Source of the DNA: Chelativorans xinjiangensis
Lineage (GTDB): Bacteria > Pseudomonadota > Alphaproteobacteria > Rhizobiales > Rhizobiaceae
Length of the DNA stretch: 64,000 bases
Assembly (NCBI RefSeq): GCF_009812055.1
Contig: NZ_WQNH01000027.1
Coordinates: 1 to 64,000 of the forward strand
Direction of reading: 5' to 3'
Positions 1 through 64,000 of this stretch are shown here, piece by piece; the first letter of the stretch is position 1; every line of letters begins with the position of its first letter. The notes under the pieces were generated by a model, which saw only the letters and a list, made by a program, of their open reading frames with translations, was not told the origin of the DNA and made no database searches. A program made the translations under genes and the position numbers.

Positions 1-430
1 TGTCCCGACAGTCGGCCGATCACTCGGGCTTCCCGTTCTTCCCGGCTGCACCCAATTGGGGGCTTTGCCGGGCCGGACGAGAAGCCCTAGCGGCTTCTCC
101 GCAATGCCGGCAACGCTGTCACCCAGCGCTTCCGGCACCGCCGGCCTGTCGCGGGCCCTCAGGCCTCCGGGTACCGAGCCCGAAGGGGGAGGTCTCCGCC
201 GCTCTCCCTGATCCCCGGTCCGGACCCGGTTCCCGCGAGAGCGATGGGGAGGATTGTACGGGCAGGCTGGGCAGGGGGGCGTATTTTCCCGCGAAAAAGT
301 TGGAGAAATTATTCCGAAGCGAAGGAAAACAATGGGTTGGTGGGGAAGAAAGAATTTTTGTCGCCACATTTTATCCCCGCGCAGGCGAGGCATCGCCGGC
401 TGAGGTGAAGGGCGCCTGCCGCCTTTCCGA
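1..430. other. GC-rich structured stretch, no gene called
   Basis: No convincing complete gene was found. The first 120 bases are rich in hairpins: GAGAAGCC pairs with GGCTTCTC around a 5-base loop near 80-100, and CCCGGC/GCCGGG encloses CCC-AATT-GGG near 40-75. A minus-strand frame from about 240 to the left edge stays open and could be the start of a gene or intron-like element continuing outside the window. Bases 280-400 are less GC-rich. A cobalamin riboswitch, RNase P RNA and SRP RNA were considered and do not fit the conserved cores I know. Confidence 0.3.
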
Positions 431-536
431 CGCGCGTCATCCCCACCCGCGCGCGTCATCCCCACCCGCGCGCGCGGGTGGGGTGGGGATGGGCACGTAG
501 TACGCGCATGTCGCCGCGGCGGGGATGACGCGCGGG
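431..536. repeat. Short GC-rich direct and inverted repeats
   Basis: An 18-bp unit (CGCGCGTCATCCCCACCC) occurs at 431-448 and again at 450-467. Its reverse complement follows at about 476-491 and again at 521-536. The second unit and the first inverted copy can form a strong hairpin. The CGTCATCCC core is the same one that forms the hairpin at 7571-7617. Confidence 0.7.
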
Positions 537-560
537 TGGTGGGTTTCTTTGAAATGCTGG

Positions 561-776
561 CGCCCCGTCGCGCCCCCCTCTGTCCTGAGCTTTGTCGAAG
601 GGCCGGACATCTCCCCCACACGGGGGGGGGGGAGATCGGCCGTCATGACGGTTTTCGCCAATCATCTACGTCGCAGAACAGGCACCGGAGCAAACGGCCA
701 GCGCAATCTCCCCCCGTGTGGGGGAGATGTCCGGCCCTTCGACAAAGCTCAGGACAGAGGGGGGCGCGACGGGGCG
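561..776. repeat. Inverted-repeat element, copy A (full)
   Basis: Two arms of roughly 60 bp, about 561-635 and 705-776, are nearly perfect reverse complements. They enclose a unique core containing GTTTTCGCCAATC and GGAGCAAACGGCC. The same arms and core recur at 10957-11139 and 20367-20549, and one arm alone at 15781-15845. Copy A carries an extra block, CTGAGCTTTGTCGAAGGG, in each arm that copies at 10957 and 20367 lack. It lies in a non-coding region upstream of modA. Confidence 0.85.
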
Positions 777-1053
777 CGGGCTTGGCCGCTAACCTCGGTT
801 ACGGCTCCTCACTCCGCCGCCGCGTTCTCCCGCAACAGCCGTTCGGGCGCCCGGAGAGGAGGCGGGGGCTTTCTTGCCAAATGGCGGTGCGCGCGGCATA
901 AGCTTGGGGGCGCCGAGAGGGTGCGGGCGGCGGTGATTGGCTGCCTGTGTGTCAAGGGCATGGCGGCATCCGGGGCGCGGATGCCGGGGCTGTCCACCAT
1001 CACGTCCTGCTCATGGGGCGCGGAGAGCGCGCCGCCGACCCTGGAGGATGTGT
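777..1053. other. Upstream region of modA
   Basis: This gap between repeat copy A and modA has no supported gene. It presumably holds the modABC promoter. I could not identify a ModE-type operator or a molybdenum-cofactor riboswitch core in it. Confidence 0.4.
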
Positions 1054-1812
1054 TTGATCAAGGTTGTTGTCGCCGTTCTTGTGGCGCTTATCGGTTTTCT
1101 TCCGCCCGCGGCGGGGGCTTCCGAGCGCCTTACCATCTTTGCCGCCGCCAGCATGAAGGACGCGATGGACCGCGTGGTGCCTGCCTTTACGGCGGAAAGC
1201 GGGATCGAGGCCGTCGTTTCCCTTGCCGCGAGCTCCGTGCTGGCGCGCCAGATCGAGGCGGGGGCGCCGGCCGATGTCTATGTCTCGGCCGATATCGAGT
1301 GGATGGACTGGCTCACTGAGCGCGGACTGGTGCGCGAGGTGAGCGTCAAGAAGGTGGCGGGGAACGCGCTTGTCATCGTCTCGTCCGAGGCGGCGGCGGA
1401 TAGCCGGCCGGACGCACTTCTTGCCCGTGGGCGCATTGCCATGGGCGACCCGAGCCACGTGCCGGCGGGGCGCTACGCACGGGCTGCCCTGACGCATCTC
1501 GGCCTGTGGGAAACGGTACGGGAGAGGGCCGTCTTTGCCGAGAACGTGCGCGTGGCGCTGGAGCTTGCACGGCGTGGCGAGGCGGCGGCGGCGATCGTCT
1601 ACGCGTCGGACGCGAAGGCGGCGGGGCTTCCCCGCCTCTACACCTTCCCGCCAGAGAGCCATCCGCCCATCCTCTATCCCGCCGCCGCGACGGTGAAGGC
1701 GAAGCCGCAGGCGGAAGCCTTTGTCGATTTCCTGGCGGGCGATGCGGGGCAGGGGGTCTTTCGCGAACTGGGCTTTGCGCCGCCTGCTGCGAGGAAGGCG
1801 GGCGGGCGATGA
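1054..1812 (+). CDS. modA: Molybdate ABC transporter, periplasmic binding protein
   Basis: This is the substrate-binding component that captures molybdate in the periplasm for ModB/ModC; 252 aa, normal for the family. The first 22 or so residues form a signal peptide ending near PAAGA, followed by the typical ModA opening LTIFAAASMKDAMD. I chose the TTG at 1054 because GGAGG at 1043-1047 sits 6 bases upstream; the ATG at 1048 directly abuts that Shine-Dalgarno sequence and is less likely. It is first in a tight modABC operon and overlaps modB by 4 bp (ATGA). Confidence 0.9.
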   Translation: MIKVVVAVLVALIGFLPPAAGASERLTIFAAASMKDAMDRVVPAFTAESGIEAVVSLAASSVLARQIEAGAPADVYVSADIEWMDWLTERGLVREVSVKKVAGNALVIVSSEAAADSRPDALLARGRIAMGDPSHVPAGRYARAALTHLGLWETVRERAVFAENVRVALELARRGEAAAAIVYASDAKAAGLPRLYTFPPESHPPILYPAAATVKAKPQAEAFVDFLAGDAGQGVFRELGFAPPAARKAGGR

Positions 1813-2498
1813 CGGAGACCGAGACGGCGATCATCCTCTTATCGGCTAAGGTGGCGATCGCGGCCACCTTGTGCGCGCTTCCGCCGGCTTTTGCCGTGGC
1901 GTGGCTGTTGGCGCGCCGGCGCTTTGCCGGGAAGGGGCTTTTGCAGGCGATCGTCACCCTGCCGCTGGTGCTGCCGCCGGTCGCCACCGGCTATGGGCTG
2001 CTCCTTCTCTTCGGCACGCAAGGTCCGCTCGGCCGGACCATGGAGGCCGTGTTCGGCCTCACCTTCGCCTTCCGCTGGACAGGGGCCGCGCTTGCCGCCG
2101 GCGTCATGGCCTTTCCGCTGCTCGTGCGGCCCATTCGCCTGTCGCTGGAGGCGGTCGACCGGGGGCTCGAGGAGGCGGCGGCGACGCTCGGGGCGCCGCG
2201 CGTCATCGTTTTCCTGACGGTGACGCTGCCGCTGGCATTGCCGGGGCTGCTGGCCGGCGCCGTCCTGGCATTTGCCAAGGCGCTGGGCGAGTTCGGCGCC
2301 ACCATCACCTTCGTCTCCAACATCCCCGGCGAGACGCAGACGCTTTCGCTGGCGATCTACTCCCTCTTGCAGAGCCCCACCGGGGACGCCGCGGCGCTGC
2401 GCCTCATCGTCGTCTCAATCCTGTTGGCGCTCGGCGCGGTGCTTTTGTCGGAATGGGCGGGGCGGCTTATCCAGAGGGGCGGCGATGGGCGGGCTTGA
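1809..2498 (+). CDS. modB: Molybdate ABC transporter, permease
   Basis: Inner-membrane permease of the molybdate importer, 229 aa with about five or six hydrophobic segments. The ABC-permease EAA loop is visible as LEEAAATLGAPRVIVFLTVTL around residues 120-140, the contact site for ModC. The C-terminal part has the family pattern AKALGEFGATITF. The ATG overlaps the modA stop by 4 bp and the 3' end overlaps modC by 14 bp, so translation of the three genes is probably coupled. Confidence 0.92.
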   Translation: MTETETAIILLSAKVAIAATLCALPPAFAVAWLLARRRFAGKGLLQAIVTLPLVLPPVATGYGLLLLFGTQGPLGRTMEAVFGLTFAFRWTGAALAAGVMAFPLLVRPIRLSLEAVDRGLEEAAATLGAPRVIVFLTVTLPLALPGLLAGAVLAFAKALGEFGATITFVSNIPGETQTLSLAIYSLLQSPTGDAAALRLIVVSILLALGAVLLSEWAGRLIQRGGDGRA

Positions 2499-3570
2499 GG
2501 TCGACATTGCCGGCAAGGCCGGCAGCTTCGCGGTTTCGGCGCGTTTCGAGGCCGAACCGGGCGTGACCGCGCTCTTCGGCCGCTCGGGGGCGGGCAAGAG
2601 CACGATCCTCAAGATGATCGCCGGCACGGCTAGGCCGGATGAAGGGCGCATCGTGGTGGACGGCCGCGTGCTCTTCGATGCGGCGGCCGGCATCGACCTG
2701 CCGGTGCGGGCGCGGGGCATCGGCTTCGTCTTTCAGGAGGACCGGCTGTTTCCCCATCTTTCCGTGCGGCGGAACCTCACTTATGCGCGCTGGGCGGGCC
2801 GGCGGGCGGCGGGAAGACCCTTGCCAGAGGTGGTGGCGCTTCTCGGCCTCGAAGACCATCTCGACCGCCTGCCCGGCACCCTTTCGGGCGGCGAGCGGCA
2901 GCGTGTGGCCATCGGCCGGGCGCTTCTTGCCGATCCGCGGATCCTCCTGATGGACGAGCCGCTCTCCTCGCTCGACCGGCAGCGGCGGGCGGAGATACTG
3001 CCCTATCTGGAGGCGGTCGCGGGCGAGACGCGCATCCCCGTCATCTATGTCAGCCACGAGACGGACGAGGTGGCGCGGCTTGCCGACAGGGTGGTGGCCG
3101 TGGAGGCGGGGCGCGTGCGCGCCGTCGGCTCGCCCGCCGAAATCCTCGGCGGAGAGGAGGGCGGGGAGATCGTCGCGCTTCTGGAGGGGCGGGTGACGGG
3201 CATCGACCCGCATTACGAGACGGCGACCGTGGATATCGGCGGCGCTACGGTGGAACTGCCGGCGCCCGGCCTGCCGGCGGGCGCCCGCGTGCGGCTCAGG
3301 GTGCGGGCTTCGGACGTCGCCATCGCCACCAGGCCGCATGACGGGCTTTCCATCCGCAACCAGCTTTCGTGCACGGTCGAGCGCGTGTCGGTGACGGGCT
3401 CAGTTGCCGAAGTCCTTCTTGCGCTTGGCGAACAGAGGCTCTTTTCGCGCATCACCGGCAAGTCCGCCGATACGCTCGGTCTTGCCGCCGGGCAGCGGGT
3501 GGTGGCGCTGGTCAAGGCGGTCTCGGTGGAACGGGCACGGCTGATGCGGCCGGACGAAGCGGTGGAGTAG
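2485..3570 (+). CDS. modC: Molybdate ABC transporter, ATP-binding protein
   Basis: Cytoplasmic ATPase that powers molybdate import; 361 aa, as expected for full-length ModC. Seen motifs are Walker A GRSGAGKST (32-40), Q-loop FVFQEDRLFPH, signature LSGGERQR (133-140), Walker B ILLMDEP (153-159) and switch histidine in YVSHETDE. The last 70 or so residues (from about 290) match a TOBE/Mop molybdate-binding domain, which separates ModC from general ABC ATPases. The ATG at 2485 lies inside the end of modB. No modE or modD gene is adjacent. Confidence 0.93.
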   Translation: MGGLEVDIAGKAGSFAVSARFEAEPGVTALFGRSGAGKSTILKMIAGTARPDEGRIVVDGRVLFDAAAGIDLPVRARGIGFVFQEDRLFPHLSVRRNLTYARWAGRRAAGRPLPEVVALLGLEDHLDRLPGTLSGGERQRVAIGRALLADPRILLMDEPLSSLDRQRRAEILPYLEAVAGETRIPVIYVSHETDEVARLADRVVAVEAGRVRAVGSPAEILGGEEGGEIVALLEGRVTGIDPHYETATVDIGGATVELPAPGLPAGARVRLRVRASDVAIATRPHDGLSIRNQLSCTVERVSVTGSVAEVLLALGEQRLFSRITGKSADTLGLAAGQRVVALVKAVSVERARLMRPDEAVE

Positions 3571-3608
3571 CGCCGCCGGGCTGCCCACCTCCCCTCGTGG
3601 GGCAGGGC

Positions 3609-3774
3609 TATCGCATATGGAGTCTTTAGTTCGGCTTCGCCGGACCCCCACCCTCAATCCATCCCCTCAAGGGGGAGGGAAGCCGGTCGAGCACGCCATC
3701 GTCCCCCTCCCCCTTGAGGGGAGGGGTTAGGGGTGGGGGTCCGGCGAAGCCGAACAAAGACTCCATTTGCGATA
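3609..3774. repeat. Long inverted repeat between modC and dctP
   Basis: Left arm 3609-3654 and right arm about 3730-3774 are near-perfect reverse complements of about 45 bp. The inner segments CCCCTCAAGGGGGAGG and CCCTCCCCCTTGAGGGG also pair. The element could fold into one long hairpin covering about half of the modC-dctP gap. Its sequence is unrelated to the 561-776 family. Function is unknown; it may simply end modC transcription. Confidence 0.8.
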
Positions 3775-3916
3775 ACCCCCGGAGGGAGCCGCGTTGTAAT
3801 ATGGTAGCGGTTGTGAAAGGCGGCTCGTTTATCTATGCATTTCCCAGCCCATGGGGTATTCCTTGGCCGCGGGCTCAGGAACAATGACGAAAAGACAATT
3901 GAGGAGGAGTAGAGCC

Positions 3917-4912
3917 ATGAAAATGCTTATAGGAGCGCTATCCGCCGTTGCGCTGACGACGCTGGCATCCAACGCCTATGCCCAGTGCGACGACGGCGAG
4001 ATGGTCATCAAGTTCAGCCACGTGGTGGCCGCGAAGGGGCACCCGAAGGGCGATGCCGCCCAGCTGCTCGCAGAGCGGGTGAACGAGGAGATGAACGGCA
4101 CGGCCTGCATGGAGGTCTACCCGAACTCGACGCTCTACGACGACGACAAGGTGATGGAGGCGCTGGTTCTGGGCGACGTGCAGTTGGCGGCTCCCTCGCT
4201 GTCGAAGTTCGAGGCCTACACGCTCAAGTACCGGCTGTTCGACCTGCCGTTCCTGTTCCCCACCCTCGAAGCGGTGAACGCCTTCAACGGTTCCGACCAA
4301 GGCAAGGAACTGCTCAAGGTGACCGAGGACGAGGGTTATACGGGCCTCGGCTACTGGATGTCGGGCCTGAAGCAGTTTTCGGCCAACAAGCCGCTCGTCG
4401 AGCCGAGCGACGCCAGCGGCCTGAAATTCCGCGTGCAGACCTCCGACGTTGCCGTGGCGATGATCGAGGCGATGGGCGGGTCGGCGCAGAAGCTGGCCTT
4501 CAACGAGGTCTACGGTGCGCTGCAGACCGGTGTCGTGGACGGCCAGGAAAACTCCTGGTGCAACATCTACACCCAGAAATTCTTCGAGGTGCAGGACGGC
4601 ATCACCGAGACCAACCACCAGCTTCTGGCCTACCTGCTGGTGACGTCGACGGAATGGCTCGAAGGCCTTGAGCCGGAGGTGCACGACCAGTTCCTGTCGA
4701 TCGCCGAGGAAGTGACGGAGGAGGCCAATGCGGCCGTCGCCGACAAGGAAGCGACCTGCCGCCAGAACATCCTCGACGCGGGAGGGGAAATCCGCGAGCT
4801 CACCCCCGAGCAGCGCGAGGAATGGGTGTCGACGATGAAACCGGTCTGGGAGCAGTTCGAGGGCGACATCGGCGCCGACCTCATCAATGCCGCCGCTTCG
4901 AACGGTTCCTGA
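3917..4912 (+). CDS. dctP: TRAP transporter, DctP-family solute-binding protein
   Basis: Periplasmic binding protein of a tripartite ATP-independent transporter, 331 aa. The signal peptide is residues 1-22 (cut near NAYA-Q), followed by the DctP-type fold: IKFSHVVA near the N-terminus, the LKFRVQTS strand bearing the arginine that usually binds the substrate carboxylate, and a VDGQENS motif. ATG at 3917 is preceded by GAGGAGGAG. The ligand is probably an organic acid but cannot be fixed from sequence. Two small subunits follow in the same direction. Confidence 0.9.
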   Translation: MKMLIGALSAVALTTLASNAYAQCDDGEMVIKFSHVVAAKGHPKGDAAQLLAERVNEEMNGTACMEVYPNSTLYDDDKVMEALVLGDVQLAAPSLSKFEAYTLKYRLFDLPFLFPTLEAVNAFNGSDQGKELLKVTEDEGYTGLGYWMSGLKQFSANKPLVEPSDASGLKFRVQTSDVAVAMIEAMGGSAQKLAFNEVYGALQTGVVDGQENSWCNIYTQKFFEVQDGITETNHQLLAYLLVTSTEWLEGLEPEVHDQFLSIAEEVTEEANAAVADKEATCRQNILDAGGEIRELTPEQREEWVSTMKPVWEQFEGDIGADLINAAASNGS

Positions 4913-4923
4913 TCAAGCCAACG

Positions 4924-4947
4924 GCGCACCCGCTCCGGCGGGTGCGC
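4924..4947 (+). terminator. Hairpin between dctP and dctQ
   Basis: GCGCACCCGC (4924-4933) pairs perfectly with GCGGGTGCGC (4938-4947) around a TCCG loop, 11 bases after the dctP stop. No T-run follows. This arrangement is commonly a partial terminator or mRNA-stabilising hairpin that keeps the binding protein more abundant than the membrane subunits. Confidence 0.7.
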
Positions 4948-5022
4948 TTCAGAGATCCGCGCAAAGAACGATAAGGCTCGAGCCTGGGGAACAGCGCGGC
5001 GATTTCCGCTCGGGAGGCTCCG

Positions 5023-5718
5023 ATGACATTGCTATGGCCTTCGCTCGCGCTCGTCGCGCTGGTGGGCGTTCTGTTCGTCGCTGAAAGGCGTTATCCGGCC
5101 GGCGTCGGGCGCCTCGAGGAGAACGTCCTTTCCGTTCTCCTTGCTCTCATCACCTTCGTTTCCTTCACGCAGGTGGTTGCCCGCTACGGCTTTAACCGGG
5201 GCTGGGGCGGGGCGCTGGAGTTCACGCGTATCCTCTTTGCCTGGATGATCCTGTTCGGCATGAGCTACGGCGTGAAGCACGGCATCCATCTGGGCGTCGA
5301 CGCCTTCGTGCGGCTGATGCCGAAGCCGCTGTTCCGGGCCGCCGCCATCTTCGGCGCCGTCTGCACGTTTCTCTATGCCTTCATCCTGCTTTACGCGGGC
5401 TGGCTCGCCTGGCTGGGCGCCGACGTTTCGACCAATTGGCGCCAGACGGGCGCCATCGGCTACTGGACCTTCATGTTCGACCGCGGCACGGGGCTCGACG
5501 ACCTGCGCTATCCCTTGTGGATGCAGGAGACGTTCGGCCTGCAGGAGCGGATGCAGCGGTGGATCGCCTATCTCATGCTGCCGGTGGGGCTCGGGCTGCT
5601 CGCCTTCCGGGCGCTGGAAGGCGTCGTCGCCATCGCCACCGGCGAGCGCGATGTCATCATCGCCGGGCACGAGGCGGAGGACCTCGTCAGCGAAAACCGC
5701 GATGTGGTGAGGGACTGA
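5023..5718 (+). CDS. dctQ: TRAP transporter, small permease subunit
   Basis: Small membrane component (DctQ/4-TM type), 231 aa. It shows the family pattern VVARYGFNRGWGGALEFTRILFAWMILFG (described here as positions about 49-77) and further hydrophobic helices. It is longer than many DctQ proteins because of an extra loop around residues 130-170. The ATG at 5023 follows CGGGAGG. It ends 3 bases before the dctM start. Confidence 0.88.
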   Translation: MTLLWPSLALVALVGVLFVAERRYPAGVGRLEENVLSVLLALITFVSFTQVVARYGFNRGWGGALEFTRILFAWMILFGMSYGVKHGIHLGVDAFVRLMPKPLFRAAAIFGAVCTFLYAFILLYAGWLAWLGADVSTNWRQTGAIGYWTFMFDRGTGLDDLRYPLWMQETFGLQERMQRWIAYLMLPVGLGLLAFRALEGVVAIATGERDVIIAGHEAEDLVSENRDVVRD

Positions 5719-5721
5719 GCG

Positions 5722-7341
5722 ATGGAGCCGCTGATCCTCATGATCCTCGTCCTGACGCTGCTTTTTCTCGGCGTGCCGGTGGCGGTGTCGCTGGGGCTGT
5801 CGTCGCTGATCGTCATCGCCTTCTTCTCGAACGATTCCGTTTCGTCGGTGGCGCTGCAGCTCTTCACGGCCTCGCAGAACTATACGCTGCTTGCCATTCC
5901 CTTCTTCGTTCTCGCCTCAGCCTTCATGTCGACCGGCGGCGTGGCGCGGCGGATCATCCGTTTCGCCATCGCCTCGGTCGGCCATTTCCGGGGCGGGCTG
6001 GCGATGGCCTCGGTGCTCGCCTGCATGATGTTCGCGGCCCTTTCCGGCTCCTCGCCGGCGACGGTGGTCGCCATCGGCACCATCGCGATCGCCGGCATGC
6101 GGCAGGTGGGCTACACGAGGGACTTCTCGGCCGGCATCATCGCCAATGCCGGTACGCTCGGCATCCTCATCCCGCCGTCGATCGTCATGGTGGTCTATTC
6201 GGCGGCGACGGACGTCTCGGTGGGCCGCATGTTCCTTGCCGGCGTCGTGCCGGGCCTGGTCGCGGGGCTCATGCTGATGATCGCCATCTATATCATGGCC
6301 CGGGTGAAGGACCTGCCGGCGGAGAAGTGGAAGGGCATCCACGAGATCGTCGAGGGCGGCAAGCAGGCGGGGTGGGGCCTGTTTCTCATCATCATCATCC
6401 TCGGCGGCATCTATGGTGGTGTCTTCACACCGACGGAAGCCGCGGCCGTGGCCGCCGTCTACGCCTTTGCGGTGGCGCTTTTCGTCTACCGCGACATGGG
6501 GCCGATGAAAGGCGTTCCGTGGGTGAGGGGCGATGATCCCAGAAGCGCGCGCACCGGCTTCTCGGCGACCGTCTATGCCGTCGCCTTCTTCTTCGTTTGG
6601 ATGATCCTCACCTTCTTCCTGACGGCCGATTGGGAATGGGTCAGCCTGCGCGGGCGCACGTTGGTGGGGCTGGCGCTTTCGCTCTGCGTCATGGCGGCCT
6701 ATGCGGTGTGGCGCGACGAGGAGACGGACCCGCGCAACATCCCGGCCTTCATCGGCGCGAGCCTGCCGGTCTGGCGGCGCAACCTTGCGCTGATGGGCCG
6801 CAACTTCTTCAGGGCGTTCTTCAATGACGACACGCACAAGGTGATGGTGGACGCCTCGCGCACCACGGTGATGCTGATGTTCATCATCGTCAACGCGCTC
6901 CTGTTCGCCCATGTGCTGACGTCCGAACGCATTCCCCAGGCGATCACCGGGCTGATGGTGGATGCCGGCTTCACCTGGTTCACCTTCCTCATCGCCATCA
7001 ACCTGCTTCTCCTGCTCGGCGGGCAGTTCATGGAGCCCTCGGGCCTGCTTTTGATCGTCGCACCCGTGGTCTTTCCCATCGCCATGGAACTGGGTGTGGA
7101 CCCGGTGCATCTGGGCATCATCATGGTGGTGAACATGGAGATCGGCATGATCACGCCGCCGATCGGGCTCAATCTGTTCGTGACGTCCGGCATTACCGGC
7201 ATGAGCCTGATCCAGGTGGTGCGGGCCGCGCTTCCCTTCGTGGCCGTCCTGTTCCTGTTCCTGATCCTGATCACCTACACGCCGGTACTTTCCACCTGGC
7301 TGCCCTATAGTCTGATGGGGCCGGAGATCGTGGCGCGGTGA
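5722..7341 (+). CDS. dctM: TRAP transporter, large permease subunit (extended)
   Basis: Main ion-coupled permease of the TRAP system, with many transmembrane segments and typical stretches such as ALSGSSPATVVAIG and NAGTLGILIPPS. At 539 aa it is about 110 residues longer than a usual DctM (about 425). The extra part lies around residues 265-385, adding two hydrophobic helices and a charged stretch between the two conserved halves. The C-terminal half, including MITPPIGLNLFV, is intact, so this is an insertion-type large permease and not a frameshift product. Confidence 0.88.
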   Translation: MEPLILMILVLTLLFLGVPVAVSLGLSSLIVIAFFSNDSVSSVALQLFTASQNYTLLAIPFFVLASAFMSTGGVARRIIRFAIASVGHFRGGLAMASVLACMMFAALSGSSPATVVAIGTIAIAGMRQVGYTRDFSAGIIANAGTLGILIPPSIVMVVYSAATDVSVGRMFLAGVVPGLVAGLMLMIAIYIMARVKDLPAEKWKGIHEIVEGGKQAGWGLFLIIIILGGIYGGVFTPTEAAAVAAVYAFAVALFVYRDMGPMKGVPWVRGDDPRSARTGFSATVYAVAFFFVWMILTFFLTADWEWVSLRGRTLVGLALSLCVMAAYAVWRDEETDPRNIPAFIGASLPVWRRNLALMGRNFFRAFFNDDTHKVMVDASRTTVMLMFIIVNALLFAHVLTSERIPQAITGLMVDAGFTWFTFLIAINLLLLLGGQFMEPSGLLLIVAPVVFPIAMELGVDPVHLGIIMVVNMEIGMITPPIGLNLFVTSGITGMSLIQVVRAALPFVAVLFLFLILITYTPVLSTWLPYSLMGPEIVAR

Positions 7342-7354
7342 GGGGGTGGCGCGG

Positions 7355-7381
7355 TTAAGATTTCGTTAACCATTTCTTAAC
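7355..7381 (+). promoter_or_regulatory. Two overlapping CtrA-like boxes
   Basis: TTAA occurs at 7355-7358, 7366-7369 and 7377-7380, spaced exactly 11 bp apart. This makes two overlapping TTAA-N7-TTAAC motifs (7355-7370 and 7366-7381), which is the full consensus of the alphaproteobacterial cell-cycle regulator CtrA. They lie just upstream of the candidate small RNA, not of a protein-coding gene. Confidence 0.65.
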
Positions 7382-7384
7382 GTT

Positions 7385-7475
7385 CGGGGCGCAGGCTGAT
7401 GTCTTCGGATCGGCTTTCCTCCTCCCAAGCACGGTTCGAACAGGGGCGGCGCTCCTGGTGCCGCCCCTTCCGTTT
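7385..7475 (+). ncRNA. Candidate small RNA, alpha-r8/MmgR-like
   Basis: Between dctM and the convergent aminotransferase gene lies a compact unit. It has a hairpin-prone 5' part with TCTTCGGA, a single-stranded TTCCTCCTCCC motif at about 7416-7426 that could pair with Shine-Dalgarno sequences, and a terminator hairpin (GGGGCGGC 7443-7450 with GCCGCCCC 7460-7467) followed by TTCCGTTT. From memory this resembles the rhizobial alpha-r8 (MmgR; Rfam suhB/mmgR) family with its CUCCUCCC loop. The 5' end is estimated; the two CtrA-like boxes just upstream would be its promoter region. Confidence 0.6.
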
Positions 7476-7570
7476 GGGTGGGGTTTGGCATTCGGGCAGC
7501 CGGTTCGGCTAAACGAAACGCTGCTGCCGCTTCGCACCCCCTTTGCCGTGTCGGACATCTTCTTTCCGCG

Positions 7571-7617
7571 CGTCATCCCGGACAGCCTCCGCTATCGCTC
7601 CGGCTTCCGGGATGACG
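7571..7617. terminator. Hairpin downstream of the aminotransferase gene
   Basis: CGTCATCCCGG (7571-7581) and CCGGGATGACG (7607-7617) form an 11-bp stem with a 25-base loop that itself contains a short pairing. It lies just past the stop of the minus-strand aminotransferase gene and faces the small RNA, so it could act in both directions. The CGTCATCCC core recurs at 431-536. Confidence 0.6.
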
Positions 7618-7637
7618 ACGGTGACGCTGGCGCCTCC

Positions 7638-8810
7638 CTACCGCTCGGCCAAAAACGCACGGATGCGCTCGATGGCGCGTAGGATGTTTTCTTCCGAGTT
7701 GGCGTAGGAAAGCCTGATGTAGCCCTCGCCGAGGATGCCGAAATCCGGACCGCCGATGAGTGCCACGCCGGCTTCCTCCAGAAGGGCGGAGGCCAGCGCC
7801 TTGGCCTTCCAGCCCGTCCCGCCGATGTTGGGGAAGGCGTAGAAGGCGCCTTTCGGCGTCAGGCAGGTGATGCCGGGAAGGCCGTTCAGCCCTTCGACGA
7901 CGATCCGCCGCCGCGCGTCGAAGGCGCGCATCATCTTTTCCACGTCGTCCTGCGGACCGTCGATGGCGGCGATGCCGGCATATTGCGCCGGCGCGTTGAC
8001 GCAGGACCAGCAATTGACGGCGAGCTTGCGGACCTTGTCGTAAAGGTCGTTCGGCCATATGGACCAGCCGAGGCGCCAGCCGGTCATGGCCCAGGTCTTC
8101 GACCAGCCGTTGAGGACGATGAGGCGGTCGCGGATTTGCGGGAAGGTGAGGAGCGAGGTGGCCTCCTCGCCGTCATAGGTCATGACGTCGTAGATCTCGT
8201 CGGAGAGGATGGCGACATGCGGATGCGCCTCGAGCCTCTTCACCAGCTTTGCGATCTCTTCGCGCGGGGTCACGCCGCCGGTGGGGTTGGCGGGCGAGTT
8301 GAGGATCAGGAGGCGGGTCTTCGGGGTGATGAGCGACAGCGTCTCCTCGGCGGAGAAGGCGAAGCCGTTCTCCTCGCGGATGGGCACCGGCACGGGCGTT
8401 GCGCCGGTGAACTCGATCATCGAGCGGTAGATGGGGAAGCCCGGATCGGGATAGAGGATTTCCGCGCCCGGCTCGCCGAACATGACGATGGCGGCGTACA
8501 TGGTGGGCTTGCCGCCGGGCAGGATCATCACATTGTCGGGCGAGATCTCGACGCCGGTGGTCATGAGCGTGCGGCGGACCACCGCCTCGCGGGCGGGGAG
8601 GATGCCGGTGGCCGGCGTATAGCCGTGGTGGCCGTCGCGCAGTGCCTTCACCGCCGCCTCGACAATGTGCTCCGGCGTGCGGAAATCGGGCTGGCCGATG
8701 CCGAGATTGATGATATCGCGCCCCTGATGGGCGAGTTCCGTCGCCCGCGCGAGAACGGCGAAGGCGTTTTCCTCGCCGATGCGGTCGAAGGCGGGCACTG
8801 TTTGGAGCAT
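7638..8810 (-). CDS. Pyridoxal-phosphate aminotransferase, class I/II
   Basis: 390-aa fold-type-I aminotransferase of the aspartate aminotransferase superfamily (AspC-like). Seen features: INLGIGQPDF near the N-terminus, N171 and the NPTGG motif at 175, D204 and Y207 of the SDEIYD motif that bind the cofactor, the lysine that forms the Schiff base at K238 (SKTWAMTG), and R246 in GWRLGW. The amino acid substrate cannot be settled from sequence. The gene is monocistronic; its start faces a GNAT gene on the other strand. Confidence 0.88.
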   Translation of the reverse strand: MLQTVPAFDRIGEENAFAVLARATELAHQGRDIINLGIGQPDFRTPEHIVEAAVKALRDGHHGYTPATGILPAREAVVRRTLMTTGVEISPDNVMILPGGKPTMYAAIVMFGEPGAEILYPDPGFPIYRSMIEFTGATPVPVPIREENGFAFSAEETLSLITPKTRLLILNSPANPTGGVTPREEIAKLVKRLEAHPHVAILSDEIYDVMTYDGEEATSLLTFPQIRDRLIVLNGWSKTWAMTGWRLGWSIWPNDLYDKVRKLAVNCWSCVNAPAQYAGIAAIDGPQDDVEKMMRAFDARRRIVVEGLNGLPGITCLTPKGAFYAFPNIGGTGWKAKALASALLEEAGVALIGGPDFGILGEGYIRLSYANSEENILRAIERIRAFLAER

Positions 8811-8892
8811 TTCAGGACGTCCATCTGGTTCTGTTATGGTGCGGCGCTTTTGTGAAGCTTCGCGCGGGAAACGTCAATTGAAGGAGAGGGCG

Positions 8893-9606
8893 GTGGTGAA
8901 GGAGACGGCGGTGGGCGACCTGAAACACTGGACCGCGAGACCGGCGCCCGCCCGCGCGCCGCTTGCGGGGCGTTATGTACGGCTGGAGCCGCTGGAGCCG
9001 GCGCGCCACGGCGACGGGCTCTTTACCGCTTCGAGCGTGGCCGACGCCGAAGAGCGCTTCCGCTGGCTGGGCAATCTCCACCCTCCCAGAAGCCGGGCCG
9101 AATTCCAGCCGTGGCTGGAGGAAGCGGCGGCGAGCCGCGATCCGCTGTTCTTCGCCGTCATCGACAAGGCGACGGGCGCAATTGGCGGGCGGCAGGCCTT
9201 CATGCGCATCGACGCCGCCAACGGCGTGGCGGAGATCGGCAATATCTATTGGGGGCCGACGATCGCCCGGACGCGCCTGGCGACGGAGGCGCTTTATCTC
9301 TTCGCCCGCCACATCTTCGACGATCTCGGCTACCGCCGGTTCGAGTGGAAGTGCAACGACCGCAACGAGGGCTCGAAGCGCGCCGCACTGCGCTTCGGCT
9401 TCCGCTTCGAGGGAATTTTCCGCCAGCATATGGTGGTCAAGGGCGAAAACCGCGACACGGCGTGGTATGCCATGCTCGACCATGAATGGCCGACGATGAG
9501 GGCGGCGCTGGAAGCCTGGCTGGCGCCGGAGAATTTCGACGGTGACGGGCGCCAGGCAAGGCGGCTCGAGACGATCAGGGAGACGATGGGTGCGGGGACG
9601 GTTTGA
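8893..9606 (+). CDS. GNAT acetyltransferase, RimJ/RimL-like
   Basis: Predicted acetyl-CoA-dependent N-acetyltransferase of about 237 aa. The body has the RimJ/RimL pattern: LEPLEPARHGDGLF, the EIGNIYWGP strand, and a C-terminal CNDRNEGSKRAALRFGFRFEG segment (key residues R, N, G) typical of proteins acting on small amines or ribosomal proteins. An AAGGAG at 8881-8886 supports a GTG start at 8893 or 8896; longer forms would overlap the aminotransferase start on the other strand. The substrate is unknown. Confidence 0.8.
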   Translation: MVKETAVGDLKHWTARPAPARAPLAGRYVRLEPLEPARHGDGLFTASSVADAEERFRWLGNLHPPRSRAEFQPWLEEAAASRDPLFFAVIDKATGAIGGRQAFMRIDAANGVAEIGNIYWGPTIARTRLATEALYLFARHIFDDLGYRRFEWKCNDRNEGSKRAALRFGFRFEGIFRQHMVVKGENRDTAWYAMLDHEWPTMRAALEAWLAPENFDGDGRQARRLETIRETMGAGTV

Positions 9607-9648
9607 GGGAAGACGAACGGCGAAGCTTGATGCGGGCGGCGCGCCGTC

Positions 9649-9852
9649 ATGAAGGAGAACCGCGAAGCCATCATCGCCGCGGCCGTTATTCTTGTAGGGT
9701 TCGGCCTTGCCGCCTTCTTCCTGCCGCGTGTGATGATCGCCGTCGGTGACATTTCGACGGTGGCTGCCGTGGTGGTGGCGATCCTTTTCGTGGCAGGATT
9801 CTTCCTGATTTTCTGGCTGCGGGCGCGTAGCCAGAGGCGGAAGGGGAAGTGA
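9649..9852 (+). CDS. Small two-helix membrane protein, unknown function
   Basis: A 67-aa protein with two hydrophobic segments (about residues 8-25 and 36-57) separated by a short loop, and a basic tail RARSQRRKGK. It lies 42 bp after the GNAT gene in the same direction. Length, composition and position suggest a genuine small gene, but no function is recognised. Confidence 0.55.
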   Translation: MKENREAIIAAAVILVGFGLAAFFLPRVMIAVGDISTVAAVVVAILFVAGFFLIFWLRARSQRRKGK

Positions 9853-9895
9853 GGGGGGCGCGAAGGGGCGCTCAGCTGACCGGAAAGCAATGCTG

Positions 9896-11161
9896 CTACG
9901 CCGCCAGGCTCGCCGCCAAGAGCGTGAGGCCGAGGAGCAGCACGAGGGCGGCGCCGGCGATTTCGATGCCTGTGTGGATGCGGGCGCTCCAGGTGCCGCC
10001 TCCGGCGACCGCAACCGCCCAGTTCTTGGCCGTCACGGCGAGCGTCGCCAGGATGGAGACGGTGATGGCCGTGCCCAGCGCCATGGCGAAGACGGAGACG
10101 ATGCCGCCCAGCCAGAGCGCGTTGAGGAAGGAGAAGGTGAGGACGATCAAGGCGCCGGAGCAGGGCCGCAGGCCCACCGCCGCTACCGCCGACCAGCCCG
10201 TCTTCCAATCGAGGCGGTCGCCGGCAAGACGTGTGGGATCGGGCGCATGGGCGTGGCCGCAGGAGGGGCAGACCTCGCCCGGCGCGTGATGGTGGTCGTG
10301 GTCCTCGTGGTGGTGGTGATGCCCGTCCTCGTGCGGGTGGTGGTGATGGTCGCCTCCCGCATGGGCGGCCGACAGGCTGTGCATGGGCTGCGACGGTCCC
10401 TCACGCGCGGTGAGCTGGCGCAGCTTGCGCCACAGGAGCCAGGCGCCGAAGGCGGCGATGAGGGCGAAGCTGGCGCTTTCGAGGAACCATGTCGCGTTGG
10501 TCATGGAGACGGCGGTGCCGCGCAGCGCCAGAAAGACCGCCGCCATCAAGAGGATCGCCGTGACCGCCTGCAACATGGCGGCGGCGAAGGAGAGCGCGAC
10601 GCCGCGCCTCAGCGCCACTTCGTTGGCGACCATGTATGAGGAGATGACTGCCTTGCCGTGGCCGGGGCCGGCGGCGTGGAAGACGCCGTAGGCGAAGGAG
10701 AGGCCGACGAGCATCCAGACCTGCGAGCCGTCCTCGCGCATCGCCTTCAATGCGCCCGTCAGTGCCCGGTAGAAGGCCTGCTGCTGGACGTTGACCCATT
10801 GCAGGAGGCCGGCCAGGGGGCCGCTGGGAGCCATCGACGGTTCGGCCGCGCCGATGCCCAGTGAGCTCTGGGCATGGGCGGCGGGGAGGAGGATGAGCAG
10901 CGTCGCCGCTGCAATGAGCGCGAGTTTTGTCGAATTGCTGAAGCCGGGTAAGAGCGGCGCCCTTTCGCGCCCCCCTCTGTCCTGCCGGACATCTCCCCCA
11001 CGAGGGGGGAGATCAGGCTTCGCCACTGTTTTCGCCAATCGCAAGCGTTGCAGGACAGGTGTCGGAGCAAGCGGCCGGCGTAATCTCCCCCCTCGTGAGG
11101 GAGATGTCCGGCAGGACAGAGGGGGGCGCGAAAGGGCGCAGTCTTCACTCATTTTATCCAT
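9896..11161 (-). CDS. NicO-family nickel/cobalt exporter with repeat-encoded N-terminus
   Basis: Inner-membrane Ni/Co transporter of the NicO/RcnA type. The core has several helices, motifs FHAAGPGHGKA and GLRPCSGALIVL, and a long histidine-rich loop between helices (about 20 His in 45 residues) that likely binds metal. The reading frame starts at ATG 11161, overlapping the DUF1007 stop by 8 bp. Residues about 8-68 are encoded by the 10957-11139 inverted repeat, read through without a stop. No ATG, GTG or TTG occurs between the repeat and the signal/first helix (STKLALIAAATLLILLP), so initiation must be in or before the repeat. The true start is uncertain. Confidence 0.82.
   Translation of the reverse strand: MDKMSEDCALSRPPLSCRTSPSRGGRLRRPLAPTPVLQRLRLAKTVAKPDLPPRGGDVRQDRGGRERAPLLPGFSNSTKLALIAAATLLILLPAAHAQSSLGIGAAEPSMAPSGPLAGLLQWVNVQQQAFYRALTGALKAMREDGSQVWMLVGLSFAYGVFHAAGPGHGKAVISSYMVANEVALRRGVALSFAAAMLQAVTAILLMAAVFLALRGTAVSMTNATWFLESASFALIAAFGAWLLWRKLRQLTAREGPSQPMHSLSAAHAGGDHHHHPHEDGHHHHHEDHDHHHAPGEVCPSCGHAHAPDPTRLAGDRLDWKTGWSAVAAVGLRPCSGALIVLTFSFLNALWLGGIVSVFAMALGTAITVSILATLAVTAKNWAVAVAGGGTWSARIHTGIEIAGAALVLLLGLTLLAASLAA
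10957..11139. repeat. Inverted-repeat element, copy B (full, within a reading frame)
   Basis: Arms at about 10957-11012 and 11085-11139 are reverse complements and the core matches copies A and D (GTTTTCGCCAATC, GGAGCAAGCGGCCGGCG). As bounded here it is 183 bp, or 61 codons, and is open in the frame of the NicO gene. It sits between the coupled DUF1007 stop/NicO start and the first transmembrane helix of NicO. Confidence 0.85.
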
Positions 11162-11819
11162 TGGCGCTGCACTGGATCTCGAGCTTGGTTGCGAAGATCT
11201 TGCTGAGGTCGTTGCCGCCCGGTTCGTTGAAGAAGGCGTCCGTGAGCGTTTGCTGGTTCTGGGCGATGGCTTCGTCGGGGTCGGGGCGGATTACCTCGCG
11301 GCTACAGCCTTGCGGCAGGTTCTCCACCGCCATGTAGCTGTCCTCGGTGAAGTCGATGGCGGTGTAGAAGGTCGGGTCGTAGACGCCGAAATCCAACTTG
11401 CCTTGAAGCTCCAGAGGCTCCTTCGGCCGCGATTCGAAGAGGATGATGAGCTGGTTGTCGGTGAAGTCGGCGATGAGCTTTTCCGGCGGTTCCATGGCCA
11501 CGTCGCGGCCGTCGGCAGTGACGATCTGGAAATAGTCGAACTCGGCGAGCGATTCGTGGACGACATTCGCGACCTCCTGCAGCTCGTCGGCGTCGAGCTC
11601 AAGGTCCTGGTTCTGGTCGAACTCGACGAGCACGGTGCTGGAGAAGAGATCGTCGAAGCGCCAGACGTGGCGCAGCGCCTCAACCTGGCTGTCCTTGGAG
11701 ACGGCGACATCCAGCCGAGCCTCGGCGAAGACGTGAGGGTGCGCCAGCGACGGAGCGCTCGCGGCGGACAGAACGGCGACCGTCCCCATCGCCGTTGCTG
11801 TTCTCTTCCAAGAGTGCAT
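11154..11819 (-). CDS. DUF1007 family periplasmic protein
   Basis: About 221 aa from the likely ATG at 11819; an upstream start at 11867 would add 16 residues. A signal peptide ends near APSLA, followed by the DUF1007 hallmark HPHVFAEARLDV. DUF1007 proteins are regularly encoded next to NicO nickel/cobalt transporters, as here, and are inferred to assist metal handling in the periplasm. The stop codon overlaps the start of the NicO frame, so the two are probably co-translated. Confidence 0.85.
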   Translation of the reverse strand: MHSWKRTATAMGTVAVLSAASAPSLAHPHVFAEARLDVAVSKDSQVEALRHVWRFDDLFSSTVLVEFDQNQDLELDADELQEVANVVHESLAEFDYFQIVTADGRDVAMEPPEKLIADFTDNQLIILFESRPKEPLELQGKLDFGVYDPTFYTAIDFTEDSYMAVENLPQGCSREVIRPDPDEAIAQNQQTLTDAFFNEPGGNDLSKIFATKLEIQCSANG

Positions 11820-11888
11820 GCGCTGCTGTCCCCATCGGTATCGTGAGAGAGGTGCGTTATCTATCACGAAGCCGGCGAAAATGGGACA

Positions 11889-12800
11889 TCACAAACGATC
11901 TTCAGCGCTGCAATTCTCCTTCAGCCACTGGGCCAGGAAATCGACCAGGGCGCGCACCTTCGCCGGCAGGTAGCGGCGGTGGGGATAGACGGCGAAGATG
12001 CCGGCGCCGTCGGTGATGTGCTCCTCGAGGACGGTGACGAGCCGGCCGGCGGCGACCTCCGGCGCGGCGATGAAATCCGGCTGGAAGGCGAAGCCGAGCC
12101 CGGCCACCGCCGCCGCGCGCACGGTCAGCGGGCTGTTGACCTCGATGCGCGGCGACACGGGAACGGTGAACGCCGTGCCGTCGGCTTCGCGGAACGGCCA
12201 ATTGTGGCGGTGGCGGCTGTTGGTGTCGACGATGCAGGGCAAGGTTGCCAAGTCGCGCGGATGCTTTGGCCGGCCCACCTTCTCGACGAGCGCCGGCGAT
12301 GCGCAGAGGGGGACGCTGAAGGGCGCCAGGCGCCGGGCGATCAGCGAGGAATCGTCGAGCTTGGTGATGCGGATGGCGAGGTCGAAGCCTTCCTCCACCA
12401 GGTCGACGAAGCGGTCGTCGAGCTGGATGTCGAGTACGATATCGGGATGGGAGGCGGCGAACTCGATCAGCGAGCGGCCGATCGGCGCGTCGGCAAAGGT
12501 GCGCGACGCCGACAGCTTGATACGGCCCTTGATGTCGCCGGAGGTCTCGCGGACGGCCTCCGAGAGGCTGTCGATCTCGCGCACGATCTCGACCGCCCGC
12601 TGGTAATAGGTGTGGCCGGTCTCCGTCAGCGAGAACTGCCGCGTGGTGCGGTTCAGGAGCAGGGCGCCCAATTCGTCCTCCAGCTCGCGCACATATTTCG
12701 ACAGAAGCGCCTTGGAGCGGCCGACCTTGCGGGCGGCGGCGGAAAAGCCTTCCGCCTCGACCACGTCGATGAAGGCGCGCATGCGGGTGAGCGTGTCCAT
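11889..12800 (-). CDS. LysR-family transcriptional regulator
   Basis: 303 aa. The N-terminal winged helix-turn-helix is clear (MRAFIDVVEAEGFSAAARKV, then SKALLSKYVRELEDELG), followed by the LTETGHTYYQRA linker helix and a periplasmic-binding-protein-like effector domain to the end. It starts 13 bp after the amidase stop in the same direction, so it is probably the second gene of an amidase-lysR unit rather than the usual divergent pair. The effector is unknown. Confidence 0.88.
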   Translation of the reverse strand: MDTLTRMRAFIDVVEAEGFSAAARKVGRSKALLSKYVRELEDELGALLLNRTTRQFSLTETGHTYYQRAVEIVREIDSLSEAVRETSGDIKGRIKLSASRTFADAPIGRSLIEFAASHPDIVLDIQLDDRFVDLVEEGFDLAIRITKLDDSSLIARRLAPFSVPLCASPALVEKVGRPKHPRDLATLPCIVDTNSRHRHNWPFREADGTAFTVPVSPRIEVNSPLTVRAAAVAGLGFAFQPDFIAAPEVAAGRLVTVLEEHITDGAGIFAVYPHRRYLPAKVRALVDFLAQWLKENCSAEDRL

Positions 12801-12813
12801 GAAGCTCTCCCGC

Positions 12814-13995
12814 CTAAGAAAGGATGCTTGCGGCGAGACGGATCAACTGGCGGTCGCTGCCGGCGGGGCCGAGGAGGGATATGCCGAAGGGCGCGTCGTG
12901 CACCTTGCCCAGGGGAATAGTGATCTGCGGCCAGGCGAGCAGGCCAGCGACCGATGTCAGCGTCAGCGCCTTGGCACGATAGGTCTCCAGCTCGGCCTGG
13001 GTGGCGATCTTCAGGGGCGGCGCGGAAGGCTGCGTCGGCATGACCACCACCATGTTCGGGTCCATGAGGGCGGCGAAATCGGCCTGGAAATCGCGCTGGC
13101 GCCGGCGCGCCGCCTCCACCGTCTCCGTGCTTATGGAGCGGGCGTAGGCGAAGCGCTCCTTCACGCCGGGGCCGAGGTCGCGGTCCTTCTTCTTGAGGAA
13201 GGGCCCGTGCACCTGCCAAGCTTCGTATGCCTGGATTTCCCTGAAGCGCTCGAAGAGCTCGTCCGGCTCGCCGGGCAGCGCCATGAAGCTCGGTTCGCGC
13301 CCGAAGCGGTCGAGGACACGGCCGAGCATGGCGCCGTAGGCCGCGCGTTCCTCCTGTCCGAATAAAAGCGCCTCCAACTCGGCGATGCGCACCGGGCGGC
13401 GGAGCGTCTCGCCATGCGTATCCTCGCCCAGAAGCACTTCGCCCACTGCCGTATAGGCGGCGGCGTCGCGGGCGAACCAGCCGAAGGTGTCGAAGGAAGG
13501 GGCGAGCGGCATGGCGCCTTGCATCGAAATGCGGCCATGGGTGGTGCGCAGGCCGATGAGGCCGCAGAAGGAGGCGGGGGCGCGGATGGAGCCGTTGGTG
13601 TCGGAGCCTATGGCGATATCGGCGAGCCCGCCGGCCACCGCCGCTGCCGAGCCGGAGGAGGAGCCGCCGGTGACCCTTTCGCGCGCCCGCGGGTTCACCG
13701 GCGGGGGGAAATGGGCGTTCATGCCGATCATGGAGTAGGTGAGCTCGTCCGTCTGCGTCTTGCCGGCGAAGCGGGCGCCGGCGTCGAGCAGCGCCTGGAT
13801 AGCGGGGGCCGTGGCCTCGGCATTGCCGCTTTCGGCCTCCTTCTGCGGGTTGCCGCCGCCGGTCGGATAACCGGCCACATCGTAGATATCCTTGACGGCG
13901 AGGGTGAGGCCCATGAGGGGGCCGTCCGGGGCCGAGGGCACGGGGGTCTCGGGATAGTCCAGAAACGCGTTCAGGGGGTCCCGTGTCGCCGTCAT
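12814..13995 (-). CDS. Amidase, amidase-signature family
   Basis: 393-aa amidase that should hydrolyse a small amide to acid and ammonia. The Ser-cisSer-Lys triad is visible: K35 in LAVKDIYDV, S112 in the GGSSSGSAA loop and S136 in SDTNGSIRAP. The short length and the pattern GYPTGGGNP resemble the plant AMI1 (indole-acetamide) type more than GatA, but the substrate is not proven. The start at 13995 has GAGGAG 5 bases upstream; the longer frame to 14070 is less likely. It is followed closely by the LysR gene. Confidence 0.85.
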   Translation of the reverse strand: MTATRDPLNAFLDYPETPVPSAPDGPLMGLTLAVKDIYDVAGYPTGGGNPQKEAESGNAEATAPAIQALLDAGARFAGKTQTDELTYSMIGMNAHFPPPVNPRARERVTGGSSSGSAAAVAGGLADIAIGSDTNGSIRAPASFCGLIGLRTTHGRISMQGAMPLAPSFDTFGWFARDAAAYTAVGEVLLGEDTHGETLRRPVRIAELEALLFGQEERAAYGAMLGRVLDRFGREPSFMALPGEPDELFERFREIQAYEAWQVHGPFLKKKDRDLGPGVKERFAYARSISTETVEAARRRQRDFQADFAALMDPNMVVVMPTQPSAPPLKIATQAELETYRAKALTLTSVAGLLAWPQITIPLGKVHDAPFGISLLGPAGSDRQLIRLAASILS

Positions 13996-14099
13996 TTTCG
14001 CTCCTCGTGGCACTTCGGGCCGACAATCGGCGCTCGGTCGATTTTTTTCAAGCTCATGCAGATTTTTCATTGATTGTGACAGACAGGGCGACTATATCG

Positions 14100-14539
14100 C
14101 GCCTGCCCAAAGTCGCACGTGCCTGTGGGTGTCCGCCGAACCTCGGAAATGGCGAGGAACTCGGTAAGGTACCTGGAACTAACCCCTCCAGTCGGTTTCG
14201 CGGCCAACCACGAAATCGAGGACATCTTGAAGCAACGACGGTGCGGGCCTTTCTGGTGTCTGCCGGTTGTCCAAAAACCGGGGTTACTGAAGAGGCACAC
14301 CTTCATTGCCGGCAGTGCGGATGGGGTCTCCCATACCAAAGCTGAGGCAGACAAAGCAGAGCATTCGCCGCGAGGCGGGAGCTTATCGTCATGCGTTAAA
14401 CGCATCCGTGGTTTCCGGTGATTTCCACCCTCCGGCCCATCGATCCGTTCATCGCATCCTTTGTCCACCGCGGGCAGACCAAGCCCGCTGAGCTTGAGCT
14501 TTGATTGAAGCGGCTTCGGCCGCCGAAGGAGAGACCCCG
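14100..14539 (+). promoter_or_regulatory. Probable speF-type structured leader of the ornithine decarboxylase gene
   Basis: The 540-bp gap before the decarboxylase holds no supported gene. It contains the block GGTAAGGTACCTGGAACT (14163-14180) followed by AACCCCTCC, which I recognise as the core of the alphaproteobacterial speF RNA motif found upstream of ornithine decarboxylases. Downstream are a GCGGGC/GCCCGC hairpin (14471-14489) and, just before the Shine-Dalgarno sequence, a GCGGC-TTCG-GCCGC hairpin (14511-14524) that could control ribosome access. A role in polyamine-responsive expression is inferred. Confidence 0.6.
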
Positions 14540-15673
14540 ATGGCCACCCAGCGCATCCTCGACTTTCTCGCCACGCGACGCCCCGACGGCCCCTGCCTCG
14601 TCGTCGACCTCGACGTCGTGCACGACAACTACCGCGCCTTCGAGAAGGCCTTGCCGGATTCGAAGATCTTCTACGCCGTAAAGGCCAATCCCGCGCCGGA
14701 GATCCTGAAGCTCCTGGCGAATCTCGGCTCGTCCTTCGACACGGCTTCCGTGGCGGAGATCGAGATGGCGCTCGATGCGGGGGCGACGCCCGACCGCATC
14801 TCCTTCGGCAACACCATCAAGAAGGAGCGCGACGTCGCGCGCGCTTTCGAGCTCGGCGTGCGTCTTTACGCTGTCGACAGCGTGGAAGAGGTGGAGAAGA
14901 TCGCCCGTGCGGCGCCCGGCGCCCGCGTCTTCTGCCGCGTGCTCACCGACGGGGCGGGCGCGGAGTGGCCGCTGTCGCGCAAGTTCGGCTGCGTGCCGGC
15001 GATGGCGGTGGACGTGCTGCGCCAGGCGAAGGCGCTGGGCCTTGCTCCTTACGGCGTCTCCTTCCATGTCGGCTCGCAGCAGACGGACCTTTCCGCCTGG
15101 GACCGCGCGCTGGACGACGCCCGTTTCGTTTTCCAGACGCTGGCCGAGGAGGGCATCGTCCTGAAGATGGTCAACATGGGCGGCGGCTTTCCGACGCGCT
15201 ACCTGCGCGACGTGCCGGCCGCGCAGGCCTACGGGCAGGCGATCTTCACCGCGCTCAGGAAGCATTTCGGCAACCGCTTGCCGGAGACCATCATCGAGCC
15301 CGGCCGCGGCATGGTGGGCAATGCCGGCGTCATCAAATCCGAGGTGGTGCTGGTGTCGAAGAAGGCGGAAGACGACGAGGTGCGCTGGGTCTATCTCGAC
15401 ATCGGCAAGTTCGGCGGGCTCGCCGAGACCATGGACGAGGCGATCCGCTATCCGCTGGTCACCCGGCACGATGGCGGCGCGACGGCGCCTTGCGTGCTGG
15501 CTGGCCCGACCTGCGATTCGGCCGACGTGCTCTATGAGAAGACGCCGTATCCGCTGCCGCTGTCGCTTACCATCGGCGATGAGGTGCTGATCGAGGGGAC
15601 GGGCGCCTACACGACGACCTACGCCTCGGTTGCCTTCAACGGCTTCGAGCCGCTGCGTGCCTACGTGATCTGA
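14540..15673 (+). CDS. Ornithine (or lysine/ornithine) decarboxylase, PLP fold III
   Basis: 377 aa, group IV decarboxylase that makes putrescine from ornithine. Visible active-site residues are K48 (YAVKANP, cofactor lysine), H176 (FHVGSQ), the GGG loop at 214-216, E253-R256 (EPGRG) and C325 in GPTCDSADV. Start ATG 14540 follows AAGGAGAG. The long structured leader upstream and the GNAT gene 30 bp downstream form a conserved rhizobial polyamine arrangement. Whether it also takes lysine cannot be told from sequence. Confidence 0.88.
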   Translation: MATQRILDFLATRRPDGPCLVVDLDVVHDNYRAFEKALPDSKIFYAVKANPAPEILKLLANLGSSFDTASVAEIEMALDAGATPDRISFGNTIKKERDVARAFELGVRLYAVDSVEEVEKIARAAPGARVFCRVLTDGAGAEWPLSRKFGCVPAMAVDVLRQAKALGLAPYGVSFHVGSQQTDLSAWDRALDDARFVFQTLAEEGIVLKMVNMGGGFPTRYLRDVPAAQAYGQAIFTALRKHFGNRLPETIIEPGRGMVGNAGVIKSEVVLVSKKAEDDEVRWVYLDIGKFGGLAETMDEAIRYPLVTRHDGGATAPCVLAGPTCDSADVLYEKTPYPLPLSLTIGDEVLIEGTGAYTTTYASVAFNGFEPLRAYVI

Positions 15674-15703
15674 CGGCTGCTTTCTTAGCCAGTTGTCGCC
15701 GGT

Positions 15704-16387
15704 ATGAAACCTGCGAGTGCGGGATTTTTCGAAATGAGTTTGTCGTCTTATGCCGATGGTCGTGGGGTGCGCTCTACGTTGCCCCCCTCTACCCTGAGCT
15801 TTGTCGAAGGGCCGGGCATCTCCCCCACAAGGGGGGAGATCGGCGGTGGTTATGCCTTTGCCATCACCCCTGAAGCCGCTGCGGACGCTGCCGCGCGTGA
15901 GGCGCTGCTCGACCGGGCCATGGGCCCGAAGCGCAAGCGCAAATCGTCGGAGAAGCTGCGGCGCGGGCGTTTGCCGGCGGAGGGGTTGGCGTTTGTCGCG
16001 CGCGGTCCGGATGGTTCTCTCGTGGGAACCGTGCGGTTGTGGGACGTGCGGCTCGGCGAGACGGGTGTGCCTGCCTTGCTTCTCGGGCCGCTGGCGGTCG
16101 ACCCGGCAATGAAGGGTGAAGGCATCGGTACGGCTTTGATGGGCCATGCGGTTGGCGAAGCGAAACGGCGCGGCCACGGCGCTATCCTGCTGGTCGGCGA
16201 CGCGCCGTACTATGCACGTTTCGGCTTCTCGGCGGAAAAGACCGGCCGGCTTTCCATGCCCGGCCCGTATGAGCGGGAGCGCTTTCTGGCGTTGGAGCTT
16301 GTCGGCGGGGCGCTTGATGGGGCGCACGGAGTGCTGAAGCCCGCGAGGCGGAACATCCGTTCGGAGGCGTTGGCGCGCGCGGCGTGA
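15704..16387 (+). CDS. GNAT acetyltransferase with repeat-encoded N-terminus
   Basis: The C-terminal 180 or so residues are a GNAT domain: FAITPEAAADAAAREALLDR at its start, the LGPLAVDPAMKGEGIGTALM acetyl-CoA loop (key G-x-G), and APYYARFGF. Homologues usually begin close to the ITPE segment. Here the frame starts about 47 residues earlier and residues about 26-47 are encoded by a half copy of the inverted-repeat element (15781-15845). No ATG, GTG or TTG in this frame lies between the element and the domain, so initiation is upstream (15704, 15734 or 15767). It lies 30 bp after the decarboxylase, probably cotranscribed. Confidence 0.75.
   Translation: MKPASAGFFEMSLSSYADGRGVRSTLPPSTLSFVEGPGISPTRGEIGGGYAFAITPEAAADAAAREALLDRAMGPKRKRKSSEKLRRGRLPAEGLAFVARGPDGSLVGTVRLWDVRLGETGVPALLLGPLAVDPAMKGEGIGTALMGHAVGEAKRRGHGAILLVGDAPYYARFGFSAEKTGRLSMPGPYERERFLALELVGGALDGAHGVLKPARRNIRSEALARAA
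15781..15845. repeat. Inverted-repeat element, copy C (single arm)
   Basis: One arm only, with the CTGAGCTTTGTCGAAGGG block as in copy A and then CATCTCCCCCACAAGGGGGGAGATC. The core and second arm are absent. It lies inside the 5' end of a GNAT acetyltransferase frame and is translated in that frame. Confidence 0.8.
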
Positions 16388-16421
16388 CGCGCGCGCCCTT
16401 GATATCAGAGTACCTGGGATA

Positions 16422-16703
16422 TCAGAGCACCTGGCTGAGCTGCATGGCGACCGACATGTTGCCGTCGACCCTGAGCTTGCCCTGCATGAAGGCCGCTGTC
16501 GGCTCCAGATCGCCGGCGATCATGGCCTCCAGGTCGTCCTTAGTGAGCGTGATGATGCAGTCGGCACCAGCGTCGCTCAGGGAAACCGTCTTTCCGTCGA
16601 TCACGATGGCGCCGTCGGCGCCGCAGTCGAACTTCACCGAATTTGCGAAGTCCGAACCGGCCACGCGCTCCTGCATCTTGGCGGCGATCTCATCCATTCC
16701 CAT
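16422..16703 (-). CDS. SCP2 sterol-binding-like protein
   Basis: 93 aa, a free-standing SCP2 domain with the typical ending ITLTKDDLEAMIAGDLEPTAAFMQGKLRVDG (described by residues about 51-81). SCP2 proteins bind lipids or acyl-CoA in the cytoplasm; the ligand here is unknown. ATG at 16703 has GAGGAG upstream. It follows the MarR gene in the same direction with a gap of about 115 bp. Confidence 0.85.
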   Translation of the reverse strand: MGMDEIAAKMQERVAGSDFANSVKFDCGADGAIVIDGKTVSLSDAGADCIITLTKDDLEAMIAGDLEPTAAFMQGKLRVDGNMSVAMQLSQVL

Positions 16704-16817
16704 AGCTACTCCTCGTCGCGGCGCTTGGTCGAAAAGCAGGGCCCGCTTGCCTGCGCCCGCCGCAAGGAAAGCCGATGCGGGAGGCGCAGAGGGAATAGCA
16801 ATCGAATTACGTTTACG

Positions 16818-17369
16818 TCAATGTGGATCGGTCAACATTGGATTTCCGCCGCCGGCCGAGGTGCCGAGCAGGCGGTCCAGAAGCTCGGTCAGCCGCTCCA
16901 GATTCTCCCTGCCGCCGAGGCGGCCAATCATGCGGTTCTCGTGTTCGTGCCAAAGTGCCGTCATGCGCTCGACGTAGCGCTTGCCTTCCTCGGTGAGATG
17001 CAGCGAGTGCGAGCGACGGTCGGCGCGGCCCTTGCGCCGCTCCGCCAGGCCACGAGCCTCGATGCTGTCCATCAGGAAGACGAAGTTCGCCCTCTTGATG
17101 CCCAGTCCCTCGGCGATTGTGGTCTGTTTCTGCCCGGGATATTTGGCGATCATGGCAAGGACGGAAAATTCCGCCGGGCGCAGTTTCAGCTTCGCCAGGG
17201 TGGTGGCGAAATCGTGGAAGACCAGAAGCTGGGCGCGGCGCAGCTTGAAGTCGAGAAGCGAGGTGATACAGGGCAGCTGGATCTGCCCGTCGGTCGCCTC
17301 AAACGGCGCCTCCGAGGGGGAGCGGTTGCCTTCGCAAGGTTTGTCGGATTGGCCCGCGGGTAGTGTCAT
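16818..17369 (-). CDS. MarR-family transcriptional regulator
   Basis: 183 aa from ATG 17369, which has GGAGG 4 bases upstream. The winged-helix core is visible as LRPAEFSVLAMIAKYPG, TTIAEGLGIKRANFVFLMDSIEARGLAERRK and the RADRRSHSLHLTEEGK wing. A 50-residue N-terminal extension precedes it. MarR proteins usually respond to aromatic or lipophilic ligands; it may control the SCP2 gene just downstream. Bases 17370-17630 upstream hold no gene that I can support. Confidence 0.85.
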   Translation of the reverse strand: MTLPAGQSDKPCEGNRSPSEAPFEATDGQIQLPCITSLLDFKLRRAQLLVFHDFATTLAKLKLRPAEFSVLAMIAKYPGQKQTTIAEGLGIKRANFVFLMDSIEARGLAERRKGRADRRSHSLHLTEEGKRYVERMTALWHEHENRMIGRLGGRENLERLTELLDRLLGTSAGGGNPMLTDPH

Positions 17370-17630
17370 GACACCTCCAAAATGCCGTGCCTGACGTCGA
17401 GCATTGGTTGCAGAGGAGGCTGAAGTGGCTCCGGAAATGACCGCGAGCCAACGCATTGCACGAACCGCAACGGATATGCCGGCGCAAAAAGCACGCCCGA
17501 TTGATCATCAAAATATAGCGAGCCAGGTAAACAGCCCGCTCCTCGAAAATATGATCGAAAACAATAACCGGCATAGGACGAACAAGGGAGGCGTCCTGCT
17601 CTGAATACGACGTTTACTATTTCATAACCG

Positions 17631-18116
17631 TCATTCGCCGGGTCCGATACGGCGGCGGATGGCGTTGTCGCGTATCTCGGCCTTGGAAAGATAGTCGACC
17701 TGCTCAACCATGACCTCGTGGACCAGCTTCTCACCCGCACGCTCGTTTATGCTGTCCCGTATGCCGTTCCGGAGCGCGTCCAGGTCGACGCCGTTGCGAT
17801 CGGTGAAGTCGATTTGCGGGTTGGCGTAGAGATAGCTGTGCAATTCGTCGACCAGAAGCGCATCGGCCGGCAGCGACAACGCCTTCAGCTTCTCCGGCTC
17901 GGCGGTGAAGACGAGGCGGGCGAGGAAATAGCCGTTCACCTGCCTGTCCTTGACGACGGGCACGGAGATCACCGGCGTGCGCACGTAGTCGAGCCCGCCG
18001 AAGAAGGGGGGCAGGGGGGTGGCGTTCCTCGCCGCCTGCGACGTCTGGAACGAGTAGAACACCGCGCCGAGGGTGGCGGCGCTGACCCAGACGGCGACCA
18101 GGAGGACCTTGAACAT
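17631..18116 (-). CDS. Conserved membrane-anchored protein of the flagellar cluster
   Basis: 161 aa with an N-terminal membrane anchor (residues about 3-25) and a periplasmic body containing VPVVKDRQVNGYFLARLVF and a C-terminal VMVEQVDYLSKAEIR. The layout, one anchor plus a small periplasmic domain, recalls FliL, but I cannot assign it to FliL, which is encoded separately at 39370. It is the last gene of the flhA-fliR block and follows the FlgN-like gene by 5 bp, so a flagellar role is inferred. Confidence 0.7.
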   Translation of the reverse strand: MFKVLLVAVWVSAATLGAVFYSFQTSQAARNATPLPPFFGGLDYVRTPVISVPVVKDRQVNGYFLARLVFTAEPEKLKALSLPADALLVDELHSYLYANPQIDFTDRNGVDLDALRNGIRDSINERAGEKLVHEVMVEQVDYLSKAEIRDNAIRRRIGPGE

Positions 18117-18121
18117 CGGGC

Positions 18122-18568
18122 CTACCGACCGAATTCGCGGACGGTATAGGTGCCGTCCGCCTGCGCTTGCTCGATGGCCTTTTGCAGGAGGGCGGCGACC
18201 TCGCCGACGGCGCCCAGATGCGCCTGGATCGTCGCTTCGTTGGCGGCCAGCTTGCCGCGCAGGCGGAGCACCGCCTCGCGGTGGTCGAGGCCGAGATCCT
18301 CCGGCACGATGCCCTTGAAGGCCTTGCCGAGCTCGTGGAGATGGCGGCTCTTGCGGGCGTTCGAGGCCTTGATGTCGTATTTCGGATTGGTGCGGATCGC
18401 GGCCGTCTCGGCCTCGATCGCATCGGTGATGCGCCCGATGAGGGCGAGCAACGCGCCGGTGCGTCCGTCTGCCTTTGTGGTTTCAGCAACAGGGGCGGCG
18501 TTGGTGGTGGGTTTCAGGTCGTGCATGGGGAGTGTCTGCATCCGCTCGGTAAAAAGGCTATTCTTCAT
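18122..18568 (-). CDS. FlgN-like flagellar export chaperone (probable)
   Basis: About 148 aa, mostly helical and soluble, with a region ALIGRITDAIEAETAAI and a C-terminal helix ALLQKAIEQAQADGTYTVREFGR (residues near 115-148). This fits a FlgN-type chaperone for hook-filament proteins FlgK and FlgL. Starts at 18568, 18541 or 18526 are possible; the first overlaps the upstream rod-binding gene by 11 bp. Assignment rests on length, predicted helices and position, so it is tentative. Confidence 0.55.
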   Translation of the reverse strand: MKNSLFTERMQTLPMHDLKPTTNAAPVAETTKADGRTGALLALIGRITDAIEAETAAIRTNPKYDIKASNARKSRHLHELGKAFKGIVPEDLGLDHREAVLRLRGKLAANEATIQAHLGAVGEVAALLQKAIEQAQADGTYTVREFGR

Positions 18569-19091
18569 GGGTGGAAGGCGGCAACGCATCGGCTGCGAGG
18601 GTCTTGGCCGTCTGCCGCTCGATCTCCTCGATCAGGCTGGCGGCGAGCGAGGCCTGGGTCGCCGCTTCCTCTGCCTCGGGGCCGGAGGAGACGCCGGCGA
18701 CGGGCACCTTCCTGCCGTCCTGCAGGGTGTGATCGCCGAGCACGCGATCGGCGATGCCGATGCCGCCGCGCCTGGCCATGACGTTGCCGAGCTCCTGCGC
18801 CAGCAGGCCGCGCCACATCTCGCCGGAGAGGCCCTCGCCGTAGAAGGCGGCGGTATCCTCCGGCAGCATGTTCTGCAGGAAGCTCTGCAGCACCATGGAC
18901 TCGAACTCCACGAAGTGCTCGGGCCTTCCGGCGGGCGCTTTCCGGGCGCGTGCCGCGGGCGCGGCGACCTCGAAGGCCGTGGCCGCATCGCCGGCATGGG
19001 CCTTCAGCCGTGCCCGCGCGGCCTCGACCTTCGCGGGGTCGGCCGCCTTCGCCACGTCCAGAAGAATGTCGCCGGGAGGTGAAATCGCCAC
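18558..19091 (-). CDS. FlgJ-like rod-binding protein without muramidase domain
   Basis: 177 aa containing the rod-binding domain: EFESMVLQSFLQNMLPED followed by MWRGLLAQELGNVMARRGGIGIAD. The C-terminal peptidoglycan hydrolase domain of enterobacterial FlgJ is absent, as in other alphaproteobacteria. A separate transglycosylase gene at 30812-31363 in the same cluster probably supplies that activity. The 3' end overlaps the FlgN-like gene. Confidence 0.72.
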   Translation of the reverse strand: MAISPPGDILLDVAKAADPAKVEAARARLKAHAGDAATAFEVAAPAARARKAPAGRPEHFVEFESMVLQSFLQNMLPEDTAAFYGEGLSGEMWRGLLAQELGNVMARRGGIGIADRVLGDHTLQDGRKVPVAGVSSGPEAEEAATQASLAASLIEEIERQTAKTLAADALPPSTHEE

Positions 19092-19188
19092 GAGCGTCTA
19101 CCGCGAACCGTTTTCAGTGAGCCGACTATGGCAGCGAAAGCTTGCGGCAGGCTTGCTCGGCGTGATTTGCCACTTAGATCGCGACCGC

Positions 19189-19572
19189 TCAGGGCTTGCG
19201 CTGCTGTTCCAGCATCTCAAGCACGGCCTTTTCCTCGGCCGCCCTTTCGTGCCTGCGCACCGCGCTCGTGTGGGCGCGCCCGGCGACATCCGCGCGCGCG
19301 CCGGCAGCGGCGATCATGGCGGCCTCTTCGGCGGCCCGCTCCAGGCACTTCTCCCGGCGGGCAAGGGCGCGGGCGATGCGGTCATGATAGAGCGCGGGAA
19401 AGAGGGCCGCCAGGCTGTCGGGCGCGTCCAGGCGCCCGGCGAGCTCCGTCGCCTCGGCTTCGGCCGCGGCCGCCTCCTTCAGATGCGCGGCGCGGCGCGC
19501 CTCGTGCAGTTCCTTGAGGCGCTCCTGCAGCTTTACGAGCCGTGCCAGCTTTTGCCGCCTGTCCGCCGTCAT
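19189..19572 (-). CDS. FliJ-like coiled-coil protein (probable)
   Basis: 127 aa, almost entirely charged helix rich in Ala, Glu, Arg and Lys (KLARLVKLQERLKELHEARR at the start), a coiled coil as in FliJ, the export-apparatus stalk protein that links the FliI ATPase to FlhA. It lies between fliR and the FlgJ-like gene. Sequence similarity in coiled coils is weak evidence, so the call leans on context. Confidence 0.6.
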   Translation of the reverse strand: MTADRRQKLARLVKLQERLKELHEARRAAHLKEAAAAEAEATELAGRLDAPDSLAALFPALYHDRIARALARREKCLERAAEEAAMIAAAGARADVAGRAHTSAVRRHERAAEEKAVLEMLEQQRKP

Positions 19573-19576
19573 CGCC

Positions 19577-20323
19577 TCACCCGCCGATGGTCGTCGGGAA
19601 GAAGCCGTCGGCGAGGAGGCGCAGGAAGGTGCCGATGCCGAAGTAGAGGAGCAGCAGGCCGCCGGCGATGACGAAGGGGAGCGAGATGAAGTAGATGGGG
19701 ATCTGCGGCGTCAGCTTGTTGATGAAACCGATGGCGAGGTTGACCAGGATCGCATAGGCCACGAAGGGGCTGCCGAGCCTGATCATCACCAAGAAGGCCT
19801 CGGAGAGCGTGTCGGAGAGGTCGACGAGCGCGGATTGCGGGTCGAACAGGGCGTCGACGGGCGCCAGCCGGTAGGAGGCCACCAGCGCCTGGATGATGGC
19901 GTGGTGGAAATCGAACACGAAAAGCAGAAGCAGTGCGGAAAAGGAGATGAGGGCGGCGACCGCCGGCTGCGGCTCGTTCTCCTCGACCGCCACGCCGCCG
20001 CCGGCCATGCCGTAGCCCATCATCATGGCCATGGCGGCGCCGATGAACTGGAGCGCCAGCACGTAGAGGCGCGCGAGGAGGCCGATCAGCGCGCCGATGA
20101 GGAGCTCGGAGCCGATGAGGACGAGCATCGCCTGGGGTTGGCGCGAGACATGCGGCACGATCGCCCCCCACAGATGCGCAAGCAGCGCCAGCGAGGCGCC
20201 GACGGCGACGAAGAGACGAACCTGCACGGGAACGCGGGCGCTGCCGAGCCCCGGCAGGAAGAGGAAACAGGCGCCGATGCGGCAGAAAGCGAGGAAGGCG
20301 GCGAGGATGGCGGTTTCCAGCAT
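19577..20323 (-). CDS. fliR: Flagellar export gate protein FliR
   Basis: 248-aa inner-membrane protein with about six helices; part of the FliP5-FliQ4-FliR1 export gate. It shows FCRIGACFLFLPGLGSARVPVQVRL at the N-terminus (residues 13-37) and NLAIGFINKLTPQIPIYFIS (193-212), both family hallmarks. The gene is separated from flhA by repeat copy D and followed by the FliJ-like gene after 4 bp. Confidence 0.92.
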   Translation of the reverse strand: MLETAILAAFLAFCRIGACFLFLPGLGSARVPVQVRLFVAVGASLALLAHLWGAIVPHVSRQPQAMLVLIGSELLIGALIGLLARLYVLALQFIGAAMAMMMGYGMAGGGVAVEENEPQPAVAALISFSALLLLFVFDFHHAIIQALVASYRLAPVDALFDPQSALVDLSDTLSEAFLVMIRLGSPFVAYAILVNLAIGFINKLTPQIPIYFISLPFVIAGGLLLLYFGIGTFLRLLADGFFPTTIGG

Positions 20324-20366
20324 TGGTTACCGCGGTGCTGAGGGCGATTGAACAACGGGAATGGCA

Positions 20367-20549
20367 GCGCCCTTTCGCGCCCCCCTCTGTCCTGCCGGAC
20401 ATCTCCCCCACGAGGGGGGAGATTGGCCGTCGCTAACGGTTTCGCCAGTCGGTAACGTCTTACAATAGGTGCCGCCGCGAACGGCCGGCGCAATCTCCCC
20501 CCCTGTGGGGGAGATGTCCGGCAGGACAGAGGGGGGCGTGAAAGGGCTC
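20367..20549. repeat. Inverted-repeat element, copy D (full, flhA-fliR gap)
   Basis: Arms at about 20367-20430 and 20495-20549 are reverse complements around a core with GGTTTCGCCAGTC and GCGAACGGCCGGCGCAATC, matching copies A and B. It fills most of the 237-bp gap between flhA and fliR, which are usually close together. The hairpin may affect transcript stability or read-through. Confidence 0.85.
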
Positions 20550-20560
20550 GGCATGGGTGG

Positions 20561-22648
20561 CTAGGAAACCGACCCCAGGATGCTGATCTCCACGCCCTTG
20601 GCGATCTCGACGTGGCTCAGCACCGGCAGGGTTGGGAACAGGCGCTCGACGATCATGCGCACGTAGGGGCGGGCCTCGGGGGCCGTTACCAGCACGAAGC
20701 GCTCGCCGGCGTCGATGTGGTTGCGGATCGCCTTGCCAGCTTCCTGGCCGAATTCCTCGAGCTGGCGCGGGTCGATGTCGAACTCGCGCACTTCGCCCTT
20801 GGGGTCGCGCTTCAGCGCCTGGTGGAAGGCGAGGTCCCAGCGGTTGCCGAGCCTCAGGACCTTGAGGACGCCGCCCTCGCTCAAATCGCCGCAGATCTGC
20901 TGCGCCATGCGGATGCGCACGTGCTCGACGATCTGCTCCGTGCGGCGGATATGCGGGGCGATCTCGGCGATGGCCTCGATGATCAGGTGCAGGTTGCGGA
21001 TGGAGATGCGCTCGGCCAGAAGCAGCTTCAAGACCGCCTGGAGCCCCGGATAGGTGATGTGGGAGGAGCATATCTCGTCGGCCAGCTTGCGGTACTCGGG
21101 GTCGAGCCGGTCGATCAGCGCCTTCATGTCCTTGTAGGAGAGAAGCTGCGGCAGGTTGTTGCGGATCACCTCGGAAAGGTGCGTGAGCAGCACCGACATG
21201 TTGTCGGCGTAGGCAAGCTGCTTGTTCTTCAGTTCCTCGGCGAACATGTCGGAGACCGAATAGGCGCGCAGGCCGAAGGCGGGCTCCTTCACCTCCTCGC
21301 CGGGCAGGTCGGGCACCGGCTTGCCGCCCAGAAGCACCATCAGCTCGCCGACGCGTAGCCGGTGCTCGGCCACGACCGTACCATGGATATTGATGCGGTA
21401 GCTCTTGGGCGGGATGGTGAAGTCGTCGGTGAGCCGCACCTCGGGCACGACGAAGCCGTATTGCGCGGCGAATTTCTTCCGCATCTTGTTCATGCGGAAG
21501 GCGAGTTCCTGGTGCGAGGCGATGAGCCGGGTGGAAAGCTGCTTGCCGATCAGAAGCTCGATCTCCGCCGTCTTGAGCGAGGATTTGACCGAGTTGCGCT
21601 CTTCCTCGACGGCGTCGAGCTTCTCGCGGCGCACGGCCTCGGCGGCGGCCTCCTCGCGCTGCCGCTCGCGGCGCGGCAGCATGTAGCCGAGCCCGGCCAT
21701 GGTGCCGGCCAGCGCCAGGAAGGGGAGGGCCGGCAGGCCCGGCATCAGGGCGAGCACGGCAAGCAGCATGGCCGCCACGAACAGGGCGCGCGGATAAGCG
21801 CCCAACTGGTCGAAGACGGCCTTGTCGGCCGAGCCGCGCGTGCCGCCCTTGGAGACGAGCAGGCCGGCGGCGAGCGAGACGATGAGGGCGGGAATCTGCG
21901 AGACGAGGCCGTCGCCTACCGAAAGCCTGGTGAAAACGTCCGAGGCTTCACCGAGGTCCATGTCGTGGCGGGAATAGCCGATGGCGATGCCGCCGACGAT
22001 GTTGATGGCGGTGATGATAAGGCCGGCGACGGCGTCTCCACGCACGAATTTCGAGGCGCCGTCCATGGCGCCGAAGAAGGAACTCTCCTCCTCCAGCTCA
22101 CGGCGCCGACGCTGGGCTTCCTTGTCGTCGATCATGCCGGCGGACAGGTCGGCGTCGATCGACATCTGCTTGCCGGGGATGGCATCGAGCGTGAAGCGCG
22201 CGCCGACCTCGGCGATGCGGGTCGAGCCCTTGGTGATGACGACGAAGTTCACGACGATGAGGATCAGGAAGATGATCAGGCCGATGACGAAGTCGCCGCT
22301 CATCACCAGCTTGGAAAAGCCGCCGATGACATGACCCGCCGCGTTGGTGCCCTCGTGACCCTCGGACAGGATCATGCGCGTCGTCGCGATGTTGAGCGAC
22401 AGGCGCATCATGGTGGCGATCAGGAGGATGGTGGGGAAGGAGGAGAAGTCGAGCGGACGCTGGATCCACAGCGCCACCATCAGGATGAGCACCGAGAAGG
22501 CGATGGAGAAGGCGAGGCCGACGTCGATGAGGAAAGGCGGGATCGGCAGGAACAGGATCGCCAGAATGATGATGACGCCGACGGCAAAGCCGATGTCCCG
22601 GCTGTGCTTGCGGGGCTCGCTGCCGACAATGCCTTCGCTCAACGCCAT
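20561..22648 (-). CDS. flhA: Flagellar export component FlhA
   Basis: 695 aa, the usual length. The N-terminal half has about eight transmembrane helices and the FHIPEP-type signature ([25 protein letters not shown], residues near 144-168). The C-terminal cytosolic half docks export substrates and chaperones. ATG 22648 faces bioR across a 144-bp divergent region. Because fliQ is now 2 kb away behind the bioR-bioY insert, flhA must have its own promoter. Confidence 0.95.
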
Positions 22649-22778
22649 TCACGCCTCCATGTGGGGCGGGAGGATAGGGGGCGAAGCTTGTGCGAGGGCG
22701 GAGGGAGTGGGGGAAGGGGACTACCGGCTGGGGTGTGGTTCGCGGTCTTTGGCCGCTCGACCGTGACCCGCGACTCCA

Positions 22779-22788
22779 TTATCTATAA
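22779..22788. promoter_or_regulatory. BioR box upstream of bioR
   Basis: TTATCTATAA, a perfect match to the alphaproteobacterial BioR operator palindrome, ends 4 bases before the bioR start codon. A bound repressor here would block its own gene, giving negative autoregulation. Confidence 0.8.
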
Positions 22789-22792
22789 AACC

Positions 22793-23449
22793 ATGACGAC
22801 AGCCAAATCAGACACCATCGCCACGCGGATCAGCAGGAGGCTTGCCGACCGGATCATTTCCGGCTCGATCGAGGCCGGAGCGAAGCTGCGCCAGGACCAT
22901 ATTGCCGAAGAGTTCGGTGCGAGCCATGTGCCGGTACGGGAGGCGTTCCGCCGCCTGGAGGCGCAGGGGCTCGTGGTCAGCGAGCCGCGCCGTGGCGTTC
23001 GCGTCGCCGGTTTCAGCGTCGAAGAAGTCCGAGAAGTAGCCGAGATGCGCGCCGCGCTTGAAGTTCTGGCGCTGCGCAACGCCGCGCCGCATCTGACCAA
23101 GGCCATTCTCGATCAGGCCGAAGATGCAACCCGCGCCGGCGACAGGGCCGGCGATGCGGAGGCGTGGGAGAAAGCCAACCGCGCCTTTCATCGGATTATC
23201 CTTGCACCTTGCGGAATGCCCCGGCTGCTCAAAGCCATCGATGATCTACACACGGCCAGCGCCCGCTTCCTCTTTTCGGGCTGGCGGGCTGAATGGGAGG
23301 CGCCCACCGACCGCGACCATAGGGCGATCCTCGCGGCGCTGCGCGCCGGGGAGGTCGAGGCGGCGGCCTCGGTGCTAGCTCGGCATGTGCAATGGACCGG
23401 CCACAAAGGCCAGAAATCCAGCCCTTTTCCCGCTGCGGCTCGGCGTTGA
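22793..23449 (+). CDS. bioR: BioR-type GntR-family regulator of biotin genes
   Basis: 218 aa. An N-terminal GntR winged helix-turn-helix (RISRRLADRIISGSIEAGAKL, then EEFGASHVPVREAFRRLEAQGLV) is followed by an all-helical FCD effector domain. BioR identity is inferred from the two BioR boxes, one at its own start and one before bioY, and from the adjacent biotin transporter gene. The start at 22793 follows the operator directly. It is divergent from flhA. Confidence 0.85.
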   Translation: MTTAKSDTIATRISRRLADRIISGSIEAGAKLRQDHIAEEFGASHVPVREAFRRLEAQGLVVSEPRRGVRVAGFSVEEVREVAEMRAALEVLALRNAAPHLTKAILDQAEDATRAGDRAGDAEAWEKANRAFHRIILAPCGMPRLLKAIDDLHTASARFLFSGWRAEWEAPTDRDHRAILAALRAGEVEAAASVLARHVQWTGHKGQKSSPFPAAARR

Positions 23450-23509
23450 GGCGATAGCCCTTGCCAACGAGTGATTTCTGTGGAGTCTTTTAGCGATAGA
23501 TTCCAGAAA

Positions 23510-23519
23510 TTATCTATTA
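23510..23519. promoter_or_regulatory. BioR box upstream of bioY
   Basis: TTATCTATTA, a one-mismatch copy of the BioR palindrome, lies 21 bases before the bioY start codon, where a repressor would block transcription. Confidence 0.75.
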
Positions 23520-23540
23520 TTCTGTCGCAAGGAAACCCGC

Positions 23541-24131
23541 ATGAGCACCACAGCCGCACCGACCCTCAAACCCGTCTACAGCCCTCTCGATCTTCAAAAC
23601 CGCTCCCTCGCATGGCAGGTTGGTGGAATTGTCGTCGGCACGCTCTTCCTGGCCGTATCGTCCTATATCGAAGTTCCGATGGTGCCCGTCCCGGTCAACA
23701 TGCAGACCTTCGCCGTTGCGCTGGTCGGCGCTCTCTATGGCTGGCGCCTCGGAGCCATCACGATCATTGCGTGGCTCGGTCAGGCCGCCCTCGGCATGCC
23801 GGTCCTCTCCGGAGGCGCGGCCGGCGCACATCATTTCGTTGGACCGACTGCCGGCTATCTCTTTGCCTTCCCCCTTGCCGGTGCGCTCGCCGGTTGGCTG
23901 GCCGAAAGGGGCTGGAACGGCAATCGCCCCGTGCTTGCCTTCGTCGGCATGTTGCTGAGCAATACCGTCTGTCTCGCCCTTGGCGCGGCATGGTTGGCCG
24001 TCATGATCGGGCTGGAACAAGCGATCGTGCATGGCGTGACGCCCTTCCTCGCCGGCGCTGTTCTGAAATCCGCTCTTGGTGCCGCCACCCTCGCGCTGCT
24101 GGCGCGCGGCAAGGCGCGCTCGTCTGAATGA
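23541..24131 (+). CDS. bioY: Biotin transporter BioY
   Basis: 196-aa integral membrane S-component for biotin uptake with about six helices. The BioY hallmarks are seen: IEVPMVPVPVNMQTFAVALVGALYG near residues 46-70 and LGQAALGMPVLSGG with GPTAGYLFAFPLAGALAGWL. No bioM or bioN energy-coupling genes are adjacent, so it either works alone or uses components encoded elsewhere. The stop overlaps the DUF1284 start (ATGA). Confidence 0.93.
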   Translation: MSTTAAPTLKPVYSPLDLQNRSLAWQVGGIVVGTLFLAVSSYIEVPMVPVPVNMQTFAVALVGALYGWRLGAITIIAWLGQAALGMPVLSGGAAGAHHFVGPTAGYLFAFPLAGALAGWLAERGWNGNRPVLAFVGMLLSNTVCLALGAAWLAVMIGLEQAIVHGVTPFLAGAVLKSALGAATLALLARGKARSSE

Positions 24132-24556
24132 CGATCCGGCTTCGGCCTCATCACCTGCTTTGCCTGCTGACCTATGCCGGCAAGGGCTACGGCCCCGCGT
24201 TCACCGCCAACTATGACGCGATCGCGGGGCGGATTTCCCAAGGGGAGGATATTCTGATCGTCGAGGGGCCGGACGACATTTGTGCCCCGCTCCTTGATGA
24301 TCGCGAACCTCACTGCTGGCGGGACAGCGTGACGGAACGGGACCGGCTGGCGGCGCGCGATCTAGGGAGACTGCTGCTTGTTTCGATTCAGGATGGCCGC
24401 CGGATCATCCTGAATCGGCATCTCCTGGAGCGGATGCGTGAAGCTTTCTCGGCCGGTGATACGCGCAGCGCCTGCGAGGGCTGTGAGTGGCATGATCTGT
24501 GCAGCACGATCGCAGCAGGAGGCTATTGCGGGATCGCTATTCCGAGAGAACGATAG
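24128..24556 (+). CDS. DUF1284 cysteine-rich protein coupled to bioY
   Basis: 142 aa, a DUF1284 (COG3543-like) protein starting MTIRLRPHHLLCLL. Cysteines fall in a pattern C-x2-C-x5-C-x8-C near the C-terminus (ACEGC...LC...YC) with three more at about positions 12, 52 and 62, suggesting a metal or Fe-S site. Its ATG overlaps the bioY stop by 4 bp, so it is translated with the transporter and falls under the same BioR box. Function is unknown. Confidence 0.8.
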   Translation: MTIRLRPHHLLCLLTYAGKGYGPAFTANYDAIAGRISQGEDILIVEGPDDICAPLLDDREPHCWRDSVTERDRLAARDLGRLLLVSIQDGRRIILNRHLLERMREAFSAGDTRSACEGCEWHDLCSTIAAGGYCGIAIPRER

Positions 24557-24620
24557 TGGAGTAGCTGCAAAGGGTCGAATTTTCGCATTCTCGTAGGCCG
24601 TTAAGGGTCGCTGGTCGCGA

Positions 24621-24641
24621 GAGGGCCTAACGCGGGCCCTC
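24621..24641. terminator. Hairpin between DUF1284 and fliQ
   Basis: GAGGGCC (24621-24627) pairs with GGCCCTC (24635-24641) around a 7-base loop, between convergent genes. It could end transcription from both sides, though no clear T-run is present. Confidence 0.5.
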
Positions 24642-24665
24642 CGCGCCGGCCTTGCGCCCTTTCGC

Positions 24666-24932
24666 CTAGAAGCTGTTCTCGATCCGCTGGAAGATCACCG
24701 TCGTGAAAGACGATATCTGAGCGCCGACGAAGGGCCCGGAAAATGCCACGGCCAACAGAATGGCGACGATCTTGGGGACGAAAGTGAGGGTGATTTCCTG
24801 CACCTGGGTCAGTGCCTGGACGAGCGCGATGCCGATGCCGACGACCATGGCGACGATGACCGCCGGGCTGGCAGCGATCAGCACCGTCCAGATGGCGTAT
24901 TGGACGATGTCGAGGGCGTCGGCCTCGTTCAT
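24666..24932 (-). CDS. fliQ: Flagellar export gate protein FliQ
   Basis: 88 aa with two transmembrane helices and the family stretch VVGIGIALVQALTQVQEITLTFVPK (residues about 30-54). Four copies join FliP and FliR in the export gate. It starts 3 bp after flgD in the minus-strand hook operon and is now its last gene, because flhA lies beyond the biotin insert. Confidence 0.93.
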   Translation of the reverse strand: MNEADALDIVQYAIWTVLIAASPAVIVAMVVGIGIALVQALTQVQEITLTFVPKIVAILLAVAFSGPFVGAQISSFTTVIFQRIENSF

Positions 24933-24935
24933 GGG

Positions 24936-25325
24936 TCAGCGGATCACGACGCCGGGGCCAACGGTCACTTCCTGGCCGCCTTCGAGCTTGGCGACCACGC
25001 CGTCGCTGTAGAGCTTCACCTCCGACACGATGCCGGTCACCGAGCCGTCGGCCGAGGTGATCTCGCGGCCAACAAGGCCGCTTGCCTGGGAGAGCGAGGA
25101 GGCGGCGAGGATCTGTTCCAGCTTGTCGTTGATCTGCACGGACTGCTCGACCTGGGAGAAGCTGGCGAGCTGGGCCACGTAGTCGGTGGATTCCATCGGG
25201 CTCGTCGGGTCCTGGTTCTTCATCTCGGCGACGAGCAGCTTGAGGAAGGACTGGTAGTCCACGGCCTGCGGCGCGGCGGTGCTGGTCTGGTTCTGCGTGG
25301 TGCCGGTTACGGTCGAAACGTTCAT
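24936..25325 (-). CDS. flgD: Flagellar hook capping protein FlgD (short form)
   Basis: 129 aa from ATG 25325. It contains the conserved FlgD N-terminal segment DYQSFLKLLVAEMKNQDPTSPMESTDYVAQLASFSQVEQ (residues near 24-62), which caps the growing hook, and a short C-terminal part. The FlgD hook-like domains of enterics are missing, as is usual in rhizobia. It follows flbT by 2 bp. Confidence 0.9.
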   Translation of the reverse strand: MNVSTVTGTTQNQTSTAAPQAVDYQSFLKLLVAEMKNQDPTSPMESTDYVAQLASFSQVEQSVQINDKLEQILAASSLSQASGLVGREITSADGSVTGIVSEVKLYSDGVVAKLEGGQEVTVGPGVVIR

Positions 25326-25327
25326 GT

Positions 25328-25765
25328 CTATTCCCCTACGGCCTTGGCGAATGCGGTTTCCTCGTGCCGGCGTGGCCCTTCCAGGATTTCCTCTTCGAGC
25401 GGGTAGAGAGCGCGGATCGCCTTCAGCGCCTCGTAGACCTGGCCCTCGCATACGAGCGTGTCGACGTGCTTCAGCCCGGCCAGCACGCGCTCGTTGCGGA
25501 AGGTGGCAAGCAGGTTGGAAAGGGTCCGGCGGAAGAGTTCGTGCGCGCTGTCCCCGCCGTCGGGGTTCATCAGCATGATCTGCACGACGAAATAGAGCTG
25601 GCGCAGCGGCGTCTTCGCGTCCTCCGGCTGGAGGACGTGGTTCTGCAGCAGGAACTGCACGTCGTTCAGGAACTCCAGAGAAACCTTGCGGTCGACCTTG
25701 ATGACGGCGCCGTTGACATAGATCTTCTCGCCGGCCTTGAGCGATATCTTCAGCGTGTTGGTCAT
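25328..25765 (-). CDS. flbT: Flagellin synthesis regulator FlbT
   Basis: 145-aa post-transcriptional regulator that in Caulobacter and Brucella acts on flagellin mRNA. The start [45 protein letters not shown] (residues 1-45) is characteristic. ATG 25765 overlaps the flaF stop by 4 bp, pairing the two opposing flagellin regulators. Confidence 0.93.
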
Positions 25766-26109
25766 TTCAGCCCGTCGCGGATGATCTGCGAGACCTCGAT
25801 AAGCCCATCGAAATTGTCCGAGCGACCCTGGCGCACCTCCTCGCCCTCGCGCAAGAGCCACAGGCCGATGGAGATCAGGTTGGCGCGCAGCTCCTTCGGC
25901 AGCTCGTTGTCGGGGCTGCCCAGATCGCTGATGAGCGAGGTCCACACCCGGTTCATGAACAGGATGGCCTCGGTCGTCTCGCGCGCATTCGGCCCGGCGT
26001 CGCGCGCGGTGGCGAGAAGGTCGATGGAGCGCGTCAGCAACTGGCGCTCGCGGTCCTTCGCGTCGGCAACCGAATCCGTCTGAACCTCGCTATAGGAAAA
26101 CTGGTACAT
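25762..26109 (-). CDS. flaF: Flagellin synthesis regulator FlaF
   Basis: 115-aa helical protein starting MYQFSYSEV, matching FlaF, which is required for flagellin production and counteracts FlbT in alphaproteobacteria. It lies between flgL and flbT and overlaps flbT by 4 bp. Confidence 0.93.
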
Positions 26110-26150
26110 GGGGTCTGAGGTCTCGCTTCCTGGTCGTCACGGATATGTCG

Positions 26151-27191
26151 TCACAGATATCGTAAGAGGCTGAGCTGCTGGATGCGGGCGGTCAGCGCGT
26201 AGGCGGTTTCGATCTGGGTCAGGAGGTCATTGACCTTCGTTGCGGCCTCGAACGGGTCGACGCCTTCGAGATCCGTGACCAATGTGTTGAACAGGTCGAT
26301 CTGCGAGGAAATGCGTTCGCTGGCCTCCTCGACGCGGGTCTCGGCAAGGCCGACCTCGGATTGCGCGTACGCGAAATCGGCGACCGCCGCGCCGACCAAC
26401 GCGGTGGCGCGCCCGTAGAGCGTCTGCAGCGCCTCGTCGTTAAGGGGTATCTGCATCAGGTCGGTGAGTGCCGCGGTGGCCATGGCAAGCCTGCGCATGC
26501 CCGGGCCGTTGGCAGTGGTCGAGGTCTCGGCCGTCTCGTTGAGGGTGATGCGGCTGGTGATCTTCTGGTCCGAGGCCTCGGACCAATCGCTCCAGCCGGC
26601 GCCCATGAAGCTCGCCTCCAGGTCATCGAAGAACGCAGCCATTTCCGCGGCGGTGATGTTCTCGGCGGCGGGGTCGGTCTGGGCAAAGCCGAAATGGGCG
26701 GAGAAAAGCGCATCGAACTGCGCCTTGTTGGGCGAAGCGGGGTCGGTGAAGTCGTTGAGCGGCTTTACGTCGGTGTTGATGCCGGCGAACAGGTATTCGC
26801 CGTTGAGGTTGCTGTTGAGGATGCTCGTCATCGCTTCCAGTGCCTGCTTGGCGCTGGCGCGGATGATCTCCGGATCGCTGTCCCCGGAAGACGCGGCGGT
26901 CAGCGCCTCCAGCATGTCCTGGGCGATGCCGCCGAGCTGCTCCAGACCGTTTTGGGTGGCGGAGAGCCGGCCGGAGGCCAGGCCGTTGGCGTCGATCAGG
27001 CTCTCCAGCCGCACGATGTCGCGCGTCATGGAGAAGCTGACGCCTGCGCGGGCGCCCAGCGTCACGCCGGGATCGGCCACGCGGCCGGTGGTGGCCTCCT
27101 GCTGGCGCTCGGCAAGTTCCACCTGCATGCGCATCATCTGGTAGCGGAGGGTCTGCGAAATGCTGGAGGTGGAGATGAAGGAGGTTTTCAT
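26151..27191 (-). CDS. flgL: Hook-filament junction protein FlgL
   Basis: 346 aa. The N-terminal helix (SISQTLRYQMMRMQVELAERQQEATTGR, residues about 10-37) and C-terminal coiled-coil helix ending QQLSLLRYL are typical of flagellin-like junction proteins. It joins the FlgK ring to the filament and follows flgK by 2 bp. Confidence 0.92.
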   Translation of the reverse strand: MKTSFISTSSISQTLRYQMMRMQVELAERQQEATTGRVADPGVTLGARAGVSFSMTRDIVRLESLIDANGLASGRLSATQNGLEQLGGIAQDMLEALTAASSGDSDPEIIRASAKQALEAMTSILNSNLNGEYLFAGINTDVKPLNDFTDPASPNKAQFDALFSAHFGFAQTDPAAENITAAEMAAFFDDLEASFMGAGWSDWSEASDQKITSRITLNETAETSTTANGPGMRRLAMATAALTDLMQIPLNDEALQTLYGRATALVGAAVADFAYAQSEVGLAETRVEEASERISSQIDLFNTLVTDLEGVDPFEAATKVNDLLTQIETAYALTARIQQLSLLRYL

Positions 27192-27193
27192 GG

Positions 27194-28642
27194 CTAGCGC
27201 GCGACCTCCATCAGTGTGTACAGCATCTCGTCGACGACGCTCATCAGCCGCGCCGAGGCCTCATAGGCGTGTTCGAGGTCAAGCAGCAGTGCCATCTCCT
27301 CGTCGATGTTGACGCCGGTGGCGTTGGAAAGTGCCGTGGCGGTATGCGTGGCCAGCGCTTCCTTGGCCTCTACGCCGCTGGCTGCATCCTTCCTCAGGCT
27401 TTCCAGCCAGCCGATGGACTGGCTGGAGAAAGCGGTGAGGCTCAGCGTGGTACCGAGGCTGGCAGCCGGATCGAAGCCTGCCGGCTGGTCGAGCTTGGCG
27501 AGATAGGCGTTAAGGAGGTCGGAGTAGGACGCCCCGCCCTCGGTATTGTGGACATAGCCGGCGCCGTTGGCGCCACCGTCGCGCAGCAAGGTCGGGTCGG
27601 CCTCGAACGCTGTGTTGAGCACGATGTTGCCTGCCAGCCCGTCCTCCAGCGTGCCGGCTGCCGGCAGGCCGGGGCCACCGGGCCAGATGAACAGACCCGC
27701 CGCGTCGGCAAGAACGCCGTCGGGATCGGTCTCGGCGAAGGCGGAAATCAGACCGCGGGCGATCTCGTCGAGTTGGCGCTGCATGCCGACCGCCACCTCG
27801 TCGCGCAATTGCAGGTTTGCGGCCAGGCTGCCCGAGGCGGTCGTGTTGCCGCCGTTGCCGGCCGTCAGCGGCACACCATCGATGTAGATCGCATTGCCGG
27901 CCATGCCGGCGGTGTAGGTGCCGTTGGGGGTGAAAGTGACAGGGCGCGCGACGGTTTCGAACAGCGTCACGCCGTCGGCGGTGAGCACGACCATGTCGTT
28001 GTCGGCGCGGGTGATGGTGGAAACTGGCACATAGGCCGAGATCTTCTTCAAGAGCGCGTCCCGCCGGTCGAGCGCGTCGGAAACGTCGCGGCCGGTGCGG
28101 GTGCCCGAGGTCACCTCCTTGTTGGCAGCCTCGAACTCGGCCAGGAGCCGATTCAGCTCTTCCACGGAGATGGCGATCTCGCGGTCGACATCGGCGCGGA
28201 AGGACTGGACGGCGGCGGTTCCGTTATTAAGAGAGCGGACCACGCCGCGCGCTGCTTCGAGCGCGCTTTCAGCCACGGTGCGGTTGGAGGGCGCGGCGGC
28301 GTAGCTCTGCAGGGCCTCCTGCAGCTTGTTGAGCGCGGATGCCGGAGAGGTGGCGTTGTCGACGCCGTTTACCCGGATCTGCAGGCTGTCGAGGCCCCGC
28401 GACAAGGCGGACTGGCCCTCCCAGCCGGACAGGGCGGAAAGGTTCTGCCGGAAGAGGACGTCGTCGGTCGCCCGCTGGATGCCGCTGATGCGGGCGCCGG
28501 GCGCGGTGCTGGTCGTGATGCCGGAGCGGCGCACATAATCGGGGTTGGAGGCCTCGGCGACATTCCGCGAGACGATGCTGGTTTGGCGCGACGTGTTAAA
28601 CAGCGCCGATTGGGCGGTACTCAGTGCGGACGTCAGCGACAT
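27194..28642 (-). CDS. flgK: Hook-associated protein FlgK
   Basis: 482 aa. It begins with the axial-protein pattern SALSTAQSALFNTSRQTSIVSRNVAEASNPDYVRR (residues 4-38) and ends with the D0 helix containing LLDLEHAYEASARLMSVVDEML. It forms the first hook-filament junction ring. A FlgN-type chaperone may be encoded at 18122-18568. Confidence 0.92.
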   Translation of the reverse strand: MSLTSALSTAQSALFNTSRQTSIVSRNVAEASNPDYVRRSGITTSTAPGARISGIQRATDDVLFRQNLSALSGWEGQSALSRGLDSLQIRVNGVDNATSPASALNKLQEALQSYAAAPSNRTVAESALEAARGVVRSLNNGTAAVQSFRADVDREIAISVEELNRLLAEFEAANKEVTSGTRTGRDVSDALDRRDALLKKISAYVPVSTITRADNDMVVLTADGVTLFETVARPVTFTPNGTYTAGMAGNAIYIDGVPLTAGNGGNTTASGSLAANLQLRDEVAVGMQRQLDEIARGLISAFAETDPDGVLADAAGLFIWPGGPGLPAAGTLEDGLAGNIVLNTAFEADPTLLRDGGANGAGYVHNTEGGASYSDLLNAYLAKLDQPAGFDPAASLGTTLSLTAFSSQSIGWLESLRKDAASGVEAKEALATHTATALSNATGVNIDEEMALLLDLEHAYEASARLMSVVDEMLYTLMEVAR

Positions 28643-28673
28643 TGCTTCCTTTCTCGACCCCTCTTCACATCAG

Positions 28674-29930
28674 TTACCTTTTCAGGTTCACCAGAAGCTC
28701 CATGAGGTCGGAACCGGTCTGGAACACTTTCGAATTTGCCGTGTAGCTGCGCTGGGATTCGATCATGTCGGTGAGTTCCTGGGCGATGTCGACGTTGGAG
28801 TTCTCCAGCGCCCCGGAGACGACCTTCCCAAACCCCGCCTCGCCGGCGAAGCCGATGCGCACGGCGCCGGAATCCGCGCCTTCGGCAAAGATGTTGCCCG
28901 AGACGACCTGCAACTGATCCGGGCTCGGCACGGTGGCGAGCGGGATGCGGTAGAGCGGGCGGAAGGAGCCGTCCGCATACTGCGCATAGACGATGCCATC
29001 GGTGCCGATCTCGACGCTTTCGATGCCGCTCGGCGGCGTGCCGTCCACCTTGGCATCGGCAACGGCGAAGGCGGAGTCGAGCTGAGTGAGGGTGGAAAGA
29101 TCGAGCTCCAGATTGTCGCCGCCGGGGACCGGTATGGTGATGCCGGTGGCTGGGCCGGTGAGCTTGCCGGTCGTCGCGTCGAAGGAGAGGGTCTGCGTGG
29201 CCAAGGGCGCCGAGGCATAGGGGAAGGAGGTGTTGGGAGCCGCGTCGGCCCGGTCGAAGACGGCGACTTCCCACGTGTCGTCCGCCGTCTTGGTGAAATA
29301 GACGTCGAGCAGGGCCTCCTCGCCGCGGTTGCCATAGGCGACCAGCGAGGTCTTGGCCGAGTATTGCGCCGTTGCCGCGTTGTTCGACGGCAGGTCGGCA
29401 GCGGCGACGATGTCGGCGTCGAGCGGCAGATTTCCGGCGAAGATGCCGTTGCGCGACGGCGATGCCACGAGCTCCGCCTGGGTGATGGCGATGGGCTCCA
29501 GGCCTGCATAGCCGTTGGCTGTGGGGGCCGGCTCGCCGTTTGCGTAGCTGTAGCCCATCAATTGAAAGCCGGCCGCGTTGACAAGGCGGCCTTCGCCGTC
29601 GAGGACGAACGAGCCGGCGCGCGTCAGATAGGGCTGGCCACCGGAATCCTGAACGACGAAGAAGCCGTCGCCCTCGACCGCGAGGTCGGTTACCGAGGTG
29701 GTGTATTGCAGCACGCCTTGCGTGGAGATCGAATTGCGCACCGAGGTGGTGACGCCGCCGGAATTGTAGGAGCCGGACGTGCTCGGGACGACCAGCGTGG
29801 AGAACTCGGTCTTTGCCCGCTTGTAGCCGTTGGTGCTGGAGTTGGCGATGTTGTCGGCAACCGTGGACAATCGGTTGGCCTGTCCGTTCATGCCGGACAC
29901 ACCGGTTCTCATCATGCCATACAGACTCAT
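28674..29930 (-). CDS. flgE: Flagellar hook protein FlgE
   Basis: 418 aa. The N-terminus MSLYGMMRTGVSGMNGQANR with the NIANSSTNGYK motif and the C-terminal D0 helix (QELTDMIESQRSYTANSKVFQTGSDLM, near 385-411) define the hook subunit. It is the first gene of the minus-strand hook operon flgE-flgK-flgL-flaF-flbT-flgD-fliQ and lies just downstream of ftcR, its likely activator gene. Confidence 0.93.
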   Translation of the reverse strand: MSLYGMMRTGVSGMNGQANRLSTVADNIANSSTNGYKRAKTEFSTLVVPSTSGSYNSGGVTTSVRNSISTQGVLQYTTSVTDLAVEGDGFFVVQDSGGQPYLTRAGSFVLDGEGRLVNAAGFQLMGYSYANGEPAPTANGYAGLEPIAITQAELVASPSRNGIFAGNLPLDADIVAAADLPSNNAATAQYSAKTSLVAYGNRGEEALLDVYFTKTADDTWEVAVFDRADAAPNTSFPYASAPLATQTLSFDATTGKLTGPATGITIPVPGGDNLELDLSTLTQLDSAFAVADAKVDGTPPSGIESVEIGTDGIVYAQYADGSFRPLYRIPLATVPSPDQLQVVSGNIFAEGADSGAVRIGFAGEAGFGKVVSGALENSNVDIAQELTDMIESQRSYTANSKVFQTGSDLMELLVNLKR

Positions 29931-30014
29931 CGCGGACCTCTCGTCGCTTTGCGCATTCGGGGCAAAGGCTAGCCGATGGGACTTGCGTGAAGCTGGTCTG
30001 CCGCCTGCGCGGTC

Positions 30015-30686
30015 TCAGGTGACCAGCCGATATCCGAGGTAGCGTTTGGATTCGATGGGATCGAAGCCCAGCCTGGTGCGCAGTTTCTTGCGCAGCTTGC
30101 TGATGTGGCTTTCCACGACGTTCTCTTCGACTTCCTCATCGAAGATGCCGTAGATGGCGTTGAAGATCTGCGTCTTGGTCACGCGGCGCGAGGCGTTGCC
30201 GGCGAGGTATTCGAGGATGCGCCGCTCACGGCGTGGCAGGGGCAGGGGCTCGCCCTCGATCTCCGGGTCGCGGCCGTCGGCGTAGATGCGCATCGGCCCG
30301 ACCTCGGTGAAGCTCGTGTCCTGCTGCTGGGTGCGGCGGCTGATGGCGGCGATGCGGGCGAGGATTTCGCGCACATGCACCGGCTTGCGCACCACGTCGT
30401 CGACGCCGTACTCGAAGAGCCTCAGCGTGTCTTCGAGCGAGTTCTGCTCGCTCAACGCGATGACCGGCGCGTTCGACCTATCGCGGATGCTTCGCGCCGG
30501 CTTCTCGGGCGTATCGCATTGGCCGAGGAGGAAGGCGCTGACCGCCTTCAGGTCGTCTTCGGCCGCCGTTTCCACCCATTCGCCGAATTCACCGGGCCCG
30601 AAACCCGCGGTGGCAACGCCTTCCCGGCCGAAAAGTGATGTGTACCCATCGGTTACGAGTTCGCGCTCGTCCACAACGACAATCAT
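30015..30686 (-). CDS. ftcR: Flagellar transcriptional activator FtcR (Rem-like)
   Basis: 223 aa, two-component-type regulator with an N-terminal receiver-like domain and a C-terminal OmpR/PhoB winged helix ([26 protein letters not shown], then [18 protein letters not shown]). The receiver keeps the lysine ([11 protein letters not shown]) but has Gly where the phospho-accepting Asp is expected (FLLGQ), so it is probably not phosphorylated in the normal way. FtcR in Brucella and Rem in Sinorhizobium activate hook and flagellin genes. A 125-bp AT-rich region upstream likely carries its promoter. Confidence 0.9.
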
Positions 30687-30811
30687 CAGCCCGCCTCCGA
30701 ATCAGTTACCCCACCAAGAGGTACCCGGTGAGAGGAATCTCGCACAACTATTTATTTTTGTAATAAATCTTTAGTGAGTTTTTGATCTATAGGCGCGAAT
30801 CGCAATTTCAA

Positions 30812-31363
30812 TCAGGAGTGGCAGAAGGAGCGCGCTTGCCGTGTCCACTCGCCGAAGCCGGTGGCGACCATGTTGGCGATGACCCGGCACAGGTAGCGCT
30901 TCTGCGCGGGATCGTTGTCGGGCCCGGCATGGTAGCGTGCAACGGCCATGGACCAGGTCCCATGTCGCTGCTTCAGCTGGGCGAGGAAGCGGGCCGCGTA
31001 GTCGACGTTGCGGCGCGGGTCGAGCATCTCGGCGAGGCTGCCGAACCGATCGCCGTGGTAGTGGTGGTTGATCTGCATGCAGCCGAGGTCGATCAGCCTG
31101 GCGCCGCGCTCTTGTGCCTTTGCGAATTCCGTTGCCGCCTCTTTGGCGGTGCGGGCGAAGACGGCCTTGCCCTCGATATTCAGCGCATAAGGCTGCAGGC
31201 TGCCTTTCACGCCGGTTTCCGTAAGGCCTACCGAATAGAGGATGCCGGGCGGAACGTCGTATTTGTGTGCCGCGCGCAGGATTTCGGCCTCGCACGGATT
31301 GGCCGTGGCGAGGGCGGTCGAGAGGAGCAGGCTAGATATAAAGGTCGCGGCCCGCATCAGCAT
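30812..31363 (-). CDS. Lytic transglycosylase, flagellar cluster
   Basis: About 183 aa with a signal peptide (cut near ALATA). An SLT-like lysozyme domain follows: YDVPPGILYSVGLTETG with the likely catalytic glutamate, LGCMQINHHYHGDRFGSL and AVARYHAGPDN. It would open peptidoglycan for rod passage, complementing the FlgJ-like protein that lacks this domain. The likely starts (31363 or 31357) lie inside the end of fliK, about 30 bp overlap. Confidence 0.85.
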   Translation of the reverse strand: MLMRAATFISSLLLSTALATANPCEAEILRAAHKYDVPPGILYSVGLTETGVKGSLQPYALNIEGKAVFARTAKEAATEFAKAQERGARLIDLGCMQINHHYHGDRFGSLAEMLDPRRNVDYAARFLAQLKQRHGTWSMAVARYHAGPDNDPAQKRYLCRVIANMVATGFGEWTRQARSFCHS

Positions 31364-32600
31364 CGCGATGGTCCTCGTCCTTTCCGCGGGCGCCGTGCCG
31401 TTCGCCGCTGCCGTCACCTCGGGTGCCTCCGCCTTGCCGTCCTTCGCCGGCGGCCGGCTGGAAGCCGGGTTCGCGGCCGCTCGTGCCGCTGCCCGTGTTG
31501 GCGTTCGTGCCGCCCGGAGTCTGCTGGACCGTCACGCGATCCACCTCGTAGCCGAGCGCACGCAACGCCCGCGTCATGGCCTCGCCGTCGGCATTCAGCT
31601 TCTGCCGGGCCTCCGTGGTCTCGACCTGCAATTCAACCAAAAGTTTGTCGCCGGAAATGCTGAGACGGGCCGTCACGGGGCCGAGTTCGGCCGGCTGAAG
31701 CTGGATTTTCAGGGTGTGCAGGGTTTCGTTTCCGCGCTGCGTGCCGGCGGCGAGGGCCTTGGCGGCTTCCGTCGCGGCCGATGCGAAGGCCGGGCTGGCC
31801 TCGAGCGTGGGGCTCGTGCCGAAGGGGGAGGCCGGTGCAGGGGCGGACTGGACGCTTACCACACGCACCGGCGGCTTGCCGCTCTCGGCGTCCTGGCGGC
31901 TGCCGCCGGAGGGGTTGTCCTGCGCGGTTCCGTCCTGCGCCGCCAGCGTTGGGGCGGCGCGTGTGTCGGTCTTTGCGGAAGGCTCGGCGCCGTCTGCGAG
32001 GCGCGGCGGTGCCGGCTGGTCGGCCCTGGGAAAAGGAGGGAGTTCCTGTGGGTTCTGCCGAGCGATCGCCTTGTCCGTGGTGGTTGTTGCGCTGGCTGGT
32101 GGTGCGCTGTCGCGGGGGATGGCTGTGTCTTTCGTATCCGGTGCATTGGGCGAAGGGGAGGTGGCGGCCGCCTTGCCGGAGCCTGCAGCCTCTCGCTGCG
32201 GCAGGGCCGTGCCTGCCCGCGCCGGATCCATCACGGCCGCGATTTCATCCTCTTTCGCTTCGTCGGTTGCGGGGGCGGTGTTGGTTTCTCCGTCCTCATG
32301 CTCCGGCGCTTCGGTGTTCTTCGTCACCGGCAGCACGTCGAGGGCTTTGTCTTCGCCGGATCCTTCTTCCCCCGGTGCGCCGGCTTCATGCTGCAAGGAC
32401 AGGGAGAGCTTTTCTACGAGGTCGGCGAGGCGCCATGTTTGGCCGTCCGATTCCCGCCGTAGGGTCGGCATCTTGTTTCCATCCTCCAGCAGGGCATCGC
32501 TGAAGGCTGGTGCCTGCAGGGGAGACCCCTTGTAGCCGCGCGCGCCTTCCCGTGTGCCGAAGATGGCGGCGAGGCCAGCAGCTTTCACGGCCTCGGTCAT
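31332..32600 (-). CDS. fliK: Flagellar hook-length control protein FliK
   Basis: 422 aa. The first 270 residues are low-complexity, rich in Ala, Pro, Thr and Glu, as in FliK rulers. The conserved C-terminal domain is clear: LKIQLQPAELGPVTARLSIS, VELQVETTEARQKL and ALRALGYEVDRVTV. It switches export from hook to filament proteins through FlhB. The start overlaps the motC stop (ATGA). Confidence 0.9.
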   Translation of the reverse strand: MTEAVKAAGLAAIFGTREGARGYKGSPLQAPAFSDALLEDGNKMPTLRRESDGQTWRLADLVEKLSLSLQHEAGAPGEEGSGEDKALDVLPVTKNTEAPEHEDGETNTAPATDEAKEDEIAAVMDPARAGTALPQREAAGSGKAAATSPSPNAPDTKDTAIPRDSAPPASATTTTDKAIARQNPQELPPFPRADQPAPPRLADGAEPSAKTDTRAAPTLAAQDGTAQDNPSGGSRQDAESGKPPVRVVSVQSAPAPASPFGTSPTLEASPAFASAATEAAKALAAGTQRGNETLHTLKIQLQPAELGPVTARLSISGDKLLVELQVETTEARQKLNADGEAMTRALRALGYEVDRVTVQQTPGGTNANTGSGTSGREPGFQPAAGEGRQGGGTRGDGSGERHGARGKDEDHRDADAGRDLYI

Positions 32601-33742
32601 CGTGTCTCCTCCTGAAGCAGCGCGTCGATCGCTTGCAGCCTTTCCAATGTTTCGGCGACGAAGGCGGTGTTCCCGGCATCCGCGGGCGGCGGTTCTTCTT
32701 GCGCCATAGTCTCCAGGGAAACCGGGCGCGCCACCACTCTTTCGGCGATCTCCGTCGCCGCCTTCAGCAATCGCCGGTCGTTCGCGGAAAGGCGCCGCAC
32801 GTCGATACCCTTCAGCGTCTCCAGCACGTCGCCCGCATTCTGCGACGTCACGGAGGCGACGTTGGCGTAGAGGACGGCGCGCGGGTCGCTCTCCTCCGGT
32901 TCTCCGGCCACGTATTTCTCGGCATTGCGGGAGGCGAAGGCGAGCAGTCTTTCGTGGCCTTCGATGGCGCTTTGGCGGGCGATCCGCAGGTAGATGACGT
33001 GCGCCTGCTCGGCATTCATCTCCGCCGCCACCTCCTCGATCAGTTCGAGGTCGACCTCTTCGTGCAGGGTGATAATGGCGGAGACGAAGGCCTCGGCGAA
33101 CTGGCTGGCGTAGGGCGAGTGCAGGAAGCGGCGGACATATTGCGACGCCGCCAGAGCAAAACGGTCCAGATCGTGCAGCGTCGCGCTGACGGCGATGGTG
33201 CGGCGCAGCGCTGCCTCCTCGATCAGCGTGCCGGGGCTCAGGAGCCGCGCCTCGTCGAACAGGCGGAGCGCGCCCGAAGGGTTTTCCTGCACCAGGAGCG
33301 AACCGATCACCAGCGCCAGCGGGGCCGACAGCTCGCCGTTTACTCCCAGCGGCTCGACGTCACGCAGGATCTCGCGTGCACCGGAGAAATCGCCGCGGGC
33401 GTAGCGCACGACGCCGTCGCCCAGCGTGCGCTCCGTTCCTTCCAGAGCGAGGCGCGAGACGGCCATGTCCAGCGTCGCGGGGTTGCCGCCGCTGGCGCCG
33501 TAGACGAGGAGGGCATGGAAGTTGCGCGGGTCGTCGAACTCCTCTGGCCTGGCTGCGCGCAGGCGTTCGTCGATGATGCCCAAAAGCTTGCGCTGCATGG
33601 GGAGGGCGGCGTGGTCGCCGTCGGCGATCCGGTCTTGCACGCGCTGCAGCGAACGCACCATCTGAAGGGGCTGCAGCCCGCCGGCCAGGGCCTGGCCGGA
33701 CAGCATGGCGGCAAGGCCGACGGCGCCAAGGTACCGCTTCAT
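32597..33742 (-). CDS. motC: Periplasmic motility protein MotC
   Basis: 381 aa with a signal peptide (MKRYLGAVGLAAMLSGQALA) and a helical, TPR-like periplasmic body ending in a coiled region ETLERLQAIDALL. MotC is specific to rhizobia, where it binds MotB and is needed for motor torque. It overlaps motB and fliK by 4 bp each. Confidence 0.9.
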   Translation of the reverse strand: MKRYLGAVGLAAMLSGQALAGGLQPLQMVRSLQRVQDRIADGDHAALPMQRKLLGIIDERLRAARPEEFDDPRNFHALLVYGASGGNPATLDMAVSRLALEGTERTLGDGVVRYARGDFSGAREILRDVEPLGVNGELSAPLALVIGSLLVQENPSGALRLFDEARLLSPGTLIEEAALRRTIAVSATLHDLDRFALAASQYVRRFLHSPYASQFAEAFVSAIITLHEEVDLELIEEVAAEMNAEQAHVIYLRIARQSAIEGHERLLAFASRNAEKYVAGEPEESDPRAVLYANVASVTSQNAGDVLETLKGIDVRRLSANDRRLLKAATEIAERVVARPVSLETMAQEEPPPADAGNTAFVAETLERLQAIDALLQEETR

Positions 33743-35046
33743 CGCGGCACCTCCAAGAGGATGTCGATGCGGCGGTTGGCGTCGGCCAGCGGGTCGTCGG
33801 GCAGCTTCAGGCGCCGGTCGGCGAAGCCCGCCACTTCGGCGATGCGGCCCTCGTCCAGGCCGCCGCGCACCAGCATGTATTGCGCCGCATGGGCGCGGGC
33901 GGTGGACAGCCGCCAGTTGTCGTAATCGCCGCTGTTGAACGGCCGCGCGTCCGTGTGGCCATGCACGCGGATGGCGCCGGGGCGCTCAGCGAGCGTGCGG
34001 CCGATCTTTTCCATGGCCAGCACGAGCTGGCGCACCGGCACCGCCGAGCCGACGGCGAACATGCCGTTTTTCACTTCGTCGGTGACGGAGATCAGCACGC
34101 CGTCCTCTCCCGACGTCACGGTGACGGAGGTGCTGAGACCCTCGCTCTCCAGTGCTTCCATGATCTCGGTGCGCACCGCATCGGCGGTCTTCTCGCGCGC
34201 CTCGGTGGCTTCGGCCTCCGGCTCGGCGTCCTGGGCTTTTTCCTCGTCGCGTGCCTGCTCGGCTTCTTCCGGTCGGGCTGCAAGCGGCTCCACCTCAGGG
34301 ACTGGCACGAGGGACGTGGCCTCTTCCCGCTGGTTTTCCAGCTCGATCTCCACGTCGGCGGCGGCGGCAAGCTGATGCTCGCCCGTCTCGGCAGCTTCGG
34401 CGTCGGCGCCGGCCGGCTGCTCGCGGGCCTCGTCGGGGTCGCCTTCCACGCCGATCTGCGGGACGGCGACCTGCTGCGACCAGAAGTCCGGCGCGAAGGG
34501 ATCGCGGTAAGCTTCGCCGCCGGAGGCCCCGGAGGAGGGGCCGGCGTCCTGCTGGCCGCCCTCGCCCTTTTCGGAGATGTTCTGCTCAGTGCCGATGTCG
34601 GCGGCGATCTCGGCCAGCACGGCATAGGGGTTGGAGAAGAAGTTCTGGTCGGAATATTTGCGCGTGTCGGCGAGGTCGGCCGAGTTCTTGAAGGTCGAGG
34701 GGCCGGAGGTCTTGTCGTTTTCGCCGGCCGGGGCGTCGGTGATCTTTTCCGCATCCGTGTCGCTCGACGTTGCCTGCGGGCCCTGGCCGATCTCCTCCAG
34801 GCCCTTGCGGTTGGTGTTGCGGTCGATGAGCTTGACGGGGTTGAAATAGCTGGCGAGGGCGGCGCGCGTCTGCTCGTTGGCGGCGTTGATGAGCCACATG
34901 ACGAGGAAGAAGCACATCATCGCCGTCATGAAGTCGGCGAAGGCGATCTTCCATACGCCGCCGTGATGGCCTTCGTCCTCATCGTCGCCGCCGCGGCGCA
35001 CGATGATGATCTCGGGGTGGCGGTCCTCGCCGTCGGCCACGCTCAT
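33739..35046 (-). CDS. motB: Flagellar stator protein MotB
   Basis: 435 aa from ATG 35046. A single transmembrane helix near residues 36-53 carries the proton-accepting aspartate D38 (AFADFMTAMM). A long acidic linker (about 60-310) rich in Glu/Ala follows, then an OmpA-like peptidoglycan-binding domain with IRVHGHTDARPF and NWRLSTARAHAAQ. The linker is much longer than in enteric MotB (308 aa), as in other rhizobia with MotC. MotA is encoded 14 kb away at 48849. Confidence 0.93.
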   Translation of the reverse strand: MSVADGEDRHPEIIIVRRGGDDEDEGHHGGVWKIAFADFMTAMMCFFLVMWLINAANEQTRAALASYFNPVKLIDRNTNRKGLEEIGQGPQATSSDTDAEKITDAPAGENDKTSGPSTFKNSADLADTRKYSDQNFFSNPYAVLAEIAADIGTEQNISEKGEGGQQDAGPSSGASGGEAYRDPFAPDFWSQQVAVPQIGVEGDPDEAREQPAGADAEAAETGEHQLAAAADVEIELENQREEATSLVPVPEVEPLAARPEEAEQARDEEKAQDAEPEAEATEAREKTADAVRTEIMEALESEGLSTSVTVTSGEDGVLISVTDEVKNGMFAVGSAVPVRQLVLAMEKIGRTLAERPGAIRVHGHTDARPFNSGDYDNWRLSTARAHAAQYMLVRGGLDEGRIAEVAGFADRRLKLPDDPLADANRRIDILLEVPR

Positions 35047-35684
35047 GACAGAACCTCGGCCAGCGCCTCGGACCATTCGGCAAGGCGCGTCTCGAACAGG
35101 CTTTCGTCTATCTCGGCGGTCAGGTCGAAGCCGGGCGCCTCGGCAAAGCCCACCTGTTGAGCGCGCTCGCCGAGCTTACCCTTCAGGGCGTCGCACAGAA
35201 GCGCGGTGCCGCGGATGCGGATGCGCACTGCCTCACGGTCGTCCAGCGCCGCCTCGACGATGCGCGCGAGCTCGTCGACGGCCCGCTTCTGCAGGTCTTC
35301 GCTAAGCACCACGCCGAGGATGCGCGCCGTCACGGCGCTGGTGAGCGCCACCACCTCCCGCTGCATTTCGGCGAAGCGGTCGACGACGGCGGTGCCGGCT
35401 TCCTCGCCAAGACGGGTCATCGCCTCTTCCATCTCGGCGGCGTGGCGCTCTCGCTCGGCAGTGAGCTTCTCCTCATGCTCGCGCTGCAGACGTTCGGCAA
35501 GCGCGGCCTCGGCTTTCGCAACGATCTCCTCGGTCGTCGGCCGGCGTTCCGCCGCAGACGTAGCTGGCGCCGGAGGCGTCTCCCGCAGCGTTCCGAAAGC
35601 GTCCGCGGCGGGTTTGCGCTTGCCGGGCGCGGGTGCTCCGGCGCCGAAATCCGGCAGCGCGTCGGCAAGGGCCACCACCGGCAT
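35043..35684 (-). CDS. FliH-like export ATPase regulator
   Basis: About 213 aa. A long charged helix (EEIVAKAEAALAERLQREHEEKLTAERERHAAEMEEAM, near 50-90) precedes a globular end with VRIRIRGTALLCDAL, the FliH/YscL pattern. FliH-type proteins hold the FliI ATPase and link it to FliN. ATG 35684 overlaps the fliF stop by one base and the 3' end overlaps motB by 4 bp. Confidence 0.75.
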   Translation of the reverse strand: MPVVALADALPDFGAGAPAPGKRKPAADAFGTLRETPPAPATSAAERRPTTEEIVAKAEAALAERLQREHEEKLTAERERHAAEMEEAMTRLGEEAGTAVVDRFAEMQREVVALTSAVTARILGVVLSEDLQKRAVDELARIVEAALDDREAVRIRIRGTALLCDALKGKLGERAQQVGFAEAPGFDLTAEIDESLFETRLAEWSEALAEVLS

Positions 35685-37327
35685 CAGCCCGCGGCCTCCG
35701 CCTCGGCGCGTGCCCATTTGCGCAGGATGTGGGCCGTGCGTTCCTCGCTAAGGTCGACCATGCGGGCGAGGCGCGCCTGGGGTGCCGGCCTGACCTTCAA
35801 CCGGAACTCCTCGTTCTCCTCCTCCATCTCCAGGCCGGCCGTCTCCTCATCGCCGGCGGCGGGCAGGCGCGGCTCGCCGGCGGGGTTGGGCAGTGAGCGT
35901 TGCGCGGTCGCCAACTCCGGCTCGCCGGCGGTCGCCGGCCGCATCAACGCGGTGCCGAGCGGCTTCAAGCCGAACCAGGTGACGAGGAAGGCAACGAGCA
36001 CGAAGGCGGCGGCATTGATCAGCGTGCCGGCGTGCCGGTTGACGAAGGCCAGCGGGCCGGGCTCGGCGATCTCCACCCTGTCGAGCCCGTCGATGAATTC
36101 GACCGCGGTGACGTTCAGCACATCGCCGCGCGCTTCGCTGAAGCCGGTGGCCGAGGCTACGACCGTCTGTATCTCCTCGATCCGCGCCTGCACCTGATCG
36201 GGCGCGGCGCCCTCGCCGAGGATGGCGGCAAGGCGTGCCTCATTCACCACCACGGCGATGGAGAGCTTGGAGACCTGATATCCGTTGCTGGTGGTGGCGA
36301 TGCGTTTCGTGTTGAGTTCGTAATTGGTGGTCTCTTCGCGCCGTTCGCTCTCCTCGGAGGAGCGGGGCAGCTCGGCTGCTGGCGTTTCCTCCTGCGGCAG
36401 GTTTTGCAGAACGGTCGTCGGCGTGGCCGCCGTCTCCTGGGTGGCGTTGTCGCTGGAGCGCACGATTTGCACGGAGCGCTCGACGCGCGAATCCGGGTCG
36501 TAGATGATTTCCTCCACCTGGCGGGCGTCGGTGTTGACCTCGGCCTTTACGCTGGCGCGGAAGTTGTCGGGGCCGAGATAGGGTGCGAGCGCGCGGCGGA
36601 TGTTCTCTTCCACCTGGGTCTCCACCGTGCGTTCGATGCCGATGGAGCGCTGGGCGGTGTTGTTGGCCGGATCGTCGCCGGCGGCGAGCAGCGCGCCGGA
36701 GGAATCGAGCACGGTCACCTTCTCCGCCTCCAGTCCCGGCACGGCGGCGGAGACCAGGTAGCGGATGGCGGCGGCCTTGTCGGCGCCGTCGAGACGGGAA
36801 GCGCGGATGACGACGGAGGCAGAGGGCTCCTGCTCCTCGCGGCGGAAGTTGCCGCGCTCGGCCATGACGATATGTACGCGCGCGGCCCTCACCCCGGAGA
36901 TGGACTGGATGGTGCGGGCGATCTCGCCCTCCAGCGCCCGCACGCGGGTCACCTCCTGCATGAAGGTGGTGAGCCCCAGAGAGCCGACATTGTCGAACAG
37001 CTCATAGCCGGCATTGGTGCTGGTCGGCAGGCCCTTTTCGGCGAGCAGCATGCGCGCCTGTGCCGTCTTGCCGGCCGGCACCAGCACGGCCGTGCCGTCC
37101 GAAACCACGTCGAAGCCGATGCCCGCCTCGCCGAGCACGAGGCCGATCTGGTTCACGTCCGAACGCTCCAGGCCGATATAGAGCGTCTCGTAGGCGGGGC
37201 GGTTGAGATAGACGGCGCCGGCGACGATGACGGCCATGACGAGCGCCAGGACGCCGCCCATCATGGCGAGGCGCCGCGGCCCCAGGCTTTTCAGATTTTC
37301 GACGACGGTCTGAAGCTGCTCCGGCAA
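35684..37327 (-). CDS. fliF: Flagellar MS-ring protein FliF
   Basis: 547 aa, the usual length. Two transmembrane segments (about 20-42 and near 435-455) flank the periplasmic ring-building motifs, including TYIGLER-like ETLYIGLERSD and RVHIVMAERGNFRREEQEPSASVVI (near 145-169). The C-terminus, which binds FliG, ends VDLSEERTAHILRKWA. It is the first gene of fliF-fliH-motB-motC-fliK-transglycosylase. Confidence 0.95.
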   Translation of the reverse strand: MPEQLQTVVENLKSLGPRRLAMMGGVLALVMAVIVAGAVYLNRPAYETLYIGLERSDVNQIGLVLGEAGIGFDVVSDGTAVLVPAGKTAQARMLLAEKGLPTSTNAGYELFDNVGSLGLTTFMQEVTRVRALEGEIARTIQSISGVRAARVHIVMAERGNFRREEQEPSASVVIRASRLDGADKAAAIRYLVSAAVPGLEAEKVTVLDSSGALLAAGDDPANNTAQRSIGIERTVETQVEENIRRALAPYLGPDNFRASVKAEVNTDARQVEEIIYDPDSRVERSVQIVRSSDNATQETAATPTTVLQNLPQEETPAAELPRSSEESERREETTNYELNTKRIATTSNGYQVSKLSIAVVVNEARLAAILGEGAAPDQVQARIEEIQTVVASATGFSEARGDVLNVTAVEFIDGLDRVEIAEPGPLAFVNRHAGTLINAAAFVLVAFLVTWFGLKPLGTALMRPATAGEPELATAQRSLPNPAGEPRLPAAGDEETAGLEMEEENEEFRLKVRPAPQARLARMVDLSEERTAHILRKWARAEAEAAG

Positions 37328-37446
37328 CGTCCCGATACTCCCAGCAATGAACCGGGGCGAGACTAGCGGTCGAAGCTTGTGCGAAAATGAAATGGGGCCG
37401 CACGAGGCGGCCCCACCTTCCTGCTTGGTGGTACTGTCCCTCTGGA

Positions 37447-38358
37447 TTATCGGAACAGCGACAGGATGCTCTGAGCGTTGGAGTTGGCGATCGACAGCGC
37501 CTGGATGCCGAGCTGCTGCTGGGTCTGCAGGGCGGCGAGGCGGGTCGATTCCTCGTTCATGTCGGCATCGACGAGCTGGCCGACGCCGCGGTCGATGGCA
37601 TCCATCAGCGCCGAGGTGAAGCTCGTCTGCAGATCGATGCGCGACTTGGCGGCACCGAGCGAGGCCGCGCCGGTGGAGACGTCGCTGAGGGCAGCTTCAA
37701 TGCCGGTCAGCATGTCGTTGAAGTCCGTGTCGTCCAAGTTCGCTGCGGTAACGTCGAGCGTCAGGACGGAAGCCGTAGCGGCACCGGCGCCGGTGGTCGT
37801 GAACGTGGTGTCGAGGATGCCGGTGTCGCCAACGCTGTCGATCAGCCGGATGTCACCTAGCGCGACACTGATCTGGCCGGTTGTCACGGCGCCGGCTGCA
37901 TCACGGCTATAGGAGGAGATGACACTGAAGCTGGTTGCGCCAGCCGGATCGGTCGTAAGAAGGCTGGAACCGGCGTAGCTTGCTGCGGCGGTCTCGGTGA
38001 GCTGCGCCTGCAGAGCCGTGATCTCGCTCTGAATCTTGGTGCGGTCCTCGGTGCTCGACGTCTTGGCGAGCAGGACCTTTTCCTTGATCTGGTCGACCAC
38101 GTCCTTGGCCGAGTCCATTGCCGTGTAGGCGGTATCGACCTTGCCGGCGGCGAGGCCGAGGGCGTCTTGGACAACGGAGTTGGCCTTGTTGTCCGAACGC
38201 ATCGTCGTGGCGATCGACCAGTAGGCGGCGTTGTCGGAGGCCTCGTTCACGCGCAGACCGGTGGAAATGCGGTTCTGCGTGGTGGCGAGGTCCTTGTTGA
38301 TGTTGGTCAGGGTCTGCAGCGCCGTCATGGCGGACGCATTGGTCAGAAGACTGGACAT
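37447..38358 (-). CDS. flaA: Flagellin
   Basis: 303-aa filament subunit. The conserved D0/D1 ends are intact: SSLLTNASAMTALQTLTNIN plus RISTGLRVNEASDNAAYWSIA at the N-terminus, and LAALQTQQQLGIQALSIANSNAQSILSLFR at the C-terminus (residues about 274-303). It is the only flagellin seen in the window, whereas many rhizobia carry two to six. Expression is presumably under FtcR and FlbT/FlaF; the 5' leader is about 180 bp. Confidence 0.94.
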   Translation of the reverse strand: MSSLLTNASAMTALQTLTNINKDLATTQNRISTGLRVNEASDNAAYWSIATTMRSDNKANSVVQDALGLAAGKVDTAYTAMDSAKDVVDQIKEKVLLAKTSSTEDRTKIQSEITALQAQLTETAAASYAGSSLLTTDPAGATSFSVISSYSRDAAGAVTTGQISVALGDIRLIDSVGDTGILDTTFTTTGAGAATASVLTLDVTAANLDDTDFNDMLTGIEAALSDVSTGAASLGAAKSRIDLQTSFTSALMDAIDRGVGQLVDADMNEESTRLAALQTQQQLGIQALSIANSNAQSILSLFR

Positions 38359-38538
38359 AGGAAGTGCCCCTTTGATTCGAAATGGAGGTTTTTGAGGGAC
38401 ATACCGGGCGATCCGGTATGGCGGGACGGCATCATGCCCGTGAACTCTCGTTCGAGATCAGCCCGCCATGCGTTCGGCGCCCTTTATGGCGGGAACTTCC
38501 TACCAAATCGTAATCAGGTGAAATTTTCTGTGATGCTG

Positions 38539-38575
38539 GAACAGGTCATCGTTTCATGGAATCGATGACCTGTTC
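38539..38575 (-). terminator. 13-bp perfect hairpin between fliP and flagellin
   Basis: GAACAGGTCATCG (38539-38551) and CGATGACCTGTTC (38563-38575) are perfect reverse complements with an 11-base loop. It follows the hairpin at the fliP stop, giving two hairpins in tandem before the flagellin promoter region. Either it terminates fliP transcription or it is an operator-like site upstream of flagellin. Confidence 0.6.
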
Positions 38576-38589
38576 TAACTCTTTGTTTT

Positions 38590-38639
38590 GTAGCAATTCC
38601 GGACGGAAAACCGGTTTCCACTTTTCCTGGAATTGCTAC
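38590..38639 (-). terminator. Hairpin overlapping the fliP stop codon
   Basis: GTAGCAATTCC (38590-38600) pairs with GGAATTGCTAC (38629-38639); the fliP stop codon at 38636-38638 lies inside the arm. The loop carries GGACGGAAAACCGG. I recall this motif as a common intergenic element in Rhizobiales genomes; the sequence alone supports a terminator. Confidence 0.6.
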
Positions 38640-39373
38640 GCGAACGAGCGCACGAGGCTGCCGACGAGCAGGTTCCAGCCGTCGATAAGCACGAAGAACA
38701 GTATCTTGAAGGGCAGGGAAACGACGGTCGGCGGCAGCATCATCATGCCCATGGACATGGTGATGGTGGCGACGATCAGGTCGATGACGAGAAAGGGCAG
38801 CACGACGAGGAAGCCGATCTCGAATCCGCGGCGGATCTCCGAGATCATGAAGGCGGGGATGAGGACGCGAAGATCGGCCGTCTGAGGAGAGACCTCAACG
38901 CCGCCGCGCTCGGCTGCCAGGTCGGCGAAGAGGTTGTAGTCGGCTTCCCGCACATTGCCGGCCATGAAGGCACGGAAGGGCTCAGCGATCCGCGCCACCG
39001 CCACTTCCTCGGAAATCTCGTTGTCCATCAGCGGGCGCATGCCGTCGTTCCATGCCCGGTCGAAGGTGGGTGCCATGACGTAGAATGTCATGAAGAGCGC
39101 CAAGCTGATGAGGATGAGGTTGGCCGGGGTCGTCGGCAGGCCCATGCCGGCGCGCAGGATGGAGAAGGCGATGACGAAGCGGGTGAAGCTCGTCACCATG
39201 ATGAGGAGCCCGGGGGCGATCGACAGCACAGTCAGAAGGCCGAAGAGCTGGATGATGTAGCCGACGGTCGTGCCGTTCGCATCACCGGCGAGGGCACTGA
39301 GGTCGAACGTCTGCGCGGCGGCGGGAGCCGCGGCGGCGATAAGGATCGCTATGGCGAGGCGGACGCGCTTCAT
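38636..39373 (-). CDS. fliP: Flagellar export gate protein FliP
   Basis: 245 aa with a signal peptide (cut near AAPAAAQ) and about four transmembrane helices. Family stretches are LLIMVTSFTRFVIAFSILR, APTFDRAWNDG and AFMISEIRRGFEIGF. FliP forms the core of the export gate. ATG 39373 overlaps the fliL stop by 4 bp; it is the last gene of the flgB operon. Confidence 0.95.
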   Translation of the reverse strand: MKRVRLAIAILIAAAAPAAAQTFDLSALAGDANGTTVGYIIQLFGLLTVLSIAPGLLIMVTSFTRFVIAFSILRAGMGLPTTPANLILISLALFMTFYVMAPTFDRAWNDGMRPLMDNEISEEVAVARIAEPFRAFMAGNVREADYNLFADLAAERGGVEVSPQTADLRVLIPAFMISEIRRGFEIGFLVVLPFLVIDLIVATITMSMGMMMLPPTVVSLPFKILFFVLIDGWNLLVGSLVRSFA

Positions 39374-39870
39374 TCGTAGATGAAGGTCATGACGAGAATG
39401 TCGCTGACGCGGCCCTCGCTGCGGATGCGGGCGCGCTCGCGCAGGTCCGCCTTGAGGTACTGGAAGCCGCTGGCGCTTTCGATCTGACGCAGCTTGACCG
39501 TGCGCATATAGGCGAAGAGGTCCTGATGGATCGTCCGGGCGAGCGCCGGGTCCGGCTCGCCGTCGAAGACGACCGCCAGCTCCATGCGCACCCATATCTC
39601 CGTCGGGTCCGCGAGATTGGTGGTGATCGGATCGAGGACGGTGACGCTTGGCGCCGGTCTGGCCTCGCCCTCCACCTGCTCTTCCTCGCTCTCGGCGCGG
39701 CCCTGGTCCTTGATGGTGCCGGGTTCGGAGACCGGTGCCTGATGGCTTTCCAGATAGCCCCCCGTGTACCATCCCATGCCGACGGCGAGCGCGGTCACGA
39801 CCAGGAGTGCGGCCACCTGGATGATGGGCGAGGGGCCTTTCTTCCGTTCTTCCTGGGAGACCAGCGCCAT
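39370..39870 (-). CDS. fliL: Flagellar basal-body protein FliL
   Basis: 166 aa with one N-terminal transmembrane helix (about 17-38), an acidic linker and the conserved periplasmic FliL domain ending LVMTFIYE. FliL surrounds the stator units and supports torque. The gene overlaps fliP. Confidence 0.9.
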   Translation of the reverse strand: MALVSQEERKKGPSPIIQVAALLVVTALAVGMGWYTGGYLESHQAPVSEPGTIKDQGRAESEEEQVEGEARPAPSVTVLDPITTNLADPTEIWVRMELAVVFDGEPDPALARTIHQDLFAYMRTVKLRQIESASGFQYLKADLRERARIRSEGRVSDILVMTFIYE

Positions 39871-39882
39871 GTTCCTTGCCTC

Positions 39883-40590
39883 CTAGAACGGCAGCACGGT
39901 GTCGAGGATCTGCTGCCCGTAGGGGGGCTGCTGCACCTCGGTGAGCCGGCCGCGGCCGCCATAGGAGATGCGCGCCTCGGCAATGCGCTCGTAGGAGATC
40001 GTGTTGTAGGGGCCGATGTCGGCGGGGCGCGCGATGCCGGCGATGGTGAGCACCCGAAGCTCGGCATTGACGCGCACTTCCTGGGTGCCGGAGATGCGCA
40101 GGTTTCCGTTCGGCAGCTTCTCCGTCACGATCGCCGCCACCACCAGCTTGATGTCCTCCGAACGTTCGGTGGCGCCGGTGCCGGTGGTCGAGGTGCCTGA
40201 GCCGATCTCGCCTTCGGCTTCGGCCGCGCCGCTGGCCCTGCCGGTGCCGAAGGAGCCGGCGAGGCCGAGGCTGCGGCTTACCTGGCGCGAGCGCTCCGAC
40301 TCGTTCTTGAACCGCGCCTTGTCGTTGATGACGATCTCGACGGTCAGGATGTCGCCAACCTCGAGGGCGCGCGGGTCGGTGAACAGGCGGCTCTGGCGGT
40401 CGCTCCATAGCGAATAGCGGGTGATGGGCCGTCCCTGCTTTCCGGCATAGTGATAGGCCGGCAGCATCGTCGGCTCCGCGCCGGCGCCGACGGGCGAGAG
40501 GGCCGGCGGCCTGCCCAGTTCATCGGTCGAGGCGCAGCCGCCGAGCGCCAGGGCGACGGTGAGGAGCGAAATGCCCACGGTCTTTTTCAT
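39883..40590 (-). CDS. flgH: Flagellar L-ring lipoprotein FlgH
   Basis: 235 aa. The lipobox is LALGGCAS, with the cysteine at about residue 19. It shows the FlgH pattern: YSLWSDRQSRLFTDPRALEVGDILTVEI (near 58-85), NLRISGTQEVRVN and EARISYGGRGRLTEVQQPPYGQQILD. It forms the outer-membrane ring with FlgI as partner. It overlaps motE by 4 bp. Confidence 0.94.
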   Translation of the reverse strand: MKKTVGISLLTVALALGGCASTDELGRPPALSPVGAGAEPTMLPAYHYAGKQGRPITRYSLWSDRQSRLFTDPRALEVGDILTVEIVINDKARFKNESERSRQVSRSLGLAGSFGTGRASGAAEAEGEIGSGTSTTGTGATERSEDIKLVVAAIVTEKLPNGNLRISGTQEVRVNAELRVLTIAGIARPADIGPYNTISYERIAEARISYGGRGRLTEVQQPPYGQQILDTVLPF

Positions 40591-41108
40591 GACGGATCCT
40601 CAGGACGGGCCGCGCTTGCCATGATGGTGGTCAGGGCGGCGGCGTCCTTGCTGTTCATCTCGTTGAGGATGACGCCCGCCATGCGTGGCTCGAGCTTCAT
40701 CAGGATGGCCGCCGCGAGCTCCGCCCGCACCTCGGCCAGGCGCTCGGCGGCGGCGTCGGGCCGCATGTTGGAGTAGATCTGGACGAGGTTGCCCTCGGCC
40801 CTGGCGAGGAAGGCGTCGCGGCGCGCGAGCCAGGCTTCGTATTCGGCGCGCTTCTCCTCGAGGGCGGCGATGCGCGCGTCGACCTCGCCGCGCAGCCCGT
40901 CCAGCTCCCGCGCTTGGAGCGCATAACGCCGGTCGCGCGCGGCATCGGCGATGTTGGTGCAGAAGCGCTCCACCTCGTCCTGGGGTGCGTTCGCCGTATC
41001 GGCGGCGCGGGCGCCGGGCACGGACAGGAGAACGGCGGCGAGAGCGGCCAGCGGCAGCCTTGCCCGTCCTGCCGGCAATGCGGGTCTTGCGCAGAAGCTC
41101 CTCTTCAT
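40587..41108 (-). CDS. motE: MotE-family periplasmic chaperone
   Basis: 173 aa with a signal peptide (cut near PGARAA), a coiled coil around residues 45-105 (LRGEVDARIAALEEKRAEYEAW) and a C-terminal MgtE-N-like part (YSNMRPDAAAERLAEVR, MNSKDAAALTTIM). In Sinorhizobium, MotE is a chaperone for MotC, which is present here at 32597. It lies between flgI and flgH as in other rhizobia. Confidence 0.82.
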   Translation of the reverse strand: MKRSFCARPALPAGRARLPLAALAAVLLSVPGARAADTANAPQDEVERFCTNIADAARDRRYALQARELDGLRGEVDARIAALEEKRAEYEAWLARRDAFLARAEGNLVQIYSNMRPDAAAERLAEVRAELAAAILMKLEPRMAGVILNEMNSKDAAALTTIMASAARPEDPS

Positions 41109-41117
41109 CGCTCGCTC

Positions 41118-42221
41118 CTATTGCAGCACAAGCTCGGCCTGCAGCGCGCCGGCGGATTTGATGCCTTGCAGGATGGCGATGATGCCGTCCGGCTTCACAC
41201 CGAGCCGGTTGAGGCCGGAGACGAGGGTTTGCAGGTCGGGCCCGTCGAGCAGGGCCACATTGGCGTCGGGCTGATCGGCCTCGATGACGGTGAAAGGCTC
41301 GATTTCCGTCTCACCGCGCGAGAAGGGCTCGGGCTGGACGACGCGTGGCATCTCCGTCACCCGCACGGTCAGCGCGCCGTGGCTGATGCCGACGCGGGAG
41401 ATGCGCACGTCGTTGCCTATGACGACGGTGCCCGTGCGCTCGTCGACGACGACGCGCGCCGGGGCATCGGCCTCCACCATGAGGTTTTCCAGCTCCGCGT
41501 AGAAGCGGGCGGCGGAGACGCCCTTCGGCTTGCGGATCACCACGGTTCGCGAGTCCTGCTCGGCGGCGAGGCGGGCGCCGAAGCGCCGGTCGGTGTACGC
41601 GTTGATGGTGTCGGTGATGCGTACGGCAGTGGAAAAATCCGGGTTGCGGAGCTGCAGAGTGAGCAGCAGCATTTCATCGAAGGAGGCGGCGACGTGGCGC
41701 TCGATGATGGCGCCGTTGGGCACGCGGCCGGCTGTGGGCACGCCTTGGGTCAGCGTCTCGGCCTGGCCCTCGGCGCTGAAGCCGGAGACGACGACCGGAC
41801 CCTGCGCCACGGCGTAGATATCCCCGTCGGCGGCGCGCAGCGGGGTCATCACCAGCGTGCCGCCGGCCAGCGACGTGGCATCGCCCAGCGAGGAGACCGT
41901 GGCATCGATGCGCGCGCCGGACTGCACGAAGGGCGGCAGGTTGGCAGTGACGATGACGGCCGCCACGTTTTTCGCCCGCGCCCTGCCGCCTTCCGTGGCG
42001 ATGCCAAGGTTCTGCAGCATGGCGCGGATGGACTGCTCGGTGAAGGGCGCGTTGCGCAGGCTGTCGCCGCTGCCGTTGAGGCCGATCACGAGGCCGTAGC
42101 CGACGAGCTGGTTGTCGCGCGAGGCTTGAAGCTCGGCCACGTCCTTGATGCGCGAAGCGGCCGCCGCGGGGAAGGCGGCGGCAAAGAGGCCAAGCGCGAG
42201 AACGAGGCCGCGCAGCATCAT
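41118..42221 (-). CDS. flgI: Flagellar P-ring protein FlgI
   Basis: 367 aa with a signal peptide and the FlgI start SRIKDVAELQASRDNQLVGYGLVIGLNGSGDSL (residues about 22-54), then NVAAVIVTANLPPF and the C-terminal LVSGLNRLGVKPDGIIAILQGIKSAGALQAELV. It builds the periplasmic P ring with help from FlgA. The start overlaps the flgA stop by 4 bp. Confidence 0.95.
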   Translation of the reverse strand: MMLRGLVLALGLFAAAFPAAAASRIKDVAELQASRDNQLVGYGLVIGLNGSGDSLRNAPFTEQSIRAMLQNLGIATEGGRARAKNVAAVIVTANLPPFVQSGARIDATVSSLGDATSLAGGTLVMTPLRAADGDIYAVAQGPVVVSGFSAEGQAETLTQGVPTAGRVPNGAIIERHVAASFDEMLLLTLQLRNPDFSTAVRITDTINAYTDRRFGARLAAEQDSRTVVIRKPKGVSAARFYAELENLMVEADAPARVVVDERTGTVVIGNDVRISRVGISHGALTVRVTEMPRVVQPEPFSRGETEIEPFTVIEADQPDANVALLDGPDLQTLVSGLNRLGVKPDGIIAILQGIKSAGALQAELVLQ

Positions 42222-42694
42222 GACGCGCCGACCCTGACGGTGCCGTCGCCCATGACGATACCGGTGATGACGGCGCCGCTGTCGGCGTTGCGCAGCTTGA
42301 CGAGGTCGCCGGCGGCGCCTGATTGCAGCGATACGGCCAAGAGGGAAATCGTCAGCGCGCCTTCGGTGAAGACCACCGTTACGGCTGCCCCCTGCTCCAC
42401 CAGATAAGGTTCACGCACGGAGGAGAGCGGCACCAGCCGGCCCGGCAGAAGCGTGCGGCGCGCCACCTTGCCGTCGAGATCCTCGGGCAGGCGGGCGATG
42501 GGCGCCATGCTTTTCGGGGGGCGGCGCAGCAATACTTCGTCCAGCGCGTCGGCGGAGACCGTCTCGCTGGGATAGATCACGCGGACGGGGACGACCACCG
42601 TCTCCTGGGCAGCGGCAGGGGCGGAAAGGAGCGGCAGGGTCGCAACAAGCCCCGCCAGCCAGACACGCCGTTTGAGAAAGCCGCCGCGCATCAT
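42218..42694 (-). CDS. flgA: P-ring assembly chaperone FlgA
   Basis: 158 aa with a signal peptide (cut near APAAAQ) and the SAF/FlgA domain: ARRTLLPGRLVPLSSVREPYLVEQGAAVTVVF (near 77-108) and GIVMGDGTVRV at the end. It is a periplasmic chaperone for FlgI, next in the operon, and starts 4 bp after flgG. Confidence 0.93.
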   Translation of the reverse strand: MMRGGFLKRRVWLAGLVATLPLLSAPAAAQETVVVPVRVIYPSETVSADALDEVLLRRPPKSMAPIARLPEDLDGKVARRTLLPGRLVPLSSVREPYLVEQGAAVTVVFTEGALTISLLAVSLQSGAAGDLVKLRNADSGAVITGIVMGDGTVRVGAS

Positions 42695-42698
42695 CGCC

Positions 42699-43487
42699 CT
42701 ACCGCATCGACTGGGTCACGGTGGCCGCCATCTCGTCGGCCGCGCGGATGACCTTGGAGTTCATCTCGTAGGCGCGCTGGGCGGAGATCAGGTCGGTGAT
42801 CTCTTTCACCGGGTCGACGTTGGAATCTTCCAGATAGCCCTGCTCGACGGTGGCGAAGCCGGGATCGCCCGGCACGCCGACATTGGCGGGGCCGGAGGCC
42901 ACGGTCTCGCGGAAGAGATTGTTGCCGATGGGGGCGAGGCCGGCTTCGTTGGAGAAGGCGGCGAGCGTCAGCTGCCCGAGTTCCTGCAGCTCGTTCTGCC
43001 CGTCGATGCGGGCGAAGACCTGGCCGGATTTATTGATGATGACGTCCACCGCCTCTTCCGGCACGACGATGGCCGGCATGACGGGGAAGCCGTCGACGGT
43101 GACGAGCTCGCCGTTGGCGTTGGTGTTGAAGGCGCCGGCGCGGGTGTAGAGCGGCTCGCCGTCCGCACCGCCGATCTCGAACCAGCCCTTGCCGACCAGC
43201 GCCACGTCGAATTTGTTGCCGGTGTTGTTGAGCGATCCCTGGATATGCACGTTGCGCACGGCGGCAGTCTTCACGCCGAGGCCGATATTGGCGCCTTCCG
43301 GGACGATGTTCTGGTTCGCCCGCTCCGGCACGCCCTGAAGCCGCTCCACCTGGTAGAGCAGGTCGGAGAACTCGGCGCGGGCGCGCTTGAAGCCGGTGGT
43401 GTTGATGTTGGCGATGTTGTTGGCGATGACTTCCAGGTTGGTCTGCTGGGCGTTCATGCCGGTGGCGGCGATGGACAGGGCTTTCAT
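42699..43487 (-). CDS. flgG: Distal rod protein FlgG
   Basis: 262 aa, the usual length. It has [40 protein letters not shown] (1-40) and the C-terminal axial helix [27 protein letters not shown]. It forms the distal rod inside the P and L rings. Confidence 0.95.
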
Positions 43488-43498
43488 GGGCTTGCTCC

Positions 43499-43801
43499 TC
43501 AGATCGCCATGCGGCTGATGTCGAGATAGGCATTGACGATCTTGTCGCGGATGGCGATGGCCGCCTGCAGTGACTGTTCGGCGCTCATCACCGCGTCGAC
43601 CACGGCGCGCGTATCGGCCTCGCCCTCGAGCGCCTCGAGCGACAGGTCCTCGGCGTTTTCGAGCCGCGTAACCGTGTTGGTGGCAAGCTGGGTGACCATG
43701 GCCGAGAAGGCATCCCCGGTGGCGGCCTCTGCCGTTCTCGTTTCGGGGAAGATCGATTGCGTGCCCGAAAGCGGGGCGATGTTGCCGATGCCGGTGATCA
43801 T
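43499..43801 (-). CDS. fliE: Hook-basal body protein FliE
   Basis: 100 aa with the FliE C-terminal pattern [34 protein letters not shown] (residues about 67-100). It links the MS ring to the rod. Its start overlaps the flgC stop by 4 bp. Confidence 0.93.
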
Positions 43802-44220
43802 GAGTTGCTCCGCAAGAGGTCGATGGTCATGGAAATCATCTCCCGCGCCTGCTTGATGGTTTGCAGGTTCGCCTCGTAGCCGCGGTTTGCCTCGCGCATG
43901 TCGGCCATCTCGACCAGCATGTTCACGTTGGGCATCTTGACGTAGCCGAATTCGTCGGCGGCCTCGTGGCCGGGCTGGAACTCGACCGGGAAGGCCGTCG
44001 GATCGCGGGCGATCGCCGAGACCTCGACCATGCTGCCGCCGGTTGCGCGGTCGAGCTCGGCGGAGAAGCTGACGGTCTTGCGCCGGTATGGATCGCCGCC
44101 GGGGATGTCGCTGGTCGATTGGGCGTTGGCGAGGTTTTCGGAGACGATGCGCATGCGCTCCGACTGCGCAGTGAGGCCGGAGCCGCCGACTTTCAGGGCG
44201 GTGGAAAGGGCGTCGACCAT
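43798..44220 (-). CDS. flgC: Proximal rod protein FlgC
   Basis: 140 aa with the rod motif [28 protein letters not shown] and the C-terminal [28 protein letters not shown] (about 108-135). It follows flgB by 4 bp. Confidence 0.94.
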
Positions 44221-44224
44221 CCCT

Positions 44225-44602
44225 CTAGCTCCTCGTCGTCATGGTCATCATGCGGTGGAAGGCCTTGACGATCGCCGTGTTGAGTTCGAAAGCGCGGCGA
44301 ATCTCGCCGGACTTGACGAGTTCCTCCTCCAGCACGACGCTGTTTTCCGACGGCAGGAGCTTCGGGTCTTCCTGCTCGTTGAGAGCGAAGGAGGCCGCGG
44401 TGGCGCCGGTCTTCTGGTGTACGGCGTGGGTCGCCTGCATGGCGACGCGGCTGTTGGTGAGCACGTTCTCGAAAGGCTCGACGTCGATGGCCTTGTAGCC
44501 GGGCGTGTTGATGTTGGCGATGTTGCCTGCCACCGCCGCCTGACGCACCGACAGCCAGCGCGCCTGCTGCGTGGCCAGATCGAACAGGTTGACGGGTTGC
44601 AT
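44225..44602 (-). CDS. flgB: Proximal rod protein FlgB
   Basis: 125 aa from ATG 44602, which has GGGAG 7 bases upstream; the start at 44614 is less likely. It shows [33 protein letters not shown] (near 5-37) and ends [11 protein letters not shown]. It is first in the ten-gene flgB-fliP block and needs its own promoter, as a terminator-like hairpin and a lipoprotein gene separate it from fliI. Confidence 0.93.
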
Positions 44603-44675
44603 GGCGACTCCCACGGAATTTGTATCCGAGGCTATGTCGCCAGTCTTGCGTGGGCCTTGCGTCCGTCAACGTGGC

Positions 44676-44702
44676 GCACCGGCCCGGTTTTCGGGCCGGT
44701 GC
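44676..44702. terminator. Strong hairpin between the lipoprotein gene and flgB
   Basis: GCACCGGCCCG (44676-44686) and CGGGCCGGTGC (44692-44702) form a perfect 11-bp GC-rich stem with loop GTTTT. It should end minus-strand transcription of the lipoprotein gene and so isolate the flgB operon from it, although no long T-run follows. Confidence 0.7.
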
Positions 44703-44765
44703 TCAGGTTCGATAATTGCAGAGTTCTTTATGTCCCGAAAGGGGCACGGCGCTTTAGGCCAGGGC

Positions 44766-45131
44766 TTACCCGCGATCGAAGCGGATGCTGCAGCCTTTCT
44801 TGCGCGCCGCGGCCTCGATCGCTTCCTTCTCGCCCTTTAGCTGGCCAAGCTCGGCGGCGAGATGGTCGTTGCCTTTGGTGAGGAGGAGCACGGGCCAGAA
44901 GACGACGACGCCTGCCCCCACGATCCACTTGTCATTCGTGGCGCGTCTATCCTGCGTGCCGGAAAGCTGGGCCGCCTTGGCGGAAACGGCCCTTGCCTCT
45001 TCCGCAAGCTGGGCGCAGCTATAGTTCTGGTACTGAGTGGCCGAAACATAATTAGCAGCAATATCTGTCGATTTCGTCGCGCATCCCGCAGCAAGTGCGA
45101 GACAGGCAAGAAGCGCAAGGTGGTTCTTCAT
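44766..45131 (-). CDS. Putative lipoprotein inserted in the flagellar cluster
   Basis: 121 aa with a lipoprotein signal (LALLACLALAAGCAT, acylated cysteine about residue 17), one hydrophobic stretch (KWIVGAGVVVFWPVLLLT) and a coiled C-terminal part. It is not a known flagellar gene and interrupts the fliI-orf/flgB order. Its upstream region is visibly AT-rich, unlike all neighbours, and holds a perfect palindrome. Acquisition by transfer is inferred. Function is unknown. Confidence 0.75.
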   Translation of the reverse strand: MKNHLALLACLALAAGCATKSTDIAANYVSATQYQNYSCAQLAEEARAVSAKAAQLSGTQDRRATNDKWIVGAGVVVFWPVLLLTKGNDHLAAELGQLKGEKEAIEAAARKKGCSIRFDRG

Positions 45132-45145
45132 TAAAATTATTCCAA

Positions 45146-45165
45146 TACGTTACGTTTATAACGTA
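45146..45165. promoter_or_regulatory. Operator-like palindrome before the lipoprotein gene
   Basis: TACGTTA-N6-TAACGTA, a perfect 7-bp inverted repeat with its centre about 25 bases upstream of the lipoprotein ATG, lies in an AT-rich stretch (45132-45220). Its spacing suits a dimeric repressor. The protein that binds it is unknown. Confidence 0.5.
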
Positions 45166-45231
45166 CTCTAAATTGCATAGTATGGTAAGTAAATCAATGG
45201 TATATTGGTATTCTCCCTCTTGTCCCTGCGC

Positions 45232-45840
45232 TTAGCGTGAAAGGGCGATTTCCGCCTTATTGGAAGTAATTAGCATCCAGGTCCCCTCGCGCTCCAGAAT
45301 TTGCGCCACGTGGCTGCCGTCGGGAAGGGGAGAGCCGCGCTCGACGATCCAGAAGCCGTCCTCGTCCTCGATCATCGCCCGGCCGTTACCCGCCTCGACA
45401 AGTCGGAAGCTTTGCCGGTCGCCGGGGTAGGGTTGCTCCGGCGGGTTGTCGTTGTCAAACGCCGGGGTGGCGGGCACCGTGCCGGTGGGGATGAAGTCGA
45501 GTTGCGGGAAGCTGTCCACGGATAGAGGGATGCGCTCGCCCACGAGATCGCCTCGCGCCGCCAGACCGGCGGCGTCGAAGCCGCCCGGTCGCCCGGAGAA
45601 CTGCAGCGGCCTTATGCCGAATGCCTCCTGATTGAAGAAGATGTACCAGGGAAACAGCGCGCAGACGACCGCGAGCCCGATGCCGCAACCGATGGTGAGC
45701 CAATCGCGGCCTTCACCGACGGCACCGGAGGGCTTTCGTCGGCCGAAGCGGGCCTTTCCTTTGCTTTTCGTGGGCTGCTCCACCGGCTCTTCCACGGGTG
45801 TCGCGTCGGGCAGCACGAGGCCGGCGAGCTTATCCATCAC
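45232..45840 (-). CDS. Conserved single-helix membrane protein of rhizobial flagellar clusters
   Basis: 202 aa. It has a basic N-terminal part, one transmembrane helix near residues 50-68 (IGCGIGLAVVCALFPWYIFF) and a periplasmic part with AMIEDEDGFWIVERGSPLPDGSHVAQILEREG (about 155-186). The start overlaps the end of fliI by 11 bp. Genes of this kind sit between fliI and flgB in rhizobia; the function is not known to me. Confidence 0.75.
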   Translation of the reverse strand: MMDKLAGLVLPDATPVEEPVEQPTKSKGKARFGRRKPSGAVGEGRDWLTIGCGIGLAVVCALFPWYIFFNQEAFGIRPLQFSGRPGGFDAAGLAARGDLVGERIPLSVDSFPQLDFIPTGTVPATPAFDNDNPPEQPYPGDRQSFRLVEAGNGRAMIEDEDGFWIVERGSPLPDGSHVAQILEREGTWMLITSNKAEIALSR

Positions 45841-47206
45841 GGGGCGCCTCCCTGGCCTTCAGTTGCGTGGCGAGTTCGGCGAAGGGGTCGGCCGCCGGCG
45901 GGTCCTTCGGGCCTTGCCGCAACACATCGTAGATGACGGGCACCTGGCGCACGGCAAGGTCCAGCTCGGCATCGAGGCCGGCCTGGAAGCCGCCCAGAAG
46001 CCGGATGTCGCGGGTTTCCTCGAAGCGGGCGATCATGGCCTTCAGGCGCTGGATCAGGAGGCGCTTGTCGTCGCCCCAGGCGCGGTCGGCCAGGCGGGAG
46101 ATGGAGGCGAGCGGATTGACCGGCGGATAGCGGCCCTGCTCGGCGATCGTCCGGTCGAGCACGATGTGCCCGTCGAGGATGCCGCGCACCGAATCCGCCA
46201 CCGGGTCGTTGTGGTCGTCGCCGTCGACGAGGACGGAGAGGATGGCGGTGATGGAGCCGCGGCCATCTTCGCCCGGCCCGGCGCGTTCGAGGAGCTTGGG
46301 CAGGTCCGTGAAGACGGAGGCGGGGTAGCCGCGTGCGATCGGCGGTTCGCCGGCGCCGGTGGCCACCTCGCGCGCGGCGTGCGCGTAGCGGGTGATGGAA
46401 TCGAGGATGAGCAGGACTTTTTCGCCGCGGTCGCGGAAGCTTTCGGCCGCGCGCATGGCGGCGTCGCCGGCGCGGCGGCGCATCATGGCGCTTTCATCGC
46501 TGGTGGCGACAACGGCGACGGTCTTCCTCATGCCGGCTTCGCCGATGGTGTCTTCCAGGAACTCGCGCACCTCGCGGCCGCGCTCGCCGATCATCGCCAC
46601 CACCACCGTGTCGAAGGCGTCGGCCCTTGCCAGCATGGCAAGCAGCGTCGACTTTCCGACGCCGGAGCCGGCGAAGATGCCCATGCGCTGGCCATGGCAG
46701 AGCGGGGTGAACAGGTCGATGACGCGCACGCCGGTGAGGAAGGGCGTGGCGACGCGCTGGCGGCGCAGCGCTGGCGGCGTGCGCGGCTTCTTGCCGGCTG
46801 CCGTGGCGGGCGGGCGGATGAGCGGCGGGCCATCGTCCACCGGACGTCCCAGCGCGTCGATGACGCGGCCGCGCCAGCTTTCGTGCGGGACGATGTCGAG
46901 CGGGCCGGCGGTGAAGACCGGCTGGCCGAGGCTCGCCTCGGCGTTTCGCTCGAAGGGTGCCACCAGGACGTCCTCGGCGGAGATGCGCACGACCTCGCCG
47001 CGTTGCTCGGCGCCGTGGCCGCGGTAGGCGACGACATCGCCCAGGCGCGCCGCCCGCGACAGGCCGCGCACCCGGTAGTGCACGGGGGTGACCTCGGAGA
47101 TGCGGCCGCCATGCTTGACGATGTGGCTCGGGTCGTGGAAGCGCAGATAAGCGGATTCCAGGGCCGTCAGGGCGTCGCCGCCCGTGCGCTCGGCACCGCT
47201 GCCCAT
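45830..47206 (-). CDS. fliI: Flagellar export ATPase FliI
   Basis: 458 aa, F1-ATPase-like hexameric ATPase for export. Walker A is GSGVGKST (180-187), Walker B region VLLILDSITRYAHAAREVA, and the ARGYPASVFTDLPKLLERAG loop is present. ATG 47206 overlaps the flgF stop by one base. Confidence 0.95.
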   Translation of the reverse strand: MGSGAERTGGDALTALESAYLRFHDPSHIVKHGGRISEVTPVHYRVRGLSRAARLGDVVAYRGHGAEQRGEVVRISAEDVLVAPFERNAEASLGQPVFTAGPLDIVPHESWRGRVIDALGRPVDDGPPLIRPPATAAGKKPRTPPALRRQRVATPFLTGVRVIDLFTPLCHGQRMGIFAGSGVGKSTLLAMLARADAFDTVVVAMIGERGREVREFLEDTIGEAGMRKTVAVVATSDESAMMRRRAGDAAMRAAESFRDRGEKVLLILDSITRYAHAAREVATGAGEPPIARGYPASVFTDLPKLLERAGPGEDGRGSITAILSVLVDGDDHNDPVADSVRGILDGHIVLDRTIAEQGRYPPVNPLASISRLADRAWGDDKRLLIQRLKAMIARFEETRDIRLLGGFQAGLDAELDLAVRQVPVIYDVLRQGPKDPPAADPFAELATQLKAREAPRDG

Positions 47207-47925
47207 CAGGAGCCCATCGTCTTGATGGCGTCCTTCAACGAGGTGTCGCTGTCGCGCATCAGCGTGGTGACCTGCTCGAAGGCGCGCTGCACCTGGATCA
47301 GGCGCATCATCTCCTGAACGGCATTGACGTTGGAGTCCTCAAGGAAGCCTTGCGCCACACCGACATCCGGCTGGTCGACCACCGGCTGCGGCTGCATGCC
47401 GGGCAGGAAGCCGGAGTTGCCGTAGCGCTGGGCGTTGGGGCCGGGCGTGAAGGCGAAGAGGCCGATGGCGCCGAGAAGCTGGCCGTTCTGGCGCAGCGTG
47501 CCGTCGGCGCCGGCCTCGGGCGGGCCGGCCTCAGGGTCGAGCACCAGCGGCGCGCCGCCGGCATCGAGCACGGGGTGGCCTTCCAGCGTGACGAGCTCGC
47601 CCGTCTCGAGCATGGTGAAGCGGCCGTCGCGCGTCATCATCGGTCCGGCCGGCGTCTCGACGGCGAACCAGGCGTCGCCCTGCACGGCGAAGTCGAAAGG
47701 GTTGCCGGTCTCCTGAAGGCCGCCGGCGCGCGTGTCGTAAAAGTCGTCGCCGGCGGAGACGAAACTTACCGACTTGTCAGTGAGGCCGCTCATCACGTCG
47801 TCGAAGGTGATGCCGCCGGCGCGGAAGCCGACGGTGCCGGCGTTGGCGACATTGTCGGCGAGCGTGGTGAGCCGCCGCTCCAGCGCCATCTGAGAGGACA
47901 GGGCGACGTAGAGTCCGGTCTGCAC
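47206..47925 (-). CDS. flgF: Proximal rod protein FlgF
   Basis: 239 aa with YVALSSQMALERRLTTLADNVANAGTVGFRA (near 6-36) and the C-terminal axial helix NAVQEMMRLIQVQRAFEQVTTLM. It is the second gene of the DUF1217-flgF-fliI-orf group, starting 3 bp after the DUF1217 gene. Confidence 0.93.
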   Translation of the reverse strand: MQTGLYVALSSQMALERRLTTLADNVANAGTVGFRAGGITFDDVMSGLTDKSVSFVSAGDDFYDTRAGGLQETGNPFDFAVQGDAWFAVETPAGPMMTRDGRFTMLETGELVTLEGHPVLDAGGAPLVLDPEAGPPEAGADGTLRQNGQLLGAIGLFAFTPGPNAQRYGNSGFLPGMQPQPVVDQPDVGVAQGFLEDSNVNAVQEMMRLIQVQRAFEQVTTLMRDSDTSLKDAIKTMGS

Positions 47926-47928
47926 GGT

Positions 47929-48705
47929 CTATTTCCTCATCTGGGCAATGGTCAGGAGGACGTCGGTAGAGATGCCGAATTCGGCTGGCTGGGTGAACAG
48001 CGCGGCGATGGAGCTTTGCGCGTTGTTGCTCTGGTTTTCGACTTCCCAGAGCGCGGTGAAGCGCTTGAGAAACTCATCGAGCTTCTCGGGGTCCTTGAAG
48101 TCTTCGAGGTCGATCCGGGCCTTGAACATCTCCACCTGCTTGTCGATGTCGGCCTGGGCAAGCTCGTCGGGAAAGCCGAGCGCGGTGCGCACGACCTGCG
48201 ACATGGCGGGGTCGGCCAGCACCTCGTAGAAGGATTTCAGGCTGCCCGCCTTGCGCTCGAAGTAGAGCGCCAGGCGCACACCTTCGTTCCGCGCGCCGGC
48301 GTCCTCCTCGAGCGATTGGCGCAGGTATTTGTCGACGGTGCCGGTCGTGGGGCTATAGAAGGTGGTCGTCTCCTCGCCGTAGCGGGCGAAGTTGAAGGTT
48401 TCCACGAAGTCCTTGTAGCGCTTGTCGGTCAGCTTGTTGGCAAAGCTGTCCTTGTCGTCGACGCCCTCTTCCATGGCCTTGACCATCAGGGCCTTGGCAT
48501 AGGCCATGTCGTCCAGCCCGTGCGCCTTCATGGCGTAGCGGAAGAGGCGATCGTCGGCGACGAACTCCTCGATCGATTTCACGTTCTCGATATTGGCACG
48601 GTAGTACTCCGTCTCGCGGCTCACAATCGGCTGCGCCTCGATGCGGCTGATGGACTGCGCCATGTCACGCGTTATCAGCTGATAGCTCGTGTAGGTGTTG
48701 ATCAC
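47929..48705 (-). CDS. DUF1217 flagellar-cluster protein
   Basis: 258 aa from GTG 48705, which is preceded by CAGGAG at the right distance; the TTG at 48720 overlaps that Shine-Dalgarno sequence. It begins INTYTSYQLITRDMAQSI and is helical throughout, with repeated motifs around ALGFPDELAQ. DUF1217 proteins are nearly always encoded next to flgF or motA in alphaproteobacteria, implying a flagellar role. It diverges from motA across about 140 bp. Confidence 0.8.
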   Translation of the reverse strand: MINTYTSYQLITRDMAQSISRIEAQPIVSRETEYYRANIENVKSIEEFVADDRLFRYAMKAHGLDDMAYAKALMVKAMEEGVDDKDSFANKLTDKRYKDFVETFNFARYGEETTTFYSPTTGTVDKYLRQSLEEDAGARNEGVRLALYFERKAGSLKSFYEVLADPAMSQVVRTALGFPDELAQADIDKQVEMFKARIDLEDFKDPEKLDEFLKRFTALWEVENQSNNAQSSIAALFTQPAEFGISTDVLLTIAQMRK

Positions 48706-48848
48706 GCCCGACTCCTGCAACTTCGTAGGGTGACGCTAGCGAGCTTGGCTTGTGCGAAGCTTTCTTCGGGCCGTTCGACCCCTTTCAAGCCTCACGCAAG
48801 CCACGGCGGCTACTTCGGGGGAGTTGTTCTTCATACGAAGGTCGTGAC

Positions 48849-49733
48849 GTGGGCATTCTCATCGGACTGGTTGTCACCTTTGGCTGCGTGATCGGCGGGT
48901 TCATGGCCATGGGCGGGCACCTGGACGTGCTCATACAGCCGTGGGAACTGGTGATCATCGGCGGCGCGGCGCTCGGCACCTTCCTCGTTGCCACGCCGAT
49001 GGCGACGGTGAAGGACACGGGCAAGGCGTGCCTCGAGGCGTTCAGGCACGCCGTGCCGAAGCAGACGGAATATCTGGAGACGCTCGGCGTGCTCCACAGC
49101 CTGATGCGCGAACTGCGCGCCAAATCGCGCAGCGAGGTGGAAGCCCACATCGACAACCCGGACGAATCGGCGATCTTCCAGGCCTTCCCCACGGTGCTGA
49201 AGAACCGGGATCTGATGAACTTCATCTGCGATTATTGCCGCATCATCATCATCGGCAATGCGCGGCCCTTCGAGATCGAGGCGCTGATGGACGAGGAGAT
49301 CCAGACCATCAAGCGCGACAAGCTGAAGCCTTATCACGCGCTGACGGCCGTGGCCGACGGCCTGCCGGCGCTCGGTATCGTCGCGGCGGTGCTCGGCGTC
49401 ATCAAGGCCATGGGCGCGCTCGACCAGTCGCCGGAGATCCTCGGTGCGCTGGTGGGCGCGGCGCTCGTCGGTACTTTCCTCGGCATCTTCCTGTCCTACG
49501 CCGTCGTCGGCCCCATCGCCACGAAGATCAAGATCGTGCGCGAGAAGAACAACCGGCTTTACGTGATCGTCAAGCAGACATTGCTTGCCTACATGAACGG
49601 CTCGCTGCCGCAGGTGGCGCTGGAGTTCGGACGCAAGACCATCTCCGCCTACGACCGCCCGTCCATCGACGCGGTCGAGCAGAACACGCTGGCGCCGGGT
49701 GCGCCGGGCGATGCGGAGAAGAAGGCGGCGTGA
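48849..49733 (+). CDS. motA: Flagellar stator protein MotA
   Basis: 294 aa from GTG 48849 with GAAGG 8 bases upstream; the longer frame to 48750 is unlikely. Four transmembrane helices ([20 protein letters not shown] first; the [17 protein letters not shown] and [26 protein letters not shown] pair near 190-245) and a cytoplasmic loop with charged residues for FliG contact. MotB, its partner, lies in a different operon at 33739. Confidence 0.93.
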
Positions 49734-50680
49734 GCGAAATGAAGGCGCAGGTCGAAAATCCGGAGCTGATGCGCAAGCTCATCGTCGAGCGGCTGGTCGG
49801 CGAGACGGGCGACCCGCGCCATGTGGTCGAGGCGGCGCGTGCCACGGCGATGCGGGCGTTGCCCATCGTGGCCGATACATTCAGCGAAAAGTTTCCCACG
49901 CCGATGGCGGTCGACGTTGCGGGCATCGACGTTGCCCGCATGGCCGAACTGAAGCCGGAGAAGGATTCGCTCGACGCGCTGGTGGTGGTTCCCGCGACGA
50001 CGTCGCGCGATGCGCTGACCATGCGGCTCGACCCGCAGGCGCTTTCGCTGCTCGTCAGCACGCTGTTCGGCGGCGATCCGGACATTCCGCCGCCGCCGCT
50101 CGACAGGGTGCCGTCGAAGATCGAGCTCGACGTGGCGGCGATGGTCTTCGAGGCGTTCGCGCAGGCCCTCAACGGCAATGGGCCGCGGGCGCTGGGCCTG
50201 CGCCTGCCGGTGCCGCAGCCGCTTTCCGGCGTGAGCGACTTCAAGCGCTTCGTCGTTCGCGACGGGCCCGGCGTGCGCATCACCTTTTCCCTCGGCGCGG
50301 GCGACGAGGTGGGGCTTCTGACCGCCTGGATGCCGCAGCGCGTCCTCCTGGCGCGGGGTGCCGCCCTTCCGGACTCGGCCGAGGAGCGGGTACAGGCGGT
50401 CGCATGGCGGCAACGCTTCAACGACGAGGTCCTGCGCTCCAATGTCGAGCTGACGGCGACCATCCCGCTCATGAAGATGCCGCTCAAGGCGCTGGCGGGG
50501 CTCAGGGAGGGGCAGGTGCTCGAACTGCGTGAGAACGCGCAGGCCGAGACCCGGCTTTCGGTGCGCGGCCGCACGATCTTCATCTGCGAGTTCGGGAGGC
50601 TGGGGCAGCATTACACGGTACGGGTGAAGCAGCCCTTCGATGCCAGGCAGGACGTCCTGGACGGGCTATTGGCCGGCTAA
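49730..50680 (+). CDS. fliM: Flagellar switch protein FliM
   Basis: 316 aa from GTG 49730, which overlaps the motA stop by 4 bp; ATG 49739 is the alternative. The middle CheC-like part is divergent and the C-terminal FliM/FliN domain ends [25 protein letters not shown]. An obvious N-terminal CheY-binding EN motif as in enterics is not seen, which is usual for rhizobial FliM. Confidence 0.85.
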
Positions 50681-50693
50681 TCAGGAGGGACCG

Positions 50694-51056
50694 ATGGGCA
50701 AGAGCGATCCGGCGACCGACGAGAGCGACGACGAGCAACTCAACAAGGCGATCGAGGAGTTGCGCGACGTGCTGCAGGACGAGGCCGCCCCCGGGGCAGC
50801 CACCGGCAATGCCGGCTTCGTCATGAACATCCCCGTCGAAGTGCAGATCGTGCTCGGCAGCGCGGAGATGCCGGTTTCCGAACTGATGGCCTTGCAGAAG
50901 GGCTCCACGGTCTCGCTCGACCGGCGCATCGGCGAGCCGGTGGACATCATCGTCAACGGCCGGCGCATCGCGCGCGGCGAGATAACCCTCCTGGAGCACG
51001 ATCCGAGCCGCTTCGGCGTGCGCCTGACCGAGATCGGCGGCGCGGCGGGTAAATGA
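50694..51056 (+). CDS. fliN: Flagellar switch protein FliN
   Basis: 120 aa. ATG 50694 follows AGGAGGG. After an acidic start the FliN domain is clear: [54 protein letters not shown] (about 42-95). It forms the C ring with FliM and FliG. Confidence 0.95.
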
Positions 51057-51099
51057 AGGGTTCCGTTCCTCCCCCTCCGGCTACGATCGGAGGCAGTCG

Positions 51100-52104
51100 A
51101 TGGGGTTGCCGGTGAAGCTCACGCAGGCACAGAAGGCGGCGGCCATCCTCGTCGCCATGGGCAAGCCCTCGGCAGGAAGGCTCCTGAAGTTCTTCAAGCA
51201 GGAGGAGTTGAAGGCGCTGATCGAGGCCGCGAGGCTCCTGCGCACCATACCGCAGGCCGAGCTGGAAAAGGTGGTGCGGGAATTCGAGAACGAGTTCACC
51301 GAGGGGGCAGGCCTGCTCGATTCGGCCGACAGCATGGACAGGATCCTGACGGACTCGCTGTCGCCGGAGGAAGTCAGCGTGCTGATGGGATACAGCGAGC
51401 CGCCGCCCGTCAGCATGGAGGAGGTCTGGCGCGAGCTGGAAAAGCTCGACGCGGACCGCCTGGCACAGGTGCTGGCGCGCGAGCACCCGCAAACCGTGGC
51501 GGTCATCCTCGCGCATATGGCGCCACAGGCCGCCTCGAAGGTGGTGCTCGTCCTCAAGAAGGCGCAGCGCGGCGAGGTGATGCGGCGCATGGCTTCAATG
51601 GGGCAGGTTCCGCCCGCCGCACGCACCGTCATCGAAAAGCGCATCGCCGAAATCCTGCGTGCGGAGGCCAACGGCAGGGACGCCTCCGCCGGCCAGGCAC
51701 GGGTAGCAAGCGTCCTCAACGAGATGGACAAGGCGCAGATCGACGAGGTCATCGGCGATCTGGAGGAGGCGGGCTCCGAGGATGTCGAGGCGATCCGCGG
51801 GCGGCTCTTCACCTTCGAGGAGGTGGTTCACCTGCCGCAGAAGGCGCAGGTGGCGCTGTTGGACGGGCTGGCCACGGATCTCGTCACGCTCGCCCTGCGC
51901 AATGCGCCGACGGACCTCGCCGAGGCGGTTCTTTCAGCGCTCGGCGCCCGTTCGCGCCGCATGATCGAGGCCGAACTCGCCATGCCGGCGGACGGCATAC
52001 CGGCCGAGGAGATCGCCCAGGCGCGCCGCCGTATCGCCGCCGCCGCCGTGGCGCTTTCCCAACAGGGCCTGTTCGAGCTGCCGTCGGCACAGAAGGCGGC
52101 GTAG
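51100..52104 (+). CDS. fliG: Flagellar motor switch protein FliG
   Basis: 334 aa, standard length. It shows AQKAAAILVAMG at the N-terminus (binds FliF), the EHPQTVAVILAHM middle-domain motif (about 128-140), and a C-terminal torque helix LFTFEEVVHLPQKAQVALL. CGGAGG precedes the ATG at 51100. Confidence 0.95.
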   Translation: MGLPVKLTQAQKAAAILVAMGKPSAGRLLKFFKQEELKALIEAARLLRTIPQAELEKVVREFENEFTEGAGLLDSADSMDRILTDSLSPEEVSVLMGYSEPPPVSMEEVWRELEKLDADRLAQVLAREHPQTVAVILAHMAPQAASKVVLVLKKAQRGEVMRRMASMGQVPPAARTVIEKRIAEILRAEANGRDASAGQARVASVLNEMDKAQIDEVIGDLEEAGSEDVEAIRGRLFTFEEVVHLPQKAQVALLDGLATDLVTLALRNAPTDLAEAVLSALGARSRRMIEAELAMPADGIPAEEIAQARRRIAAAAVALSQQGLFELPSAQKAA

Positions 52105-52119
52105 CGGGCCGGAGCGGGA

Positions 52120-53202
52120 ATGGCTGAAGAGCCGGACAAGGAAAGCAAGACAGAAGAGGCCACGGAGAAGAAGGTCCGCGACTCGGTCGAGAAGGGGCAA
52201 TTGCCGTTCTCGAAGGAGGCGCCGGTCTTCGCCTCGTCTCTCGCCATCCTTGCCTTCGTCATGTTTTTCGCCCGCGACAGCGCCGTGGATCTCGGCCACT
52301 TTCTTTCCATCTTCATCGAGCGGGCGGACGACTGGTCGCTCGAGACGCAATCGGACGCGATCGCCCTTTATCGCATCGTCTTCCTGGAGATCGCAAAGGT
52401 GGTCAGCACGGTCATGCTGCTCCTGGTGTCGGCCGGGATCGCGGCTTCCGTGCTGCAGAACATGCCGCGGTTCGTGCTCGAACGCATACAGCCGAAAGCC
52501 TCGCGCATCTCGCTCGCCAAGGGGTGGTCGCGCCTCTTCGGTCCGCGCGGGCTGGTCGAGTTCGCCAAGTCGCTGGGCAAGCTTCTGGTGGCGGGCACCT
52601 TTGTCGCCTTCATGCTGCGCGCGGCCGACACGCGGCTGCTCTCCGGCATGGTCACCCATCCATTTGCCTTCACGGTCACCATCCGCGACATCGCCATCGA
52701 CATCCTCGTCGCCGTGACGCTGGTCATGGCGCTGATCGCGGTGGCGGACGTCGTCTGGTCGCGCTTCAACTGGCGGCAGGACCTGCGCATGACGCGCCAG
52801 GAGGTGAAGGACGAGCACAAGCAGACGGAAGGCGATCCGATCGTCAGGGCCAGGCAGCGCTCGCTGGCGCGCGACCGGGCACGGCAGCGCATGATGGGGG
52901 CGGTGCCGCGCGCCACGCTGGTGATCGCCAACCCGACGCACTACGCCATCGCCATGCGTTACCAACGCGACAAGGACGCCGCCCCCGTGGTCGTCGCCAA
53001 GGGGCAGGATCTCATCGCGCTCAAGATCCGCGAGATCGCGCGCGAGCACGACATTCCCATCTTCGAGGAGCCGGCGCTCGCCCGCTCCATGTACAAACAA
53101 GTTTCGGTGGATAGCATGATCCCGCCTGAGTTTTACAAGGCTGTGGCCGAGCTTGTGCGCCGCGTCTACAGGCTGGCAGAGGGAGAGAGAAGGGCGACAT
53201 GA
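52120..53202 (+). CDS. flhB: Flagellar export switch protein FlhB
   Basis: 360 aa with four transmembrane helices and the self-cleavage motif NPTH at residues 271-274 (VIANPTHYAIAMRY). FlhB changes export specificity from hook to filament when FliK signals. The N-terminus KTEEATEKKVRDSVEKGQLPFSKE is typical. ATG 52120 has GGAG upstream. Confidence 0.95.
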   Translation: MAEEPDKESKTEEATEKKVRDSVEKGQLPFSKEAPVFASSLAILAFVMFFARDSAVDLGHFLSIFIERADDWSLETQSDAIALYRIVFLEIAKVVSTVMLLLVSAGIAASVLQNMPRFVLERIQPKASRISLAKGWSRLFGPRGLVEFAKSLGKLLVAGTFVAFMLRAADTRLLSGMVTHPFAFTVTIRDIAIDILVAVTLVMALIAVADVVWSRFNWRQDLRMTRQEVKDEHKQTEGDPIVRARQRSLARDRARQRMMGAVPRATLVIANPTHYAIAMRYQRDKDAAPVVVAKGQDLIALKIREIAREHDIPIFEEPALARSMYKQVSVDSMIPPEFYKAVAELVRRVYRLAEGERRAT

Positions 53203-53203
53203 G

Positions 53204-53638
53204 ATGAACCGGCAGCCGCATTCCGCCGCCCGCGAGATCGTCGTGGCAAACGCCATCCAGGACGTTGCCAACGAACTGAGGCTTATCGAATTGGCCGACT
53301 ACGTGGCCTTCATCCGCCTGGAGAGCATGGCGAGCATTGCCGATATCGTGGAATCGGCGGCCGAGCTCTACTTCATGCCGGGCACGCTCAGGCTCGGCCA
53401 TGGCTGCGAGGCGCATGTCGGTTGGACGGAGACGCCGCGTATCGCGCTCGATCTGGAATTGCGGCCGGAGGGGGCGACGGTCTATTTCACCCTGTCGCTG
53501 AGCGCACTGCAGGCGGCCGTGGAGGTAAGCTATGTGGCGTTCGACCGGCCTTCGGACGATCCGGAGGACAATTCCGCCTTCCTGGAAGCCGCGCTCGCCA
53601 AGGCGCGCATTCGCAGGACACTGCCGAGCTGCGTCTGA
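53204..53638 (+). CDS. Hypothetical protein downstream of flhB
   Basis: 144 aa from ATG 53204, one base after the flhB stop, so it is probably the last gene of the motA-flhB unit. It is soluble with mixed helix and strand; a stretch IELADYVAFIRLESMASIADIVESAAELYF (about 28-57) is distinctive. I do not recognise a domain. A flagellar role is suggested by position only. Confidence 0.7.
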   Translation: MNRQPHSAAREIVVANAIQDVANELRLIELADYVAFIRLESMASIADIVESAAELYFMPGTLRLGHGCEAHVGWTETPRIALDLELRPEGATVYFTLSLSALQAAVEVSYVAFDRPSDDPEDNSAFLEAALAKARIRRTLPSCV

Positions 53639-53707
53639 CATTGCAGTTGTAAGTTGGAAATCAAGAAGGGGGCGCGAGGGGTGCGGCGGTGAATCGCAAC
53701 TGTAAAG

Positions 53708-55006
53708 CTAAGCTATCGTCCGCATCAGGTGAAAGGCTTGCGCGCCCCATTCGAGGCCGGCCTCGTGTAAGGTGCGCAGCGGCCGCGGGCGGGGCGGGGT
53801 GACGGGTAGGGGCAGGTCTGCCTCCGGGAGCGCGCCGAGAATGTGCTGCGCCAGGACTTGGCCAAAGACCGTGCCGGGGGCGATGCCGCGGCCGTTGTAG
53901 CCACTGAAGCCAACGATATTGGGCGCCAGGCGGTGGAATTTTGGCAGGTGGTCATCTGTCATGCCGATCATGCCGTACCAGGCGTGGCTGAAGGAGACAT
54001 CTTCCAGTGCGGGGAAGAGCCGGCGCAGGGTGCGCCGCGCCCATGCGGCATGCACCTGGCGCCCGGTGCCGCGAAGCGCGCCGATGCTGCCGCAGACGAG
54101 CCGGCCCTGGCGGTCCATCCGGAACGAGGTCAGTATCTTGTTCGTGTCCCAGGCGCCTTGGCGCCCGGGCAGGATGCGCTTTCGCAGCGCCTCGCCGAGG
54201 GGCTCCGTGGCGAAATTGAAATAGGGCATGCGGACGAGCTCGGCGCGCAGCTCCGGCCACAGGTGGCCGGTATAGGCGTTGGTGGCCGCCACCACCCACT
54301 CGGCCGTCACGCTGCCCGAAGGTGTCGTGACACGCCAGCGCGCGCCGTCGCGTTCGACCGCCATGGCTGGCGAGCGGGTGAAGATTTGAGCGCCGGCGCC
54401 GATTGCCGCGCCCGCCAGGCCGCGGGCATAAGCGAGGGGCTGGAGGGTGCCTGCACGCTCATCGAGCAGGGCGCCGGCATAGGCGGCGGTGCCGGTCTTG
54501 GCGGCGGTTTCTGCCGCGTCGAGCAGGCGGACGGGCGCGCCGCGCGCCTGCCATTGCCGGGCGCGCTCCGCGATCTGGCGGAGGCCCTTTTCGCCCGCCG
54601 CGCAGTGCAGGGTGCCTGTCCACTCCGGCTCGCAGGCGATGGCGTGCTTCTCGATGAGGTCGAAGACGAGGCGCGGGGCCTCGCCCAGGAGGGCGAGGAG
54701 CCGTTGGCCGTAGACATCTCCGAGCGTGCTCGGCAGGTCGTCCGGCATGACCCACATGCCGGCGTTGACGAGGCCTACATTGCGGCCCGAGCCGCCATGA
54801 CCGATTTCCGATGCCTCCAGGACCGCCACCTTCGCCCCGGCTTCTGCCAGGTGCAGCGCGACGGAAAGGCCGGTGAAACCGCCGCCGACGATGGCAACGT
54901 CGGCAGTGAGGGAGCCGGAGAGAGGGGCGGTTTCAGGCGCGGGCGGGGCGGTCTCGGCCCACAGGCCCTGACCGTCGGCATCGTCATGCATCGTAGATAA
55001 GCTCAT
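53708..55006 (-). CDS. FAD-dependent amine/amino-acid oxidoreductase (DAO family)
   Basis: About 432 aa. The dinucleotide-binding motif ADVAIVGGGFTGLSVALHLAE lies at about 36-56 with GGGFTG at 41-46, then the GHGGSGRNVGLVNAG segment and a C-terminal GYNGRGIAPGTVFGQVLAQH (about 375-394) typical of the gamma-glutamylputrescine oxidase (PuuB/OrdL) group. The substrate is not certain. Starts at 55057, 55006 and 54991 are possible. It is a single gene at the end of the flagellar region. Confidence 0.82.
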   Translation of the reverse strand: MSLSTMHDDADGQGLWAETAPPAPETAPLSGSLTADVAIVGGGFTGLSVALHLAEAGAKVAVLEASEIGHGGSGRNVGLVNAGMWVMPDDLPSTLGDVYGQRLLALLGEAPRLVFDLIEKHAIACEPEWTGTLHCAAGEKGLRQIAERARQWQARGAPVRLLDAAETAAKTGTAAYAGALLDERAGTLQPLAYARGLAGAAIGAGAQIFTRSPAMAVERDGARWRVTTPSGSVTAEWVVAATNAYTGHLWPELRAELVRMPYFNFATEPLGEALRKRILPGRQGAWDTNKILTSFRMDRQGRLVCGSIGALRGTGRQVHAAWARRTLRRLFPALEDVSFSHAWYGMIGMTDDHLPKFHRLAPNIVGFSGYNGRGIAPGTVFGQVLAQHILGALPEADLPLPVTPPRPRPLRTLHEAGLEWGAQAFHLMRTIA

Positions 55007-55180
55007 GGCTCGACAGAATTCCGCCGGAGATTTCGCACGCGGCGAGGGAAATGCCAATGGACACTTACGGGCGGCCTTCTTCGCTCTCCCTCTTCCGCCC
55101 AGGCGGTGTTGGCCGGCTCGGCGAGGGTATTGTTACCGCAAATTTACTCCGACGATACGGATCTCATCTCACGCCTTCTG

Positions 55181-55223
55181 TTCTGTGCGGGGAAGGAAGA
55201 GTGTTCTGTGCAGGGAAGGAAGA
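55181..55223. repeat. Direct repeat, two 20-bp units
   Basis: TTCTGTGCGGGGAAGGAAGA at 55181-55200 and TTCTGTGCAGGGAAGGAAGA at 55204-55223, 23 bp apart with one mismatch. It could be a pair of binding sites on the same face of the helix or a simple duplication. Confidence 0.75.
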
Positions 55224-55234
55224 ATGCCGATTAC

Positions 55235-55284
55235 CGTAAACATACCCCATCGCAACTGAACGAATCACCTGCGTCTTTCCTACG
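55235..55284 (+). promoter_or_regulatory. Upstream block shared by both DUF11 genes, copy 1
   Basis: GTAAACATACCC followed by GCAACTGAACGAA and CTGCGTCTTTCCTA. The same series, with small differences, lies at 60525-60575 before the second DUF11 gene. Conservation between two non-coding regions suggests a common promoter or regulator site. Confidence 0.6.
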
Positions 55285-55591
55285 ACAGGGGCGAGCGCGC
55301 TGCGCCCGACGTGTTCTTTACGTCTGCCGTAGTTCTCCAAAGCCGAAAAGGCAAAGGTAGGGAAAGGCGTAATGTCAAACGGTACCGATTGCACTTCGTT
55401 AGCTTTCCGCAACCGGCCGCTGCCGGTTCGCGGATTGCGGCGGATGCTTGCGGCCATGTTCGTTTACTGCCGATCGATTCACCCAAGCCTTCCCTGTGAC
55501 TGAACGGAGCGGGGCAGCCGGTTTATGCGCATGGAGCGCACAAACCGCCGCAAGAAATCATGAAATCAGCGGTGGCGTCTGGAGACAGGAA

Positions 55592-58500
55592 ATGACGAGA
55601 GATACGCAAAGTCGGGCGACAGATTCCGGTAAACTCGACGGGGCATGGCGCAAGGGCGGGAAGGCTTTCGCGTTTATGCTCGCAAGCGTCCTGTTCATGG
55701 GCGCCCATATGGACGTAGCGCAGGCGGTTCAGCGCAGCTTTCTCAACCTTGGGTTTGAGGAGCCGGCGATGAATCCCAATCTTGCTAACAACGGCGATCC
55801 AACCTGCGAATCGATCGTGATCCCGGCGGAAAGCGGGTTGGTGCCCGGGTGGAAGACGACTCATGCGACGATGACGGATGGGGGGCATGTCAGGCGGTGC
55901 AGCTTGATGAGCGGACAGAACTACTCGGATACGGGCAATATGATCGATATCTGGTACACCGGAAGGGTCAACGGGATACCTTCGTACGCGGGAAACCAAC
56001 TTGCGGAACTGAACGCGCTGGACGTATCGCGCATATATCAGTCCGTCTGCCTGCTGCCGAATGACGAGATCGGGTGGTACTTCAGCCATCGTGCGCGCAC
56101 GAGCACCGGGGATACGGCGGTCTTCAGGATCAACGATTCCAACGGCGCCCTGCTGTGGGATATCGCGGAGGTCACGACCGACACCAACGGCAACGGCAAC
56201 GTCGATGCCTGTTCCCACGGCAACTGTGCCCCCGCTGCAAAGGTGAACACCTGGTCCTACTACGAGGGCAACTTCACATGGACACAGCCCGCGGGGGAAT
56301 ACCAGTTCGGTTTCGAGGCGCTGGGGAACGGCGGCGGCCAGTTGGACTACGGCAATCTCATCGATGAAATCAATATTTCCGGCCTCGTTCCCTTCGTCGA
56401 ACTGGAGCAGGCGAGCGGTGAGGGCGAGGAGGGCACGGCAAGTCCGGGGAACATCCTCGTCAGCGGCGAAGTCAAGCCTGGTGAAACACTCACCGTGACC
56501 CTCGCGGTCACCGACGGGACGGCAACCGGACCTGCCGACTACAGCGGCGGGCCGACGGTCACGATCTCGATCCCCGAAGGCACATACGACGCGGAGCCCT
56601 TCGCGATCCCCGTGTCGATCCTCACGGACCAGGAAAAGGAAAACAGGGAACAGTTCACCATCGAAGTGGTGGAGAACGAAGCCGCCTACATAATATCCAG
56701 CACCCGCCAATGCGGTGGCGCCGGCATCGACTCCATGACCTACACGATCTTGGATGCGCATATGGAGATCACGAAAGCCGCGGTATACCAGGACACAAAC
56801 GGGGACGGTTTTGCGAGCGACGGCGACACAATCCAGTACACCTTCACGGTGACGAACACGGGGGATGTGGACCTTACCAATGTAACGGTCACGGACCCGA
56901 CGGTGCCTGTCACCGGCGGTCCGATCGCGATGCTTGCGGCGGGGGCGTCGGACAGCATCACCTTCACGGCGGCCCCTTACACCATCACCCAGGCGGACGT
57001 GGACAACGGCTCCGTAGAGAACCAGGCGACAGTGACGGGGACAGCTCCAGGAGGGCAGGACGTCACCGACATGTCCAGCGATCCGAACAATCCGGATGGC
57101 GGCCCGGACGGCCCGACGGTGACCGAGCTGGAGCAGGAGCCGGCTCTCGAGCTAATCAAGACGGGGACGTTCAACGACGACGGTGCCGGCGCCGCGAGCG
57201 GAAATGGCTTTGCGGAGCCTGGGGAGACGATCAGCTACACGTTCACGCTTACGAACAACGGCAACGTGCCGATCACGGACCTCACACTGACGGATGATTT
57301 TATCACGGCGAATGGCGGGCAAATAACGGGCGGGCCGATCACCAGGCTGGATCCGAAGGGCACGGACAGCACCACCTTCACGGCCACCTATACGATCACG
57401 GAGAATGATATTGCGGCGGGGGGTGTTACGAACCTTGCGACGGCAACGGGCAAGGACCCGTCGGGCCAGGATGTGACGGCGCAGTCGCATGACGGCAGCG
57501 GGACGCCGGGGACGGGAACCTTTACGGAATTGAAGCAGGGCGCGCCGGCTCTCGATCTTCTCAAGAAGGGGGCGTTCCAGGACGAGTTGGTTCCCAACGG
57601 CTATGCCGAAGCGGGCGAGACCATCACCTATACCTTCACGCTGGAGAACAAGGGCGATGTGAAGATAAGTGGGATCGTGGTGACGGACCCGAGGATCGCG
57701 TTGCCGCCCATGACGCCGGTGGACCTGGAGAAGGGGGGCACGCACGAGTTCACATTCGACTACACGATCACGGACGCGGATATCGACGCCGGCGGGTTCA
57801 AGAACACGGCCGTGGCGACGGGCACGGACACGTCGGGCAAGGATGTGACGGCGACCTCGCACGATGAGAACGGGAACGCGGGGACAGAGGTCGTGCTGGA
57901 GAGGGGCTCTTCGGCCTATACCGTGGTCAAGTCAAGCGGCGCCTTCCAGGACGCGAACGGCAACGGCTATGCCGACGAGGGGGAGACCATCACCTACACC
58001 TTCAAGGCCATGAACCTTGGCGATGTGGTGCTGAGCGATGTCGGCGTGGAGGACGCCAGGATCGGCTATGTCTCGGAGAAAGCGACGCTGCAGCCGAAGG
58101 GCACGGCGGGCGACACGCATGAGTTTACCTTCGACTATGCGATCAAGAAGGACGATCTGGAGGAGGCCATGATCGAGAACGTCGCCGTGGCGACGGCAAC
58201 GGACCCGACAGGCAAGAAGATCCCGCAGAAGTCGCATCCCGAGGGCAAGCCGCCGGGCACGCCGACGGTGACGGATATTCCCTATGGGGATAGCGACTTC
58301 ATCAAGACATCCGTCGGCGTGGTGGACCACAACGGCGACGGGGTGACGGGGAATGCGGGCGACCGCATCAACTACGCCTTTACGATCATAAACATGGGCA
58401 ACGTGGCGATCGAGGACTTCGCGATCGATGATCCCGGGGCGGTGATCGAGGGCACGCTTGCCGCGCCGATCCCGGTCGGCGGCCAGGACGAGACGAGCTT

Positions 58501-60487
58501 CACGGGCTATCACGTGATCACGCAGGAGGAGATCGACGCGGGCTCCTTCACCAACCTTGCCGAGGGGACGGGGACGACGACGGGAGGCGGGACGTTCACC
58601 AAGACGTCGCGCAACGACAAGGAGGGCAGCAAGGAGGGTGACGCGACCGAAACGCCGTTGGAGGCGACGCCGGGTATCGAGACCGAGTTGGTGTGCACGC
58701 CCAAGGACACGAACGGCACCGGCATCATCGATGCCGGCGACAAGCTCCAGTGCGAAGTCATCGTCACCAACAAAGGCAATGTGACGCTGAACGATGTGAC
58801 GGTCGCCGGGGTGAAAGCACCCGAGGTGCCGGGAGCGACGACGCCCGTGGCCGATGTTGCAGGCGAGCCGATCCCCGTGCTCAAGCCGGGGGAAACCAAC
58901 AAGACGAGCTTCACCGTCGAGTATGAGCTGACCCAGGAGGATCTGGATGCCGGCGGGGTGCTGTTGCAGGTGGAGGGGGTCGGCACGCCGCCGCCCAAGG
59001 CGGACGGCAGCCCGGCGGACCCTGTGACGGACCTTTCGGACGACCCGGCCAACACGGCCGACGAGGATTTGGACGGCGACGGCACTCCCGACGATCCGGC
59101 CCATGTCCGGCTGCCGGAAGCGGTGAAGCTGAAGGTGACGGACAAGGAAACCGTCATGCCCAAGGGCTTTCCCAAGGCCGGCGATGTGATCGAGTACAAG
59201 GTGACCATCGACAATGTGGGCAATGTGACGGCCAAGGACGTGAAGCCGAAGGATCCCGGCCCGACCTTCGCCGGCCAGCGTGGGACCGGCACCCTGTCGG
59301 CCTTCGAGCCGGCCTCGGTGGCCGCGCTGCAGCCGGCCGACGCCCCGGCGATCTTCACCGCCTTCTATACGCTCTCCGCCGAGGACGTGGCGCGTTCGGC
59401 CGGCCAGCCGGAGGGGGTCCAGAACACCGCCAGCGCCGAGGGCGGCTCGGCGCGCAGCGGCAAGCCGATCGACAATGTGGAGCCGGCCACGACCAAGGCG
59501 GAGCTGCCGAGCTTCGGGCTTACCAAGGAATCGCGGCTTTCGCAGGCGCGGCGGGGCGAACGGGTGCCCTACACCATCACCATGATGCCGGTGGGCATCG
59601 AGGACGACACCCAGTCCGTCACGCTGATCGACACCATGCCTCCCGGCTTCACCTATGTCGAGGGCTCGGCGATGATCGACGGCGTGGCGGTGAAGCCCGA
59701 GCAGCGTGGCCGCGAGCTCGTCTTCGAGAACGTGCCCTACACGGTCGATACGGAGGAGATCGTCGTGGAACTGAGCCTCGCCGTCTCGGCCGCCCTCAAG
59801 CCCGGCGAATATGCCAACCAGGCGAAGGTGATCGTGGACGGTGTCGAGGGGCAGGTGATCTCCCCCATCGCCAAGGCAGTGATCGAGGTGGTGCCCGAAC
59901 CGGTCTTCGACTGCGGCGATCTGATCGGCAGGGTGTTCGACGACATCAACCGCAACGGCTACCAGGACGTGGGCGAGCCGGGGCTGGCGGACGCCAGGGT
60001 GGCGACGGTGGACGGGCTTCTCGTCACCACCGACGCCCACGGCCGCTTCCACGTGGCCTGCGCCGATATGCCGGACGCGCGCATCGGCTCGACCTACCTG
60101 ATGAAGCTCGATCCGCGCACGCTGCCGACCGGCTACCGCATCGTCAGCGAGAACCCGCGCACGGTGCGGCTGACGGCGGGCAAGGCCTCGCGCCTCAACT
60201 TCGCCGCCGCACTCAGCCGCGTCGTGCGCGTCGACCTGAACGATGCTGCCTTCGAGCCGGGCATGCTGGAATTGAAACCCGAGTGGCAGGTGAAGCTGCC
60301 GCAGCTCATCGCCCTGCTGGAACCCGAGGAATCGGTGCTGCGCCTCGCCTATGTCGACGCCGGCGCCGACCGCAAGCTCGCCGCCAACCGCATGAAGCAC
60401 ATCCGCCGCGCCATCGACGGCATGTGGAAGGAAAAGCCCGGCCGATACCGGCTCGAGATCGAGACCAAGATCGAGCTGAGCAAATAG
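55592..60487 (+). CDS. Giant secreted DUF11-repeat protein with C-terminal OmpA-like domain
   Basis: 1631 aa from ATG 55592 (GGAGACAGGAA upstream). Order seen: signal peptide with long basic N-region (cut near 45); lectin-like N-terminal domain (about 46-315); Calx-beta-like segment (320-388); about eight DUF11 repeats of 110-150 aa starting near 389, 516, 650, 770, 900, 1025, 1176 and 1306; one SdrD B-like Cna domain (about 1438-1540, GRVFDDINRNGYQDVGEPGL); and an OmpA-like domain (1542-1631). Repeats carry D-x-N-G-D/N-G motifs that look Ca-binding. It is probably a surface or matrix adhesin held to peptidoglycan; no beta-barrel or type I secretion tail is obvious. Confidence 0.85.
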   Translation: MTRDTQSRATDSGKLDGAWRKGGKAFAFMLASVLFMGAHMDVAQAVQRSFLNLGFEEPAMNPNLANNGDPTCESIVIPAESGLVPGWKTTHATMTDGGHVRRCSLMSGQNYSDTGNMIDIWYTGRVNGIPSYAGNQLAELNALDVSRIYQSVCLLPNDEIGWYFSHRARTSTGDTAVFRINDSNGALLWDIAEVTTDTNGNGNVDACSHGNCAPAAKVNTWSYYEGNFTWTQPAGEYQFGFEALGNGGGQLDYGNLIDEINISGLVPFVELEQASGEGEEGTASPGNILVSGEVKPGETLTVTLAVTDGTATGPADYSGGPTVTISIPEGTYDAEPFAIPVSILTDQEKENREQFTIEVVENEAAYIISSTRQCGGAGIDSMTYTILDAHMEITKAAVYQDTNGDGFASDGDTIQYTFTVTNTGDVDLTNVTVTDPTVPVTGGPIAMLAAGASDSITFTAAPYTITQADVDNGSVENQATVTGTAPGGQDVTDMSSDPNNPDGGPDGPTVTELEQEPALELIKTGTFNDDGAGAASGNGFAEPGETISYTFTLTNNGNVPITDLTLTDDFITANGGQITGGPITRLDPKGTDSTTFTATYTITENDIAAGGVTNLATATGKDPSGQDVTAQSHDGSGTPGTGTFTELKQGAPALDLLKKGAFQDELVPNGYAEAGETITYTFTLENKGDVKISGIVVTDPRIALPPMTPVDLEKGGTHEFTFDYTITDADIDAGGFKNTAVATGTDTSGKDVTATSHDENGNAGTEVVLERGSSAYTVVKSSGAFQDANGNGYADEGETITYTFKAMNLGDVVLSDVGVEDARIGYVSEKATLQPKGTAGDTHEFTFDYAIKKDDLEEAMIENVAVATATDPTGKKIPQKSHPEGKPPGTPTVTDIPYGDSDFIKTSVGVVDHNGDGVTGNAGDRINYAFTIINMGNVAIEDFAIDDPGAVIEGTLAAPIPVGGQDETSFTGYHVITQEEIDAGSFTNLAEGTGTTTGGGTFTKTSRNDKEGSKEGDATETPLEATPGIETELVCTPKDTNGTGIIDAGDKLQCEVIVTNKGNVTLNDVTVAGVKAPEVPGATTPVADVAGEPIPVLKPGETNKTSFTVEYELTQEDLDAGGVLLQVEGVGTPPPKADGSPADPVTDLSDDPANTADEDLDGDGTPDDPAHVRLPEAVKLKVTDKETVMPKGFPKAGDVIEYKVTIDNVGNVTAKDVKPKDPGPTFAGQRGTGTLSAFEPASVAALQPADAPAIFTAFYTLSAEDVARSAGQPEGVQNTASAEGGSARSGKPIDNVEPATTKAELPSFGLTKESRLSQARRGERVPYTITMMPVGIEDDTQSVTLIDTMPPGFTYVEGSAMIDGVAVKPEQRGRELVFENVPYTVDTEEIVVELSLAVSAALKPGEYANQAKVIVDGVEGQVISPIAKAVIEVVPEPVFDCGDLIGRVFDDINRNGYQDVGEPGLADARVATVDGLLVTTDAHGRFHVACADMPDARIGSTYLMKLDPRTLPTGYRIVSENPRTVRLTAGKASRLNFAAALSRVVRVDLNDAAFEPGMLELKPEWQVKLPQLIALLEPEESVLRLAYVDAGADRKLAANRMKHIRRAIDGMWKEKPGRYRLEIETKIELSK

Positions 60488-60496
60488 ATAGGGCCC

Positions 60497-60523
60497 GAGC
60501 GGCGGCGTGTATGGCCGCCGCTC
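60497..60523 (+). terminator. Terminator hairpin after the first DUF11 gene
   Basis: GAGCGGCGGC (60497-60506) and GCCGCCGCTC (60514-60523) form a 10-bp stem with a 7-base loop, 10 bases after the stop codon. It separates the first DUF11 gene from the second, which has its own upstream block. Confidence 0.75.
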
Positions 60524-60524
60524 A

Positions 60525-60575
60525 CGGTAAACATACCCGTTAGCAAACTGACGTAAGCGTTCTGCCTTTCCTATA
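60525..60575 (+). promoter_or_regulatory. Upstream block shared by both DUF11 genes, copy 2
   Basis: GGTAAACATACCC, then GCAAACTGACGTAA and TCTGCCTTTCCTATA, matching the series at 55235-55284. It ends about 108 bp before the second DUF11 start, against about 307 bp for the first gene. Confidence 0.6.
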
Positions 60576-60682
60576 GTGCCGCTGATCTTTTGCTCGCGCC
60601 TCGAAGCGCAGCTCCACCGTACGCGTCCCCGTACATGCGTCAGCCCGACAACCCTCGTCACGAAGCAAGGGAGTTCTTCCTT

Positions 60683-63600
60683 ATGCCCAACATATCAATC
60701 CGCCGATTTCTCCGTGGCACGCAGGAGCATGAGAGACGGAATCTGCCTGGCTTCTGGAACATAGGCCGGGCAAGGCCACGCGCGGCGGGCATCATCCGCC
60801 GCCTTCGCTCCTGGCTTGGATCGGCCTGGCGCATGGAGAAGCTTTCGCGCGCGCTGCCCGCCATCATGCTTCTGGTGCTGTCGGCCCTTAGCACAACGCC
60901 CGCCGCCGCCCAGAACGTTCCGCCGACCTCGCCATGTGTAGTGGGCGAGGCAACGACACCTGCCGGTTGGTACATAATTGAAGAGACTCCGGATTGCTCC
61001 GACACCGAGAATTGGGGTGTAGGCCCCACCCCGTGGGACAATGGGTCTCTTCCTCCGCTTCCGACTGGAGAACCGACTTTCGCCACCATGATCATAAATA
61101 CGCTTCCAAGCACCGGGACTACCCGTGAGGCCATCGGAACAAACATCACTGGCCTTGTCGTGGGGCGACAATACCAAATCTCATTCTTCGCAATGGGTGC
61201 GGCGGCGACATATGTCAGCGGAAACTTAAGAATTCCGTATCCGGCGTGTCCCCAATTGCAGGTTGGAGTTTCTGGCAATGCACAAAGCTTCGACATTCCC
61301 AACGAAAGCTGGGGCTTTCATTCCTATTCCTTTACGGCAACGGCCGAAACCGAAGAGCTCATTGTCCGGGCCTGGGGCGAAGGCGAGGATTATTGCCTCA
61401 CCAACTTCGCGTTCGGCCTCAGCGCTCTGAAAACGGTCAAGACGGCGTCGACCGGCGCGACCAACGCGGGCGATACCGTCACCTTCACCATCGAAGTCGA
61501 GAATACCGGCGTCGAGCAATTGACGAATATCGGGGTGGACGACAACCTGCTCGAGCGGGAGGACGGCACGCCGCTGCAATTGACCTCCGGCCCTACCTGG
61601 GTCTCCAACAGCGGCTCCTCCCCGCAGGGAACGCTCCAGCGTCAGGAGAAGGCGACCTTCACTGCGACATATGTTCTGACGCAGGAAGATGTCGACGCGG
61701 GCCTCATCCGGAACCAGGCCACAGCCGTGGGAACGCACTCCACCGCTGGCGAGTTCTTCGCCCCCTCGCGGCCAGGCCCGGTGGACCCCGAGGGTCCGAC
61801 CGAGGTGCCGATCCCCCCAAATCCGGCCATCGATGTGCTCAAGCAAGGCACGTTGAGTGACGATGGGACGACCATCACCTACACCTTCACGGTCAGCAAC
61901 ATCGGCAACGTGACGGTTAGCGGGATTACCGTCACGGACCCCCTCTTTACGGTGCAGGGCGGGCCTATCACTCTGGCGCCGGACGCAACGGACAGCACCA
62001 CTTTCACGGGGACCTACACGGTCACCGCGAACGATCTGGCGGCGGGCCAGGTGGAGAACGTCGCCACGGCGGCGGGCACTGACCCGAGCGGCGCTCCGGT
62101 GACAGCGCAGTCGCATGACGAAGGGCAGACGCCGGGCACGCCGACGGTGACGGAGCTGAAGAAGAATGCCGCCGTCGACCTCACCAAGACAGGCGCGTTC
62201 AACGACGAGAACGGCAACGGCTTCGCCGAGCCTGGCGAGACGATCGGCTACACCTTCACGGTGAGGAACACCGGTGATGTGGCCCTCACCAATGTGACGG
62301 TCACCGATCCGAAGGTAAGCGTCACGGGAGGGCCGCTCGCCACGCTTGCGGCGGGGGCGACGGACAGCACCACCTTCACGGCGACCTACACGCTCACCGC
62401 GGACGATCTGGCGGCGGGCCAGGTGGAGAACACGGCCACGGTGACGGGCACTGACCCGGGCGGCGCGCCGGTGACGGCGCAGTCGCATGACGAAGGGCAG
62501 ACGCCAGGCACGCCGACGGTGACGGAGGTGGAGCAGGGCACGTCCGGCCTCGACCTCACCAAGACAGGCGCGTTCAACGACGAGAACGGCAACGGTTTTG
62601 CGGAGGCGGGCGAGACAATCGGCTACACCTTCACAGTCAGGAACATGGGCGATGTGGACCTGACCAATGTGACAATCACCGATCCGAAGGTCAGCGTCAC
62701 GGGCGGGCCGCTCGCCACGCTTGCGGCGGGGGCGACGGACAGCACCACCTTCACGGCGACCTACACGGTCACCGCGGACGATCTGGCGGCGGGCCAGGTG
62801 GAGAACGTCGCCACGGCGACCGGCACCGACCCGAGCGGCGAGCCGGTGACGGCGCAGTCGCATGACGAAGGGCAGACGCCAGGCACGCCGACGGTGACGG
62901 AGGTGGAGCAGGGCGCGTCCACCTTCGACCTCACCAAGACAGGCACGCTCAACGACGCGAACGGCAACGGCTATGCCGAGCCTGGCGAGACGATCGGCTA
63001 TACCTTCACGGTCAGGAACACCGGCGATGTGGACCTGACCAATGTGACGGTCACCGATCCGAAGGTCAGCGTCACGGGCGGGCCGCTCGCCACGCTTGCG
63101 GCGGGGGCGACGGACAGCACCACCTTCACGGCGACCTACACGCTCACGGCCGAGGATCTCGCAAACAGCACGTACGAGAACACGGCCACGGCGACGGGCA
63201 CCGACCCGGGCGGCGCGCCGGTGACGGCGCAGTCGCATGACGAAGGGCAGACGCCGGGCACGCCGACGGTGACGGATACTCCCTTGGGGGACGGCGACTT
63301 CATCAAGACGTCGGTGGGCGTGGCGGACCACAATGGCGACGGTGTGGTGGGGAACGCGGGCGACCGCATCGATTACGCCTTCACGATCGTCAACATGGGC
63401 AACGTGGCGATCGAGACCTTCACGATCAGCGATCCCGGGGCTGTGATCGAGGGCACGCTCGCCGCGCCGATCCCGGTCGGCGGGCGGGACGATACGAGCT
63501 TCACGGGCTACCACGTGATCGCGCAGGAGGAGATCGACGCCGGCGTGTTCAAGAACCTCGCCACGGGGACGGCGACGACGCCGGGGGGCGGGACGTTCAC

Positions 63601-64000
63601 CAAGGAATCGCGCACGGAGCAAGGCGTCGAAGGTGACGAGACGGAAACGCCGCTGGAAGCGACGCCGCAGATCAAGACCGAGTTGGTGTGCACGCCCAAA
63701 GACACGAACGGCAGCGGCATCATCGATGCGGGCGACAAGGTCCTCTGCGAGGTCATCGTCACCAACACGGGCAACGTGACGCTGACCGATGTGACGGTCG
63801 ACGGGGTGCAAGCGCCCGCGGTGCCGGGAGCGACGACACCTGTGGCCGAGGTTGCAGGCGGGCCGATCCCCGTGCTCAAGCCGGGGGAGTCCAACAAGAC
63901 GAGCTTCACCGTCGAGTATGCGCTGACCCAGGAGGATCTGGATGCCGGCGGGGTTCTGTTGCAGGTCGAGGGGACGGGCACGCCGCCGGTCAAGGCGGAC
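60683..64000 (+). CDS. Second giant DUF11-repeat protein, 3' end outside window
   Basis: 1106 codons are seen from ATG 60683 (AAGGGAG upstream), with no stop before the right edge. A 50-residue basic extension precedes a signal peptide (LSRALPAIMLLVLSALSTTP, cut near AAAQ); ATG 60833 would remove the extension but has no good ribosome site. After an N-terminal domain of about 170 aa (to about 245) come a DUF11-like repeat from about 250, four strongly similar ones from about 370, then two domains that match repeats 5 and 6 of the first gene in sequence and order. It should continue like its neighbour into an anchoring domain beyond the window. Confidence 0.85.
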   Translation, partial: MPNISIRRFLRGTQEHERRNLPGFWNIGRARPRAAGIIRRLRSWLGSAWRMEKLSRALPAIMLLVLSALSTTPAAAQNVPPTSPCVVGEATTPAGWYIIEETPDCSDTENWGVGPTPWDNGSLPPLPTGEPTFATMIINTLPSTGTTREAIGTNITGLVVGRQYQISFFAMGAAATYVSGNLRIPYPACPQLQVGVSGNAQSFDIPNESWGFHSYSFTATAETEELIVRAWGEGEDYCLTNFAFGLSALKTVKTASTGATNAGDTVTFTIEVENTGVEQLTNIGVDDNLLEREDGTPLQLTSGPTWVSNSGSSPQGTLQRQEKATFTATYVLTQEDVDAGLIRNQATAVGTHSTAGEFFAPSRPGPVDPEGPTEVPIPPNPAIDVLKQGTLSDDGTTITYTFTVSNIGNVTVSGITVTDPLFTVQGGPITLAPDATDSTTFTGTYTVTANDLAAGQVENVATAAGTDPSGAPVTAQSHDEGQTPGTPTVTELKKNAAVDLTKTGAFNDENGNGFAEPGETIGYTFTVRNTGDVALTNVTVTDPKVSVTGGPLATLAAGATDSTTFTATYTLTADDLAAGQVENTATVTGTDPGGAPVTAQSHDEGQTPGTPTVTEVEQGTSGLDLTKTGAFNDENGNGFAEAGETIGYTFTVRNMGDVDLTNVTITDPKVSVTGGPLATLAAGATDSTTFTATYTVTADDLAAGQVENVATATGTDPSGEPVTAQSHDEGQTPGTPTVTEVEQGASTFDLTKTGTLNDANGNGYAEPGETIGYTFTVRNTGDVDLTNVTVTDPKVSVTGGPLATLAAGATDSTTFTATYTLTAEDLANSTYENTATATGTDPGGAPVTAQSHDEGQTPGTPTVTDTPLGDGDFIKTSVGVADHNGDGVVGNAGDRIDYAFTIVNMGNVAIETFTISDPGAVIEGTLAAPIPVGGRDDTSFTGYHVIAQEEIDAGVFKNLATGTATTPGGGTFTKESRTEQGVEGDETETPLEATPQIKTELVCTPKDTNGSGIIDAGDKVLCEVIVTNTGNVTLTDVTVDGVQAPAVPGATTPVAEVAGGPIPVLKPGESNKTSFTVEYALTQEDLDAGGVLLQVEGTGTPPVKAD
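61850..63295 (+). repeat. Tandem coding repeats, period about 375 bp
   Basis: Four consecutive units of 372-375 bp. Marker GCGCAGTCGCATGACG begins at 62105, 62477, 62852 and 63227, and GACCTCACCAAGAC at 62177, 62552 and 62927. The last three units are nearly identical in DNA, so the duplications look recent or kept alike by recombination. Each unit encodes one DUF11 domain of 124-125 aa. Confidence 0.9.

Follow-up and report, generated by a model that had tools for sequence, protein, structure and literature searches.

A palindromic repeat in frame at the start of a Chelativorans NicO gene, probably within the n-region of its signal peptide

In the 64-kb stretch of Chelativorans xinjiangensis DNA analyzed here (the window), the start of the NicO gene is occupied by an inverted repeat. 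Where does translation of NicO begin, and what becomes of the residues that the repeat encodes? We examined the locus in the window's own genome (G000) and in its relatives, principally C. salis EGI FJ00035 (G006) and C. alearense UJN715 (G001). Features are collected in Table 1.

Table 1. Positions, or genomes, of the features discussed in the text.
Feature	Position in window, or genome	Strand	Basis or remark
NicO ORF, 421 aa, PF03824 at residues 148-419	9896..11161	-	Open frame and domain match
NicO signal peptide, h- and c-region (putative)	10871..10939	-	Ends ...LPAAHA before QSSLGIG; read by eye
Palindromic repeat, conserved part	10957..11139	.	Arms 10957-11018 and 11078-11139; RNA fold; family consensus
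Likely NicO start ATG	11159..11161	-	Overlaps DUF1007 stop; also present in C. salis (G006)
DUF1007 gene (PF06226), upstream of NicO	11154..11867	-	ORF and domain match
Second near-full repeat copy	20364..20552	.	Opposite orientation in G006; no copy in G001
Third repeat copy, longer subfamily	560..777	.	Inverted-repeat scan
Half copy (one arm) of repeat	15781..15840	+	In frame near GNAT gene start
GNAT acetyltransferase gene with half repeat	15704..16387	+	Frame and homologue comparison
FG-GAP/ASPIC protein gene with in-frame repeat	G000, G006, G010		
pabB with in-frame repeat	G000, G012		
hmuT with in-frame repeat	G011		
mltB with in-frame repeat	G000		

The repeat and the start of NicO

The preliminary description of this locus had reported a 183-bp inverted repeat without stops in the NicO frame, and mapping of the arms bore this out. 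The arms are 62 nt each, 95% complementary and separated by a 59-nt spacer; the NicO frame is open throughout, with the repeat encoding residues from about 8 to 69. Folded as RNA in the NicO sense, the repeat has an energy of -160.9 kcal/mol (z = -17.4; 0 of 200 shuffles were as good). Across copies of the family the arms extend weakly outward by about 10 bp (consensus TGGAGATGCCG adjoining GCGCCCC), so the 183 bp represent the well-conserved part and not the exact element. By eye, no clear target-site duplication was present in the flanks, and none was obvious at the empty mltB sites described below. A search of the window with Rfam at the gathering threshold gave two matches, neither of them on the repeat; these are an ar45 sRNA (14105-14252, plus strand) and an adjoining speF leader (14261-14389, plus strand). 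The window also contains a separate palindrome with different arms at 3626-3758 (54 nt, 91% complementary) and, towards its end, a long coding-like stretch of repeats of about 375 bp (56757-63928).

An ATG overlapping the upstream stop codon had been described as preceding the repeat, and it was found there: it reads 11161-11159, the DUF1007 stop TAA reads 11156-11154, and the two genes overlap by 8 nt. A second in-frame ATG lies at 11150-11152. The further claim that no ATG, GTG or TTG separates the repeat from the first helix also held, as the nearest such codon is 40 codons past the repeat and beyond the hydrophobic segment. NicO of C. salis, which is 95% identical to that of the window, allowed the choice of start to be narrowed. 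A 183-bp repeat sits in frame at the identical site, with its boundaries and near-identical flanks kept, and the protein has the same MDK-MSED start, both upstream ATGs being shared. Since the C. salis repeat contains zero ATG, GTG or TTG codons, the start would lie upstream of it if a usual codon is used, which refines the earlier proposal of a start in or before the repeat. On these comparisons, translation of NicO through the repeat from an upstream ATG is likely.

The window copy does contain TTG (11044), TTG (11038) and GTG (11026) in frame, and initiation at one of these would yield an extension about half as long. We consider this improbable, because the C. salis copy at the same site lacks such codons while the upstream ATGs are common to both genomes. 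Initiation after the repeat at a non-canonical codon, such as the ATT that begins IAAATLL, would fit the lack of usual starts in that stretch; however, such starts are rare, no purine-rich Shine-Dalgarno-like stretch was seen by eye ahead of the ATT, and we regard this as extremely unlikely. A long insertion beside a start codon often harms expression, and NicO might accordingly have been damaged or silenced and be becoming a pseudogene. Against this, the gene and its signal segment are intact and retain their close identity to the C. salis gene, which has the same insertion, making the pseudogene reading very unlikely.

The very stable hairpin of the repeat begins 12-21 nt past the two ATGs, where it may interfere with initiation. 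Its folding energy would also suit an RNA device, in which cleavage of the hairpin in the DUF1007-NicO message, or ribosome pausing at it, sets the level of NicO, the open frame being incidental. According to one report, related repeats of Neisseria are cleaved as RNA by RNase III (PMC2229807). This reading leaves unexplained why an upstream start is kept in frame in nine instances (see below), and we judge it quite improbable as the explanation of the locus, although it is compatible with in-frame insertion and the two are not exclusive.

The hydrophobic segment that follows the repeat had been taken for the first membrane helix of NicO. Instead, it is most likely a cleavable signal peptide, as judged by eye from its site, AHA|QSSLGIG: the stretch ends in LPAAHA, which is followed by QSSLGIG. 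Sites of the AHAQSSLGIG type are present in all 16 aligned NicO proteins, with A97, Q98, S99, L101, G102, I103 and G104 invariant in 16/16. In an AlphaFold model of modest quality (mean pLDDT 63.7), residues 1-73 have pLDDT below 50 and no secondary structure, and the next helix comprises residues 76-95. Because the first helix has the look of a signal peptide that is cut off, the residues encoded by the repeat would probably be lost; that signal peptidase removes them is a reasonable inference.

The reading that we hold to be probable is thus that the n-region of the NicO signal peptide received an in-frame insertion of a MITE-like palindromic repeat, which is translated from the upstream ATG and whose product is then cleaved off. 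Translation would most likely start at the ATG overlapping the DUF1007 stop, by coupled re-initiation; the ribosome would read the 61 repeat codons and then the hydrophobic signal segment; and signal peptidase would cut after AHA. As the repeat-encoded residues would be lost with the signal, mature NicO would be unchanged. The n-region would tolerate the repeat because n-region length is little constrained and because most copies of the repeat, read in this phase, are free of stops in either orientation. We infer the choice of start, the production of the extension and its cleavage from sequence features, while the in-frame insertion into the n-region is itself well supported by the sequence comparisons.

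The NicO site in related genomes

The distance from the DUF1007 stop to the start of mature NicO is 283 bp in the two repeat-bearing genomes, G000 and G006, and 76-226 bp (57-207 bp shorter) in 14/14 other members of the genus, all of which are without the repeat. A shorter start in homologues without the repeat had been predicted, and the 100 bp that remain after subtraction of the repeat (283 - 183) agree with it. Among 80 named loci, BLASTN placed the repeat at NicO in C. salis only, although more diverged copies could escape such a search. Unrelated inserts, each open in frame, were noted at two other NicO starts: one in Mesorhizobium sp. M4B.F.Ca.ET.203.01.1.1 with a 32-nt internal inverted repeat (L110:2083-2212), and one in Chelativorans sp. 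Marseille-P2723 with a 20-nt internal inverted repeat (L054:1831-2020).

The flanking DNA of C. alearense (G001) is nearer to that of G000 (94.8 and 95.8%) than is that of C. salis (92.0 and 93.6%). A candidate repeat remnant at NicO in G001 was rejected as not significant, since 3/60 shuffles matched as well. With neither a repeat nor a proven remnant in G001, the ancestral NicO site is not cleanly visible there. Because G001 is closer and yet has no repeat, either an early insertion was followed by loss in G001 and by a flip or replacement in one lineage, or there were two insertions.

The two NicO copies lie in opposite orientations, with 41/41 library copies favoring one way for G006 and 40/40 the other way for G000. 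Their cores are 77% identical, and they have just 4 derived bases in common, of 16 and 20. The opposite orientation and the few shared derived bases, together with the absence of a copy from the closer G001, argue for independent insertions at one hot spot. Conversely, the boundaries and length of the two copies are identical and their flanks nearly so, and a single insertion could have its core inverted or replaced through recombination between the 62-nt arms. Taking both sides together, we put independent insertion a little short of an even chance. We also tried the two copies as mutual closest relatives and rejected this, as they ranked 25 and 10 for the whole element and 11 and 19 for the core among 79 copies. 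Orientation could be judged at three sites common to G000 and G006 (NicO, FG-GAP and the copy at 20367) and is opposite at all three. Four other shared pairs (pabB in G000 and G012, two with G008 and one with G001) have the same orientation. At the second window site, 5/60 shuffles scored as well as any remnant in G001.

Copies of the repeat and other gene starts

An initial scan of G000 scored 40 of 165 candidate stretches, and further searches brought the total to 73 distinct copies with a length of 100 bp or more, of which 71 are at least 150 bp. The repeat is thus a dispersed, multicopy short element with a 183-bp consensus, no transposase gene and, in its 62-nt arms, the terminal inverted repeats of bacterial MITE-like palindromes. 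With few candidates scored per genome, matches were found in 71/121 genomes of the bacterial family, spanning 66/109 genera. A further 159 plasmid records match, Sinorhizobium and Rhizobium among them; of the best 40 of these, 38 carry no annotated feature at the site of the best match and 2 are unannotated, the gene table being incomplete.

Openness of the frame proved to be weak evidence of translation, as most copies are stop-free. Among copies of exactly 183 bp, including that at NicO, 10/10 are open in the NicO phase one way and 8/10 the other way; under a Markov null, a 183-bp frame is open in 52% of cases per strand and in 20% on both strands. For the same reason we rejected the open frame as proof of selection. 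Since the repeat is readable on both strands, either orientation can sit in NicO. The screen for coding-like frames downstream of copies favored open frames, and a check set of 21 closed coding-like frames, read by eye, mostly had a normal start codon downstream of the repeat and included 0 broken signal peptides.

The frame screen and homologue searches together gave nine instances of full-length repeats in frame at the 5' end, in five genes including NicO. Each of the nine can be read without a stop from an in-frame start ahead of the repeat, which is ATG in eight and TTG in mltB. In 4/5 genes (FG-GAP, hmuT, mltB and NicO) an apparent signal peptide carries the repeat in its n-region; PabB is cytoplasmic. 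No usual start separates the repeat from the conserved part in 5/9 instances (NicO twice, FG-GAP of G000 and pabB twice). In the other four (G011 hmuT, G000 mltB, and FG-GAP of G006 and G010) a usual start follows soon after the repeat, and initiation there is possible. The in-frame kind accounts for 4/73 repeat copies of G000.

Clean empty sites were found for mltB, where G001 reads MSRLTPIL and G006 reads MRSLTPIL against (TTG)KSLA-repeat-KAPIL in G000. In G001, pabB and FG-GAP both encode short proteins, and their start regions likely hold repeat remnants, with scores of 53 (shuffle maximum 33) and 33 (shuffle maximum 27), respectively; these scores are inflated, because the library included the G000 copies of the same sites with short flanks. 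At the GNAT gene, the half copy in the window (60 nt) corresponds to shorter in-frame pieces in G006 (23 nt) and, more weakly, G001 (27 nt). That pieces of differing length are all in frame suggests that the frame is under selection. A TRAP-transporter gene (L129) was dropped as an in-frame case because its normal start lies later. Among the G000 copies collected first, where base composition was the sole guide, no C-terminal fusion was convincing.

A broader view is that the repeat acts as a portable two-way N-terminus, repeatedly entering operon junctions and supplying secreted proteins with their start and n-region, with the frame kept as length, core and orientation change from one species to the next. 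Often an ATG stands at the end of the repeat (ATGGAGATG) or within its arm (ATG-SGRTEGGAKG, which includes basic residues), which would fit such a role; we find this generalization rather unlikely.

Relation to known palindromes and implications

Rickettsia palindromic elements (RPEs) are described in two reports as short dispersed palindromes in frame within protein genes (PMC10969869, PMC2229807). The likeness to RPEs drawn in the preliminary description is fair with regard to in-frame presence inside protein genes. The Chelativorans repeat belongs to another bacterial order, and the in-frame cases found are all at gene starts, those of 4/5 full-length genes at signal-peptide n-regions. Another parallel is the enterobacterial RU-2 element in YPO1552, likewise MITE-like, from which residues 1-30 of a predicted signal peptide (1-41) derive, the signals of homologues being unrelated (PMC2759123). 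As described there, RU-2 forms part of the signal, whereas the Chelativorans repeat would lengthen the n-region of a signal that relatives also have, and would do so in several genes and species. RIME and Bru-RS, compared here by name and description, are dispersed palindromes of related bacteria (rhizobial and Brucella) and in this resemble the Chelativorans repeat, but they are described as intergenic, unlike our in-frame cases. In its behavior the repeat resembles RPE and RU elements, and we claim membership in neither. Our search of the open-licence literature found no report of this repeat by name or of in-frame cases in rhizobia.

In-frame palindromes are already known from Rickettsia and enterobacteria, and if the extended precursor is made, the present case would add the free-living Rhizobiaceae. 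Automatic choice of start sites and signal-peptide calls will fail at repeat-bearing genes, which is a warning for annotation. The natural pairs of filled and empty sites, mltB above all, provide material on how long an n-region can be. If the precursor is made, signal-peptide n-regions would be a landing site for translated mobile palindromes at almost no cost, since the foreign residues would depart with the signal.
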